From the NCBI RefSeq assembly GCF_026745355.1, contig NC_079202.1, forward strand, positions 41,783,646-41,847,645: 64,000 bases of DNA. The letters are read 5' to 3'. The notes under the pieces were generated by a model. It saw nothing but the letters and a program-made list of their open reading frames with translations. It ran no database searches and was not told the origin of the DNA. The DNA comes from Beta vulgaris subsp. vulgaris (taxonomy: Eukaryota; Streptophyta; Magnoliopsida; Caryophyllales; Amaranthaceae). How positions within the stretch are numbered: position 1 is the stretch's first letter; each line of letters begins with the position of its first letter. This document shows positions 1-64,000 of the stretch, in pieces. Both the position numbers and the translations under genes were made by a program.

Positions 1-1044
1 GGGGGATAATTGCATTGTAAAAGAAAGCAAGTTAGTAATTGAGTTCGAATTTCTCGGTTGAGTACCTAACAGTAAGTTCCCTACCCTTGGGATAAGCGGG
101 GCTCAAACCCATCGCTGAGAGGAAGTGTTCGTCACCCAGATCCTCTGCGCCAGGGTTCCACTTGTGAGGAATCTGCTATTGATCACCATTGACAATCTAC
201 GTGATGGTTTGACAGTAAATAGCACCCTGGCTTCATCCTATGACATTCGAGGCACTGACCTATTCAACTCCTCCCACCATCAAGAAAGCATTGGAATATC
301 GTCGCTCGAGCACGGTAAGACATCGAGCACCTGAGAGGAGTCAGGGCAGTCGAATGCCACGGACACCACGAGAACCCCGTTTATTAAAACCCCGTCGAAC
401 AGTGGTTTGAGTGGAGGAGGAGGGGTCCCCGAGCTAGATGACGAGCCCTCGGTATTCGTCAATAGGGGACTCCATCTAGAAAGGTCCATATATAATAAAG
501 AAAAGAGGCAAGAGAAGTAGGTCGTACCTTTGGTGGAAGGCCCTCGAGATCCTCTCTTGATCGAAGGACGACTATCGACTTCTAAGCACTCGAGACAATA
601 ATCTTGGCACGGAATAAAAATAATCCCCGGAGAATCAGAATATGGAATGAGACAAAATGAAGCAGTTCCCCCTTTTTTTTTAAATTATATAAGCCACCCT
701 GAAAGTGATGGTTGATATCCGACGGGCTCGAAGAGCTCCTGAAAAGAGAGGTTCAAAGTGGGCCTCACAGCAAGCCCAAGTCACCCCACTCGGAGTAATT
801 TCCATCAGCTACCCAGACCAGTCCACACTGGCTCCACCATATGGAGAACGGCCACTAGGAAACCGCCCCTAACCGGAGCATCCTCCGTTAGCTATAGTAC
901 AACGCACTTCGGCCCAGTGGACTAACTAAACCCGACTAAGTCCAAAGACCTACACCTAGGAACTTCACCCAGATCGAGTGAAAGGATACTCCAAAGTTAT
1001 CGCAACTACTGAAGTTGGCGCCTGTCAAGTGCTACAGCGTCAGG

Positions 1045-1606
1045 ACCCCCCCTCGAGATACTTAGGGCACGTTAGCCCCTGAAGCATCTCGAGTAAGGTC
1101 TGAACACCCCTTGATATACTTGGGGATTGTTAGCCCCTAAGGCATCTCGAGCGAGGTTTGAATAACCCTCGAGATACTTGGGGCTCATTAGCCCTTGAGG
1201 CATCTCGAGCAAGGTCTAAACACCCATGAGATACTTGGGGCTCACTAGCCTCCGAGGCATCTCGAGCGAGGTCTGAACACCCCTCGAGATACTTGGGGCT
1301 CATTAGCCCTAGAGGCATCTCGAGCGAGGTCTGAATACCCCTCGAGATACTCGGAAATCATTAACCCCTCCCTCGAGATACTTGGGGCTCATTAGCCCGT
1401 GATGCATCTCGAGTGAAGTCCGAATATCCCTCGAGATATTTGGGGCTCATTAGCCCCTGAGGCATCTTGAGCGAGGTTCAAATATCCCTCAAGATACTTG
1501 GGACTCATTAGCTCCTGAGGCATCTCAAGAAAGGTCTGAACACCCCTTGAGATACGTGGGGCTCATTATCCCCGAGACATCTCGAGGAGGACCAAAGCAT
1601 CTCTCG
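1045..1606. repeat. 58-bp tandem repeat (about 9-10 copies)
   Basis: The phrase GAGATACTTGGGGCTCATTA recurs at 1171, 1228, 1286, 1344, 1375, 1433, 1491 and 1549, so the period is 57-58 bp with one truncated unit of about 31 bp. Each unit carries one or two CTCGAG palindromes. Earlier, more diverged units start near 1055 and 1113. Open frames across the array are artefacts of the repeat. Confidence 0.9.
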
Positions 1607-1845
1607 AGCTGCATGCACCTCGAATGAGGTTCGAAATTATCTCTCGTGGAATAAGGCTCACCGGGCCTTAGGCATCCCGAATAAAAGTCCATAGGGTCCC
1701 TCGAGAGTCGAGACGTATCAAGCCCCTAGTCCAATGAGATACCTCCGAAAGACATGAAGGTACCCAAGGTTCACTTTCCACGGCAAGGGCAAATCCGGTA
1801 TCCTACAAAACACGCGACTCCAGGGAAGCCTTTCTTCGCATATTT

Positions 1846-1858
1846 TGCGTGGGGACAA
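1846..1858 (+). other. Polypurine tract of the Tat element
   Basis: GCGTGGGGACAA lies directly before the TG of the LTR. A comparable sequence (AGCGTGGGACTAAT) precedes the related LTR at 39555, which supports the reading as the primer for plus-strand synthesis. Confidence 0.6.
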
Positions 1859-1880
1859 TGTTTGGGCCCAATATGTTCTT

Positions 1881-4421
1881 TGTATTACTCCGTATTTTGG
1901 AGTTAATTCTTTATAATTAGGAAAATATAAAAAAGATAATAAAAAGGTATTTTAGTAGTATTTACAGAATAATAATAATATGGGTTGGTTTAGTTAATTT
2001 CGGATTTTATAAAAGATTAAACCGAGTTCACTTGACCTAGGGTTTCCACATTATAATTAGGATAATATAAAAGGAAAGGAAGAAGAAAAAAAAATTTCAG
2101 AAAAAAACCCTAACCCTCCTTCTCCTCTCCCCAACCATTTTTCTTCCCTCTCTCTCCTTCTCAGCCGTCACTTCCTTCTCTCTCAATTTCTCTCTCCTCT
2201 CTCTCGCTGTTCTCCCTCTCCTCTATTCTTCTCTCTCGTCGCCTTCGATGAAGTAGAGTGCGAGGGTTGTGTGTGTGCTGCGTTCGAGGGTGCGAGCGAG
2301 TCGATCGTTCGTGACGTAGGGTGGCGCGACGTGCTGTGCGAAGTCGCGAGGAGTTGTGCGGTGTGTGTGCGAAGCTGTGCAAGCGAGAGGACGAGGGTGT
2401 GCGAAGTCTTGCGAGACGTTGTGCGACGAATTCGAGTGTGGGCGAAGCAACGTTGCTGCTGTGGTTTGCGAGTCGCGGACGGTCGGTGCATGCGTGGTGC
2501 GAGCAACGTTTGAGGTTTCGTGCGAGAAGGCTGGGCAAGCGAGCAGTGGGTGCTCGATTGTGCGTGAGTAGTCTCGAATGAGTCGAGGGTTGTGTGGTCG
2601 GTTTGCAGTGACTGCTGCACGAGAAGCGAGGAGTGGTCGCACGAGTAGGCGACGGTTTTGGTGTCGTGGCCGGAAGTCGGTCGCCGGAGTTCATTTGCCG
2701 GCAAAAGTCAGTGGTATAAAACCTAATATGTATATAATATTATATTAGTTTAATATTATATTCTGTTTTTATAATTAATAATTTAAGTTGTAATAATTAA
2801 TTGGTAATTTGAGTTAATTAGTAACTAATTAGGCTGTATAATTAGTTTGATCTATTAATCCGATTTATGTTGTGAATCTGGTTTAGGATTGTAATTAAGT
2901 AAGATGGGAAGTAGAAAAAAAATTATATTATTGTTATTAGTTGCAAGTATAATCTTATTATGCGAACCTGACTTTTGGACATAAGACTGGATTGGAAATA
3001 AGACTTTTGGACATAAGACTTGGTTGGACACATGACTTGATTAGTTTGGTAAAGGTAGTGGACTAATTACACTAACTAAGATTAGTTTGCTCACTAACTT
3101 TGACTCCTAAAAGACGCTAAACGCATTAGAATAGAAAAGAGACAGAAGTTCATGAACAATGAGTTTAGCTATCGTTTGTTTCGAATTACTAGATCGTTAT
3201 AGTTTTAGTTATGTATTAGTTGATAATGTTCAGGACGTAGCACTAAAGTATTTACTTAACGTTTAGGTCCAATTTCATAAGCGGAACGTTTGACTAAAAT
3301 AGCAAAAATTCTCGTTACAAGGTACGTACGCGTACAGTTTAATCCCAAGTACTAGTATCATGATTAGGTTGCAATTCATTCTATTGGAACCTAGAAGCAT
3401 GATAGGGAACGTTTGATTGTTGAGATTGTTTGGTTAGATGTTTGTAATTTGAAGTCGATATGTTGCATTGAAATGCGTAATTCTATCGTATTAAGAACAT
3501 GAGCATTGTATTCACATTAATCTGATCCATAGTGTAACAAGAGTGTTACAAGAGAAACGATTTGAGTACTGTAACTAAGAGAACATGTAAATGATTCTAT
3601 GTGGTTATGAAATGAATGGACAGTATTAAAAAGTGAATTATGGTAATAACTTGTGGTTGGACTCCCTACAAGTGATGAACAATGGGGGGAGTGTGGGACT
3701 TGTTCTACACTCCTACGCAGGCCTACTGTGACGACAGTAGTGTCCTTATAATTTTGATAACTCAAGTAGGCGGAAGGTTCCGTACGATCTTGGGGGTATG
3801 CATACTAAAGTGATGGGTGTGAGACGGAACGAAACCGTATTTGCATTTCATCTAATAGACCAAGTTGTCGTCTATTAAGGATTCAGTAGCCCGTATGATT
3901 GTAGTAAGATGACGGTGCCCGTTCGATGCCACTAAGTAAAGAATAAAGGATGTAACGCATTGTAGTATCATGCTTAGGATTGTTCATTGTTGCGTTGTTT
4001 ATGTTTATATGCATTCAATGGTTCATTACGTACTCAGCATAGCTGATTGTGTGTTATCATGTGTTTGTTGATCTGTGATGAACCATTGATGCTACAATGG
4101 GGAGCAGACTAGGTGTGCTGTTGCTGCTGCATGATATCGAGCATACGGGGGAAAGTCATTAGCATTTGAACACTAATATTTTCATTTAAGTACTATTGGA
4201 TTTTCTAAGACTTGCATGAGTGGTTTGTGGTTTGAATAAAAGGGGTCGTTGATGATTCCCGAGTTGTAGTTACATTTTTATTTCCGCTGCATTTCAGTTT
4301 TCGAGACAATGTTTTAAGTGAACGTTCTTTCTTATTATGCCTTGCGTTTCATCGCGGCGGTAACACTCCCAAAGTCGATGCGACGTAGCTGTAGACGTGT
4401 ATGGATTTTGGGGGTGTTACA
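1881..4421 (+). mobile_element. Solo LTR of a Tekay-like Gypsy element
   Basis: A 2541-bp unit begins TGTATTACTCCG and ends GGGGTGTTACA. It is flanked by the perfect 5-bp direct repeat TTCTT (1876-1880 and 4422-4426), so it is a true insertion. No internal coding region, primer-binding site or second LTR is present, so it is a solo LTR. Near its right end a GGTAACAC-type motif (about 4359) faces the terminal GTGTTACA, the same arrangement as in the Tekay LTRs at 18525, 20838 and 28744. A CT-rich leader (2110-2230) and a GC-richer block (2240-2700) give open frames on both strands, none recognisable. Confidence 0.85.
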
Positions 4422-4561
4422 TTCTTAGTGGGCCCCACATATTCTCAGGCCTTGGGCTAGCCTAGCAAGGCACTTTTCACACATTCAAGCGCCTATAAAT
4501 CGGGACCAGATCCCCATTTATTGAGGTAATCCAAGAATCTGCATCTTTAACGACTGAATTT

Positions 4562-5804
4562 TACTAACCGCTCTAACATCTGTAGGTAATATAAAAGAAA
4601 CTGACTGCTTACACTATAGTTGGTACTTACCTACCGCCTAAAATGATTATTCACCGTTTACCGGTAGGTAATTATTCAGAACAGACGACAACCAATTCTA
4701 AACCAACCCATGAAAAACTAATAACCCTAAATTCAACAAACTCTTCCGCCTCCCTTATTCTGATCCCATCGATTTTCTCACTCTACTTCCTGCCCTGCTC
4801 CCCTTTCGAAATTCCTTGTTTCTTTCTCTCAATCACTTCATCACTTTTTTTTTATTCTTTGAGAAAATTACTTCATCAATTTTCCTTTCGTCTTATTTTC
4901 TCTTTTCATTGTTCTCTCCTCTAATCCTCATAAACCCATAAGACAAAAAGATCGAAGAACTGATCCATAAAACAAGGGAAGGAAAAGGATAGTAACAACA
5001 ACATGACCAACTGACGACGAGATATTCTCGACCACTTCCCTTAGAAGACAGCAGAATTCGAGCAATACATCCAAGCCGTACGAGAATTATTTTGTTGCCG
5101 AAAAATGTTGTATACAAGGTTTTCATATGCTGTTTTATAATAGATTTATATCAAGATTTTAAGAATAGTCTGATTTTTCTTTTTTCAAATTTAGGTGATA
5201 TTGAAATTTGTAAATTGTTGTATTCTTTTGCTTTGATTTATTTTTTGTTGGTGTTAACATCATTTGTAATAGGTTTTCTAGATATTATAACTCCAAATCT
5301 ATACTTTTTTGTGGTTGGATTAAATATTTTTTTTACCTCTTTTTACATAAACTTTACATTTAACAATTGTATTCATCTTGATTTTTTTTTACGTCGTTGG
5401 TGTAACTGCTCGTGATAAGTTATAATGATTGTAAATCTTGTTATTTTGAAAGTTAGAGACTCGGAATAAACTGCTAAAATAATTCGTATATTTGTAATTC
5501 AAAAACATCAAAAATATTGAATTTTAAAATAAGTTGTTGGTAATTCCATTAACTGGTTATTTTTTTATATTTTTTCTCCGGAAATTTACCGTATGCCTAG
5601 CGGTAGGTGAATACAATATTACCTATTGTTAGATGGTAGGTAATTTTACCGACTGCTAGACAGTCAGTAATCTCGAATTACCGACCAGTGATATACCGAC
5701 TGAAGCTTGCCGACTACTTAGCGGTCGGTAATTTATTTACCGACCTTTTTTCATTCATTATCGACTGTTTTGTGCGGTTGTTAAAAACACAGATTTTTGT
5801 AGTA
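4562..5804. mobile_element. Non-autonomous CACTA-like element with subterminal repeats
   Basis: The right end reads CAGATTTTTGTAGTA, close to the inverted CACTACAAAAA ending of plant CACTA elements (last base changed). Near both ends, short motifs of the type TACCGACTGCTAG and AGCGGTCGGTAA recur in both orientations (4585-4680 and 5585-5745), as in CACTA subterminal regions. The left end (TACTAACCG) is degenerate and no 3-bp duplication is clear. The interior has no recognisable transposase; the open frames at 4643-4924 and 5092-5415 look non-coding. Confidence 0.5.
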
Positions 5805-5959
5805 ATAAATTCTAGACAAACCACTTGATATTACCGTTGATCAATTAACTGATTTGATTGTCAGAGGGCCTATCCCGGACACACCTCCAGGGTAGTCTAA
5901 CTCTCGTTTTTGCAGGGGTCACTTCATTCCCCGAGTGATCGGCCACCGTCATCAGCCAT

Positions 5960-6372
5960 CAACCTCTAACTCTGATTCATTCCCCATGTTACAAGTTTTT
6001 ACCTGAAACACACCTCATCTCCTTCTCCTCATCTGCTCCATTTCTTTTTCCCTACTGCTACTTTCAAATCTCAACTTTACTCGAAAACATTGAGGTTTTA
6101 TCAAATCTAGTGGTTATTTTTCATAACAAACACCATATTAATAAGCTACTCTTATATGCGAGTGTTTGGTCTCAAAACTAATTCGTCAATGATCCATTAG
6201 TTTTTGGGGCTCCTTTGTTTATGGAAGTGTAGTCTCTGTTCTTGAAGATAGTTTATCACATGCTAAACGAAATAGGGTTTATTCCCCACACGAATTTAAT
6301 TGGGGGCGTCAAATTTGAAGCTAATTCTTTACAATTTAGTTGCTGATTTTGTCTCAAAAATTTTGATCGTGA
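5960..6372. other. Intergenic sequence, nothing recognised
   Basis: Pyrimidine-rich then AT-rich DNA without a supported gene; it may include leader sequence of a retroelement. Confidence 0.4.
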
Positions 6373-7004
6373 ATAGACCTGGCAATCGGACCAATCGGAT
6401 CGGATTCGGACCGGACCAATTCAGATCGGACCGTTTTCGGATCAAGTTACCTTCGGACTGGGATCGGACCGGATCGGACCGTTTCGGATTGGGTCATCGT
6501 TCGGACTATTATTTCGGATCGGAATCGGACCGGAACAATTCAGATCGGCCCGTTTTCGGATCAAGTTACATTCGGACCGGATCAGATCGTTTCGGATTGG
6601 GTCATCGTTCAGACTATTATTTCGGATCGGAATCGGACAATGGTGGAATGAATGGAATACTTATGCCAATGATTTTTTTTATATATAAAAAAACGGGTAA
6701 GTTTCGGGTATTTCAGATCAAAGCCTAATCGAAACCAATAATTTCGGATTGGTTTACCTTCGTGTCGGATCAGTTTTAGATCGGGTCGGATCGGTTTCGG
6801 ATCGGGTAAGATTATATCGGATCATTCGGATTTCGGATGAGTTTCGGATCAAGATTATTTCGGATCGGGATTCGGATCGGATCGGATCGGGACCGTTTCG
6901 GATTCGGATCAAGGTTCAGACCGTCTCGTTCGGACCCAGATCGGACCACAGATCGGATATTTCGGACCGGATTTTCGGATCAGGACCAACTTTGACAGGT
7001 TTAA
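6373..7004. repeat. Degenerate TCGGATC-type array with short inverted ends
   Basis: About 600 bp of loosely repeated GGATCGGA, TCGGACC and TTTCGGAT words. The block opens with TAGACCTGGCAA (about 6374) and closes with TTGACAGGTTTA (about 6990), imperfect inverted copies of each other. The long open frames 6300-6728 and 6749-7030 (Ser/Asp/Arg-rich) come only from the repeat. Similar arrays between comparable short ends occur widely in plant genomes; how they form is not established here. Confidence 0.7.
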
Positions 7005-8109
7005 TCGTGAACTACATTTCACAAAATTAAGATCCAATTTTTGTTCAAATTTTATTTCTGAAAATTAATATTTTTGAAAGTTGGCAAAAATTTTGATATT
7101 AGAATTTTTTTTAAAAAATTGTTACTTTAATATTATTTTCTACTTTCATATGAAAATTAATTAAATTTAAGCTAATTGTATAAAAGCTATTTTTTCCTTT
7201 TCAAAATTATTGTTTAAAGTTTTCTGGTGTTTAATTTCACTATTTATTTTTGGCGAATTAATGTAATTTTTTCCCTAAAACATGAAATTATTGATACTGC
7301 AATTAAACACGCATTCGAAAATAAGAGTTGCTATTTTTTTCAACTAATTTGAAATAACTTGCAAGATGAAAAGAATTATGTATATTTTTGGAAGTTCACA
7401 AATTGCTATTGGATGAATGTGTGATATCCTGGCGAAATCGTTTTTCTCAGTTTTCAATTTGTATTGATGTTGTAATGTATTGGTAATTTCGTGAGTATGT
7501 AATTGTGAATGGTTCTTGACAACAAAGCGATTTATATGTGAATTTTTGTGAGTGTTTTTGTGAGTATGTATTGACGTTGTCGTGTATTGGTTGTAGTTTG
7601 TAAGTGATTTTTTTTTTGTTTTTGTAAAGTTTTCTCATTTGAGTGATAAATAGCGTAAATTATGCAATTCTATGATTTTAGTTGACTTATGAGTGATTGT
7701 TATAATTTTATTTTCGATATTTTGTTTGAAATTCCCCTTTGGTTTGTGAGTGAATTTGTAATTTAGAATAGAAAAAGGAGGTAAAAATAGTCTCTTCATT
7801 CGGGAACACCATAACTCCCCCTTCCCTTATATAATAGAGATAATCTTATCATGAAGAGCATATAATTCTTTCATTTCCAAAGAATAGCAACACTTAGGGT
7901 GCGTTATTTTACCCTATATTTGTTGGACTTATTTAAACTTAGCTTGTTAGAACTTGCTATATTTTATAAGGTATGTTAGAGTTTCCATAAGTTCTTGGTA
8001 GGTATGCGAGACCTTATTTTTGTTAAACCGACTTATTAGAACTTATTAAATTTTACTATTCGTTATTAAACTTTATCTGAAGTCATTTGAATTTATTAGA
8101 CCTTAGCAG
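7005..8109. other. AT-rich intergenic sequence
   Basis: About 1.1 kb of AT-rich DNA with scattered stops in all frames. A short semi-repeated stretch with GTGAGTATGTA (about 7490 and 7560) is the only structure seen. Confidence 0.5.
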
Positions 8110-8340
8110 TGTAATATCCTATATTTTGAGTATTTATTTAGGTAATTAAAATATTTATTTTCTAAAATAAATATTTTAAACAAAGGGTATTTTTGTAATT
8201 TCACTGATTTTAAATTACTTTTGCGAAAATATGACGCCAACTTGGATTTGTCAAACTTTTATCCTAGTCAAAATTTTATTAAATAAGTTTTCTTGTACAA
8301 AAAAAAACATTTATAATGAATATTTGAAAACACAAAAAAA
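8110..8340 (+). mobile_element. Possible truncated Tekay-like LTR start
   Basis: TGTAATATCCTATATTTTGAG resembles the starts of the other Tekay-like LTRs here (TGTATTACTCCG at 1881; TGTAATCCCCCG at the right end of the LTR at 12087, read on -). It runs into Tat gag-like sequence near 8340 with no matching end, so it would be a fragment. Confidence 0.3.
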
Positions 8341-9747
8341 AGACGAGGGAAGAGCACAACCCCCGCTCGGCCCATGGTCAGCCTAGCCGGCAAAGATCCG
8401 AGGCCCGGGATCCCAATCAGCATGAAAGAGAAAGATCGAGACGTGACAGAGACGAGTGCCACTCACATAAGGGGAGGTCGGCTCCCCATGGAGAAGAAAC
8501 TCATATCTCCAAATCTGTAACACCCCGATAATTCTGCCTTTTCAAAAATAACTTTTAAATATAAAACATAGAGATTTACCCGAGCATTATCGCCTGTGTG
8601 ATAACATGTCAGCTTATTCAGAATTTTGCAGTGGAAAACATATAACTAAACTTCATACTTTAATATAATAAATAAATAAGTACTTAAAATCAAACACACA
8701 TGTCTACTTCAAACCAAACTTATTATAATATGTTCCTACTAAGGTAATAAATATAATAATATGTTTCACAAGCTCTCCATCTCCAGATTCCCAATGATGC
8801 AACATCTGCAAACCTGTAAATGTCAATGCTCTAAAGAATCTGCTCACCAAAATGGGTCATCACATGATCAATAAGGCAAAGCCATGATCAACAATCACAA
8901 CAAAGCATGTAATCAGCAAAGCTGAGTACTACATAGTATTACATAAACATTCCTAACATGATACTAATAAATAACATGCAGGGATAAAAATAATACTTCT
9001 GCAGATATAACATTATGCAGATAACTTCTATTGAACTAAACTTTAAACATTTTTTTATTACTTTAATGGAATAGTTATTGGATCGAGTTGTCTTATCTAA
9101 ACTTGCCTTCACCTAGGAAGACGAAATACGGGCGCGACTTTGTATTTCAGAATGACTTGCGATATCGAGGAACCTTTGAAGAATAGGAATGGTGATTAAT
9201 CCATTTCTCAGAAACAGCCATGTCATACTCACCATGTACCCCAACTCCTAATTGTCCAACTCTAGACGTGCACCAGTCTAAAATTTATTACTATCCAAAT
9301 TACACTTTACGTGATTTACAATATTTTACTTATTATGACACACACAAGTAACACAGAAATATCAAATCAACATTCACTACTGAACTTCTTTTTATCTTAG
9401 GATTTAATAAGTGATCTAACAACTTACAATCCCAGATTAATTACTTTTCTTTCAACTCTTTCTTATTTGTTGAACCTAGCCAACAATCAATCTTACCTTT
9501 CAAAAGCATAACTTATCAACTTACCAAATAAGGCCCATAGTCCTTCTAAAGAGTGAAAATATGATATGTAAAGGGAACATGATTCAACATGATTCAATCT
9601 CAATAATATATTAATTCTCCCATGTGAATTAATAGCTAAAGCTCTCATCCACATGCTTGCATCAATATTCCGCACAAACATGATAATCTTTAACTCATAA
9701 TCAATCTTATAATTAACATGTTAAAATTCAATCATACTAGAAAGGGA

Positions 9748-10841
9748 AATTCTATATGGTGACCCTCAACTTTTTTAAATTCTATTTGGTAGACAACTTT
9801 TATCTTTCCTCTATTTAGTAACCCTCTCCTTTATTTTTTATATTTTCTTTGACCTTATTACATTGTAAAATTATTTTTTAAAATAAAAACTGATTTTTAA
9901 ATTACAAAAAACTGATTTTAAAATGAAAAAAAAAACTCAAACCCCCCTCACCGTAACCACCCATCCTACCACCCCCTCTCCTCCCCTAGCCTAACCATGA
10001 CTCACCAGGCAACTTTTCCCCCAAACCTTCAACAAACCCCCCACACCCTGCCCCCCTTCCTATCCCTGTTTCCGACGCCCCCTCCCCTTCCCTTCTCCAT
10101 TTCCGACCTCCTCCCCTACCGAAAACAACCCCCTCCCAGAAATCACCTCTTTTCCCATACCGCTGCAAAACCACCTCCCTGAAACCCATTTTCCTAAAAA
10201 CTTAACCTATTGAAAAGGCGGAAAGGATGGAGGTTACGTGAAGAGGAGGGGGGTCGAAATTGAGGACGGGGTAGGGAGTTGGGGTCGTAATCAAGGACGG
10301 AGAAGGGAGGTGGCCCAAAATCGGCAACGGGGATGGGGGGCTAAAATCGGGAACGGGAAGGGGAGGGGTGGCCGAAATCGACAGCGGGGGAGCTGAAATC
10401 GGGAACGGGAAGGGGAGGGGTGGCCGAAATCGGCAACGGGGATGGGGGGCTGAAATCAGGAATGGGAAGGGGAGGGGTGGCCGAAATCGACAACGGGAAT
10501 GGGGGGCTGAAATCGGGAACGGGAAGGGGAGGGGTGGCCGGAATCGGTAACGGGGATGGGGGGCTGAAATCGAGAACGGGAAGGGGAGGGGTGGCCGGAA
10601 ACGAAAAGGGGAAGGAGGGCGGGATGGGTGGTTATGGTGGGGGAGGGTTTAGGTTTTTATTTAATTTCAAAAACAGTTTTTTGTAATTGAATAATCAGTT
10701 TTTTAGTTAAAAAATAATTTTAAAATGCAATAAGGTTAAAGAAAATAAAAAAAAATAGAGTAGAGGGTTACCAAATAGAGGAAAGATAAAAATTGTCTAC
10801 CAAATAGAATCTAAAAAAAGTTGAGGGTCACCATAAGAATT
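9748..10841. mobile_element. Non-autonomous long-TIR (Mutator-like) element
   Basis: The ends are long inverted repeats: TATGGTGACCCTCAAC at 9755 and its complement ending at 10835, with similarity over about 150-180 bp on each side (TATTTGGTAGACAA, ATCTTTCCTCTATTT and CCTTATT all recur inverted). The interior is C-rich on the left and G-rich on the right, so the whole element tends to fold back. No transposase is encoded. A clean 9-bp target duplication is not visible (flanks GAAATTCTA and AGAATTGTC match poorly), so the Mutator assignment rests on TIR length. Confidence 0.65.
10312..10612. repeat. Tandem repeat of about 60 bp inside the long-TIR element
   Basis: Words such as GGGAAGGGGAGGGGTGGCCG and GATGGGGGGCTGAAATCG recur about every 60 bp, four to five copies. 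The overlapping open frames at 10368-10550 and 10420-10686 are products of the array. Confidence 0.85.
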
Positions 10842-12092
10842 GTCATGAATTACGTACCTTGTGTAAACGAACTGATAGGCCACCTTTAATCACTTAAAAG
10901 ACACCTACTGAATAATCTCCGCCTAAAATGATCAATATAAATCAAAGTCAATACTCTAAATAAAATACAACTTTAAAATACTTTCAATCCTCTTTAAAAA
11001 TATTTAAAAGTTGTTTTTACCATTAAAACTTCAATTACTTTCAATATCTACCATAGTTTTACCATACTAGTGATTAAAATCCTTAAAACTCCAATATTAA
11101 AGCCCTTTCTAAAATTCCAACAACTTGTAAAATTATAAAACTCTCTTTAAACATACTCAAACATGGTTAAATTCATAATTTAAATCAATCTCATAGTTCA
11201 TAGCATGTTACTATCAATTTCCAATATTTAATACCCTAAAAAGCCATGCTTTGATAATTAAAACTCAATCTAAAAATAATAATTAAATCTGAAATTTTAT
11301 TCTTGTAATACAATATATATATAATCCAAGATTAATCATTAAACTAGTAAATGAAAGTTATTAATCATGATTAGTACTAAAATAAAGCATAAAAACATGC
11401 ATGATCTTTAATTGAAACTTGGGGAAGAAGAAAAGAATTTAACCAACAAATCGAAGAACAAGGAAGAGGGAGGCGCCGGACAAGGAGCAACACTTACACC
11501 TGGCAGCATCGGCGCACAAGGGAACCAGTGGTTATGGAGGTGTGGTGACGTTTCGTATAGAAGAAGAAAGCGTTACTTGAAAAAGAAGAAAGAAAACTTG
11601 CAAGGAAAAAGAAAAACAAAACTCACATGGAAGAGAGAATAAAGTGGCCGGCTGTTTGTGTGAGGAGATAAAGAATAATTTTTTTTGTGATAAAGTAATT
11701 AGGTCTAAGGTATTTATAAAGAGGCTTTTTCTTTTGGGCTTAGGAAAAGGAGATTGGGTTCAAATAAAGTTTGTTGATGAATATGATTAATGCAGTAGAA
11801 CTCCTAACATCAATAGAAATCCTTTCCCTAATCCACTTAGAATTATTTTGGGTTCCTCAAGCCCATTTAAACTTCTCTTCCAAATTCAATTAGTTTTTCA
11901 AACATTTTTCAAAGCATGCCTTAACAAAATATTTTAACTTCCTGAAATCCTTAAAATAATTCCTTTGACTTTCACAATAGTCAACCTTCTTTAAATAAAT
12001 AAATCATTTTAACTAAATTATCTTTAAAGATAAATATATAAATACTAAAATATATTTATAAAATCTATAAAATTACGGGGGATTACAAAATC

Positions 12093-12967
12093 ACCTCGAC
12101 AATCCTACACAAGAAGCACCTCAGCCAGGGGTATGATGCTCGACACATCCTAAACAAGAAACCCCACTCTAGACTTCCTCGAATCAACAGTGGGGCACTC
12201 AAGTTCAAGGTCCCATTAAGCGAGGAAATCTTGGAAGCACATACTCCCGGAAAAATCAAACCCCCCATTGAACCATTTGCGGGCCTAACGGATCCGGATG
12301 ATCATATGGCCACCTAAGAGCTCAAATAAGTGTGCAGGCCAGCTGTGAGGCCACCTGGTGCCAATTCTTTCCTACCCCACTCAAGGGCCTCGCCCCAAAC
12401 TGGTTCTAAGAACTGCCTGCCGGAATCATAACCGATTTCTTATTGCTTAAGGACCTATTCATCCATCGGTTCGTGGCAGGGAAAAGGCAAAAAAAGACGA
12501 GCCTCCATCTTATGGGAGTCAGACAAGAGAAGAATGAAGCCTTGGCCGACTACATCAAAAGATTCAATGAAGAATCGTTGAAAGTATCAGACTTACAAGA
12601 TGCGGTGGCATTCGCTGCCCTAATATCTGGACTTCAACCCGGTCGGCTGAGATGGTCCTTGGCGAGAAGCGAAGTAAAAAACTTCTCAGAGGCAATGTCG
12701 AAAGCTCAAAGATTCATTAGGAGACAGATATATGTCGCCACTCGGATGATGGAAGTAAAAAAAGAAAGGAAGAAGGAAACCCCAAGAACCAATCAAAGCA
12801 ACAAAAGACAGGGGGGCGGTCAGACAGATTCAGGGACCATAGCCACGAACCCCGGTTCAGCAAGAACCAAAGAGAGATCTATTTGGACATCAAAGACAAG
12901 TCCATGCTCCCCACCCACCTCCCATCAGAACGTTCTTTGCTCGAAGAGACAAGAATATGTGGTGTGA
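12093..12967 (+). pseudogene. Tat element 1 gag (capsid region)
   Basis: Gag packages the element RNA into cytoplasmic particles. The readable part (12443-12967) contains a retrotransposon-gag capsid domain: a DLFIHRFVAG-like start, then the EALADYIKRFNEE block and the AALISGLQPGRLR block typical of Tat gag. Upstream, from 12093, gag-like sequence continues in the same direction but with several in-frame stops. A possible knuckle-like remnant (CEYHKEYGDTTKDC, about 12963-13005) follows in another frame. The N-terminal part was separated by the solo LTR at 8516-12087. Confidence 0.75.
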
Positions 12968-13149
12968 GTACCACAAAGAATATGGGGACACCACCAAGGA
13001 CTGCAGGGAGCTCAAAAAGTCTTTAGACAATCTGGCGGATTAGAGCAAACTAAACCGCTACCTCAAGCACACAAGCGAGGAGAAAGGCAAGCAGAAAGTG
13101 GGTCAATCGAATAATGAAGATATCGAAGGCTTCATCGGGGTCATAGTAG

Positions 13150-13842
13150 GTGGTTTTGCCTTAGGAGGCCTAACCGATCGAGCTGCAAATCCCACCAACA
13201 TAGTCTCAAGCACCAAGTGCTTGATGTCCAACAACCCCGACTCGATTGCCCCATAATGTCCTTTGGGACATCCGGTCAGACATTGCATACACCCCATGAC
13301 GACCCCTGGTCATTAAGCTCAAGGTGGCCAACATAAGGGTTAAGAGAGTGCTAGTGGATAGCGGGTCATTAGCCGACATCATCACGTTGGAATGCCTCAA
13401 AAAATTGAAGTATAGTGAGCGGGATGTCACCCCCCTCAATCAACCACTCATAGGCTTCAGGGCAAACTCATTACATCCAGTCGGATCAATAACACTACCC
13501 ACTCGGATGGGAGAAAAAGGCAAGGGTAGAAGCCTACTGATTGACTGCTCTATAGTGGACATCCCTCAACCCTACAACATAATAATGGGAAGACCCACTA
13601 TGAACAAAGCCAAGGCTGCCATTTCCACCTACCAACTCCTCATGCAATTCGAAACCGACGATGGTAAGGTAGGAAAGATCGAAGGGAATCAACAAGCAGC
13701 ACGAGAATGCTACGTTAATAGTTTGAAGAATAAAGTCAACGTCCAAGAGGACTCAAAAAAGAGAGAGCGAGAAAATGATCGGCCCTCAAGTGACCTCGGG
13801 GTCTACATCACGGAACACCTCAAGCAATATAAACGCTTTTAG
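13150..13842 (+). pseudogene. Tat element 1 aspartic protease
   Basis: This retropepsin would mature the element polyprotein. The open part (13324-13842, 172 aa) has the active-site phrase VLVDSGS near residue 10 and the flap/second-strand motif IIMGRP near residue 87, both intact. Upstream, 13020-13320 shows matching sequence with several stops (13041, 13254 and others). A short direct duplication (AAGCCATTGACCCTCGAGCAAGA) around 13908-13950 lies downstream, between PR and RT. Confidence 0.75.
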
Positions 13843-13989
13843 CCGGCTGAGGAAGATGAAGAAATAATCATCGATAAGCAACTCGGTCGCACAGTGAGGG
13901 TAGGTAAAGCCATTGACCCTCGAGCAAGAAAGCCATTGACCCTCGAGCAAGAGAGGAGATCATCTGGGTACTCACCGAGTACAGAGATG

Positions 13990-14965
13990 TATTCGCTTAT
14001 GGAACCTCGAAAATGCCCAGGCTCGACCCCAAAGTCATGTGTCATGAATTATATATCAAAGAGGGGTTCAGGCCGATCAAGCAAAAGCTAAGACACCAGA
14101 GTACCGAAAGAAATGTTGCAGCAACTACGAAAGTTAAAAAATTGCTTGAGGTAGGCTTCATAGAAGAATGTAAGTACTCGGAATGGTTGACGTGGTATTG
14201 GTAAAAAAATCAAGCGGAACATGGAGAATGTGCGTGGACTTTACAGACCTGAACAAGGCCTGCCCAAAAGACAACCACCCTCTGCCCAAGATCGACAGGA
14301 TGGTCGATTCTACAGCCGCGCATGCACTCTTGAGTTTCATGAACGCAAATGCAGGTTACCACCAAATTATGATGACTGAACAAGACCAGGTTCACACAAC
14401 CTTCATCACAAGTCAAGGGGTATACTGCTATAAGATGATGCCATTCGGACTCAAGAATGTCAGGGCCACGTATCAGCGAACCGTCAAGAAAATCTTCAAC
14501 GACCAGCTGGGTCGGAATATTGAAGTATATGTCGATGACATGATAGTCAAAAGCAAGGCCTAGGGGGATCATCCATCAGACTTAAGGGAAACCCTGGGCA
14601 CGTTGAGGCAGTTCCGTATGATGCTGAACCCAAAAGTGTGCGTCTTCGGGGTAAAGGGCGGAAAGTGCCTCTGATTCTTGGTGGACGAGAGAGGAATAAA
14701 GGCCAACCTCGATAAGATCAACTCGGTATCAGACATGAAATCCACTCGGAACGTGCGTGAAGTGCAGCGCCTAACCGGCTGTCTAGCTGCCCTCGGACGC
14801 TTCCTCTATAAATCGCCCGATAAGAGCCTATCTTTCTTCAATGCTTTGAAGAGAAAAGAGTTCACCTGGGACGATGAAGCCGAACAAGCTTTCGCCTCCC
14901 TCAAAGCACACCTATCAACCCTTCCCAATCTCAGATCCCCCTTGCCAGGGAAAACCTTTTTCATT
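13990..14965 (+). pseudogene. Tat element 1 reverse transcriptase
   Basis: RT copies element RNA to DNA. The core from 14183 shows WRMCVDFTDLNKACPKD, then the hydrophobic block with GYHQIMM, MMPFGLKN, and the catalytic YVDD (in VYVDDMIVKSK, about 14530). An in-frame stop directly follows (14561-14563). The thumb/connection continues at 14678-15004 (LTGCLAALGRFL, then the FTWDDEAEQAFASLK block). The palm is well conserved but the ORF is broken at several sites. Confidence 0.8.
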
Positions 14966-15572
14966 TACTTAGCGTTTTGGAGTACGCCCTTAGTGCGGTG
15001 TTAGTAGCCGAAAGGGAAGAAAAGCAACACCCACTCTACTTTGTCAGCCATGCTTTCCGAGGTGCGGAAGCCAAGTATAGCGAGGTAGAAAAGATGGCCT
15101 TCTCCCTTGTAATGGTGAGTCGGAAGCTCAAGCCAGACATCTAAGCCCATCAAATCAAAGTCGTCAGCAGAAACCACTCAGGAAGTTAATTGAAAGTAGG
15201 AACCACTCCGGTTGGATGACTGATTGGGAAGACCAACTTGCAGATTTTGGGCTGGAATATGAACCAAGTAGGGCAATAAAAGCCCAAGCCTTGGCAAATT
15301 TCATCACCGAATGCACCACCTGGCCCCTGGTCTTTGAGCAGGAAGGATGGGAACTGCAAGTAGACAACTCCTATACCAAAGGGGGATGTGGAGCTGGTTT
15401 GGTAATTAAACCTCCGGTCGCGGAAAAGATGGAATACGTCATCAAGTTCCAATTTTTCGGGATCCAACAACAAAGCCGAGTACGAAGCTCTCATCCTCGA
15501 ACTTCAGCTTTGCACTTGGCCGAATCTGCCTCGGTCAATGCGAAATCTGACTCACAACTGATACTGGGTTAG
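14966..15572 (+). pseudogene. Tat element 1 RNase H regions (two)
   Basis: After a frameshift near 14970 a first RNase H is recognisable (LVAEREEKQHPLYFVSHAF, then YSEVEKMAFSLV) and ends in stops near 15142. A second, archaeal-type RNase H follows (15216-15572): WELQVDNSYTKGGCGAGLVI carries the first acidic residue, an NNKAEYEAL block is reachable only after a frameshift, and KSDSQLI carries the last Asp. A dual RNase H is characteristic of Tat elements. Confidence 0.7.
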
Positions 15573-15699
15573 GTATCAGGCGAATATGACGCCCAGGAAG
15601 ACAATATGAGGATGTATTTAACCAAAACCCAAGAAATCATAAAAAAAAAACTATCCTATTTTAGCACCAATCACATACCCTAGTCGAAAAATCAGCAAG

Positions 15700-17057
15700 C
15701 CGACGCCTTGGCCAGGATGGCCAGCTCAGCAGAGGGATTATCCCCTCGGACCATCATATAGGAGGTGTGGCGCCAACCGATTATCAATGCTATAGAACAG
15801 CTAGTGTTGAACCGAACATCCACCTGGATGGAAGAAGTAGTCAAATACTTAAGGGACAGATTGCTGCCTAAAGACCACAAAGAGGCCGAGCAAGTCAAGC
15901 GCAAATCAACTTGGTTCTTGTGGCACGAGGATTATCTTTACAAAAAGTCCTTCACTCATCCTCTCCTCAAATGTGTGTCCCGTGAGGAGGGGGACTACAT
16001 TCTTAGGGAAATTCATTAAGGGGCTTGTGGAAGTCACCAAGAGGGAAGAACCATAGCTGGAAAGGCACTCAGGGCCGGCTATTATTTGCCCACACTCAAG
16101 TCGGATGCCCAAGAGCTGGTCAAGAGGTGTTCGTCATGCCAGATCCACCCGGACATCCCTAGAGCACCGGCCACTCCGCTCACAACCATCCATGCAGTTC
16201 TACCATTCGACAAATGGGGCACGGACCTACTCGGACCATTTCCCCCAGCATCAGGCCAACGAAAGTTCTTGATTGTAGCAATTGACTAGTTCACAAGTGG
16301 ACGAAAGTCGAACCACTCGCCTCAATAACCGACAAACAAGTTCAAGCATTCATATGAAGAAACATATCACTAGATTCATGTGCTGAGGGTTCTAGTGTCA
16401 AATAACGGGAAACAATTCAATAGCGGCCTCCACTTGGGACTATTGTTCCCGGTACGGAATACAAACTAAGTTTTCGGCTGTGTCGAGGCCAAAAACTAAT
16501 GGCCAAGCCAAGTCGGCTAACAATATAATCCTCAAAGGAATCAAAAATTCCTTAGAGGCCGCAAAAGGAGACTGGATTGATGACTTGTCCGGAGTACTCT
16601 GTTTGGCTCGAACCACCATGAAAAGAAACTACAGGGCAATCCCCGTTCGGTCTAGTATACGAAAACGAAGCATTGCTCCCAATAGAGGTCGGCATACCCT
16701 CCTTTCGGATGACCTTCTATGAATTTGAGAAAAATGAAGAAGAAAAGCCCATCAAATTGGACTTGCTACCAGAAACTAGGGGCAATGCTTTGTTAACATC
16801 CATTCGGTGCAAGCAAAGAGTCACTCGACTATTCAATAGACGAGTAAAGGCCATACCAATTCAGCTCGGCGATTGGGTGGTTCGGAAAGTGGAAGCCACT
16901 GGACTCTCACATTTAAAAGGAAAATTGGGCACCAATTGGGATGGCACATACAAAGTATCGGAGGTGATCAAGCTTGGCATATTCTGACTAGAATCTCCCG
17001 AAGGGATACCTTTGGCCCGACCCTGGAACGCAGATAATCTCAAAAATTTCTATGTGT
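15700..17057 (+). pseudogene. Tat element 1 integrase
   Basis: Integrase would insert the cDNA. The zinc-binding region is visible (a stop after REIH near 16017, then RAGYYLPTLKSDA and CSSCQIH). The core starts with FDKWGTDLLGPFPPASG, keeping the first catalytic Asp, but the second motif reads SNNGKQF where DNG is expected (about 16400) and the third reads TNGQAKSANN where Glu is expected (about 16490). Two of three catalytic acids are therefore changed. The C-terminal domain runs to a stop near 17057. There is no chromodomain. Confidence 0.8.
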
Positions 17058-17059
17058 AA

Positions 17060-17539
17060 TATTTGTCACTTGCAATAGGGGCTTAGGTATAGGCAGGCTC
17101 ACTAACAAGCAAAATACAGCCATTCGACTTCCTCTGTAATGAGTCGGACTTAACCAGTCCAAATTTTTTTACAACCATTCAATAGACTTAACTAGTCAAT
17201 TTTGCATGAGTTTGACTTATCCAGGTCGAACGAGTTTAATATTGTAAGACTTAACCAATCGTAGAAAAAAACTTATCCAATCGGCATTGCAACAAAATGG
17301 ACAATAAGACTAAACTAGTCACATAACCACTCCATTATTAATCAACACGACAAAATTCACTAGGACTTAACTTGTCTGGCCAGCAAACAAAAAGTTAGTT
17401 GAAAAGTTCGTTGGAAAGTTAGCCGGATCATTCAAAAAGAACAATATTGCAATTGACAAAAAGATGATATATTCATTAATGAGAAAAGTTGAGTTCGATT
17501 ACGTAAGATAAAACCGACTAGATCGTCGGCACATGACAA
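17060..17539. other. Tat element 1 non-coding 3' region
   Basis: AT-richer sequence with repeated GACTTAACCAGTC / TAACTAGTC words (17148-17380) between the pol end and the antisense ORF. Nothing coding seen. Confidence 0.5.
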
Positions 17540-18524
17540 AAAGAGAGAAAATAAAACAAGCCTAAGAGCTAGGAGGGAGGGAGGTCGCACCCTCAACATT
17601 AGTAGCTTGGGAGGCTTCGGCCCCGTCCTTTTCTTCACCAGCACCCTCCTTAGCCTCCTCAAGGGCTATCTGAGGCCGAATTTCGGCTGCCCCAGCTTCA
17701 TAGACTTCCTAGTACCGGGATCAGACGTCATTCCACGCGACCGAGGGGCAGGATTCGGACAAAACTCCTTTCATCCGCGTAAGGGCCTCGTCCTCGCCTA
17801 TCTTATTGGACACTTGGCCACCTCTACATTGTAATCATCGCAGGCTTGAGGCGCAAACCACTCTTCGTCGGACCAGGTGACCTTATCTCGACAAGTGCGA
17901 GTTTTGTCTTGGCCGTTTTGAGCTTGAATTCAACCCGGGACAATTTTGCCTCCGCCTTGACCAATTTGGTCTTTGCATCGGCCTTAGCAATTTCGGCCCA
18001 TCTTTTGCCATAATGAGGTTAGCCTTCTTCTTGGTTCATTCGACCCGTACGGCTCTAAAGTCCTCCTGATCCCGGTCGATCTCCCTGATCACATCGTCCA
18101 GCTTCGACTCAGCAATCTGTTGAGGATTCTCAGCCTTGCTCAATTCGGAGAAGTGCTTCTTGGATTTCTCCATCAGCTCTTCGACGTCCTCGAACAAGGC
18201 TATTCGGTTTTCCGCAACAATGGACATCTGGATGGAGAAATACCAAAATGAAGAAAAAGTTAGAACCAAGGTAAAACACAAAAAGGAAAAAGAAGTAGAC
18301 AGATTTCGAGCTTACATCGAGCCAAGAGCGGTACAACTCATTTGTCTCATTTTTGCCAAGAAACCGGTTGATGTGCTCCCCGTCGCTGTCCGTGCAGATG
18401 ATCTTTATGGCGCCATTCTGCCTTTTATTTTTATCTGCGTGCTTCAACTCGGTGAAGGGAACACGGACTGCCTTGGCCACCTGATCTTCCACCGCCCGGA
18501 TAGAGGTAGGAGATCGGGGAGTGT
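17540..18524 (-). pseudogene. Antisense coiled-coil ORF of Tat element 1 (truncated)
   Basis: On the strand opposite to gag-pol, two blocks read as a Lys/Glu-rich coiled-coil protein: 18525 to about 18330 (PRSPTSIRAVEDQVAKAV...) and, after a probable intron, 18239-18036 (IALFEDVEELMEKSKKHF...). Decayed heptad-like sequence continues to about 17540 (AKTKLVKAEAKLSRVEFKLK). Some Tat-lineage elements carry such an additional ORF antisense between pol and the 3' LTR; its function is unknown. The N-terminal half is missing because the Tekay LTR starts at 18525. Confidence 0.6.
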
Positions 18525-19080
18525 TGTAACACCCCAAACCTTTGATTTCAAAACTTTATAAAACATTAACTTTTCATTAAAATATCTGACCAAACCTTTA
18601 GGGTGTTACCGCCGCATCTATTGTTAAAAATAAATGCAAGGCTAATTATTAGAAATAAAATTTTAACTTACAAACCAAAGTATCAAAATAAACCAAACTA
18701 AGTTGTCTAATTTAAACCAATCCAAAACTAAACAATCCCAAATAACAATACTATACTATTTATTAAACTAGGTGAACCTAAAAATTATAGATTCACTCAT
18801 TCCTGCAACGTATTCCCTTTCACCAACCTGCACAATATTAATAGGAAAAGAACAAAGGAAAACAAATACACAAAAATTAGCGAAAGGTAAGTAATTACAA
18901 CTTCATCTCGTAAAATAATAATACTAATAATTATTTTATCAACAAATAATTTTATAGCATAATACAAACAAGTATAACATAATACAGACAAGTAGATAAT
19001 ATGCTGAACAATTTCAATTATATCAAGTTTATAAGAGTCATACAACAACAAATTTAGTTATTAGAGGGGAATTGAACGTT
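18525..19080 (-). mobile_element. Truncated outer LTR of Tekay element A
   Basis: It begins TGTAACACCCCAAACC and matches the first about 560 bp of the LTRs at 20838 and 28744 (read on +), up to GAGGGGAATTGAACGTTA. At about 19080 it joins gag sequence directly, so the rest of the LTR, the polypurine tract and all of pol are deleted. Confidence 0.85.
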
Positions 19081-20144
19081 AAGTTTATAGAAGTTGTTAT
19101 TGTTATAGGGACGGTTGTTGTTGTTCTGGTTATGATTAGGCCCATGACTATTCCTATTCCCCCCATTGTTCCCATTTTGTCCATTATTATGACGCTTAGG
19201 ACACTGATTAGCCTTATGTCCTTTCTCTCCACAAGCATAACAAGTTATTGGGTCTCCTTGACATGTGAATCCTAGGTGGCTTTTGTTACAGTTCCTACAA
19301 GTAGGGTTCTGGGTACGGGATCCCTGCTGGTTTGATCTCCCCTGACCTTTATAGTTGCTACGAGTGCCTTGATAATTACCACCACCATTAGTGTGATAAT
19401 TGCCCCCATTATTATTGTTACCCCCATATCGAGGTTTCTTGTCATTCCCATGGTCATTTTGGTTGTTAGGTGTGTCTTTTCTCTTATTCCTCCTCATAAC
19501 TTCCTCTTCACACCTCAAAATCCTCTCAAAATTAGAAGCCTTAGCATAAGCCTCTTGAAAAGTTGCAGAAGTTGCTCCCCCAAGTCTGGTATGAGTTCTA
19601 AATGCTAACCCATCCACAAACTTTTGAGTCTTGGCTTATCTGGCACAACAGTCGGACAAAATCTATCCAACTCATTGAACTTTTGGGCATACTCTTGCAC
19701 AGACATAGTACCTTTTTGGTTAAATCTAGTGAACTCATTGTATTTACGCCTCCTAAAATGTTCATGAAAAAACTATCCTTAATAGCAACCTTAAAAGCAT
19801 CCGAATTAAATTTTCCTGAGCTCTAACAATAGGTCCTTGACTCTCCCACCAAGTGTCTGCATCCTCCCTCAAATAAAAGGTAGCTTGGTCTACTTTTTGA
19901 GTTCAGGTTTCGCAGTAGCAGTGAATAACTTATCAAAGTCTCTTAGCCAGTTCTCTAAGAGTAAGGGGTCTTCCTTTCCTACAAAAATTAGACGTATAAA
20001 GGTTGCTAACTTCTTTTCCATAACAGCTTGTGGGTCCTCTCTACCATTATTCCCTAATTGGTTTTGAAACACTAAACCCATACGTTGCGAAAGTTGTTCA
20101 AGAGATCTCATTCTCTCAAGCAGTTGTTCAGGGGTTTCAGCCAT
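19081..20144 (-). pseudogene. Tekay element A gag
   Basis: Gag of a Ty3/Gypsy chromovirus. N-terminal part at 20144-19890 (AETPEQLLERMRSLEQL... to ENWLRDFDKLF), then broken capsid sequence, then 19617-19054 with a basic Asn/Gly-rich linker and zinc knuckles: CRNCNKSHLGFTC and the CCHC knuckle CYACGEKGHKANQC. Frameshifts separate the two halves. The C-terminal end runs into LTR sequence. It is closely similar to the gag at 25640-26783. Confidence 0.85.
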
Positions 20145-20818
20145 TTGTTCAAAAGTCTCCTACGAGATCTAGTGTATACTTGATAGGTTTGCATACAAAT
20201 ACTGCACATTAGCATTGGTATTACTACAACTATTCACCCATACATGTTCTTGCACATAGTTTTATTTATTCAATAGTAACTTTCAGCATAAGAAAACTAC
20301 ATGCCTCAACAAAATATATTTCATCATAACATTGCAAGACAATCATTGCATGCTTCCACATAACAACAATTTGGCAAGTAAGCAACAACTATAACAAGAA
20401 CTTAAACTCTATTCAACTCAAAATAAAATAGTCAAGTAATTAAATTCCTAATAATTATTATAAAAACACATATATAGGAACTTAGAGAATTTCTAATACT
20501 ACTAAAGAACTTAGTCTATAGACCTTGGTATAAATATATATTTCTAAATCATATGGCAAAATGGTATTTCGAGCGCAATATTTTTTTGTTGTTACCTTTT
20601 GTCTCAGCATCTAAACGTATAAGAATGAAAAGAAACAATTAATAAGCACCTGAAATAATTGCTTTCACATTAAAGCACATAAACCGTTTTAGCTCCCACT
20701 CTCACAATTTATTTTAATGTTTATAATTTAATTTATTAATACCTATATTATTTAACCTTAGACTCGTAATCATTAAACAAATTTTATTAACTCCTAATTT
20801 ATATTAATTTATTATAAC
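20145..20818 (-). other. Leader of Tekay element A
   Basis: AT-rich non-coding sequence between the PBS and gag, collinear with 26784-27325 plus 28642-28723 of element B except that it lacks the 1.3-kb Mutator-like insert. It therefore serves as the empty site for that insertion. Confidence 0.75.
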
Positions 20819-20837
20819 CTAAGCACTGATACCAATT
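20819..20837 (-). other. Primer-binding site (tRNA-iMet) of Tekay element A
   Basis: On - the sequence reads TTGGTATCAGTGCTTAG next to the LTR end. TGGTATCAGAGC is the usual initiator-tRNA-Met site of plant Gypsy and Copia elements; one base differs. Confidence 0.8.
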
Positions 20838-21253
20838 TGAAACATCCCAAAACTTTGGTTTCAAAACTTAATAAAACATTCACTTTTCATTAAAATATCT
20901 GACCAAACCTTTAGGGTGTTACCGTCGCATCTATTGTTAAAAATAAATGCAAGGCTAATTATAAGAAATAAAATTTTAACTTACAAACCAAAGTATCAAA
21001 GTAAACCAAACTAAATTGTCTAATTTCAACCAATCCAAAACTAAACAATCCTAAATAATGGTACTATACTATTTATTAAACTAGGTGAACCTAAAAATTA
21101 CAGATTCACTCATTCCTGCAACGTATTCCCTTTCACCAACCTGCACAATATTAATAGGAAAAGAACAAAGGAAAACAAATACACAAAAAATAGCGAAAGC
21201 TAAGAAATTACAACTCCGTCTCGTAAAATAATAATAATAATAATAATAATAAC

Positions 21254-21311
<58 letters not shown>

Positions 21312-22151
21312 TTTTGAAAATAATTTTATAGCATAATAAAGACAAGTATAACATAATACAGACAAGTAGATAATATGCTTAACAATTTCAATTATATCAA
21401 GTTTATAGGAGTCGTACAACAACAAATTTAGTTATTAGAGGGGAATTGAACGTTAGTAGGCCGGGACTAATCCGAGTAACCACCTACTTCAACATGGGTC
21501 GTCACCCAAATAAATTAAGCGTAATGGCCAATATCGTTTTGCAGAACATCCCTAGTGTGCACACCCCTCACTAATCTAATGAGTATCCGCAATACGCACC
21601 ACTAGTATTAGGAGGAAGACAATAAAGAGTTGTAACATAATAAAATCAACTAATGTTCATCACCTATGGAGGATCCAAGTCCACAGGATAATTCCCTCGA
21701 TAATATTTCCACTTTACGTGATTAATATATTTTAAAAGTTATGACACCTCAAACATCACATTAACATTAAAAGGAACATCTTCAGTTTATTAAATATTTT
21801 TCACAACTTAACCCCTTCATATAATTATAATAATCAACGTCCACAATTCATAGTACCCAAATATCCATCGTTAGACCCTCGTATAGTCACAATACCAACT
21901 TACAATACCGTTCGTAACATCATTAATACACTAGTTGTACCCATTAAGTTACATTATCATTATCAGTATAATTTTTAGCATGATGGTATACATAGGTACA
22001 TTATAAATCCAAAAGTAATAATAAAATAGTAGTAGATACACATGTATTATCGGTTTTTCATTATCGGTTTTTCATTACAAAATAGTAGTAGATACACATG
22101 TAGATACCCATATAATTTTTTGCATGATGGTATACATAGGTACATTATACA
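20838..22151 (-). mobile_element. Shared middle LTR of the Tekay tandem
   Basis: A 1314-bp LTR (TGAAACATCCC at the + left end, ATTATACA at the right). It serves as 5' LTR of element A and 3' LTR of element B: a primer-binding site lies on its left and a polypurine tract with pol on its right. It holds a long AAT array, and its right end contains a short duplication of the TAGTAGATACACATGTA region. Confidence 0.85.
21223..21310. repeat. (AAT)n microsatellite in the Tekay LTR
   Basis: About 28 AAT units with one AAC interruption. The same site in the LTRs at 18905 and 29130 holds only a few units, so the array expanded in this copy alone. Confidence 0.95.
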
Positions 22152-22175
22152 TTATAATTTCTACCCCCCTTGAAG
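22152..22175 (-). other. Polypurine tract of Tekay element B
   Basis: On - it reads CAAGGGGGGTAGAAATTATAA directly before the LTR start TGTATAATG. Confidence 0.7.
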
Positions 22176-22223
22176 AGTTTCGTCCCTGAAACTCAAGCGT
22201 ACTTGCTGAAAAAGTTCGGGATA

Positions 22224-23325
22224 TCAGTTTTTCATATCATCTTCGGCTTCCCATGTAGCCTCTTCATAAGTTTGACTTGACCATAACACCTTGACTAATT
22301 TTACCGACTTGTTTCGGGTACCTCTCGTTTTGGTAGCAAGGATTCTAACTGGGCGTTGTTCAAAGGATAAGGTCTCATTTATTTCAATGGTTTCAGGTTC
22401 AATGATATGGGTAGGATCATGGACATATTTTCGAAGTTGAGACACATGAAAAACGTGATGGACATTGGCTAACTCCATTGGTAAGGCTAATCTATAGGCT
22501 ACTTACCCAATTCGCTCCAAGATCATATGTATGTAACGGACTCAACTTTCCTTTCCTACCAAATCTCATGACCCCCTTTGTTGGTGACACTTTCAGCAAA
22601 GCCTTCTCCCCAACCTCAAATTCCATCTCCCTTCTATTTTGATCTGCATAAGCCTTTTGTCTATCTTGAGCTACCGTCATGTGCTCCTGAATAAGCCTAA
22701 CTTGTTTCGTTGTTTCTTCAATCATCTCAGGCCCTAAAGTCATCATCTCACTTATGTCACTCCAACACAAAGGACTCCTACATTTTCGCCCATACAGTGC
22801 TTCATACGGTGCCAGCTTTATGCTTGAGTGATAACTGTTGTTATACGAAAACTCTATAGTTGGCAAATAATCATCCCAAGATCCTCCACAGTCTATCACG
22901 TATGCTCTCACCATATCCTCTAAAGTTTGAATTGTTCTTTCTGTCTATCCATCTGTCGCAGGGTGAAAACCTGTAGTAAACTTTAGCAATGTCCCAAATG
23001 CTTGTTGTAACCTCTCCTAAAACTTGCATCTCGAGTCTCTATCTGAAACAATATCCTTCGGTACTCCATGCAGTCTAACAACCTCTCGCACATATGCACT
23101 AGCCAACTGTTGCCTAGTCCAAGTATCCTTCATTGCTATAAAGCTGGCCGACTTTGTCAAAAGATCCACTATAATCCATATGGCATTCTTAGCTGACTTA
23201 GTAAGTGGTAATGCCATCACAAAATCCATTGAAATAGACTCCCATTTCCAACTCGGCACTTCTAAAGGTTGCATCATTCCACCAGGTCTCAATGTTGAAT
23301 CTTCACTTTCTGACACGTCAAACAC
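22224..23325 (-). pseudogene. Tekay element B integrase and chromodomain
   Basis: Three blocks on -: 23325-23017 is the integrase core (WKWESISMDFVMALP, LTKSASFIAM, HGVPKDIVSDRD); 22914-22492 is the rest of the core and the C-terminal domain (YLPTIEFSYNN, APYEALYGRKCRSP, the FEVGEKALLKVSP block); 22478-22224 ends in VHHVFHVSQLRKYV and a chromodomain-like tail (VLWSSQTYEEATWEAEDDM). The chromodomain marks a chromovirus of the Tekay/Del type. Stops between the blocks (for instance in the DG*TERTIQ stretch near 22950) make it non-functional. Confidence 0.85.
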
Positions 23326-23379
23326 TTTGCAACAAACTCTGCCACTTCACGTTTCATGTTTTCCACCAAAAATGCTGCT

Positions 23380-24240
23380 TCAAATCCTTATAGAGCTTAT
23401 CTCCTCCAGGATGCACAAATATGGCGTATTATGAGCTTCTTCCAAAATCTTTCTTTTTAACTCCTCATCCTTAGGCACACACCATCTTCCCTTGTACTTC
23501 ACAACACCATTCTCATCAATGTCAAACTCGATGACAACTCCATCTTCTTTCATTTTCTTTATCTTCACCATCCACTCATCACTACTTTGCTTCACTCGAA
23601 TCTCATCGAATAAGGTGGGTTGCACACATAGTGCATTCAATTGAGCTTCCACTTGCCCTTGCTCCATGACTTCTAAACTCATTCTCCTGAAATCTTCACA
23701 CAATCTCTCAGATAACACCATCATGTTCATCGAATGACTAGTCTTCCTACTCAATGCATCAGCAACTTTATTCGCTTTACCCTCATGATACAATATCTCC
23801 AAATCATAATCCTTAATGAGTTCAAGCCATCTCCTCTGTCTCATGTTCAACTCCTTCTGAGTAAATATATACTTCAGACTTTTATGATCAGTGAAAATCT
23901 TACATGACACCCATACAAATAATGCCTCCAAATCTTCAATGCGAATACTACAGCAGCTAACTCTAAATCATGAGTAGGGTAATTCTGTTCATAAGGCTTA
24001 AGTTGTCTCGAAGCATATGCTACCACCTTACCATGTTGCATCAATACACATCCTAACCCATTCTTAGAAGCGTCACTATACACCTCAAAACCTTCTAATC
24101 CAGATGGTAATGTCAAAACTGGTGCTGAAGTAAGTCTTTGCTTCAATTCCTGAAAAGCTTTCTCACACTTCTCATCCCACTGAAATCGAATTGTTTTCTT
24201 CATCAAATTTGTCAAAGGTTGAGCTACTTTTGAGAAATCT
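23380..24240 (-). pseudogene. Tekay element B RNase H
   Basis: RNase H degrades the RNA strand during reverse transcription. 24215-23874 gives the RT connection and the RNase H start ([42 protein letters not shown]); 23931-23380 gives [20 protein letters not shown], the [15 protein letters not shown] block, and the integrase N-terminal region. The two parts overlap in different frames around 23874-23931, so at least one frameshift is present. Confidence 0.85.
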
Positions 24241-24984
24241 GCACAAACCTCCTATAGTAGCCAGCAAGTCCTAAGAAACTTCTAATCTCAGTCACATTAC
24301 TAGGTCTCCCATTCTGTTACTGCTTGTATCTTTGATGGATCTACACAACACCTTCCTTCGAAATCACATGACCTAAAAATGCAACTTTCTCAAGCCAAAA
24401 CTCACATTTTGATAACTTTTGATACAATTTTTCTCTCGAAGTATCTCCAAAACTTTCCTTAAATGACCTTCATGCTCTTCTTTGTCCTTCAAATACACCA
24501 ATATATCATCTATGAACACCACCACAAATCTATCTAAATACGGCTGAAAGTCCTATTCATAAGATCCATAAATGCTGCAGGTGCATTAGTAAGTCCAAAT
24601 GGCATCACTGTGAACTCATAATGCCCATACCTCGTACGAAACGTGTCTTTTGGTATATCTTCCTCCGAAATTCTCAATTGGTGATACCCAGACCTCAAAT
24701 CAATCTTAGAGAAAATTCCAGCACCCTTAAGTTGATCAAATAAATCCTCAATCCTAGGCAATGGGTACTTATTCTTTATTGTGACATTATTCAACTCTCT
24801 GTAATCAATACACAACCTCAAGGTTCCATCCTTCTTTCGAACAAATAACAATGGTGCTCCCAAGGTGACACACTTGGCCTAATGTATCCTTTCTGCAACA
24901 ATTCCTACAATGCCACTTTCAACTCTTGCATCTCTGCAGGTGCCATCCTATATGGTGCCTTAGAAATAGCTCCAGTTCCAGGCA
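24241..24984 (-). pseudogene. Tekay element B reverse transcriptase
   Basis: The open block 24863-24534 has [46 protein letters not shown] and [18 protein letters not shown]. After a frameshift the catalytic FIDD (VVFIDDILVYLKD, about 24528-24490) follows, then the thumb ([16 protein letters not shown]). Upstream of 24863 a frameshift or stop separates it from the protease part. Confidence 0.85.
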
Positions 24985-25570
24985 CTAGGTCAATTTAAAA
25001 TCCATTTCTCTCACTGGCGGCATCCCTGGAATTTCTTCTGGAAAAACATCTTGGAACTCACTCACCACAGGTATTTGAGATATCTCTCCATCCTCCACAC
25101 TCACATCCTTCACATGGCACAAATATATGGGGTAGCCCTTCCTAATATAGGTTTTGAATGACATGGCTGACACAATACCGACTCCAGGTTTAGAAACAAT
25201 TCCTTGATAGGATATTCTATTTCCCTTTGGCCCCCTAAGAGACACCTTTTGAGTATGACACTCTATCCTAGCTCTATACTTAGCAAGCCAATCCATTCCC
25301 AATATTACATCAAAGTCGGGTAAGTCAAACTGAATAAGATCAGCAGGCAAATCAGATCCTAATATGGTAATGGGTATGTCTTGGTATAGGGAACTACAAG
25401 GAACTACTTCTCCTGAAGGTATTATTATGAAATTTTGACACAAGATTGAGGGTTTTAGACCTAACTTTTCAGCAAATGAACTAGCTATGAAAGAATGAGA
25501 CACCCCAAAATCAAAAAGTAAGTAAGCAGCGTTAGAGTTTACGAGGAAATAAAGTACCCGTCACAACATT
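24985..25570 (-). pseudogene. Tekay element B aspartic protease
   Basis: Retropepsin domain: LFDFGVSHSFIASSFAEKL near 25540-25470, then the flap region and DVILGMDWLAKYRARIEC about 25310-25260, a classic chromovirus motif. The active-site triplet reads D-F-G where D-S/T-G is usual, so this copy should be catalytically dead even in frame. Confidence 0.8.
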
Positions 25571-25639
25571 GGCGTTGGTGTCTGCTTCATTCTGGTTCAT
25601 AACATAGATTCTTCCATTGTTGCCTCGACGCCATTTCCA

Positions 25640-26783
25640 TTGTCGTTCTGATTGTTGTTTCCTCCATTTGCTCGATTGTTATTCTGACCATTATGCTGAG
25701 TATTGTTCCCCCTTGAGCATTCGAAGTCTGACCCTGGAGTTGTTTTTGTTATAGGGACGGATTGTTGTTCTGGTTCTGATTAGGCCCATGACCATTCCTA
25801 TTCCCCCATTTTCCATTTTGTCCATTATTCTGACGCTTGGGACACTGATTAGCCTTATGTCCTTTCTCTCCACAAGCATAACAAGTTATTGGGTCTCCTT
25901 GACAGGTAAATCCTGGGTGGCTTTTGTTACACTTTCTACAAGTAGGGTTCTGGGTAGGGATCCTGCTGGTTTGATCTCCCCTGACCTTGGTAGTTGCTAT
26001 CATTCCCTTGATAATTACCACCACCATTAGTGTGATTATTAAACCCATTATTATTGTTACCCCCATATCGAGGTTTCTTGTCATTTCCATGGTCATTTTG
26101 TGTTATGTGGTCTTTTCTCTTATTCCCCCCATAACTTCCTCTTCACGCCTCAAAATCCTCTCAATATTAGAAGCCTTAGCATAACCTCTTGAAAAGTTGC
26201 AGAAGTTGCTCCCCCAAGTCTGGTCTGAATTCTAAATGCTAACCATCCTCAAACTTTTGAGCCTTGGCTCTCTCATCTGGCACAACATTGGCAAAATCTA
26301 GCTAACTCATTGAACTTTTGGGCATACTCTTGCACAGACATAGTACCTCCCTGGTTAAATCTAGTGAACTCATTGTATTTTGCCTCCTAATATGTTCAGG
26401 GAAAAATCTATCCTTAATAGCAACCTTAAAAGCATTCCAATTAAATTTTCCTGAGCTCTAACAATAGGTCCTTGACTCTCCCACCAAGTGTCTGCATCCT
26501 CCCTCAAATAAAAGGTAGCTTGGTCTACTTTTTGAGCTTCAGGTGTCCCAGTAGCAGTGAATAACTTATCAAAGTCTTTAGCCAGTTCTCTAAGAGTAAG
26601 GGTCTTCCTTTCCTACAAAATTGGAGGTTTTTCGGGTTGTTAACTTCTTTGCCATAGCAGCTTGTGGGTCCTCTCCACCATTATTCCCTAATTGGTTTTG
26701 AACACTAAACCCATACGTTGCGAAAGTTGTTCAAGAGATCTCAGTCTCTCAAGCAGTTGTTCAGGGGTTTCAGCCATTTGTTC
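25640..26783 (-). pseudogene. Tekay element B gag
   Basis: It starts near 26778 (MAETPEQLLERMRSLE-like) and runs with many small indels relative to element A. The C-terminal part keeps the knuckles CRKCNKSHPGFTC and CYACGEKGHKANQC (26096-25749). The repeated single-base gaps relative to the other copy show independent decay. Confidence 0.8.
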
Positions 26784-27334
26784 AAAAGTCCTCCTACGAG
26801 ATCTAGTGTATACTTGATAGGTTTGCATACAATTCCTGCACATTAGCATTGGTATTACTACATCTATTCACCCATACATGGTCTTGCACATAGTTTTATT
26901 ATTCAATACTAACTTTCATCATAAGAAAATTACATGCCTCAACAAAATATATTTCATCATAACATTTCAAGACAACTTTGCATGCTTCCACATAAACAAT
27001 TTGACAAGTAAGCAACTTATAACAAGAACTTAAACTCTATTCAACTCAAATAAATAGTCAAGTAATAAAATTCCTATATAAAAACACATATATAGGAACT
27101 TAGAGAATTTCAATACTACTAAAGAACTTAGTCTATAGACCTTATTATAATATAATTTCTAAATATATGCGATGGTCTCGAGCGCAAATTTTCTTGTAGT
27201 TATCAACATCTAAACATATAAGAATGAAAAGAAACAATTAATAAGCACCTGAAATAAGTGCTTTCACATTAAGGCACATAAACCCTTTTCGATCCCACTC
27301 TCACAATTTATTTTAATGTTTATTATTTAATTTA

Positions 27335-28632
27335 GGGTTTTTTCACCAGGTATCCCTGTACTTTATCAAAATTCATGGGGTACCCCTAATTTCAAAAAAA
27401 TGCACCAGGTACCCTTATTCTTTTCACAAAATGCATGAAATGCCCTTAATGACTAACGGTGTTAAGTTTCCGTTAGTCATTAGGGTTAATTAACCCCTTT
27501 AACCCCTCTAACCCTAATTAAATCCTAATTAACTAAGTAAATCCTAACCCTAAACCTAACTCCCTAACTTCAAACCTTAGCCCACCACTATCGAACCACC
27601 ACCACGCCATCACCACCCAACAACCAGCATCTCCCTTCCCCCTCCCCCACCCCCACCGTAGAGCCCACAACAGACCCCCTCCCCTACCCCCGCAGCACCC
27701 CTCCCCCACCCCACCTCGGAGCCCGCAACACCCCTCCCCTGCAACCGACACGACATCAGCCCCCTTTATCCTCTCTACTGAAGCTCATCAATGGCGCCAC
27801 TCCTCCTCCTCGTCATCTTGCGCGAATTCCCAGTCGCGAATTCTCTGTCGCGAATTCTCTATTGCGAATTCTCTCGTGAATTCTCTGTCGTGAATTTCTC
27901 TCTCCTTCTTCTTTCATTTAATGATTTTTGATTTTCAAAAACTGCATTTTCAAAACTTGTTTCGAAAATGATTTTCAAAAGTTTTCGAAATTGATTTCGC
28001 AAAAGGTTTTCGAAAACAATTTTCAAAAACATTTTCGAAAATGGTTCTTGATTTCGAAAATGTTTTTGAAAATGATTTTCGAAATTGATTTTTGAAAACA
28101 GTTTTTGAAATCAAGAATGGTGGTGGTTGCTGCTAGGGGAGAGGGATACGCTGTCGGGGATGGGGGTGGGGTTGGGGGTGGGTGTGGGGTTGGGGGTGGG
28201 GTGGCGGTGGGTTGGGGAAATCAAGGGGGAAGGAGGCCTGCTGCAGGGGTTGCCGGCGAGGGGGAGGTGGTTGCCGGCGACGGAGAGGGGTTGCCGGCAA
28301 GGGGGAGGGGAGGGGGAGGGGGGCTGGGGTTGTTTGGGGGGTGGTGGGTTAGGGGAGAGGAAGGGAGGTGGTGGTGGTTGGGTGGTGGTTATGGGGTTAG
28401 GGTTTCAAGTTATGGAGTTAGGGTTTAGTTAGTTAATTAGGGCTTAATTAGGGTTTAATTAGGATTAGAAGAGTTAATTAACCCTAATGACTAATGGAAA
28501 CTTAACGTCGTTCGTCATTAAGGGCATCTGGTGCATTTTATTGAAACAATAAGGGTACCTTTTGCATTTTTTTAAAACCAGGGGTACCCCATGAATTTTG
28601 AAAAACCACAGGGGTACCTGGTGAAAAAACCC
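27335..28632. mobile_element. Non-autonomous Mutator-like element with 9-bp TSD
   Basis: It begins GGGTTTTTTCACCAGGTA and ends with the complement, flanked by the 9-bp direct repeat TTTAATTTA (27326-27334 and 28633-28641); element A has the empty site (about 20730). The TIRs run for roughly 200-290 bp, including CATGGGGTACCCC and TAACCCTAATGACTAA on both sides. The interior has short repeats (CGCGAATTCTCTGT around 27830-27900; TTTTCGAAAATGATTTTC around 27960-28090), with C-rich sequence on the left and G-rich on the right. The open frames at 27533-27751 and 28105-28432 are low-complexity. No transposase. Confidence 0.9.
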
Positions 28633-28723
28633 TTTAATTTATTAATACCTATATTATTTAACCTTAGACTCGTAATTATTTAACAAATTTTATTAACTCC
28701 TAATTTATATTAATTTATTATAA

Positions 28724-28743
28724 CCTAAGCTCTGATACCAATT
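28724..28743 (-). other. Primer-binding site (tRNA-iMet) of Tekay element B
   Basis: On - the sequence reads TTGGTATCAGAGCTTAGG directly after the LTR end, an exact TGGTATCAGAGC match. Confidence 0.9.
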
Positions 28744-29905
28744 TGCAACACCCCAAAACTTTGGTTTCAAAACTTTATAAAACATTCACTTTTCATTAAA
28801 ATATCTGACTAAACCTTTAGGGTGTTACCGTCGCATCAATTATTAAAAATAAATGCAAGGCTAATTATAAGAAATAAAATTTTAACTTACAAACCAAAGT
28901 ATCAAAATAAACCAAACAAAGTTGTCTAATTTCAACCAATCCAAAACTAAACAATCCCAAATAACAATACTATACAATTTATTAAACTAGGTGAACCTAA
29001 AAATTATAGATTCACTCATTCTTGCAACGTATTCCCTTTCACCAACCTGCACAATATTAAAAGGAAAAGAACAAACGAAAACAAATACACAAAAAATTAG
29101 CGAAAGCTAAAAAATTACAACTCCATCTCGTAAAATAATAATAATAATTATTATATTTTGAAAATAATTTTATAGCATAATAAATACAAGTATAACATAA
29201 TACATACAAGTAGATAATATGCTTAACAATTTCAATTATATCAAGTTTATAGGAGTCATACAACAACAAATTAGGTTATTAGAGGGGAATTGAACGTCAG
29301 TAAGCCGGGACTAATCCCAGTAACCACCTACTTCAACATGGGTCGTCACCCAAATAAATTGAGAGTAATGGCCAATAACGTTTTGCAGAACGTCCCTAGT
29401 GTGCACACCCCTCACTAATCTAATGGGTATGCGCAATACGCACCACTAGTATTAGGAGGTAGACAATAAAGAGTTGTAACATAATAAAATCAAGTAATGT
29501 TCATCACCTATGGAGGATCCAAGTCCACATGATAATTCCCTCGATAATATTTCCACTTTACGTGATTAATATATTTTAAAAGTTATGACACCTCAAACAT
29601 CACATTAACATTAACAGGAACATCTTCAGTTTAATAAATATTTTTCACAACTTAACTACTTTATAGACTTATAATAATCAACGTCCACAATTCACAGGAC
29701 CCAAATATCCATCATTAGTGCCTCGTATAGTCATAATACCAACTTACAATACCGTTCGTAACATCATTAATACACTAGTTGTACCCATTAAGTTACATTA
29801 TCAATATTAGTATAATTTTAGCATGATGATATACATAGGTACATTATAAATCCAAAAGTAATAACAAAATACTAGTAGATACACATGTATTATACGTAGG
29901 GATAA
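28744..29905 (-). mobile_element. 5' LTR of Tekay element B
   Basis: Collinear with 20838-22000: TGCAACACCCCAAAACTT, GGGTGTTACCGTCGCATC, a short AAT run near 29133, GAGGGGAATTGAACGT, then AT-rich sequence. The outer end is unclear: after GATACACATGTATTAT (about 29880-29894) it departs from the middle LTR, and about 45 bp later the Tat 2 LTR begins. No 5-bp duplication with the flank at 18520-18524 (AGTGT) can be shown. Confidence 0.8.
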
Positions 29906-29942
29906 TATGTACTATAAATATAAGAATAATTTTAGTCACAAC

Positions 29943-30568
29943 TGTTTATGCTAAAATTCGTCTCTTACGACGGAATTAAAGTTTGGGACGATTCAATCAG
30001 ATTATGTGTAAGACGATGCAACAAATGGATGCAATGGGGATCGAAGGGGATGAACACACAAAGATGGTGACGCGGAAAACCCCAATGAAGATGGGTAAAA
30101 ACCGCGGGTGGATGTAGATCCACCAATCAACTATCGTTGACTATCACTATAGGCTAGTGAAAATCGTTACAGATTATGTTGTTCTTTTCTCTTAATACAA
30201 AAAGTGTTCCGTAGTCCTATCTAATGATGCTTCTTTCTCTTTTGTATGCCTTTTCTTCCTTTGGCTTTTTTTCAACGAATACAATAATAAATTCTAAATC
30301 TATTATAATGGTAATGGTAACTTGATTATAGAAGATCTTCCTAATTACATTCCAACGTTGCAATTTTTTTTCCTCTTTTGCATAATCTACTCTTTATCGA
30401 CGAATTTTACGGCTAATTTAATGCCTTGCTGAACTCTTTCCATTTTCAGACAGTCCGTTACTTGTACTCCGACTGACCTTACCCTCGTGTCTCTTCATCG
30501 TGTCTTCACGCCACAGTCGTCGTGTCATCATGTCATCATGTCAATGTCATCCTGCAAAAACACAACCA
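29943..30568 (-). mobile_element. 3' LTR of Tat element 2
   Basis: Read on +: TGTTTATGCTAAAATTCG to ACACAACCA. The inner side is followed by TAATAGTTTGCCCCAAT, on - a polypurine-like tract (ATTGGGGCAAACTATTA) before TGGTTGTG. The first about 31 bp match the remnant 5' LTR at 39166. Confidence 0.75.
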
Positions 30569-31059
30569 TAATAGTTTGCCCCAATTGTTGAATCGGGGTA
30601 ACATGAAAACCATGAGACAATTGTTAAAAAATCATTAAACCAAACGAAGAATCTTTAATGTAATCAAGGCAATTTACCAAAAAATCATAGGAAAAATTTC
30701 ATACGACAAATGCGGAAAATATCTTTCGGAAAAAACCTAAGGGAGGAAACAAAATCCACTTGAGCGGTTATATTGGGCAACCCAAAGGTCTCAAAACGAA
30801 AAAGGTAGTTTTTTATTTTTAAATAGCCGTTTAATTCTAACCGTTAGCCCAAAGTCATCATTATTTTTGAAGGCATAAACATTGTGGGCGGTTGAGGATT
30901 TCAACCCACCAAATCTTTCTCTCTCGTTAAGCAAGATAGTTTCCATAACTCCCATTATTCTCTCCGCCAGAAAAACGATCACTAGTACCAGGTAATTTTC
31001 TACTTTCCGTTCGTCAATTTCTTCAATTCGCACTTTTTCTCTCTTCCTCAATCACACTT
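30569..31059. other. Tat element 2 region between 3' LTR and antisense ORF
   Basis: Contains the polypurine tract at its left edge and no supported coding sequence. It probably includes promoter and leader of the antisense ORF; CCGTTTAATTCTAACCG and AAATCTTTCTCTCTCG stretches are present, but no site can be assigned. Confidence 0.4.
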
Positions 31060-32929
31060 ATGGCACCTAGTAGACGTAGCATTACGACATTCGTAAAAAA
31101 CCAGGAAAAATCGAGAGGCAAAGAAAAAGTCGTAGAACAGAGGAATGATAATGAGCATGAACTGTCAACTATGTCTGAGGAAGACATGCTAAGGTTTTTA
31201 GACTTAGGAAATTTGCCCGACAACACTGTTATTAGAAATGCCGAGTCGGACGAACCACCAGAAACATGCCCCACCACCTGGGTGGTACTTTATGATTACC
31301 CTTTCAAAATAGGCCCGAGACTTCCCTTCACCCCTTTAGCAAGAGACCTGATGCAGATCTACCAAATTAGCCCTGGGCAGATTATGCTCCAAGTATGGTG
31401 GATCCTAAGCGTTATCGACAGGGTGACGACGTCGTGGGATGAAGCCTTCACCCTTCACGACTTACTGCTGTATTACGAAATTAGGGTCAAAGCCAAAAAT
31501 AGGATAGCCCTACATGCAAAGGCGAGATTAGAACCTCTTGTTGGGGGAGTTCAGTCGAACGACAGAGGTTGGAAAAACAGATATGTGTTTTTGAAGAAGT
31601 CGACGCTAGGGGAACCTAGGAAGTCCCTGATTGGCGGTTGGAACACCGAAGGTGTGCTTATTTTTAGTCTTTTTACTTTCGTGTCACGTCGTTAACACTA
31701 CTCTTACATCGTTACTACTACAGGTCTTAACCCCAAGTTACTGTCGCATAGCGACGAGTCTCAGAGTCTTTGCGACAAATTTTTAAAAGTACCAGAAGAA
31801 GACAGGCAGTTCAGAAGAATTATATTTGCTTCTCAAGACAGTTGTTCATCTATGGCATCTGGTAAGTTTACTTATTCTTTTTGTTTTAAGGCATAACGTT
31901 TGTCGAAAGAATTCATTTTACTGACTAGACGCTCCTGAACAGGTTCATCACAATCGCACCTTAGGGGGAGTTTGGACAACCAAGCCCTGGCTGAAATGCT
32001 GCGCAAGCGCAAAAGGGAATCCTCTGCTGACACTGTGTCTGCGTCGACGATGTCGACAACGAAAGACACAACGGTCGTCGTCCAATTTGGATGACGAGCA
32101 AGACGTTGCGTCTAAGACGCGCATAACTGACTTTCTGGCCCCTCCAGATAAGGGTGGACCCTCGTACACTATGACCGTCCCTAACGACTTTATGTCGTTG
32201 GAGAGGTCCATATGGCCTGAAGCTGACAGGTTCCTTTTTCCTAGCGCTATGGAAAGGATAAAGGAACACACTCTTCCTCGCATGATGCCGGACGGATTGG
32301 AGCTCCTATTCCAGGTATAGTCGCTCATCTCACTTTAGGACGCTTATTTCAATAATTGATAACTACCAACTGACACACGCTTTTTCTTCTTCGCATAGTC
32401 CTCTCAACATCTCCTTATGGCGAAGAGGGGGATCTCATCCTTACTGAAGGGTCACCTGACCATGAAGCATAGGATGGAGAAGGCTGAGTCGGACGTGAAG
32501 TCCAAAGATACTGAATTCGAGTCTTACAAGAAAACTATGGAGGACATGGAGGAAACTTTGAAGGAAAATGGAGAAGAGTTGGAGGAGATTAGGAAGAAGG
32601 CGGCTAAGTTGGAAGAATCATCGCGTCGGGAGGTCGAAGCTCTCCAGGCGCGCGTCGACGCTCAGAAGAATGAGCTGGACCTTCTCGAGGCTGAGGTGAC
32701 TACTAGGGTCAGGGTTAAGCTGATGTATCAATTCTTGATGAAGAAGACGGCATCTTGGATGCCGCAAAAACACATAGACCTCTACCTCGAGTACAAGGGG
32801 TCGATGAAGGATCTGATGGACGAAGAAGACTTGGTTGCGACGGCGGATTCTTCATCAAAGGTGGATGAGAATACTCCAGTCTTGCGCCGGGTTCATTGCG
32901 TCGGACGTGCCTCCCGACCCGGAAACTGA
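31060..32929 (+). pseudogene. Antisense ORF of Tat element 2 (putative gypsy-type transposon domain plus coiled coil)
   Basis: Spliced-looking gene opposite to gag-pol. Exon 1 (31060-31652) has a domain like the plant 'putative gypsy type transposon' family: YPFKIGPRLPFTPLARDLMQ and ISPGQIMLQVWWILSVID. Likely introns follow at 31653-31723 (GTGTGC...CTACAG), 31861-31942 (GTAAGT...GAACAG) and 32316-32399 (GTATAG...GCATAG). Middle exons hold ALAEMLRKRKRESS and, after one frameshift near 32050-32085, DDEQDVASKTRITDFLAPP. The last exon (32400-32929) is a strong coiled coil (heptads from MKHRMEKAESDVKSKD to LLEAEV) ending in an acidic tail. Additional antisense ORFs are known in Tat elements; their function is not. 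Confidence 0.7.
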
Positions 32930-33693
32930 GAAGGAGACCCAGTCATTGCTCCGTCAGCTGCTGTGTGGCCGGAGAAAGAAGCTAGAAAGACCTCTGACGC
33001 TTAGTTTTTAATCATTCTATATTATGCCCTCTTTCTTTGAACTTTTATCGAACTTTGTTCTGGGTCACTTAAGGGAGTGACTCTTTGTTTTGTACTTTTT
33101 GGGTCACCTACGGGGGTGACCATAACTTCTGATGTTTGTACTTTTGGGTCGCCCATGGGGGTGGCCATAACTTTGACAATTATGTTTTGTGCTTTTTAAT
33201 CTTATGTTTTTACTTTGTGCAACATGCGTGTGTTTCAGTCGTTATTCTGACGTTACTAAGGCATAGTCAGGCGCTTAGTAAGCCTTTGTTGTTCGTTCAG
33301 ACGTAATGTTCGGACTTAACAACTTTGAATACACATAGGAAATACATAAATACTTACATGCGATTGCTAGAAAAATAAATTGAACGTCGAAAATAGTTGT
33401 GGCTTTGAATAGCAGTGCCCCTGTCGTAACGTTTAGCTGGGGTAGGTAAAGATCGGAGGACTTTGGATGATGATGGCCATCGCTTCTTGCTTTGTTGTAT
33501 AATAAAATGCAAGTTTACTTCTTACGTCGTAAAGACCGTCGCAGCGTTATTGGAACAGGTGGGGATGTCTTGCCTGGAAGTCGATAACACACATTGAGAG
33601 AACACTTAGGTTGCTAGCAGTTAACGACACAAACATGATAATAACATCATTTATTTCTTACACAATGACAGGAAAGCAAAGTAAATTACTTAA
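32930..33693. repeat. Hairpin-forming repeats between antisense ORF and pol
   Basis: Three semi-regular copies of a GGGTCAC...GGGGGTGACC motif occur at about 33061-33082, 33100-33121 and 33148-33168, each able to form a short stem. The rest, to 33693, is AT-rich non-coding sequence separating the convergent ORFs. Confidence 0.6.
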
Positions 33694-34934
33694 CTAGAAG
33701 AAGTATCGTTTGAGATGTGTAGCGTTCCAACTGCGTGGTATGGAGCTTCCGTCGCGCCGGACCAGTTGGTAGGCTCTATTGCCTACTACCTTACTAATTT
33801 GATATGGTCCTTCCCGCTTAGGTCCTAGCTTACTAGAGTTAGCTTCTTGTGTGTTTTGAAATGCTTTTCTTAGGACCCAATCACCTTCAACAAAGGATTT
33901 GGCTTGGACGTTTTTGTTGAAACTCCTTGCGACTACTTGCTGCTGAGCCGACATGCGCACCAACGCTGTGTCACGGAACTCTTCAAAGGTGTCCAAGTTG
34001 TTCATGAGCTCATCACAGTTCTATTGCTCCATCGCTAGGTCGCATCTCGCCGTTGGGACGTTCACTTCAGAAGGTAGGACAACTTCACACCCATATACTA
34101 GTGAGAACGGTGTTTGTCCTGTCGCAGTGCGCAGTGTCGTGCGATTAGCCCATAAGATGGAAGGCAACGCCTCCGCCCATTTCCCCTTCTTGGTTGTGAG
34201 TCGTTTCTTCAAAGTGTCAATGATCGTCTTATTACTAGATTCTGCATGTCCGTTGGCTTGCAGGTATTTTGGCATTGACGTTAACAACGTTATGTTCCAT
34301 TCGTCACAGAAACGTCTTGTCTCGTTGCTAATAAACTGCGACCCATTGTCGCATATTATTTCGGAGGGGACACCAAACTTACAAATAATGTTAGTATATA
34401 TAAAAGAAATCACCTCTTTGTCACGTACCTGTTGGAAAGAACCTGTTCTATCCATTTAGAAAAGTAATCAGTTAGTGCCAGCATAAAGACCTTCTGGCCT
34501 GGGGTTGGAGGTAATTTGCCGACTATGTCCATGCCCCATTTCATGAAAGGCCAGGGTGTTAAAGTAGGGTGCAAAATCTCGCAAGGTTTATGCGTCAAAC
34601 CTGCGTGTCGTTGACAGCTATCGCACTTAGCAACATACCTTATTGCGTCTTTCCTCATTATGGGCCAGTAGTATCCCATGCGCAACGCTCTATTGGACAA
34701 GCTACGTCCTCCTGAGTGATTTCCACATGTCCCTTCGTGCATGTCTTCTAAGACTTGCCCCACTGATCTTTTTCTAAACAACGCAGATAGGGCCCTGCGG
34801 CAGATTTCTTGAATAGTACTCTTGAATGAGCACTTACCGTGACGCTTTAAACCGAATTCTGCGCGCCTCTGCCTTGTCTGCCGGAAGCAGATCATTAGCA
34901 AGATAGTCATAAAATGGTTTTGTCCAACAGACAC
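33694..34934 (-). pseudogene. Tat element 2 integrase
   Basis: 34934-34410 contains the HHCC zinc-binding region (HEGTCGNHSGGRSL..., CDSCQRHAG) and the core start (MKWGMDIVGKLPPTPGQ, ALTDYFSKWIE). 34455-34021 supplies FGVPSEIICDNGSQF and QANGHAESSNK, so all three catalytic acids are kept. 34005-33694 is the C-terminal domain (FVEGDWVLRKAFQN, GPKREGPYQISKVVG) ending in LKRYFF. The blocks are separated by one frameshift (34410-34455) and a stop near 34021. Confidence 0.85.
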
Positions 34935-35577
34935 TTACCTCCTCAGTGTCACGGTCACTTGCAGCTACGATGTTTCTGATGTTACCAACGACACCTTGGT
35001 CGTCTTGAAGTCGCTCAGTCGTTGTCGCGACGATTTCGCCATCACCTCTAGCGACTGCAGGGTTTGCTAGATGGACTATAGGGATGGAAGTGAATGAGAC
35101 GTCCCTTAAGGAGGATCCAAGATTGGCCAATGCATCTGCCTGCGTGTTCTGATCTATTGGTATCTGCAAAATGTCAAATGGATTAAATATTTTACTCTTA
35201 CGCTGAGCTATCTCTAAATACATGGCCATTTTGGAATCTTTTGCTGCGAATTCCCCTTTGACTTGGCTAACAATCAACAATGAGTCGCTGAAAACTTTCA
35301 ACGCCTTTGCTCCCATGTCTTCTGCTAACGTCATTCCTGCGATAAGTGCTTCGTACTCGGCTTCGTTATTCGTCGCTCTAAATTCACAGCAAATAGCTCG
35401 TACTACCTTGCCCCCTTGTGGCGACTTTAGCACGATACCTAGACCTGCGCCACGGAAATTAGAAGATCCGTCAACAAATAACACCCAAGGTTCGTGACCG
35501 ATGTGATTAATTTTGGCGACTTCGTCGTTTGCGAGCTTTTCTAGCTCTGGGCTAAAATCTGCCACGAAATCTGCCAA
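34834..35577 (-). pseudogene. Tat element 2 archaeal-type RNase H
   Basis: 247-codon open block. WVLFVDGSSNFRGAGLGIVL carries the first Asp, ATNNEAEYEALIAGM the Glu, FSDSLLIVSQVKGEF the second Asp and NTQADALANLGS the last. This second RNase H is a hallmark of Tat elements. The end of the ORF overlaps the integrase block in another frame. Confidence 0.85.
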
Positions 35578-35639
35578 TGCTTGCGACTTGATGGCTGGTC
35601 TAGGGCGAAACTGAATGTCGTACCCACCGACCGCTATTT

Positions 35640-36106
35640 TTCATTTACTCATGTGTCCTGTTAACTCGGGGTGTCGCAAGACGACCTTGATAGGATAGTT
35701 AGTCATAACAGTAACGGTATGCGTCTCAAAATAATGCCCAATTTTTTTGACAACAACAACTATGGCTAAAATGAGTTTCTACAATGAAGAATACCTGGTC
35801 TCCGCGTCTAGCCGAGACTTACTGACGTAATGGATTGGGAGCTGTTGACTATCTGCTTCTCGCGTCAGGACAACACTGACGGACACACTGCTTACAGCAA
35901 GATAAAGCTGCAGCGTCGCCCCGTCGCGTCAGGTACTTTTTGAGTTCTTGTAGCGCGTCTTCATGCTGCTGTGACCAATCGAAACCTTTATTCTTCCTTA
36001 GAACGTCATAGAATAAATGACATCTTTCGGAGGACCGGGATATGAAACGATTCAACACAGCCACGCGACCGGTTAACTTCTGCACTTCTTTGACGTTCCT
36101 TGGAGA
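35640..36106 (-). pseudogene. Tat element 2 RT connection and first RNase H (broken)
   Basis: 36085-35849 continues the RT tail (VQKLTGRVAVLNRFISR..., FDWSQQHEDALQELK), directly after a TAG near 36107. Further on, LPIHYVSKSRLDAETRYSSL and HPELTGHMSK show the first RNase H, with stops near 35780 and 35640 and a frameshift around 35900. Confidence 0.7.
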
Positions 36107-36973
36107 CTAGATATTGAGAAGGGCTTTTATTTGATCCGGGTAAGCTTCGATCCCTCGCTGTGTAACGACATACCCTAGGAATTTTCCTGCAGAGACTCCA
36201 AATGTACATTTAGTGGATTTAATTTCATGCATACCTTCGCAGACGTCGAAAGCTTCCGACAAGTGTTGGATGTGATTGCTTGCTTGTTTGGATTTGACGA
36301 GCATGTCATCTATATGCACCCCAATGGTGTCGCCCAATTGGTCTTTGAACATTTGGTTGACCAATCGTTGATAAGTGGCACCTGTGTTTTTCAAATCGAA
36401 AGGCATAACCTTATAGCAATATATACCTTTGTCAGTGACGAACGCGGTCTTTTCCTGATCGTCCGGGTGCATCAGTATTTGGTTGTACCCAGAATATGCG
36501 TCCATGAACGTCAGGAGCTCGTGGCCTGCCGTTGCGTCGACCATCGCGTCTATATGAGGGAGAGGGAACGAATCCTTAGGACATGCTTTGTTCAAGTCTG
36601 TGAAATCTATGCAGACTCTCCACTTTTCGTTCTTCTTGCTCACGACCACGACATTGGGTAGCCAATCGAGGTATTTTACCTCGCGAATTTTCCCAGTGTC
36701 GATCAGCTTTTGAACCTCGTCATTGATGATTTGATTCCTTTCAGGCACAAATTTGCGTCTTTTTTGCTTTACGGGCTTGTGCTCGGGGTCCACGTTGAGT
36801 TTATGTGTTATGACGTCGGGACTGATTCCTGTCATATCCTCATGGGACCAAGCAAAACAATCTTGATTAGCCTTTAGAAAATTGATTAACTGACTTCGTA
36901 TTTCTTGTGACAGCGTCGCTCCGATTCGAATGACACGATCGGGGATGGATGGATCGAGCATTACATTATCCAC
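36107..36973 (-). pseudogene. Tat element 2 reverse transcriptase
   Basis: 288-codon block: FAWSHEDMTGISPDVITH at the start, WRVCIDFTDLNKACPKD, FMDAYSGYNQILMHP, CYKVMPFDLKNTGATYQR and the catalytic box VHIDDMLVKSK. The box reads HIDD instead of Y/FVDD and PFDLKN instead of PFGLKN, so activity is doubtful even though the two Asp are kept. Confidence 0.85.
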
Positions 36974-37086
36974 ATCCTGCTCACTGGGCGTGTCGGGCGC
37001 TGATCCATCCTTTAATTTCTAGATTGCTGCCTTTGGCGGCTTGAGCGATGAGCTGTAACATTCTCTTGCGGATTTCTGCTCGCCCT

Positions 37087-39084
37087 TTATTTCTTGAACC
37101 CCCCCTTGGTTGAGAATTTCAGCGTCTGATGATAAGTCGACGGGACGGCCTTCATCTTATGTATCCATGGGGTGCCAAGGATTATGTTGTATGCTGACGG
37201 GCAATCCACGATGTTGAATCTGGTTGGCAGGTTGACACCTTTGGCTAACGTTGGCAACGTGATCTCTCCGACAGTGTGTTGTGCTTCTACGCTGAAACCA
37301 ACTAAGACAGTAGATTTTTTAGTAATATCTTTGTCACACAATCCCATACCTTCGAGGGCGCTTTTGAATATGATATTAGCTGAGCTACCCTCATCGACCA
37401 ACACTCGCTTCAATAGGTAATTACTGACAGTCAGGGATATGACTAATCCATCATGGTGCTCTACGTCGCAGACGTCGTCGTCATCAAAGGTGATTGCCAT
37501 TGCTTCCAGCTTGCGTTCTTCTGCTGACCTACAAGACTTAAAAACGGCGGACGAGGGGGTACCCTCTCTTGCTAGCCTTTTGGCTTCGGAGTAAGTTAGC
37601 CCATATACATCAGATCCACCAGAATTAATGTTAATTACCTTCACGTGTGTCGGCGACGCTGGCGGGTCGGACTGCGCAGGATTCCTTTCGAAGGACGCTT
37701 TGCCTTTGTCGCTTAGGAGATCTTTGAGTTGCCCCTTATTGAGCATGAACGCGACCTCGCGTCGCAATGCAATGCACTGCTCCGTCTTATGACCATGATC
37801 ATGATGGAACTGACACCACTTCGTCTGATCTTTTTGCGACTCCGGTCGATCACTCTTCTTTAGCCAACGAACGGGTGCTCCAATTTTGGTCAAGGCATTC
37901 ACGACGCCTCCGACGTCGACGGAGAATCCATAAGAGTCAATATCTGGGAAGACTGGTGACTCCGTCCTTGCGTCATTACCTGCACTATCGACAATGTCAG
38001 TAACATTGTTTACCTGATTTGAGCAACTGTAGGGATGGTTTCGCCAATTATTCTTTTTGGGGACGAAAGCCTTCCGGTCGTTGGGATTTTCTGGTGTACG
38101 ACGCGTTGATATGGTATTGAGGATGGCATCGTCTTCTTCCAGCCTCATCTGTGCTAATGCTCGTGATTTGACTTCCTCGAATGTTTGACATGGGTACTTC
38201 GTCAGACGATTGTAGAGTTTTGGTTGCAGAATTAGTCCTTTCCTGAAACATTCAATAGCGGTCTTAGTATCAAGGTCTTTAATGCTAATTATTTCTTTGT
38301 TAAAGTTATTATAATAATCGCGAACAGATTCTTTAGGCCCTTGGACGACGCCATATAGGTCACTCGTCTCCTTTTCTAGGCTACGACTGCCTTCAAATTT
38401 TTCATAGAACTTGTTGACCAGAGTGGAAAAATTGTCGATGCTTCCTGGCTTGATAGATCCGAGCCATTTGAGGGCAGGACCAGTGAGCGTGGCCCCAAAA
38501 GACTTGCACATACAGGCTTCTACCAAATGCGAAGGAATTGACACTTGCCACATCCGCTGCTTGTACTGGGCGACATGCTCACCTGGATCAGTCGAACCGT
38601 CATAATTAGCAGCGAGGGTAGGCAGATTGAGCTTTTTGGGAAGCACGGCCCTCACGATCCTTTCTATGAACGGTGACTCTGCATAGCCATCAGGATGCTC
38701 CACAATGCTTGGCGTTGGAGGCCCTGGAACCTGGGACATGAGCTTCATTAAGCGCCTATTCTGCTTTTCGATCTGGATCATGTGCTTTGCCATAAGATTT
38801 GCTTCTCCTTTTCCCTGGTCATTCTCTTCATTATTCAAGGGCTCTTTGTCCTCAGGCTCTCCGTCATTTTCAGGCTCGTTCTCGTCTGACTCAGAGAAGT
38901 CCCTCATATAGGGGATGTCATTCAAATTAGTGCGACGTCGGATCTTCGAAGCTTTGGACGATGCTAACTCCTCTTGCAATTTTTGAATCTTTTCTTGCGA
39001 TGTCGTGAAGTCGGTGGCTAACCGCTCATTAGCTTGCTTCATTTCGAGCATCTCTGCTCTCATTTGTTCATATTGCCTCTGCAT
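37087..39084 (-). CDS. Tat element 2 gag-protease polyprotein
   Basis: 665-residue intact frame. Residues about 1-60 form a coiled coil; an acidic stretch follows (about 68-95); the retrotransposon-gag capsid domain is about 160-320 (VNKFYEKFEGSRSLEKE, VRDYYNNFNKEI); a Cys/His knuckle-like stretch CQFHHDHGHKTEQC is about residue 430; the retropepsin-like domain is about 535-660 (DGLVISLTVSNYLLKRVLVD, YNIILGTPWIHKM). The active-site triplet is D-E-G instead of D-S/T-G, predicting an inactive protease. The start is the first Met after the leader; the PBS lies 62 bp upstream. Confidence 0.85.
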   Translation of the reverse strand: MQRQYEQMRAEMLEMKQANERLATDFTTSQEKIQKLQEELASSKASKIRRRTNLNDIPYMRDFSESDENEPENDGEPEDKEPLNNEENDQGKGEANLMAKHMIQIEKQNRRLMKLMSQVPGPPTPSIVEHPDGYAESPFIERIVRAVLPKKLNLPTLAANYDGSTDPGEHVAQYKQRMWQVSIPSHLVEACMCKSFGATLTGPALKWLGSIKPGSIDNFSTLVNKFYEKFEGSRSLEKETSDLYGVVQGPKESVRDYYNNFNKEIISIKDLDTKTAIECFRKGLILQPKLYNRLTKYPCQTFEEVKSRALAQMRLEEDDAILNTISTRRTPENPNDRKAFVPKKNNWRNHPYSCSNQVNNVTDIVDSAGNDARTESPVFPDIDSYGFSVDVGGVVNALTKIGAPVRWLKKSDRPESQKDQTKWCQFHHDHGHKTEQCIALRREVAFMLNKGQLKDLLSDKGKASFERNPAQSDPPASPTHVKVININSGGSDVYGLTYSEAKRLAREGTPSSAVFKSCRSAEERKLEAMAITFDDDDVCDVEHHDGLVISLTVSNYLLKRVLVDEGSSANIIFKSALEGMGLCDKDITKKSTVLVGFSVEAQHTVGEITLPTLAKGVNLPTRFNIVDCPSAYNIILGTPWIHKMKAVPSTYHQTLKFSTKGGFKK

Positions 39085-39145
39085 TTCATCGAGATTTGGT
39101 GATCTCCCATTTGATGGTTTTTGAACAGTAGCTGGTCTGGTTATA

Positions 39146-39162
39146 CCCCACGGTGGGCGCCA
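39146..39162 (-). other. Primer-binding site of Tat element 2
   Basis: On - TGGCGCCCACCGTGGGG stands three bases from the LTR remnant, the typical position and form of a Tat PBS. Confidence 0.7.
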
Positions 39163-39165
39163 AAT

Positions 39166-39197
39166 TGTTTATGCTAGAATTCATCTGTTACAACGGA
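39166..39197 (-). mobile_element. Remnant of the 5' LTR of Tat element 2
   Basis: TGTTTATGCTAGAATTCATC through TTACAACGGAAT matches the first about 31 bases of the 3' LTR at 29943 with a few changes; beyond 39197 the sequence belongs to another element. Confidence 0.75.
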
Positions 39198-39554
39198 ATC
39201 CCAGTCACTCGGTCGGCAGGCAAGAGAGTCACTCGGTCGGCAGTCAAGAGAGTCACCCGGTCGGTGCCTCTTCTCCATGCGCAAAGCGACCCGGTCGGCG
39301 CCTCTCCTTCATGCCATGAGTGACCAGGTCGGTACTCTTAGTCACCGGTCGGCACTTCTTCCCTAAGGGAAGAACGACCCGGTGGACACCTCTTCTCCCT
39401 GCCATGAAAGATCCGACCGGTGGCATCACTCACCTAGTCGGTCTTTTTATGCCATGCTTCGAGTCGAAAAAACTTAGGCTAGCAGGTGTTCCGCCACGGA
39501 TGGGGGACACCCGGTCAGACCTTCATGATTCCCCACTCCTAGCGTGGGACTAAT
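39198..39554 (+). mobile_element. 3' untranslated end of another Tat-like element with tandem repeats
   Basis: Repeats of AGTCACTCGGTCGGCA-type words (about 20-32 bp spacing) fill 39200-39440. The segment ends with AGCGTGGGACTAAT directly before the LTR start at 39555, as in the Tat element at 1846-1859. It is fused to the truncated LTR of Tat 2. Confidence 0.55.
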
Positions 39555-39998
39555 TGTTTGGGCTCAATTGATTAACAGTATAATTAAGGCATGAAGGGTC
39601 TTCGAAGGCCCCTGTACAGGTGGCAGCATTGGGTCCCACCATCAAGTTGATCTAATTAAAAGCTTGGAGATCTACTTGAGAGCTGAAATGGTCAATTACC
39701 TGAAAAGGCAATCTAGCCATTGACCTTAGAAAAGCCCACTCTACAATGCTCCCCAGTTGAGGATCCTCAAGACTATAAATACCAGCTGCTTTATCAATGA
39801 ATAGGTATTGAATTCTCACCTAACAAATCATAGCATCTATCTCTAGACTTTCTCTCTCTTCTTCGATCATCAACTGAATTGAGCGTCGGAGGGGCTATCC
39901 CGGAACAACCCAGGGGTAGTTTAACTTTGTTTTATAAGATTTCGGTGTATGGACAACTAGCTCAGATCAACGTTTATGGGGCTCACTCCTACTCAGCA
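39555..39998 (+). mobile_element. LTR of a Tat-like element
   Basis: TGTTTGGGCTCAATTG to CTACTCAGCA, about 444 bp. It has a TATA-like ACTATAAATACC (39772) and the GTCGGAGGGGCTATCCCGG segment shared with the LTR part at 5866. No internal region follows, so this is a 3' or solo LTR; a target duplication cannot be checked because the left side is rearranged. Confidence 0.6.
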
Positions 39999-40707
39999 TA
40001 CATTAGCATCATTAATTTCGAGACATAAACAACATTAATTTTTTATAATTAATTAATTATCGTTTTCCCAGGCCATTTGTTGTAAGAAAATATATCATGG
40101 CCATAATTAATGAATTTAACTGACACGCAATTGCCATTTCCTTTTATAGATAGGATTGTCTAATCAATGCTCTGGATTTGGCAAATTTACTCATCGTTTA
40201 CGTCAAAGCTTCTTGTTTCTTCTCATTAAGCTAGAGTACCAAATGGCCAAATATAATGCAAAGAATATGGCCAATTATCTGGTCTATATCCTCTCCAATG
40301 AACCCACCATTCAATCTCGTCTGTGTACATGCACATATCGACATATCGTACACTTAGTATTGAATAATTCATCTGATGTGTAAATCTAATTATTATTACT
40401 TCATGCATTAAAGTAATCCTCTTTGTCCCAAACAATTTTAGCCACTAAGAGAAACAATAATTTATTGGACAGATTGTCAGTGAAATAGATGTTCGTGGCC
40501 ATTATCATAGCTATGATGAATTTGGTTACTATAATGCTATGCTAGCTTCTAGCCAATAAGGCAACAACCCATGATTCCGAGGAATAGACGACGACCTCAT
40601 GCAAAAAAAATTCTTCCTATTTGTCAAAAGGAACGACTCAATTATTTTTAAGATTGCGACATTTTAATTTTTCCTGCATTTATGTTTTTAGTGAAGTTTA
40701 ATTTGTT
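39999..40707. other. Intergenic sequence, nothing recognised
   Basis: AT-rich flank between the Tat-like LTR and the Copia element. The open frames at 40156-40383 and 40226-40435 overlap on opposite strands and show no family features. Confidence 0.5.
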
Positions 40708-41427
40708 TGTAACTTACTAACTTCACTCCAAAAAATAACAAGAATACCACGTGTATAATAAGGAATTTTTTATAGTGATTTAAACCACACATATTTTTTA
40801 TTAATAAACTGCAAAAATAACAACTACTACCTCCGTTTCCTAAAAATCTTCCTTGTTACTGTTATTATACATATCAATGGGAATTACTTTGTGTGTGGTG
40901 GGTAAAGTAGGAGAGAGAAAGGGGTTAAGATAAATAAACAAATAAAAAGAGGTAAAAGTAGGAGAGAGAAATGGAGTAAAATTGAATGAATAATGTAATG
41001 GTGGACCATATGATAGGAACATGAGAGGGTAAAAAGGGAAAAAAATTTCAAATAAGGATAAAGTAAAAGAGAAAAGATCTTTTGGAAACGCACTTAAACG
41101 AAAAGAGGGAAGATCTTTAGGAAACGGAGGGAGTATTATATCTTTTTGTTATCAACCTCATAAAAAATATCTCACTTATTTTCTATATTTATACTATAAC
41201 TTACAAGATCTCCTATTCCTATTAGAATATGTAAATTAATACTAGCCTTCTAAAATAATTAGGAAATAATATAATTGAAAAATATGTAATTTGGATTCCT
41301 ACTACCTAAACTCCTAACTATAGTAAACTTAATTCCCAAAACACAAAGACATCTATTTCATTATACTTCTATACTAAAAAAGATTTCTAATAAATACAAA
41401 GTGTGCTTGTTGGATTGTAACTGCACA
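40708..41427 (-). mobile_element. 3' LTR of the Copia element
   Basis: Read on +, TGTAACTTACTAACTTCACT to TTGTAACTGCACA; about 410 bp without the MITE at 40827-41133. It aligns in blocks with the LTR at 59638-60155. Confidence 0.7.
40827..41133. mobile_element. Stowaway-like MITE
   Basis: 307 bp; ends CTACCTCCGTTTCC and GGAAACGGAGGGAG are inverted copies, flanked by TA on both sides (40825-40826 and 41134-41135). The related LTR at about 59850 has the uninterrupted AACAACTACTATG site. The ends match the CTCCCTCCGT consensus of plant Stowaway (Tc1/mariner) MITEs. Confidence 0.85.
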
Positions 41428-41440
41428 ATCTTCCCCTCCA
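41428..41440 (-). other. Polypurine tract of the Copia element
   Basis: On - TGGAGGGGAAGAT directly precedes the LTR start TGTGCAGTTAC. Confidence 0.6.
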
Positions 41441-41450
41441 GACAAGAATA

Positions 41451-41515
41451 TGCCGCTTCACTGCAGAGAAATGATAAACGTATAACTGATAGATGCAACA
41501 AAACATCTATCAGGG
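41451..41515 (+). repeat. Left TIR of the large Mutator-like element
   Basis: Core AGAAATGATAAACGTATAAC through CTATCAGGG; inverted partner at 55141-55203 with two substitutions in the 49-bp core and small gaps farther out. Confidence 0.85.
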
Positions 41516-41779
41516 GTAATATAGTCTTTCAAACATTAAATTGGAGTTGTAACGTTCCATTGATGAATGGCTCATTCCCGTCTATTCCTAAGTTTGAAAT
41601 AGAAAAACAAAATTTAAAAGGTTTGATTAGACAGGGAGGAACAATTGGGAGAAGAAAATGAAATTGGGAGGAAAAACTTGAAGATTGGCGGTGATAGGAA
41701 GCAAAAAATTACCCCTGAAGAAGAAGAATTGAATATTCCACAGCAGAAGTGAATTTTCCCCAGCAGGTTGGTTTTGGAA

Positions 41780-44700
41780 ATGGTTGAAGGTAAGTTAAGT
41801 CTCGAAATTAATTGAGAAATGAAGGGTTAATAGGAATTTGTTGGTATTTTGCTGTAAATAGTTGTGGTTCGATTATATTGGAAATTCCTTTAATGTTCAT
41901 ACTTGACAATACTATTTTAAGTCTTAGTTGAAAATAAATGGAAATGACGGATTTTATGATGAAATTTGTTGCATTAAGCTGAATCTTAGTTGTTATTGCA
42001 TGTTAGTGAATATTGTGTTGCTAAATTGAATGTGATGCGGAAATGAGAATCCTGTAGTTAAAAATGTGTTGCTAAATTGAATGTAATGCGGAAATGAGAA
42101 TCCTGTAGTTGTAAATGAAGATAATTAATTTGAAAAAATGCTTAGGTGATGAAGGTGGTAATGGTAGGAAGTGGAAGGCGCATCGTAATGAGAAGGTAAC
42201 TGATGTTTTGTGTTGAAAATATGAATTTGGAATGGTAGATATAGAATAGTCCTAAATGATTTATACGGAATCATGTAGGGCAATGAGGAGGAAGAGGGGA
42301 GTGAAACATGGCATGATGAAGAAGAGGACAATGATGACGAAGTAACCTAGTATCCCCCTTTATGTTTGTTTATTTATTTAAAGGATTAAAAAATATGTTG
42401 AAGCATTGAATATGATCTTTTAAAGGTAATTGGACAATCGCGGAAGAGCGGCACAAGGGATAGGCTTCCTGATGAAGTATACAGGGTAGTTAGTTTTCTT
42501 GGTTGAACTACTTACGTTGATTTAATTTTATATGTAGTGAATTGTACTGAATGAGAGATTGTAATGGCAGGTTAATAGGATAAGTGTTGGTGGAAGGTTA
42601 AAGGAGAGTGGAAAAGTGATTACAAGGCGGCTGCAGCTTAACAACAAAAGGGTAAGGGAATGTTTGTTTTAGGCGCATTTTGAACCGTAAATGTGTAATT
42701 GTGTGCCTACAAAGTGTTACTGATAACAAAAAGTGAATTTCAACTGCCAAGTCGAGACATTTGGTCGAATCGCAAAGCAATTTGATGAGAGGAAAAAGCG
42801 TTTGGTAGCTGATATGGGGTTTCCTGGATTATTGCACTTTGGGGATAAGGGTTTGCCGAGGAATTTATATTATTGGTTGTGCACAATGGTAGATGTCAAG
42901 AGGAGGGTACTGGTGTTGAAAGATGGGTTGGAATTCCCTCTATCGAAGATAAAAGTCCACTGGGTACTTGGTATCCCCATTGGTCCGAGGCATGTACCTA
43001 AAGTTTGTGAGGATGATGCGATGGAGAATGAAGTTGCAAGACTGTGCGAATCATTTGTTACGCAATGCCCGTCTGGTCCTAGGGGAGTTACGTTGAAGAC
43101 AATTATGGAAGTTATTGAGGGGCCTGTTGAAGATGACCCAGAATTCAAGAAGGCATTTATGATGATGGCGGTAAATGATGTGATTGCCCGGACAAGTTGT
43201 CATCGAATATCTGTGAAGATGCTCCCAGTTGTAAGTGTTGCAGAGAGGGCAAAAGAATACGATTGGTGTAGTTTTTTTGTTTGACCATCTTATAAAATGT
43301 GTTGGAAATTTTGCGAAAAGGTTTTACACCGATGGATTTGCGAAATACTGCGGCGGTTGCATAATATTTTTGGCGGTATGTTTTGTTTTTTCATACAGTT
43401 GACAATATGTTTTTTCATATAGGCATTCTCTATTATGTAAACCCAAGTATTATATGATAATATGTTTTTTCATATAGCCATTATTTATTATGTAAACCTA
43501 GGTGTTATACCTTGATCGGTTGAGGAGGAACCCTGTATCGTGGGGAGTTTTTCCACGAATGAAAGGGTGGACGAAGGAGGATATATACGTTGCAAAGAAA
43601 GATGATAGGAAAGCATCAGGTGATTATGGTGCCCTCGGGGTAAGTAGTTTATATATATGTATGTGTTTTGTTTTGTTATTGATTGTCAGTAGCTGGAATA
43701 AGATATGTTGTGTTTATCAAAATTTGCAGTGTGTGGATGTTGCGTACGGGGAACGTAATCCTTTGGAAGCGAGGGATAAGATGCCTGAATCCTATGAAGT
43801 GGATCCCCAGATAGTATCTAATTGTGGAACAACACGTAAGAGAAAAGGGGCCTTGAAGGGGAGACGTAGAGGAAACTCTAAATTAAATCCTTATTAGTAT
43901 AAGTTGCGCAAGGAAAAAGGCAGTAGTAATGGAAGGGAAATGCAAAAGGATGGAAATGCAGAAGGTATAGGTACGTGCACATCTGCACCAACATCACCTC
44001 CATCATTGAGGAGTCGCCAACAGTCAGAGGTGGAGGAACCTGATGATTGTGCATCACCATATGCACCCCCAGGATTTGAAAATGTTTATGTAAATGGGAA
44101 TTTGCAATTAAATGTGGGTGCATTTGGAGACTTAAGTAGTAATAATACTCTGATAGGTTCCATGGAAGCACAACTAGAGAAGGTGGTGGGTAAGTGTAAG
44201 TATGGTTCGGTAATAATGGAGGCACCCATTTTAGGTATGGCAGTATTAGAGGGTTTGAAGTACAGTTGGAGGAAAATGAAGGAGGTTGAAGAAATAAGTG
44301 AAGATGAAGATAATGAAAGGAGGTCGTGTTCTAATGGAGGAGGTAATGCGAATGCGAATGGAGAAGCGCAAGTAGTGACTGAATTGGTTGGAGAACGAAG
44401 CCGTAAACATAGGAAGACAAAGACATCGGTTGTTTTGAGTGAGGAGTATGAGCAGACGTGGCGTCCTAAGATAACCAACAAGGATAAATTATTTGATCTG
44501 ATGTCGAAATGCAAGTAAGTAGTAATACAAGTAGATGAGATCCAATTATTTTTAAAAGTAGTACAAGGAATTATTTTTGAATGTAATATTGCAGGGGAGA
44601 TCCAATTATAATTGATGTCTCAGGCTCGTGACCGATTAGATGACAATGTAAGTCTCGTGCTAAATGCCAAACACATCAGTGTACGTCCTTTAAATGACAA

Positions 44701-45825
44701 TTTTATGTTGGCCTGGTGTTCTCTGTGTAGTATGTTCGAGTAGTTGCATGTCTATATGTCAAAGTCTAGGGACGGCGATTTGGAAGTAGAAGTAGGAGGT
44801 TGATGCTGGATCCGACATTCGCGATCAGTTATGTAATGTGGTTAGTTAGTGTAATAACAACAAAGATGCAAGTAACTCCTTAATACATAAATGTTTTTCC
44901 ATGTAGATAAGAGTGTTGCAAGTAGAAGGAGACAACTGGGAAAGTGTCGATAGGATTATCCAGTCGTGCATCAAGAACACGGAAGTTCCTTCATCTGTTA
45001 GGATAAGTGTGGTATGTACAAACTCATAACCCTTTGACAACGAAGAAGATGGAATATTGAAATGTTCAGAAACTCATTTACAGGTTTTTGTCCCTGTTAT
45101 TGAAGAAGGTCATTGGTGGTGTGCCGCCTTCTCGGTAAACAGGGAAGAGGTGATGATGGTCATAGACTCCTTGGAAACAAAAGCAGCTGCAGACATGCAT
45201 CACCTATCACTAGAAAAATTGGTACACTTGATTTCTACATTATGCTAATAATTACAAATATACATTATGCATTATACATTATACTAATATATGTGGACAG
45301 TGCCACGCGATGGACCGATATTTTAGTGTTGTCGACAGTTCCTGGGAGATTGGGAACATGAGGAGATGGCCGCGTTCGACGCTTAAAATGAAGCAGCAGT
45401 CGGACTCGTAAGTTTATCTTAATTAGTTTATGATGCCAGCCATTGATGTGAAATAATAATTTATATTTTGTTGTATTGCGGAGTTTACATGTTAGCTATC
45501 AAGCACAATGCTGATCGTTTTGTCGAGACTGTACAATTGGTAATTTTACGTTAATTCGTACATACATTCAACTAAGGGAAGAGGTTTATGTGTAAATAAG
45601 GTTGTAATATATTATGAAATGGCGCAGGGAAACATTATGGAAGAGCGTAAATGGTTGCTATGTGAGGATGTCATGTGCGACTTCAACGAGGCCCGCCAAA
45701 AGTGTGAAGGCTTTGATGTCCTCTTTGTGAGGATGTGCTTTACTGTCAAGTGTTGTACATTCGGTTGGGAATCGTTTGGTTATGATTTTTACATATTTGA
45801 ACGTTGGGATTGGGTTTGGTTATGA
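41780..45825 (+). pseudogene. Ulp1-type (SUMO protease-like) gene of the Mutator-like element
   Basis: A multi-exon gene on +. Likely exons: 41780-41789 (starts MVEG), 42146-42195, then acidic and basic exons near 42280-42340, 42427-42490 and 42572-42650, the main exon to about 43377 (ERKKRLVADMGFPGLLHF, then the VHWVLGIPIGP stretch), 43500-43639, 43730-44514, and C48-type C-terminal exons. The catalytic region shows HW in EEGHWWCAAFS (about 45107), Asp in MVIDSL, an upstream KQQSDS (about 45390), and Cys in CGVYMLAIKH (about 45477), separated by an intron whose acceptor is not clear. Breaks: one extra T near 43275 (frameshift) and TAG at 43895-43897. Ulp1-like genes are known passengers of some plant MULEs; the substrate is unknown. 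Confidence 0.7.
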
Positions 45826-46129
45826 TTTGTATAGTTTTTCACATTGGGATTGGGTATTGTTAGGCAGTTACTTTGAGTTCAGTATAATTGGGCTTTGTTC
45901 GCAAGTGTTTATAGTGTTGTACATTTGGTTGGGCAAATTATGGTAGGGTTATGATTTTTGCACATTGTGATGGCTAGTGTTTTGCACATTGGGATGGCTA
46001 GTGTTTTGGAATGGGACTAAGCATGGCAGTGAATTATCGACAATTTTTTGTTAGAATTTGATATTATTGACTTATGAGTTGTGTGCACTTTTTCGTGATA
46101 TTTTTGTTATGATACTTTTGTTAATATAT
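45826..46129. other. 3' flank of the Ulp1-type gene
   Basis: Contains short direct repeats (GGTTATGATTT, CACATTGGGATTGG, GCTAGTGTTTTG) but no coding sequence; probably its 3' untranslated region. Confidence 0.4.
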
Positions 46130-46735
46130 GTTGTGAATAATATTGAGTTATGAATAATATTTAAGACTGTTATGAATCCAAGAACAGAAGTTATGAATCC
46201 ATGAACAGAAGTTATGAATCCATGAACAGTAGTTGTGAATCCATGAACACTACCTTGAAACCAGTGAACACTTGTTATGAATCAATGAACACTAGTTGTG
46301 AATCAATGAACACTTGTTATGAATCCATGAACTCATATTGAAACTTGAATCCATGAACACAAGTTATGAATCAATATTGAGTTATATATAATATTTAAGA
46401 CTGTTATGAATCCAAGAACAGAAGTTATGAATCCATGAACAGAAGTTATGAATCCATGAACACTACCTTGAAACCAGTGAACACTTGTTATGAATCAATG
46501 AACACTAGTTGTGAATCAATGAACACTTGTTATGAATCCATGAACTCATATTGAAACTTGAATCCATGAACACAAGTTATGAATCCATGAACACTAGTTA
46601 TGAATCCATGAAGACTATTTGAGACTGTTATGAATCCAAGAACAGAAGTTATGAATCCATGAACACTAGCTGTGAATCCATGAACACTAGCTGTGAATCC
46701 ATGAACACAAGTTATGAATCCATGAATAGTGTTTA
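46130..46735. repeat. Minisatellite, GTTATGAATCCATGAACACTA-type units
   Basis: Units of about 22-24 bp repeat for about 600 bp. A higher-order duplication is visible: the block from TATTGAGTTATGAATAATATT (46139) recurs from about 46374 with the same order of variant units. Confidence 0.9.
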
Positions 46736-46742
46736 CGGTTGC

Positions 46743-46916
<174 letters not shown>

Positions 46917-47298
46917 CAATAATAATCTTAACTAGAAGACAGTAGTTCGCACGACGACAAAGTAGTTACAAAATAGTCGTTCCACGACGACGACGACAAA
47001 CTAGTTACTAAATACTTGTTACAGAATAAGTTTATCCCACGACGACGACAAAGTTCTTGTTCCACATCAAATTTGATAATCCGTTTTTTCTTCACGTTCT
47101 TCCTGCAAAAGCCTCTTCCTCATACAGGTGTTATGTTTAGACTATAATAATGCAACCATCAGTGACATTTTATGACATTAATGAGAATGGAAATAAAATA
47201 GAGTACGTTAATTAACTTATTCGTGCAATAATAATATAAAAAACAGTGATATGAAACGTACCTTGACATCAACCACGAATTGCGCGTGGGCGCCACCC
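46917..47298. other. Spacer right of the AAT array
   Basis: Holds a small cluster of ACGACGACGACAAA / AGTAGTTAC words (46950-47060). No gene is supported. Confidence 0.4.
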
Positions 47299-48110
47299 TC
47301 AGCCATGCGGACATCCACATCGACGTTGTTTCCACACCACATCACAACCACCCCCCCCCCCCCAAATTCCAACGCCGTTGACGCACTCAAACTTCATGGA
47401 CGTGCATGGTATTGCATGAACCTCCGCAAACTCATGGTCGGTCACCCTTGTTTCTAGTAGAACCATTACCACCGGTTGATGGACACCGAAGATAGTCCAG
47501 AAATGAGATACGAAACTAGGCCTTGCACAACCCCTAACACTCCAAACTAAAAGTGGGGTGTGTGGGGGTAAAGGGTTAAGCTCACTGATGCCCCCCCTTA
47601 GTCGGACCATAGTGAAGTGCCACTCCTCCTCTCTCCTAACGCGCGTACCAGAAAACATGGTTATTCGTATGTGTGACATTGGTGCCATGATGTGCATCAC
47701 ATGAAGGTCGTGTACGTAACAGGCCATGAGAACTTGAACGACCTGAGTTCTCATCAAGTATGTGAAACCTGATTCAGGAATGGTGAATTTTGGGTCCACA
47801 ATGTACCTAGCAAAATCAGGCACAATCGTTTTACTTCCTTCCTCATTTAGCCTGCATATACTCCAATCTATGAACACCTTGAATGCATCTAGTACCTTAA
47901 TAAGATCACTTATTTAGGTAGGTGACCAATCCTGGCCGGAGTCGATGCTTCTTACATCTTCAGGGGACTGTATAAAGTGCAATCAGGAAAATCACGTCGA
48001 GGATTACAAATAATCTTCCTCAGTTTCCACGGGGTTGCATCAACTTCCCCAAAATAGGAGTGGTCCCTCCAATAATTAATTTTGTTGAAATCTAATTCCG
48101 ACTTTCTAAT
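47299..48110 (-). pseudogene. Unknown coding fragment fused to LINE endonuclease-like start
   Basis: On - an open frame runs from 47877 to 47299. Its last part (LLVWSVRGCARPSFVSHF, VVMVLLETRVTD, then a Gly run where GFAGGIW-like sequence is expected) resembles the N-terminus of plant LINE endonucleases; a 14-base C run (about 47348-47361 on +) marks a slipped site. The first part (DAFKVFIDWSICRLNEEGSK, YLMRTQVVQVLMACYVHDLH) belongs to no family I recognise; related open sequence continues upstream to about 48110 (NYWRDHSYFGEVDATPWKL) with a stop. It could be a captured gene piece. Confidence 0.45.
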
Positions 48111-49094
48111 GGGTGGGGGATGGCATATATGGTTGACCTAGTTGAACATTCGGTGAAGGACCACCCTGTTGGTGGTTCCATGTTGGGGGAAAGGTTTGCA
48201 TATTATGCCATGAGTTTGAAGTTAGATGGTAATAAGTTTATTGTGGACATAAAATAGGATTCACTATGGAGTCAACATATTTGCAGTTAGATGGAGTAAT
48301 ATATAATAATATTACACACTTGTTTGCAGCGCACGAGTAATACCATGCTGAAGTTAAAAGAAATTGTATTCACCATGTACAAGATGAAAGAAATTGTGTT
48401 CACCAAATATACAAAAGTTGTTGAACGAACTATTAGGTATGAGTGTTGCATAATAGTTTGTACTCATGTAATTCGAATTATTTTGTCCGCATGTAATTCC
48501 AATTATTTTAGTTATTACTGGCATTAATATGAACGAAGTTAGTTTTCAAGAATAATAAGAAGTAAATTAGTTTTGATGAATTCTAGTTTTAATTATGTGT
48601 AATGTATGAATTTACATGAATATTCCGTTTTGTATTAATGTTTATCAATTATTGTATTACGTGTTTAGTTTATTTATGTCGTTTAACAATTATTGTTAGT
48701 GTATTAAGTACTTTATTAGTGTATTAAGTACTTTATTTGTGTATTAAGTATTTTACTACTGTATTAAGTAAGAAAAGGATGAAGACCATATTACGTTTAA
48801 CATCTTCAGTACTTTAGTTTTGTATTGTTTTTCTCATGTTTTGTATTTTATTTTATCAGTTTTTCATTACTATGTACAAAACAAGTACAAAGTACTTCCC
48901 AATGTTGTCGACATAAAGCAAATTTGCGTCTGCAAATGGGTTTGTAGTCCCATCAGTCGAAACCTACGAAGCCTATGAGATGCCTATGAGATGCCAACTG
49001 GATTTAATGGAAATGGGAAGTTGTTTGAAGTCCATTGTCCATTGCCCGTTGAACTTTTCTTTATATATACTTATTAATTTACGTTCAAGATTAT
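48111..49094. other. Spacer inside the Mutator-like element
   Basis: AT-rich with short direct repeats (TGTATTAAGTACTTTAT around 48695-48765; GAAATTGTGTTCACCA around 48360-48410; CCTATGAGATG around 48971-48992). No supported gene. Confidence 0.5.
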
Positions 49095-49151
49095 ATGGGT
49101 CTTAACCAACTAAGGCCCATTAAACTTTTAACAAACCCATCTTCATCAATT

Positions 49152-49998
49152 ATGGCAACAACACAACCCATCCCACAACCAATGCCAACAAACCTACTAA
49201 CCTTGAAGCCGTTTCAAAAGAAAATTATTGTGGGATGCAAAGGGATCGTCACCATGTTAGGAGGTGGCTTCCCAACCGGTATGATCATCGAGCTTTTTGG
49301 GGAAAGTGCATCGGGAAAAACACAAATTTGCTGACAACTATCATTGTTGTGCCAACTCCCACCATCATGTGGTGGTTTATTTGGATCATGCATTTACATA
49401 CATTCCTATAGCAAGTTCCTAGCAAAACGACTTGTTCAAATTGCAAATTACATGAAGGAGAACTATATAAACGACAGTAAGTACATTAACGTTGATGATG
49501 TAAGGGTCATGCGAGTTGATAATCCACCAGATATTTTGACGACAATTAAAACAATTAGTACATTATGCAACCAAGCCGAACAATCACCCCGCAACGTGCG
49601 TTTAATTATCGTTGACTCAATTGCATCTATTTTCCAATGTGCATTCAACACTAACCATGAAGGCATGACTACAAGGGAGAAACTGTTTTTCAAAGTAACA
49701 ACTGAGTTAGAGGAGCTGTACATAAGTACAATGCAGTTGTGGTATGCACTAATGAAGTTCAAGCTTGTTTCAACAACACACACAATACGAACAATATTCG
49801 TCTTTTAACATCTGGAATACAAGTGGAACCAGCTCTTGGTCTGTCTTGGTCCAACTGCATCAATAAACGGTTTTTGTTGGGATTCACATTACCAATGGTG
49901 AACGAATTCGATAAATCCGTACAATTATGTATCCCTATCTCGGAGATTGTATTACAAATTTTAAAATTACTAGAGGAGGGGTTGAAGATCTAATGTAG
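49152..49998 (+). pseudogene. XRCC3: XRCC3-like (RAD51 paralogue) retrocopy
   Basis: XRCC3 acts with RAD51C in homologous recombination. From ATG 49152 the reading follows plant XRCC3 order without introns: LGGGFPTGMIIELFGESASGKTQ-type Walker A region (key part GESASGKTQ), a TGA at 49332-49334 where Cys/Leu is expected, QLSLLCQLPPSCGGLFGS, Walker B-like LIIVDSIASIFQ, a one-base loss near 49725 before AVVVCTNEVQA, NNIRLLTSGIQ, ALGLSWSNCIN, another frameshift near 49925, then the C-terminal FKITRGGVED and TAG at 49996. No introns plus three lesions suggest a processed pseudogene; no poly(A) remnant is seen. Assignment to XRCC3 rather than another paralogue rests on ALGLSW and the C-terminus. 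Confidence 0.7.
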
Positions 49999-50201
49999 CA
50001 ATTACATGTAACATACTAAGTCTGTCATGAATTTCAATCCAGTGTTCCAACTAGCACTCTTTCTTCCAACTAGCACTCTTTGTCGAAGAACTCTCTGTAT
50101 TGAAAAACCTATGAGCCTACGTTAAACGAATTAGTATTACTCATAATGCTACACATAAAAACATAAACTATAATTAAGAACCAACACGATACTATTGGTA
50201 C

Positions 50202-53200
50202 CTCACTAGTAGGCCACAACTGCATCTCCAAAGGTGGTGATCGATGTACGTAATCCAAATCCTGTAATGAACAACGACCTTGCTCAATGCTAATTTTTTG
50301 TAATATCATACTTTTGCAACAACACCATTATAATTTTTTGCAAAACCATCAAGTTCAATAAATTTTAGTCTTACTAAATACCTGAGGGGGGATCTGCACT
50401 CTCCTTGCGTTTCACTCCTTTCCCTTTCCCCTTCTTAGGTGCTTGTTGCTTCTTCTTAGTACCTTCCTCATTCTTCCCTTCATCATTCTTTCCCTTCGCA
50501 TTCTTGGCCTTTTCAACGCATGACTTAATTCTACCTGCCCGTTTAGTTTTTTTTTTCCTATGGGGGTCTTCAACCGGGACAACAGGAACATCTATGAGAC
50601 TGCCTTCACATTCATTTGGGGACTTCTCTACCCTATTACAACTGCCAACTCCTACATAGCCATTTGCCTACTGCACCCATTGTGTGTTACCGACAGAAGT
50701 AGGAGTGCAATCTTTCAACCTCATACCAGCTATTTTCATGGAATGCTGTTCATTTAGGTGTATGTTCAGTACTTGGAGAGTCTCCAACACAGTGTGAACA
50801 TCACCATAGTTAGCCACCTTTAAGCAGATTGGGTCAAAAACCACCATCATTCTATCATAGTTCTGCACTTCATCTGTCTTTGAGGGATCGTGATAAGCTA
50901 CCTTTACCATTGTATGCTTCCGGAATACATCTTTCCGCCATCGTCGTAGTATGTACTTTTCAGGTATCCCCTTTATTTTCGACTTATTATATAACGATAT
51001 TATATGCCTACATAAGATTCCCGCAGACTCAAACAACTTGCATTCACTAGTAGAATAAATGCTATTTGCTGCGGTAATATTGCTGCGGTTTTACCTATAC
51101 GCAGCAATATAACATGCAAAAGAAAACAAAAAATAGAAATTGACAATATTGCTGCGGTTTCCCGCCAAAAATCGCAGCAATATTGTCTAACGGATACTTT
51201 TTAAAATAAAGTGGGGCCTTAAACAACAAATATTGCTGCGGTTTCCACGTAGGACCGCAGCAATATATTAAAATAATTTTCAAAATTATTATTTTAATAT
51301 ATTGCTGCGGTTCCTTATGAAAACCGCAGCAATATTGTCATTAGGGTTAAATAAAACTAAGGCGCGTTTCCCTCTCAGTTCACTCTCACTTGCTTCCTCT
51401 CACTTGCTTCCTCGGCCGTTTCATTTCTCACCCTCTCCTTCCTCTCACCTTCGTTTCCTCTAAACCTTCGTTTCCTCTAAACCTTCGTTTCCTCTCACCT
51501 TCGTTCCACAAAAAAAAAAATCACCTTCGTTTCCTCTAAACCTTCGTTTCCTCTCACCTTCATTCCACCAAAAATAAACATCAACCCATGGGAACTCTCA
51601 GTCCACAACCACAAACCTCACCTTCACAATTCAAGTTCTGGTGCGGTGACGCCACCAACGTCTCCAACGTCTCTCGTTGTTACTTGTCGGGAACCGCAAA
51701 CGCTCCAACCTTTTCCCCGTCGACGTGGTTTGATCTAATTTCGTCGTTACTTGTCGGGAACCGCAAACGCAGCAATTTCAAGGTCGGAAATTCGAAATCA
51801 AGGTGAACTTATTTCTTCAATTTGCTGTTTTTGTTTTGCAATTTATTCTGATCTAATTTCGATGAGGTTTGGCTGATGATTTTGTTGGATTCTCTCTCAG
51901 TTCACCTTCACCCTTCCCATTTCGTCGTCCTTTCTTCGTCGTCCGTCGTCGTTTCTTCGTCGGTCGTCGACGTGTTCGCATTAGAGCAGCGGTGGTTCGA
52001 TTACCAGATTCGCGCACATCAAATCATCATCAACCACCAACACAACGACAATGAACAATAGGATTGTGGATTTTTAGTTTTTTTAGATCTAATATTTGAT
52101 GTTTTTTTCGCTGTTTCTAGCAAGCAGATCTGAATTTCAGTTTCTTATTTTTTTTGTTTTTATTATAATTTTTGTAATTAGTAAGTTGTAATGTTGTTTT
52201 TTATATTAATGAGATCTATGTTGTTTTTATTGTTAGATTAATTGCATGGTTTTAATCTTTCAAATTTAATTTTGAAATGCAAAAAAAAAAAAAATTTTTT
52301 TTTTTGCCATATAAGTTCCTATTGCTGCGGTTTTGGCCTAAAAACCGCAGCAATATACTCTTTTAAATTGATAACACATAATAATATTGCTGCGGTTTGG
52401 CCTAAAAACCGCAGCAATATTATTAATACCTATTGCTGCCCTCTTAATTGATGCGCGCCCAAATCCGCAGCAAGAGGGCACTTTTTAACCGCAGCAAATA
52501 GCATTTATTCTACTAGTGATTCACACTTAGCTTTCGTCGTCTCCATGTCTATAAGAACAACATATTCGCAATTCCTATCAAGCGGCACCTCATTTTTAGT
52601 GTCCTTGCAAACCACCCAAACCCTATCCTCATACGTATGTTCAACCAAATCCTCTCCAACATCCTGCTTACCAGTCCATTCAAGGTATAACACCTTCAAA
52701 CATTCATTTTGTATCTCCCTAAATATAACATCGGTGTACAACATTTGGAGCACAATCTCCGTCTTGAAAGTTGTGACAGTAACACGGAGATACCTTGAAC
52801 TATTTGCATCAGCTTCCATCTCCGCATTTGCTCTTGATTCCATCGCGTTGCAATATTGTTCAGCAAACTCGCATAATTTTGTGGTTTTGTGAACATACCC
52901 ATCGAAAAAGTTATGGATGCTCTCACACCTTTGGGTTGTCTTCATTCCCGCCCAAAATAGATGCCTCATGTAAGCAGGAACCCACATATCTCTTTCCCGA
53001 AACAAACCTGCAGAGTCAAACTTTTAAACTAATGCAGGCACATAACATGCAGTACTACATTTCACTTTTCACTACTTACAACATAAACTCCATATCCTAT
53101 TTATAGTACTAAATCACGCATACACTACTTACAACATAAACTCCATATCCTATTGATAGTACTAAACCACACATACAACATAAACTATAAAATTTCACTT

Positions 53201-54837
53201 TATATCTAAATGTAAGTTGATAATTTGACTTAACAAACATACCTTGAAGCCATTCATCATCACTTAGCTCATACTTATCTATCGCACAAAGCCAACTCCT
53301 CTCAAAACTTCAGGCCTTACACTCTCGTATATGGCTTTCGTCAATGCTTCCTTCAAATCTTTGTAATTAGCATATGATGAACCAAGCTTCTTCCCAAATT
53401 TCATCATGATGTGCCAAATGCACCATCGGTGTACAGACTCTGGCATAGCATTGCGAAGGGCCTTCCTTATAGCAGCATCTTGGTCTGTCCATATTTCAAT
53501 GGGTGCCTTACCCCCCATGCAAAGCAACCATGTGCTAAAGACCCACTCATAAGTCTCTGCATCTTCGTGCGATACTAGCGCACAACCAAGCAATATGCTC
53601 TGCCCATGGTGGTTCACTCCAACAAAGTTTGCAAAAAGGTAATTCATAATCATTTGTCAAATATGTCGCATCGAAACACACAATGTCACAAAATTCTTCG
53701 TATGCCACCCTCGACCTAGCGTCAACCCAAAGCACATCCTTCAAATACCCTTTATCGTCAAGTCGATGAATGTGGAAAAAATTTTGATTGTCAGCTGCCA
53801 TCTTGTTAAAGTACATTAGCATCGCATTTGCATCTCCGGGCCCAAGTTTCAACTTCCGTTCCTTGGCAACCATATTCCTAAGATCTCTCTCTGTGATAAC
53901 CATATTCTCAATACCATTTCGGTCACGCGCTAAGCTATTATGAATCTGTGATATTCTAACGCCAACAACATGATCATTAAACAATCGCCTTCTCACGGCG
54001 CAACTCACCTCCTCCTTCCTAAACATGCTAATGAACCTCGATTTGCTTGGTGTTGGATTATGGTTCACATGATCCAAAACGATCCTCTTCACTACCCATT
54101 CCCCCCCTTCATTACATGCAGCATACATCATAACAGGGCAATTGCATTTCTTAGACTTCCTAATTGGCACTTCTACACCTTTACGTCCAACCGCAACCCG
54201 CCCCTTCAATGTTCGTTTCAAGTCAGGTTTACCATTACACTCACATTTCCAAGTGTAATTCCTAAACTCCTTCCTAACTTCTGCACCGCTAACCCCTTTA
54301 CCTTTCACACCTCCTTTCTTCAAAGACCCAGCCGCCCTAATTACACCAAAACCTTCCTACTTTCCATATCTCCTAAAATAATCATCAGCATATTCCCATG
54401 TGCCAAATACCATACCAACTGTAGGGGGTTGAACAACAGTGTTTGACCCACAACTATGAGGATCAGGTGTCTCAATAACAGCCAATTCATCATTATCAGG
54501 ACAATTCAAATCCTGCAAGGATTTTTATATAAGATCCACACTTCAATAGGACAACAACTTATGTATGGCAATTTAAATATTATATTTTCCCTAATTACTA
54601 TACCAATTTAATGCTACATGAAGTTATTACAATAGAAACAAATACGCTTTACAATTATTCGCTGCAAGATAAAATCACATTTTTTTCCTACTTCAATAAA
54701 TGAATTTATTCCTACCATTACATAATTAATTACTACCACGCAGATAACAAATTAATTTTATTACAAATTCTACTTACCTCCGGAAATGTGGGAACTGCAT
54801 CTTCACCTGCGCAAATGTCCTTCACTACCGATTCCAT
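50202..54837 (-). pseudogene. FAR1/MURA-type transposase gene, interrupted by a CACTA element
   Basis: FAR1-related proteins descend from MULE transposases. Exon 1: 54837-54778 (MESVVKDICAGE...). Exon 2: 54512-53243, with the FAR1 DNA-binding domain (YADDYFRRYGK, in-frame TAG 54359-54357, then EGFGVIRA; Cys residues in WKCECNG and KKCNCPV) and the MULE DDE domain (CFDATYLTN, IWTDQDAAI, HRWCIWHIMMKFGKKL). Two frameshifts are visible: an extra T near 53640 and a lost base near 53295. Exon 3 starts at 53007 (FRERDMWVPAYMRHLFWAG) and ends in the SWIM zinc finger, which is split by the CACTA element at 51045-52518 and resumes at 51044 (KLFESAGILCRH). Another TAG is at 50670-50668, then a Lys-rich tail to 50382 and a possible exon 50261-50202. 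Inactive. Confidence 0.85.
51045..52518. mobile_element. Non-autonomous CACTA element
   Basis: 1474 bp, TIR CACTAGTAGAATAAATGCTA followed by TTTGCTGCGG at both ends (at least 30 bp identical), 3-bp target duplication ATT (51042-51044, 52519-52521). Subterminal ATTGCTGCGGTTT motifs in both orientations occur at about 51075, 51150, 51230, 51300, 52320 and 52385. The interior (51360-52260) has CACCTTCGTTTCCTCTAAA tandem words and small open frames without recognised domains; no transposase. Confidence 0.92.
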
Positions 54838-55140
54838 AGCGCCCTAACTGCTAGATCAATGTGATTTTTGAATTAACTACGTCCTAATTAACAATTCTCC
54901 ATTCCTCATTTTGTTTACCTTCTCTATAAAATCTACAAAAATTCTTTATCTTTCATCTTCTAATTATTCTGGAGATTTTCTTATTTTTCTGGAGATTTTC
55001 TCTCACAAGCTCTGTTCTCTAGTTTTAATATACATATTGTTGTTGGTTAACGACGTTAATCGAACGTTACAAACATTTCATTCCCCCCTTTACTTATGGG
55101 ACCACACCAAATACTTTTATTGTGGATATATTTATTTAAT
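54838..55140. promoter_or_regulatory. Upstream region of the FAR1-type gene
   Basis: Between the start codon (54837) and the right TIR. AT-rich with two copies of ATTCTGGAGATTTTCTTAT-like sequence (54966-54998). Promoter function is inferred only from position; in MuDR-like elements the TIR holds the promoter. Confidence 0.4.
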
Positions 55141-55203
55141 CCCTGATAGATGTTTTGTTGCATATATCAATTATACGTTTATCATTTCTCCTTCAGTACG
55201 GCA
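55141..55203 (-). repeat. Right TIR of the large Mutator-like element
   Basis: CCCTGATAGATGTTTTGTTG through ATCATTTCT, inverted partner of 41467-41515; the outer part CTTCAGTACGGCA pairs with TGCCGCTTCACTG on the left. Confidence 0.85.
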
Positions 55204-55507
55204 ACTCTCACCTGTTTAGAAAATACGAATTTTCATCTTTCATCATTAATGTACTTTCTTTTAACTCGAACAAATTTTTCACAATTTCTTTTACCCTTCA
55301 TAATTAGCAAGTTACTTTTGGTTACCTTTATATCACCATCTTTGGCACTACAACAATAGCAAAAATCATTAAACCTCACTAAGAATTATATAGTTACCAA
55401 TTCTTAGTACGTATCTTACATTCCCGAAAGTCCTTGTTGTACCATCTTGCATATTTTTATCAATTCACCAAAAATTTAACTTTTCCTTGATTAGGTAAGA
55501 TCAAAGA
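55204..55507 (-). pseudogene. Copia pol fragment before the integrase
   Basis: On - the sequence reads MQDGTTRTFGNVRYVLRIGN, then KDGDIKVTKSNLLIMKGKRN, in broken frames, the pattern that follows the protease in Copia polyproteins (run-up to the GAG-pre-integrase domain). It continues the protease start at 57018-57096 across the inserted GGCGGA element and ends at the Mutator-like TIR. Confidence 0.6.
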
Positions 55508-57020
55508 TAGGCGGATCCAGGATTTTGGATCAAGGATAGCGTAATTTTACAATAGCATCGAAAGTCGAAAAAAACCAATAAGTACAAAATTCAGAATGCT
55601 TCAAAATTCAAATACAACCAAAGAAAAAAAAAACTTTACAATTTTTTTTCCTATCATTCATAGTGAGTTATCAAATTTTGTAATAGTATACAACCGCATC
55701 AAGACTTGCATCTAAGAATAAACCATCGCCAAATTATGTTGGTTTGGTTGAGTCGGAGGAAAAAGTTTGAGATATCCTTCTTTTTGTTTTCTATTTATGA
55801 TTGTGAAGTACATTATTTATACACATAAGTACATAACTACATAAGGCGTAACACAAGAATTAACTAATGAATTCAAACACAAGAATTACTCTGATTATAC
55901 TATAAACAACTTTACAACTCAAATCACAACATCACAATTTGTATGATTCTATTTAGTTCAAAACTTATGATGCATCAGCAACTCACATAAATCAACATTT
56001 TACAATTGTAGGTTAACAATAATAAACTTATAAATTGAAACAAACCCCAAATTTGATCATATAAGTCTCAAGATTAAAAATTAAAAATTAAAAATTAGAT
56101 GAAATGAAGCTAAAGAAATGGTAAGAATGAAAAGCCACCATTAGAACAATAATGATTCTTCCATCACAAGACCGATAAGTTTCGTTCTCCTTCCACCTTT
56201 CTCACCTTCTTCTCCGGAATCTAGAACTCACTTCATAACATTAACCATTTAAGTTAAAAATTAGGTGAAATAAAGTTAAAGAAATGGTAAGAGTGAAAAA
56301 CTACCATTAAAACAATAATGCTTCTGCCATCACAAGACTGTTAAGTTTCGTTCTCCTTCCACCTTTCCTCACCTTCTTCTCCAGAACCCAAAACTCACTT
56401 CATAACATTAACCATTTCCTCTAAAACCCACAAATTTTCCATCTATAAAACACCTCAAATGGTTTTAATCTCACCCCAAAATCAGTAGGTATGTCAAAAG
56501 AAGACCAACCCATTTTAGAAAATCCAAATTTAGAGGAATCCAGTTCATCAGATTTAGAGAATTTTGATAAACGTAGGTTGGAAGAGAAATTTACGGTGTT
56601 GAACATAGGAATATATGTATCCTTCATGGTTTCCCTTCTCGCAGCTTCCCTTCTCAATTTTAATGGTGGTCTTGAAATTGTCCTCATGTGGAGGTTTAAT
56701 GCGTGCAAACAAAGAGGTGAAGGAGTTGAATTTTGTTGGTGGTTCATGCGATCGGAGAAACTAGGGTGATTGCAGAGAGAGAGGAGGAAGAATGGAGGAG
56801 ACTGTAGAGAGAGAAACATGGGGAAAGAGGACAGAGAAGAAGAGAAAAAGGCAGACTATAGAGAGAGGAAAAGAGATGCGGAAAGAGGATATAGGAGAAG
56901 AGAAAAAGGCCGACTTTTAGCTTTCACTTTTCAGAGGTTTATTTTTCAAAAAAATATCAATTTTTTATTAAAAAAAACGAGGGGGCGTGCTACCCCTTGT
57001 TACAACGTGGCTCCGCCACT
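55508..57020. mobile_element. Unclassified element with GGCGGATCC / GGCTCCGCC ends
   Basis: The Copia protease region is interrupted between 55507 and 57021. The insert starts TAGGCGGATCCAGGATTTTG and ends CGTGGCTCCGCCACTA, short imperfect inverted ends. Similar ends are common in plant genomes, but the superfamily cannot be decided; no target duplication is clear. The open frames at 56491-56769, 56421-56819 and 56770-57048 overlap on opposite strands and show no domain; the last is purine-rich (GAGAGGAAG words). Confidence 0.55.
56095..56418. repeat. Direct duplication of about 165 bp
   Basis: The block AAATTAGATGAAATGAAGCT through AACATTAACCATTT (about 56095-56252) recurs with scattered changes at about 56260-56418, inside the GGCGGA-ended element. 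Confidence 0.85.
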
Positions 57021-57096
57021 AAATAATCTTCATACATTTGATGATTAACAAAATCTTCTTTATTCCCACAAATATGATCCGAACACGTTGAACACA
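57021..57096 (-). pseudogene. Copia protease start
   Basis: On - LCSTCSDHICGNKEDF, then HQMYEDYLV, corresponds to the Copia protease segment LDSACSDHIC-like; the active-site D-S is replaced by C-S. Flanked by a LINE insertion on one side and the GGCGGA element on the other. Confidence 0.7.
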
Positions 57097-57110
57097 ATAC
57101 CACTTTTCTT

Positions 57111-58554
57111 TTCTTTTGACATCGAGAAAATGTGCATTGATTAAACAACGAGGTACATCCTATTACTAATACAAACAAACATAAAACAAAGTAATAACTA
57201 AATGAGCTTTTTGAGCTCTTACATGCCCTAAAAACAAACGCAAATAAAATTGACAGAGATTCGCCAATTAAGGAGGGCATTGCCGGTCGATGATTGTTTT
57301 GGTGGAGTCAAAATTCTAATAACTGATGGAAGCGGTAGGAGAAGTGAATGTCGGTCATGATCTGGACAACGTTAACGGACAACCGAAGGCAAGATTCACA
57401 TCTTGCCACATGAGCAATCCTAACTAAATTCTGATGCTTGCATTCTAGGCTCATGATCTGTTCACGTTCCTAGGTGACTCATGACTCTCTCTCGAGAGTA
57501 CTTCAGGTTTCTCTAGTAAGTAGGAGAAACGGGGGCGTGCTAAAATCCACCAGTTGAAACTGGGGTGCCGCCTGCAGATTTCAATTTTTCAAGGCAAGGA
57601 TCAACAAGATTATTGTTAAGCTAGAAGGAGAGCTCAACAGTTTGAGCTCTCGAACACACTGCCGACTTATGAAACCGGAAAATACATGTCCGAATCAGGA
57701 AAAAATTTCATTGCCTCGACCATGGTCACACTTCTCATCCTCTTGAGTAACTTGTTAATTAATTATAAATTTAAAAGGACATATTCTATGACTAAATTCT
57801 TAATCCACCAATCCTTATGTAACTAAAAACCATGTTTGAGTTGTCATAACAACTACGAACACCAACACCGACCACATATACTAGGAAAAAAAACAGCAGA
57901 ATTAGAGCTAACATAGGTCGGTAAGGGAGCACCAACCCCCAGGGGGTTAGGGAAAGGGATGCCCAAAAAACTGAACGCGACCAACTAAGGGGAAGGGAAC
58001 ATGACACAATACCATAAACAAGGGAAGGGGGAGGGGATGCCCAATGCACAACCAGGGGAGGGGGAGGGGAGGCCCGACTGACGAAAACCAGGGGAGGCCC
58101 AATAAACTGAAACATAATCGAAAATTAAGGGAGGGAGGGGGCTGCCCAATAAACAGAAACAGGGGAGGGGGAGGTGGTACCTGACACACGACCAGGGGAG
58201 GGGAAAGGAGTTGTAGAATACGTGACGAAAACGACCGAACCGAACGGAACATAGGGCGACTTGACGACGATGCGAAGAGCTGACGGTGATAAAGAAAGAG
58301 TGATTTGCTTGCTAAGCTCTTTATGAACGATGTCATACTATTACGGTCGTATAAAAGGAAGGGATGCAGACGAAGGGAAGAACCTGTCGAAAACGAAGAA
58401 AAAACGATGAAAAAACAATTGGAACTCGCTAGTTACCTATGCGGTGCCAGACCTCCGGCGAGTTCCTATGGTTAGGTTTTGAGAGTAGGTTTTGAGGAGA
58501 GAGGTCAGAATAAAAGTTTTAGAGAGAGAAGGAGAAAAAGGTTTAACCCCCTCC
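57111..58554 (-). mobile_element. LINE deletion derivative with 14-bp TSD
   Basis: Flanked by perfect direct repeats ATACCACTTTTCTT (57097-57110 and 58555-58568). On - it starts with a pyrimidine-rich leader (58540 downward) and ends AATCAATGCACATTTTCTCG, then ATGTC and an A-rich tail (AAAAGAAAAG). The tail wording matches the LINE-like end at 62438-62498. No endonuclease or RT is recognisable; the open frames at 57792-58336 are Pro/Ser/Leu-rich and lie in the leader. About 1.44 kb, so it lacks most of a full LINE. Confidence 0.8.
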
Positions 58555-58568
58555 ATACCACTTTTCTT

Positions 58569-59600
58569 AACTCTCTTTTCTCTTCTTCAACAATTGATGC
58601 ATCATCTATATATTCTTCACTTACGTGATCCACAATTGGCTCCCCCTTTTTCTTGTCACCCTTCATAGTTTTCATTTTTATTATGTCTTTTTGAACTGCA
58701 AGCATATAAGATATGTTCCACTAATTTTTTATACTAATGATACTCCTTCTCACTGTCATCCCTTTTTGGTTTACGATTATATGTGAATTTCTTCTTCTAG
58801 CTGTTTTGGTTGTTCCCTCTTCCTTTTTCTTCTGTCAGAACAAGAGCATTACTGCCCTTTTCATTATTATTACTTTTTTGCCACCGTAAATTAGAACAAA
58901 TTTATGAGATATTACTCTACTACTTATTAATAGATTAGTAAGTTTTAATGTTATCAATTTTAGTAGGAAAAAGGTCACTAAAGCTCATGCCATTGCCATT
59001 AAAGTAAGGAGAGGCATTAGATAATCTTTCTATTCTATTTATATTTATATTTTATCAAAAAAAAGAACTTCTCATTCTCAAGTACTATTGCAACAATTTC
59101 ATCCACATTCAAAATACACTTTCTCAAATAGTAAACTTGTCATAAGCGTTCTATAATTCCTTTTAGGGACGGAAGCAAGCAAAATTAGGGACTCTTTTTT
59201 ATATTAATAATCTAAATTGAATAATTGTGTTACCAACCCATTAAAAGTAGTAATTTGGTCTCTATGACCGTGCCCTCTTTCATCTCCAAATCATATAAAT
59301 ATTTCTTCAAATACAATTTATTTGTCAATGACTTCGACATATATATTTTCTCCAAATTATCGCACAAAACATTTGAGTTCATTCTCATCTAAAACATAAT
59401 ACTTAATTTCAAATTCAAGGGTAAAACGAATAGTACTTGCACCACAAATATTTTGTTCTTCCCAATCTTCATCCTTCATTGGGTCCGGCTTTTTGGCTTT
59501 CTTTCAGAGGATGTTGTGTAATTCTTGCTGAATCAAGATGTCCTTCGTCATACTCGGCTAAAGGGTAAGATTGTACTTTTCATTAAACAAGTCGATTACA
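58569..59600 (-). pseudogene. Copia gag
   Basis: On -: DEDWEEQNICGASTIRFTLE about 59510-59450, then an ENIYVEV-like stretch and, in a neighbouring frame, SLTNKLYLKKYLYDLEMKEG (about 59330-59270), the classic Copia gag UBN2-type order. Toward the C-terminus, about 58700-58570, a knuckle-like ACSSKRH...N remnant and KKKGEPIVDHVSEEYIDD appear. Several stops and frameshifts. The sequence continues into the protease start at 57096 once the LINE is removed. Confidence 0.75.
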
Positions 59601-59621
59601 AATTCTATACTAGTAGTAACT

Positions 59622-59637
59622 AGCTCTTGATACCATT
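59622..59637 (-). other. Primer-binding site of the Copia element
   Basis: On - AATGGTATCAAGAGCTAG directly follows the LTR end; TGGTATCAAGAGC is an initiator-tRNA-Met type site with one extra A. Confidence 0.75.
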
Positions 59638-60155
59638 TGTAGGAACTTCACTTCAAAAATAACAAGAACACAAGGAATTCTTTATGGTAATCTAAACCAC
59701 ATGTGATAGAGTATAAATCTATTCCTGGAGTCTCAACCATCAGCTTAAGCTTTTGGTTGAGTTGGTCCTTTGACATGGTTGAGGCCCCATGAATAAATTT
59801 ATACTCTATCAAACTGATCTCCTTATATTAATAATCTACAAAAATAACAACTACTATGTGTGTTTTCTATATATATACAACTACATATAAAGTACCCCCT
59901 AATATCCTATATTTATAGGACTTATAAGCTCTCCTATTCCTACTAGAGTATGTAAATTACCACCTAGACTTCTAAAATAAGTAGGATAAAATGTAATTGA
60001 AGAATAAGTAATTTCTTTCCTGACTGAACTCCTAACTATATATTCTTATAATATTAAATATTTTAAAATATTAAACTTCTTATTTTATAATATTTTCATA
60101 TTCAAAAGACTTTTGATTAATATTTTATGTACTTCTTAAATTGTACTCCAACCCA
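59638..60155 (-). mobile_element. 5' LTR of the Copia element
   Basis: Read on +, TGTAGGAACTTCACTT to about TTGTACTCCAACCCA. It shares ordered blocks with 40708-41427. It carries a private hairpin insert (59705-59810) and lacks the Stowaway MITE found in the 3' LTR. Confidence 0.7.
59705..59810. mobile_element. 106-bp hairpin insert in the Copia LTR
   Basis: Perfect 14-bp inverted ends GATAGAGTATAAAT and ATTTATACTCTATC. The centre contains AGCTTAAGCTTTTGGTTGAG, a phrase common at plant Copia LTR ends next to the primer-binding site, and TTTGACATGGTTGAG. The insert is absent at the matching place near 40786 of the other LTR. Class uncertain. Confidence 0.6.
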
Positions 60156-60624
60156 ATTTATTTCTTTGTTGACAACGAACGAGATGTTTGGTTATTGAGT
60201 ACTCCATCAGGCTCAAAGTCAAACCCATGCTCATTAGCTCAAGCAATTTTTTTAGGAACAGCAACAATTGAGTTTGTCCTTTTCCAAATCAGAGTTGGCA
60301 AAATCTTTATATATTGGCTGGCTATAGAAATAATAGAATAACAGCCCATAACACGCTATTGTCCAATGTCTACACTCTACATAACGATTTTCAATTTTTC
60401 ATTACCCAATTTTCTTCTTTCTTTTTGTTTTCGGAGTTGGACCTCTTAGATTATTTTGTGCTTAGTTGCTTACTATTCCAGCTCTTATTAGGACGCTTTC
60501 TTACATAATTTGTTGTTTGCATTTTTTTTCAAAAGAAGAAAGAAAAAATAAGCAAACACTTTAATTTAATTTAATTTATCATCCCTTCAAAAAAAAAAAA
60601 AAGAGCACCTTTTTATAAGTAAAA
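60156..60624. other. Flank of the Copia element, nothing recognised
   Basis: Short open frames (60141-60341, 60314-60508) with hydrophobic composition; no family features. Confidence 0.4.
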
Positions 60625-60984
60625 CTAGTATTTAGACCCGGACGATGCCCCGGATTTTCTCTTTGCTACAATTTATTAGTAGTTAAATAAGTATTCTCAT
60701 ACTCATTTAAAAAAGTCATCTTATTCATTATATGTATTTCAAACGTTTTCCATTCATATGTCATCATTAATTTTGATTACAAAATCAATAATGGTATGGT
60801 GGAGTAATGGTTGGATTTCTTACTTTCATACTTGAGGTTATGGATTCGAATCTTTACGTAAACAATTCTTCTTCTTCTTTGTTTATTATATGAGAAAGAC
60901 GTGGATATAATGTTATTATATGAGGGAGGGTGACACGTGGCGCATATACATTCTTAGGAACGCCTTTTAATATATTAGTATAGA
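60625..60984 (-). mobile_element. Non-autonomous Helitron
   Basis: On - it starts TCTATACTAATATATTAAAA and ends with a GC-rich hairpin (CCGGGGCATCGTCCGGGTC), then TAAATACTAG, so it has the TC start, the 3' stem-loop about 10 bases before the end, and CTAG. The flanks on - are A before and T after, as expected for insertion between A and T. 360 bp, no coding sequence. Confidence 0.8.
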
Positions 60985-61385
60985 TGGACTAGAGCTGTAA
61001 AATCATTTAAAAATTGTGTGCAAAATGACCTACTATTTAAAGTCCATTGTCTTAAGAGGGCCCAAAATATGTAGTACTCCCACTATTTTTTTTCCTCACT
61101 TGAAATCTTGACACTATTCATAATTCGAGAGAATATTCTCAATTTCTCTCAAATTTATAAGAAAAAAATATAGTCATGTGAGGTTTTGTTTGATATGTCA
61201 CAATTAGAATTTATTAATATTCAATCGTTATAATTTTTTACTAATATATAGTGAAAGATATTTAAGTTAAAATACATGCATTAAAAAACGCACAAAGTTA
61301 TGTAAGAATGATATAAAACAGAGGAAGCACATGTTTATTTTAATAATGCAACCTTTTAGCCATTCGCAACGAATAAGTTAACTTT
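60985..61385. other. Intergenic sequence
   Basis: AT-rich, no supported gene or repeat. Confidence 0.5.
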
Positions 61386-61602
61386 CAAACCCCTTAAACA
61401 AGCAAACAATTTTTCGATTTCTTCAAGCATATGTTGCTAGGAAAAATTGAGATTTTGAAGCTTGAAGAAATCGAAAAATTGTTTTTTGCCACTAGAAGAA
61501 TTCTGACCGATTACGAATTCTCTCTCCTCTACGATTTGACCGATTACATGATTTTTGCCACCAGAAGATCTGCTTGGCATGTTTGCTTGTTTAAGGGGTT
61601 TG
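61386..61602. repeat. Nested palindrome (two arms inside each other)
   Basis: Inner arms 61405-61428 and 61460-61483 are perfect 24-bp inverted copies (AACAATTTTTCGATTTCTTC plus AAGC). Outer arms 61386-61408 and 61580-61602 (CAAACCCCTTAAACAAGCAA plus ACA) are also perfect over 23 bp. The outer and inner left arms are adjacent; on the right they are separated by about 96 bp that contains GACCGATTACGAATTC and GACCGATTACATGATTT, a partial direct repeat. Confidence 0.9.
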
Positions 61603-61742
61603 GTGGGTGGTTTTGGTGGTGTAAGGGATAGGGTGGGTGGTTTTGGTGGTTTCAGGGATGGGTTTTGGTGGTTTAAGGGGTGGGGTGGGTGGGTTTTCGG
61701 TGGGTTTTGATTATTTCAATGGTGAAGGTTATTATTATTATT

Positions 61743-61802
<60 letters not shown>

Positions 61803-61804
61803 GA
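61603..61804. repeat. GGTTTTGGTGGT-type repeats followed by (TTA)n(TTG)n microsatellite
   Basis: GGTGGGTGGTTTTGGTGG words recur at 61600-61710; from 61732 TTATTATTA passes into about 20 TTG units up to 61802. Confidence 0.9.
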
Positions 61805-62437
61805 GGAAGATTCTAGCTAGGTGGTCATTAATGTACAACTTTTTCATGAAAAGGGCCAACCAAATCTCATCCCTCCATTTACTGTATGCTAATCAGTTGA
61901 TTAGTCTTCCATTGTTATAGAACATCTTCAGTCAATGGCTGATAAGTGCATGCGGATCATAGGCTACAAGCCTACAACATCAAACTGCCAACTTGGGTGT
62001 AGTGTACATTAAGCTGCACGGATAAACCAAGGGAATTGAAATTAGGTTGGGTATAGTGTATATCTATTAGGATGGATTTAGTCAATTCAAAAATTAGGAT
62101 AGAATTGGTACTTTATTTTTCAAATGAGGGTATTTTAGCCATAAAATTAAGTATATATAGAAAGATTTAATGTAGGAACTAGGAAGAATTTTTTGGAATT
62201 TCCTAATAAAAAATACAGGAAGAACAAAGGAAAACAGGAGATAAAATAGGATCATTAAGGGACATTGGTAAACTTTACATAGACTATATCTCTGTAGGAG
62301 ATATAATAAGATAATTAAGGGACATTGGCAGACTAAAATCGCGAGCAAGAATTATATTAAGGGAAATCACATTAGTGCATACAAGATTAATGAATTCAGA
62401 GGAACTTACCCAATTAGATTTTGGCGGCAATGTCATA
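61805..62437. other. Intergenic sequence
   Basis: Contains a direct repeat (AATAAGATAATTAAGGGACAT-type at about 62241-62268 and 62300-62330). No supported gene. Confidence 0.5.
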
Positions 62438-62498
62438 TTTTTTTTTGACATCGAGATAATATGCATTAATGAAAATCGAAATACAACTTACGAACAAT
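62438..62498 (-). mobile_element. LINE-like 3' tail with poly(A)
   Basis: On - TTTTCATTAATGCATATTAT then CTCGATGTC and nine A. It matches the 3' end of the LINE at 57111 (TTTAATCAATGCACATTTTC, CTCGATGTC, A-rich) and starts within a few bases of the stop codon of the TPR copy. Confidence 0.65.
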
Positions 62499-64000
62499 CT
62501 AGGGGATCATTGCATCGTTGCTAGCAACATACGCTAGAACAAACACTAAAACAAGAACAAACAAAATTAATATATTTTTTCCGAACACGATAAGGAAGGT
62601 CCGAAGAGAGAGGAGCATTGCTTTTCCTTTTGGATTCGACATGAGGATGTCACCTTTGTTGATAGTTTTCCTAAACGGTCTGCTAGACCTAGGATTGGCC
62701 TGGAGAGCACCTTGTCCAATTGGTCTTCGTCGCCTTTCAATTGAGCTTCTTGTCTTCTTTCTTGTATTCTTTGTCTGTGTGTGGTCTTCCTTGAGTGAAT
62801 GATCCAAATAACTGAGTTCATCTTGCCCTTGGATACCTGCACTAAAAATTGCGTTAGTTGAGGTACCAATACTTACCTCTTGATGTTGCATTTCATGAAG
62901 AGTTGTGCATGTCCGATTTTCATCCTTCGGACTCGACGGCGGATATGAGATACCAGCCTGAAGGCCCTCATCTTCAATGAGTGCGAATTAGAGACCTGTG
63001 CGACCCACAATTCAGAATTACAGGGGGCCTCCTTCAAATTTTCAGTTTTTGAAGTGTAGGTGTGAACCTTCAAAATTTATAGAGAATGAGGTTGATAGAA
63101 TTGGATTACTTTCCCTTCCCTTAACTTGTCTATATTTGATTGGGAAATCAAAAGCCGCGAAGATGGTTTTCTTTTGTTGACAAAATGGATCTTTCAAATT
63201 TTTTCTGCACAATGAGGCTCCCCACATTGCGAGTTATCCGAAGGAGCCTCTTCTACCCACTTCGTATCCTGGTTGCTTATGTTCTCATCTGCATTGTTGT
63301 TTTCTGAAGAGAACTTGCTCTTGACCTCTTTCTGGACATCCACATTCATTGTAGTGAGTCCAGGGTCCTGCAATGGGGTACCCGTAGCATCGGCTGGGCC
63401 TACACCACTATCACGGAGTGATGATCTACAACATCATCAACCCTAGAAACCTGAAAAAGGACAGCCTCGAGACTTGCAATCTCTTGAGCAATCGCCTTAC
63501 TTTTTGGCTCAACTCCTATAGCTATCCTAAAGTCAGTGTAACCATCTTCCATACTACCAATTTTCGTTAGAGCCACGCCTCGCCTAAAAAGAGCTTTCAC
63601 ATTGCTCTTGTCAACCTCTAACACCAAGGAACATGAACCGATGTCTTCCTTAAACAAGCTAAGTTTGATTTCACATGCTGCAATGTTCAATTGCTGAGAA
63701 ACAACTAGCTCTCGAATTTCAATATCAATATTATGAACAGAGCATTCTTCATACATGGCAGAAATGGTAACACAAAGACACTTCATAGCATTCATATATG
63801 TCTCATAAGCTTTGCGAAATCCAGTCACTTTAAAAAGAGAATTACCAATCTCTTTTAAGAAGTCACATACTGATGGCCTCATTAGGTCCAGTAGTATTTG
63901 CAAACAAATCCTCAAGAACTCTATCCTCATCATCCAAGAAATCCAAGTGGTACAACATGAATAAAGCCAAACTAGGATCCTCTTCCATACGATCCAGATT
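62499..64000 (-). pseudogene. TPR protein with C-terminal membrane anchor (partial retrocopy)
   Basis: The gene enters from the right edge (MEEDPSLALFMLYHLDFLDD), shifts frame near 63880 (NEAISM against VCDFLKEIGNSLFK), then shows TPR helices: KEIGNSLFKVTGFRKAYETY, LNIAACEIKLSLFKEDIGSC, KSNVKALFRRGVALTKIG. A second shift near 63420 leads to RDSGVGPADATGT and an acidic linker with a stop, and the last frame (62891-62499) ends in a hydrophobic segment FGKNILILFVLVLVFVLAYV, a tail anchor. TPR proteins with such anchors (for example the OEP61/TPR7 type) bind Hsp70/Hsp90 at membranes; I cannot name the exact family. No intron is evident; the lesions indicate a pseudogene. Confidence 0.6.

What the first reader, a model, noticed from the sequence alone, without database searches (positions are those of the whole stretch)
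41451..55203. A 13.8-kb Mutator-like element with convergent Ulp1-type and FAR1/MURA-type genes
Inverted ends matching at 47 of 49 core positions frame a segment in which a Ulp1-like cysteine protease gene runs inward from the left end and a FAR1-type transposase gene inward from the right. MuDR has the same convergent plan (mudrA, mudrB). Ulp1-like genes are known MULE passengers, but one element keeping the transposase and a SUMO-protease-like partner as a two-gene convergent unit is uncommon and may define a lineage in which desumoylation assists transposition or escape from silencing. The functional link is inference.
Basis: partly seen in the sequence, partly recalled or inferred. Interest (0 to 1): 0.88.

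Follow-up and report, generated by a model that had tools for sequence, protein, structure and literature searches.

The report
Beet jumping gene carrying RAD51-like recombinase
The segment is a decayed copy of a large plant jumping gene (a Mutator-like transposon of sugar beet) that carries, besides its transposase and a SUMO-protease-like gene already known from such elements, a RAD51-type DNA-recombination gene that many relatives in the genome still keep readable.

Summary
Two 58-bp inverted ends (53/58 identical) bound a 13,725-bp Mutator-like element at 41466-55190, with a degenerate 10-bp target duplication (7/10). The genome is sugar beet. Eight large copies were read in full; seven have perfect 9-10 bp duplications. 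All eight carry the Ulp1-like gene (one only in part) pointing inward from the left and the FAR1/MULE transposase inward from the right. That pairing is not new: ULP genes in MuDR-like and Jittery-like MULEs are described from grapevine, melon, rice and Arabidopsis.

The same eight copies carry an intronless RAD51-paralogue-like gene (nearest solved structure XRCC3), and seven of eight an endonuclease-like ORF. Across the genome 32 of 55 Rad51-domain loci lie within 20 kb of a listed related transposase (chance about 0.2). RAD51 and transposase similarity fall together (Spearman 0.92, 17 loci). Of 30 RAD51-like loci held, 16 have open frames; dN/dS is 0.28-0.39 between two diverged groups. This points to a recombinase kept and co-inherited by a MULE lineage. 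A printed kochia element shares FAR1 and endonuclease genes; my searches found no RAD51-like gene reported in a transposon. Function is inferred; the window's own copy is dead.

The parts
41456..41465 (.). left target-site duplication, CTTCACTGCA
   Evidence: 7 of 10 match to the right one; same register as the perfect duplications of other copies
41466..41523 (+). left terminal inverted repeat
   Evidence: 53 of 58 match to the right arm; 39 further scored matches in the genome
42727..45539 (+). Ulp1-like protease gene in several pieces (42727-43275, 43280-43642, 44054-44740, 44895-45221, 45301-45408, 45477-45539); broken: frame change near 43275, acceptor-side stretch before the cysteine exon missing
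   Evidence: Peptidase_C48 13.5-14.7 bits here and 23.5 bits in copy C9
47302..47913 (-). ORFx, endonuclease/exonuclease/phosphatase-like start (motifs WSVRG ... ETR; likeness recalled from LINE endonucleases and by analogy with the kochia element), no Pfam hit
   Evidence: 7 of 8 elements, same orientation; no family for it or three relatives; kochia parallel
49152..49990 (+). RAD51-paralogue-like (XRCC3-type) gene, no intron; broken by a stop codon (49332-49334) and a later frame change near 49710
   Evidence: Pfam Rad51 3.3e-9 and 1.3e-6 for two pieces; PDB matches RAD51 homolog 2 and XRCC3; 8 of 8 copies hold it; stop
50548..54837 (-). FAR1/MULE transposase gene; broken by frame changes near 53630 and 53305 and interrupted by the insert below
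   Evidence: the annotated beet protein P0006 matches these exons, its last 106 residues without a difference
51045..52518 (.). nested CACTA-type non-autonomous element (32-bp perfect inverted ends, 3-bp duplication ATT) in the stretch of the transposase gene that reads as its SWIM region
   Evidence: absent from copies C6A and C9, whose alignment to the window resumes from 51047 at 52519
55133..55190 (-). right terminal inverted repeat
55191..55200 (.). right target-site duplication, CTTCAGTACG

Best explanation
The segment is an old, inactive copy of a large FAR1-type Mutator-like transposon family of sugar beet. Shown: inverted ends, 9-10 bp target duplications, FAR1/MULE transposase, Ulp1-like gene, endonuclease-like ORF and a RAD51-paralogue-like gene, in a fixed order (Ulp1-like forward, ORFx reverse, RAD51-like forward, transposase reverse). 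Shown: RAD51-like genes sit beside related transposases in much of the genome, diverge in step with them, stay open in many copies and show purifying selection between diverged groups. Inferred: the transposase cuts at the inverted ends; the RAD51-like protein (ATPase core with Walker motifs) helps the element, most likely by steering homologous repair of the gap left by excision so that a 14-33 kb element is copied back; the Ulp1-like protein counters SUMO-dependent silencing or processes transposition proteins. The stated confidence is for the anatomy and co-inheritance; for the repair mechanism alone it is about 0.35.
For: TIR family and duplications. Gene content 8 of 8 for Ulp1-like, RAD51-like and transposase; ORFx 7 of 8. 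RAD51/transposase linkage 32 of 55 loci against a random mean of 0.225 (maximum 2 in 200 draws). Similarity in step, Spearman 0.92 over 17 loci, 0.77 over the 12 outside the window's family. Open frames of at least 250 aa with a Walker A motif in 16 of 30 loci held. dN/dS 0.28-0.33 in six comparisons across one deep split (dS 0.63-0.68), and 0.37-0.39 in the two with the damaged-looking L039; neutral stop-free simulations at that distance gave no value under 0.49 (60 per setting). XRCC3 is the top solved structure for the three subfamily proteins tried.
Against: Function of the RAD51-like and Ulp1-like proteins is untested. The comparisons with low dN/dS at high dS all cross one split (L034, L036, L039, L050 against L044, L053), so they are not independent; closer pairs range from 0.20 to 0.99. 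Inside the window's family pooled dN/dS is 0.61 for RAD51-like, 0.58 for Ulp1-like and 0.58 for ORFx, near the neutral range, with decayed copies included, and pairwise dS of RAD51 correlates poorly with that of the transposase (r 0.20) and of the Ulp1-like gene (0.06); C2B's RAD51 alignment holds 7 in-frame stops. One further large copy (left end C6:22079128) has Ulp1-like, ORFx and transposase but no Rad51 match was listed there. 23 of 55 Rad51 loci had no listed transposase within 20 kb; some look like host genes, others may have transposases outside the 61 of 1101 candidates that one search scored. The window's own duplication is only 7 of 10.
Confidence: 0.8

Rival explanations
1. The RAD51-like and Ulp1-like genes are passengers: host gene pieces captured Pack-MULE style, carried along without serving the transposon.
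For: MULEs capture gene fragments often; ULP capture is thought to have happened several times. Many copies here are broken, including the window's.
Against: Same position and orientation in 8 of 8 copies, open frames in 16 of 30 RAD51 loci held and dN/dS 0.28-0.39 across a deep split, similarity in step with the transposase over 17 loci.
Confidence: 0.25
2. One reading: a transposase and SUMO-protease pair is the functional unit, and desumoylation aids transposition or escape from silencing; the RAD51-like gene is incidental.
For: Ulp1-like gene in 8 of 8 copies, one in part; VANC/KIU genes with Ulp1 domains act against silencing in Arabidopsis (review PMC13317346).
Against: The Ulp1-like gene shows weaker constraint (window copy against the others 0.44-0.52) than the transposase (0.19-0.41); its catalytic region is damaged in the window copy; nothing here tests SUMO.
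Confidence: 0.15
3. The inverted segments are chance or unrelated retrotransposon sequence and the genes merely neighbours.
For: The window's target duplication is imperfect (7 of 10).
Against: The same ends, the same gene order and perfect duplications in seven other copies; random best match 33 of 58.
Confidence: 0.01

Closest known systems
Jittery-like (Jitvine) and ULP-bearing Mutavine families of grapevine (Benjak et al. 2008, PMC2528002; passages read)
   Same: Large MULEs (11.9 and 14.4 kb for Jitvine-1 and -2); the paper says some Jittery-like families carry a ULP gene downstream of the transposase, and that ULP genes occur in either orientation in TIR and non-TIR MULEs
   Different: No TIR or duplication is listed for Jitvine; which Jittery-like family carries ULP was not in the passages seen; no RAD51-like gene is mentioned in them
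16-kb mobile element at the EPSPS locus of kochia, Bassia scoparia (Patterson et al. 2019, PMC6808082; passages read)
   Same: Same plant family; FHY3/FAR1 gene with SWIM domain, an endonuclease/exonuclease/phosphatase gene, a gene assigned to the ubiquitin-like superfamily, and a fourth gene without known domain
   Different: No RAD51 gene is given inside that element (the paper's RAD51 is a neighbouring co-duplicated gene) and the second gene is called ubiquitin-like, not a protease; sequences were not compared here
KAONASHI / KIU VANDAL MULEs of Arabidopsis (reviewed in PMC13317346; also PMC2528002; passages read)
   Same: MULE with an Ulp1-domain gene opposite to the transposase
   Different: Those are non-TIR MULEs; the beet family has clear TIRs and a FAR1-type transposase
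MuDR (recalled; mudrA and mudrB also in PMC6446971, passages read)
   Same: Transposase plus a second gene, TIRs, duplications of the 8-11 bp class
   Different: mudrB is of unknown function and not Ulp1-like (recalled); MuDR has two genes, not four

Membership tests
Mutator-like elements (MULE) | MULE transposase domain | tested here: met
   Pfam PF10551 6.7e-25 in the window piece, 8e-33 in the near relative P0001
Mutator-like elements (MULE) | terminal inverted repeats | tested here: met
   53 of 58; pairs at 9 large copies
Mutator-like elements (MULE) | 8-11 bp target duplications | tested here: met
   of 8 large copies read, perfect 10 bp in 6 and perfect 9 bp in 1; the window's own is 7 of 10
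Jittery / FAR1 group of MULEs | FAR1 domain at the N end and SWIM at the C end of the transposase | tested here: inconclusive
   FAR1 22.3 bits (cut-off 28.1) and SWIM 15.6 (cut-off 19.6) in the window pieces; FAR1 18.8 in P0001; relatives such as P0011 list both domains
Jittery / FAR1 group of MULEs | position in a transposase tree | not tested
   no tree with reference MULEs was built
Ulp1 proteases (Peptidase_C48) | catalytic domain over the curated cut-off with ordered His, Asp, Gln, Cys motifs | tested here: met
   copy C9 23.5 bits (cut-off 20.7); the window copy only 13.5-14.7, not over it; GHWW, IDS, QQSD, CGVY in this order in 6 of the 7 copies that keep the region
KI / VANDAL MULEs | no terminal inverted repeats | tested here: not met
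   TIRs present
RAD51 paralogues (XRCC3 type) | RecA core with Walker A and B | tested here: met
   Pfam Rad51 113.6 bits for the C9 protein; GE(S/N)x(S/T)GKTQ and a hydrophobic-DS Walker B in 6 of 6 representatives aligned
RAD51 paralogues (XRCC3 type) | N-terminal domain and placement among plant paralogues in a tree | not tested
   the Pfam match begins at residue 24 of the C9 protein; best PDB match is XRCC3, but no tree with plant paralogues was made
CACTA elements (nested insert) | CACTA ends and 3-bp duplication | tested here: met
   CACTAGTAG ends, ATT on both sides; absent in copies C6A and C9

The most novel reading that the evidence does not exclude
A lineage of plant Mutator-like transposons encodes its own RAD51-paralogue recombinase, kept by selection through the radiation of the transposase, to bias repair of its excision gaps toward homologous copying (effectively replicative transposition of very large elements); together with an endonuclease-like and a SUMO-protease-like protein it forms a four-gene mobile system.
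Probability: 0.35. Interest if true: 0.87.

Novelty: new variant of a known kind. Interest (0 to 1): 0.7.

Why it matters
How Mutator-type elements repair the gap they leave, and so increase in number, is attributed to host homologous repair (recalled). A transposon lineage that brings its own RAD51 paralogue would make that testable by removing one gene, and would explain the many extra intronless Rad51-domain genes in the beet genome, which annotation may take for repair genes. An element with some of the same genes is implicated in gene duplication in a relative of beet (PMC6808082).

Tried and rejected
Chance or Copia origin of the inverted ends: rejected. Extension of the ends outside 41466: rejected. 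I first took 47302-47913 for a stray LINE piece; it recurs in 7 of 8 copies and beside RAD51-like genes of other subfamilies, so I treat it as a component. Ulp1 identity from the window copy alone was weak: Pfam 13.5-14.7 bits, no protease among the PDB matches up to E 10, none of 173 candidates at E 10 for the catalytic part; of seven controls (one reversed, six shuffled) two gave unrelated families at similar E-values. It was settled only by copy C9. A protein search with the whole Ulp1-like model found one relative, beet P0121. Single-sequence fold of ORFx: mean pLDDT 35, not used. Never answered: the Ulp1-like gene genome-wide (catalytic query; N-terminal query; Pfam Ulp1) and all MULE domains. 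dN/dS inside the window's family is blurred by decayed copies. Literature on RAD51 in transposons: 15 of 25 papers listed; 3 of 3; 12 of 155; 4 of 4; listings only, except passages of PMC6808082 and PMC6446971; the library is open-access only. Van Leeuwen 2007, Hoen 2006 and Sasaki 2022 are not held and are known here only through papers citing them. Passages looked up in PMC5240378, PMC5735166 and PMC10398659 added nothing on Ulp1-bearing MULEs.
Full report
1. The observation. In 20 Markov-random sequences of the window's length, one strand each, the best match to the left arm was 33 of 58. Ten bases on each side (CTTCACTGCA, CTTCAGTACG) agree at 7 of 10.

2. Which organism. The annotated sugar beet protein P0006 (Beta vulgaris subsp. 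vulgaris) fits this locus: its first 20 and last 106 residues match the window exactly, the middle piece has one mismatch and one gap. The contig of another beet protein, P0121, has the same length as contig C2 of the held genome, 56,942,840; that of P0006 (64,339,656) differs slightly from C1 (64,316,554), so the two assemblies may differ. The held genome has 569 Mb in 20 contigs and the window lies on C1.

3. Other copies. The left end gave 40 scored matches (40 of 101 candidates scored), the right end 37. Nine large pairs of ends appear in these lists: the window's, C2:23084148, C9:846788, C6:14368868, C3:42957234, C2:46230113, C3:30185080, C6:6954656 and C11:56613895. Eight were held in full (and the window), 13.7 to 33.1 kb long. 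Of these eight, six have perfect 10-bp duplications, C9 a perfect 9-bp one, and the window 7 of 10. A 315-bp copy with the same ends (C12) also has a perfect 10-bp duplication.

4. Gene content. With tblastn 8 of 8 carry the Ulp1-like gene reading inward from the left (C2A only its first 262 model residues), the transposase reading inward from the right, and between them a RAD51-like gene on the plus strand. ORFx, on the minus strand between the Ulp1-like and RAD51-like genes, is in 7 of 8 (not C3B). For the C11 copy, of which only pieces were held, the start of the Ulp1-like gene, an open RAD51-like frame and the transposase were seen. One more left end, C6:22079128, is followed by Ulp1-like, ORFx and, 12 kb on, a transposase of 92% identity, but no Rad51 match was listed in that interval: a counter-example.

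5. The Ulp1-like gene. Motifs GHWW, IDS, QQSD, CGVY appear in this order in six of the seven copies that keep the region; in C3A the first is read in another frame. The window copy scores 13.5-14.7 bits against Peptidase_C48 (cut-off 20.7); copy C9 scores 22.1-23.5. In the window the acceptor side before the cysteine exon, present in the six other copies compared, is missing, and the first exon ends in a frame change. The gene is broken here.

6. The RAD51-like gene. The C9 protein scores 113.6 bits against Pfam Rad51. Its best solved structure is XRCC3 (7.3e-33); the same holds for two other subfamilies. The Pfam Rad51 search of the genome gave 72 matches, which merge to 55 loci; one with six pieces looks like a multi-exon host gene (C11:51374236). 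Of the 30 loci held, 16 have an open frame of at least 250 residues with a Walker A motif. The window copy has a stop codon after the Walker A motif and a later frame change.

7. Linkage and co-inheritance. 32 of 55 Rad51 loci lie within 20 kb of one of the 51 transposase loci I took, and 33 of those 51 lie near a Rad51 locus; random placement gives 0.225 on average, at most 2 in 200 draws. One search scored only 61 of 1101 candidates, so linkage may be under-counted. Of the 32, in 26 the transposase is downstream and convergent (24 of these at 1.4-4.7 kb), in 5 it is upstream on the same strand at 6.8-12.0 kb, and in 1 downstream on the same strand at 15 kb. For the 17 linked loci whose RAD51 sequence I held, similarity to the window family's RAD51 protein follows transposase similarity (Spearman 0.92; 0.77, P 0.003, for the 12 outside the window's family). 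Transposase identities (best listed piece against P0001) of 90-98, 78-88, 68-73 and 63-64% go with RAD51 identities of 76-100, 57-59, 48-50 and 34-36%.

8. Selection. Pairs with dS between 0.02 and 1.5 were listed. Across one deep split (L034, L036, L050 against L044, L053; dS 0.63-0.68) six comparisons give dN/dS 0.28-0.33, and the two with L039 0.37-0.39; they share branches. Closer pairs range from 0.20 to 0.99, the three highest involving L039 or L053. Neutral simulation without stops gives 0.68-0.80 on average and no value under 0.49 at that distance, 0.86 on average and down to 0.47 at the short distance. Inside the window's family, decayed copies included, pooled values are 0.39 for the transposase, 0.58 for Ulp1-like, 0.61 for RAD51-like and 0.58 for ORFx. 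So the transposase, and the RAD51-like gene in its diverged groups, have been constrained; the Ulp1-like gene only weakly by this measure. Correlation of pairwise dS between modules inside the family is modest (transposase with Ulp1-like 0.56, with ORFx 0.66, with RAD51 0.20), so common descent of each copy's four genes is not shown copy by copy.

9. ORFx. Two motifs (WSVRG, ETR) recall the start of LINE-type endonucleases (recalled); Pfam gives nothing and the single-sequence fold is unusable. The kochia element of Patterson et al. 2019 has an endonuclease/exonuclease/phosphatase gene beside a FAR1 gene. The Bienertia protein P0031 joins a FAR1 transposase to an ORFx-like tail.

10. Prior knowledge. 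ULP genes in MULEs, including some Jittery-like ones and in both orientations, are described (PMC2528002). The Ulp1-VANC (KIU) link to anti-silencing is reviewed in PMC13317346. The MULE survey PMC6446971 gives FAR1 for the plant Jittery group, and the word RAD51 does not occur in its text. Searches of the open-access library showed me no report of a RAD51-family gene in a transposon; I saw listings, not whole papers. I therefore call the RAD51-bearing MULE a new variant of a known kind.

11. Mechanism. Most likely the element moved by cut and paste through its transposase, and the RAD51-like core protein, alone or with host RAD51 paralogues, promotes homologous filling of the donor gap. The association, the constraint and the motifs are shown; the activity is not. 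Passenger status is the main rival.

Noticed in passing
51045-52518: A 1,474-bp CACTA-type non-autonomous element with 32-bp perfect ends, ATT duplication and internal repeats of ATATTGCTGCGGTT sits in the transposase gene; two other copies of the host element (C6A, C9) lack it.
   Followed up: yes
47302-47913: Endonuclease-like ORFx; similar sequence also lies upstream of RAD51-like genes of other subfamilies (L029, L030, L034, L036, L038, L039, L040, L043, L045, L050, L056).
   Followed up: partly
L016-L017 (C6A), L013-L015 (C9), L018-L019 (C3A), minus strand of the element between the Ulp1-like gene and ORFx: A further small conserved frame beginning MALFLQMTKELREAG in these three of the five copies looked at (not seen in the window copy or C2A); a similar frame lies downstream of the RAD51-like gene in L033.
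   Followed up: no
46148-46932: 21-bp tandem repeats followed by a long TTA/AAT run between the Ulp1-like gene and ORFx; parts of the repeats align to copies C6A and C9.
   Followed up: no
G000:C12:25686995-25687309 and C6:8496872-8497255: Short elements (315 and about 384 bp) with the same inverted ends, likely non-coding derivatives; the C12 one has a perfect 10-bp duplication.
   Followed up: partly
L029-L058: Many single-exon Rad51-domain frames in sugar beet (16 of these 30 loci open over at least 250 residues) could be misread as host repair genes in annotation.
   Followed up: partly
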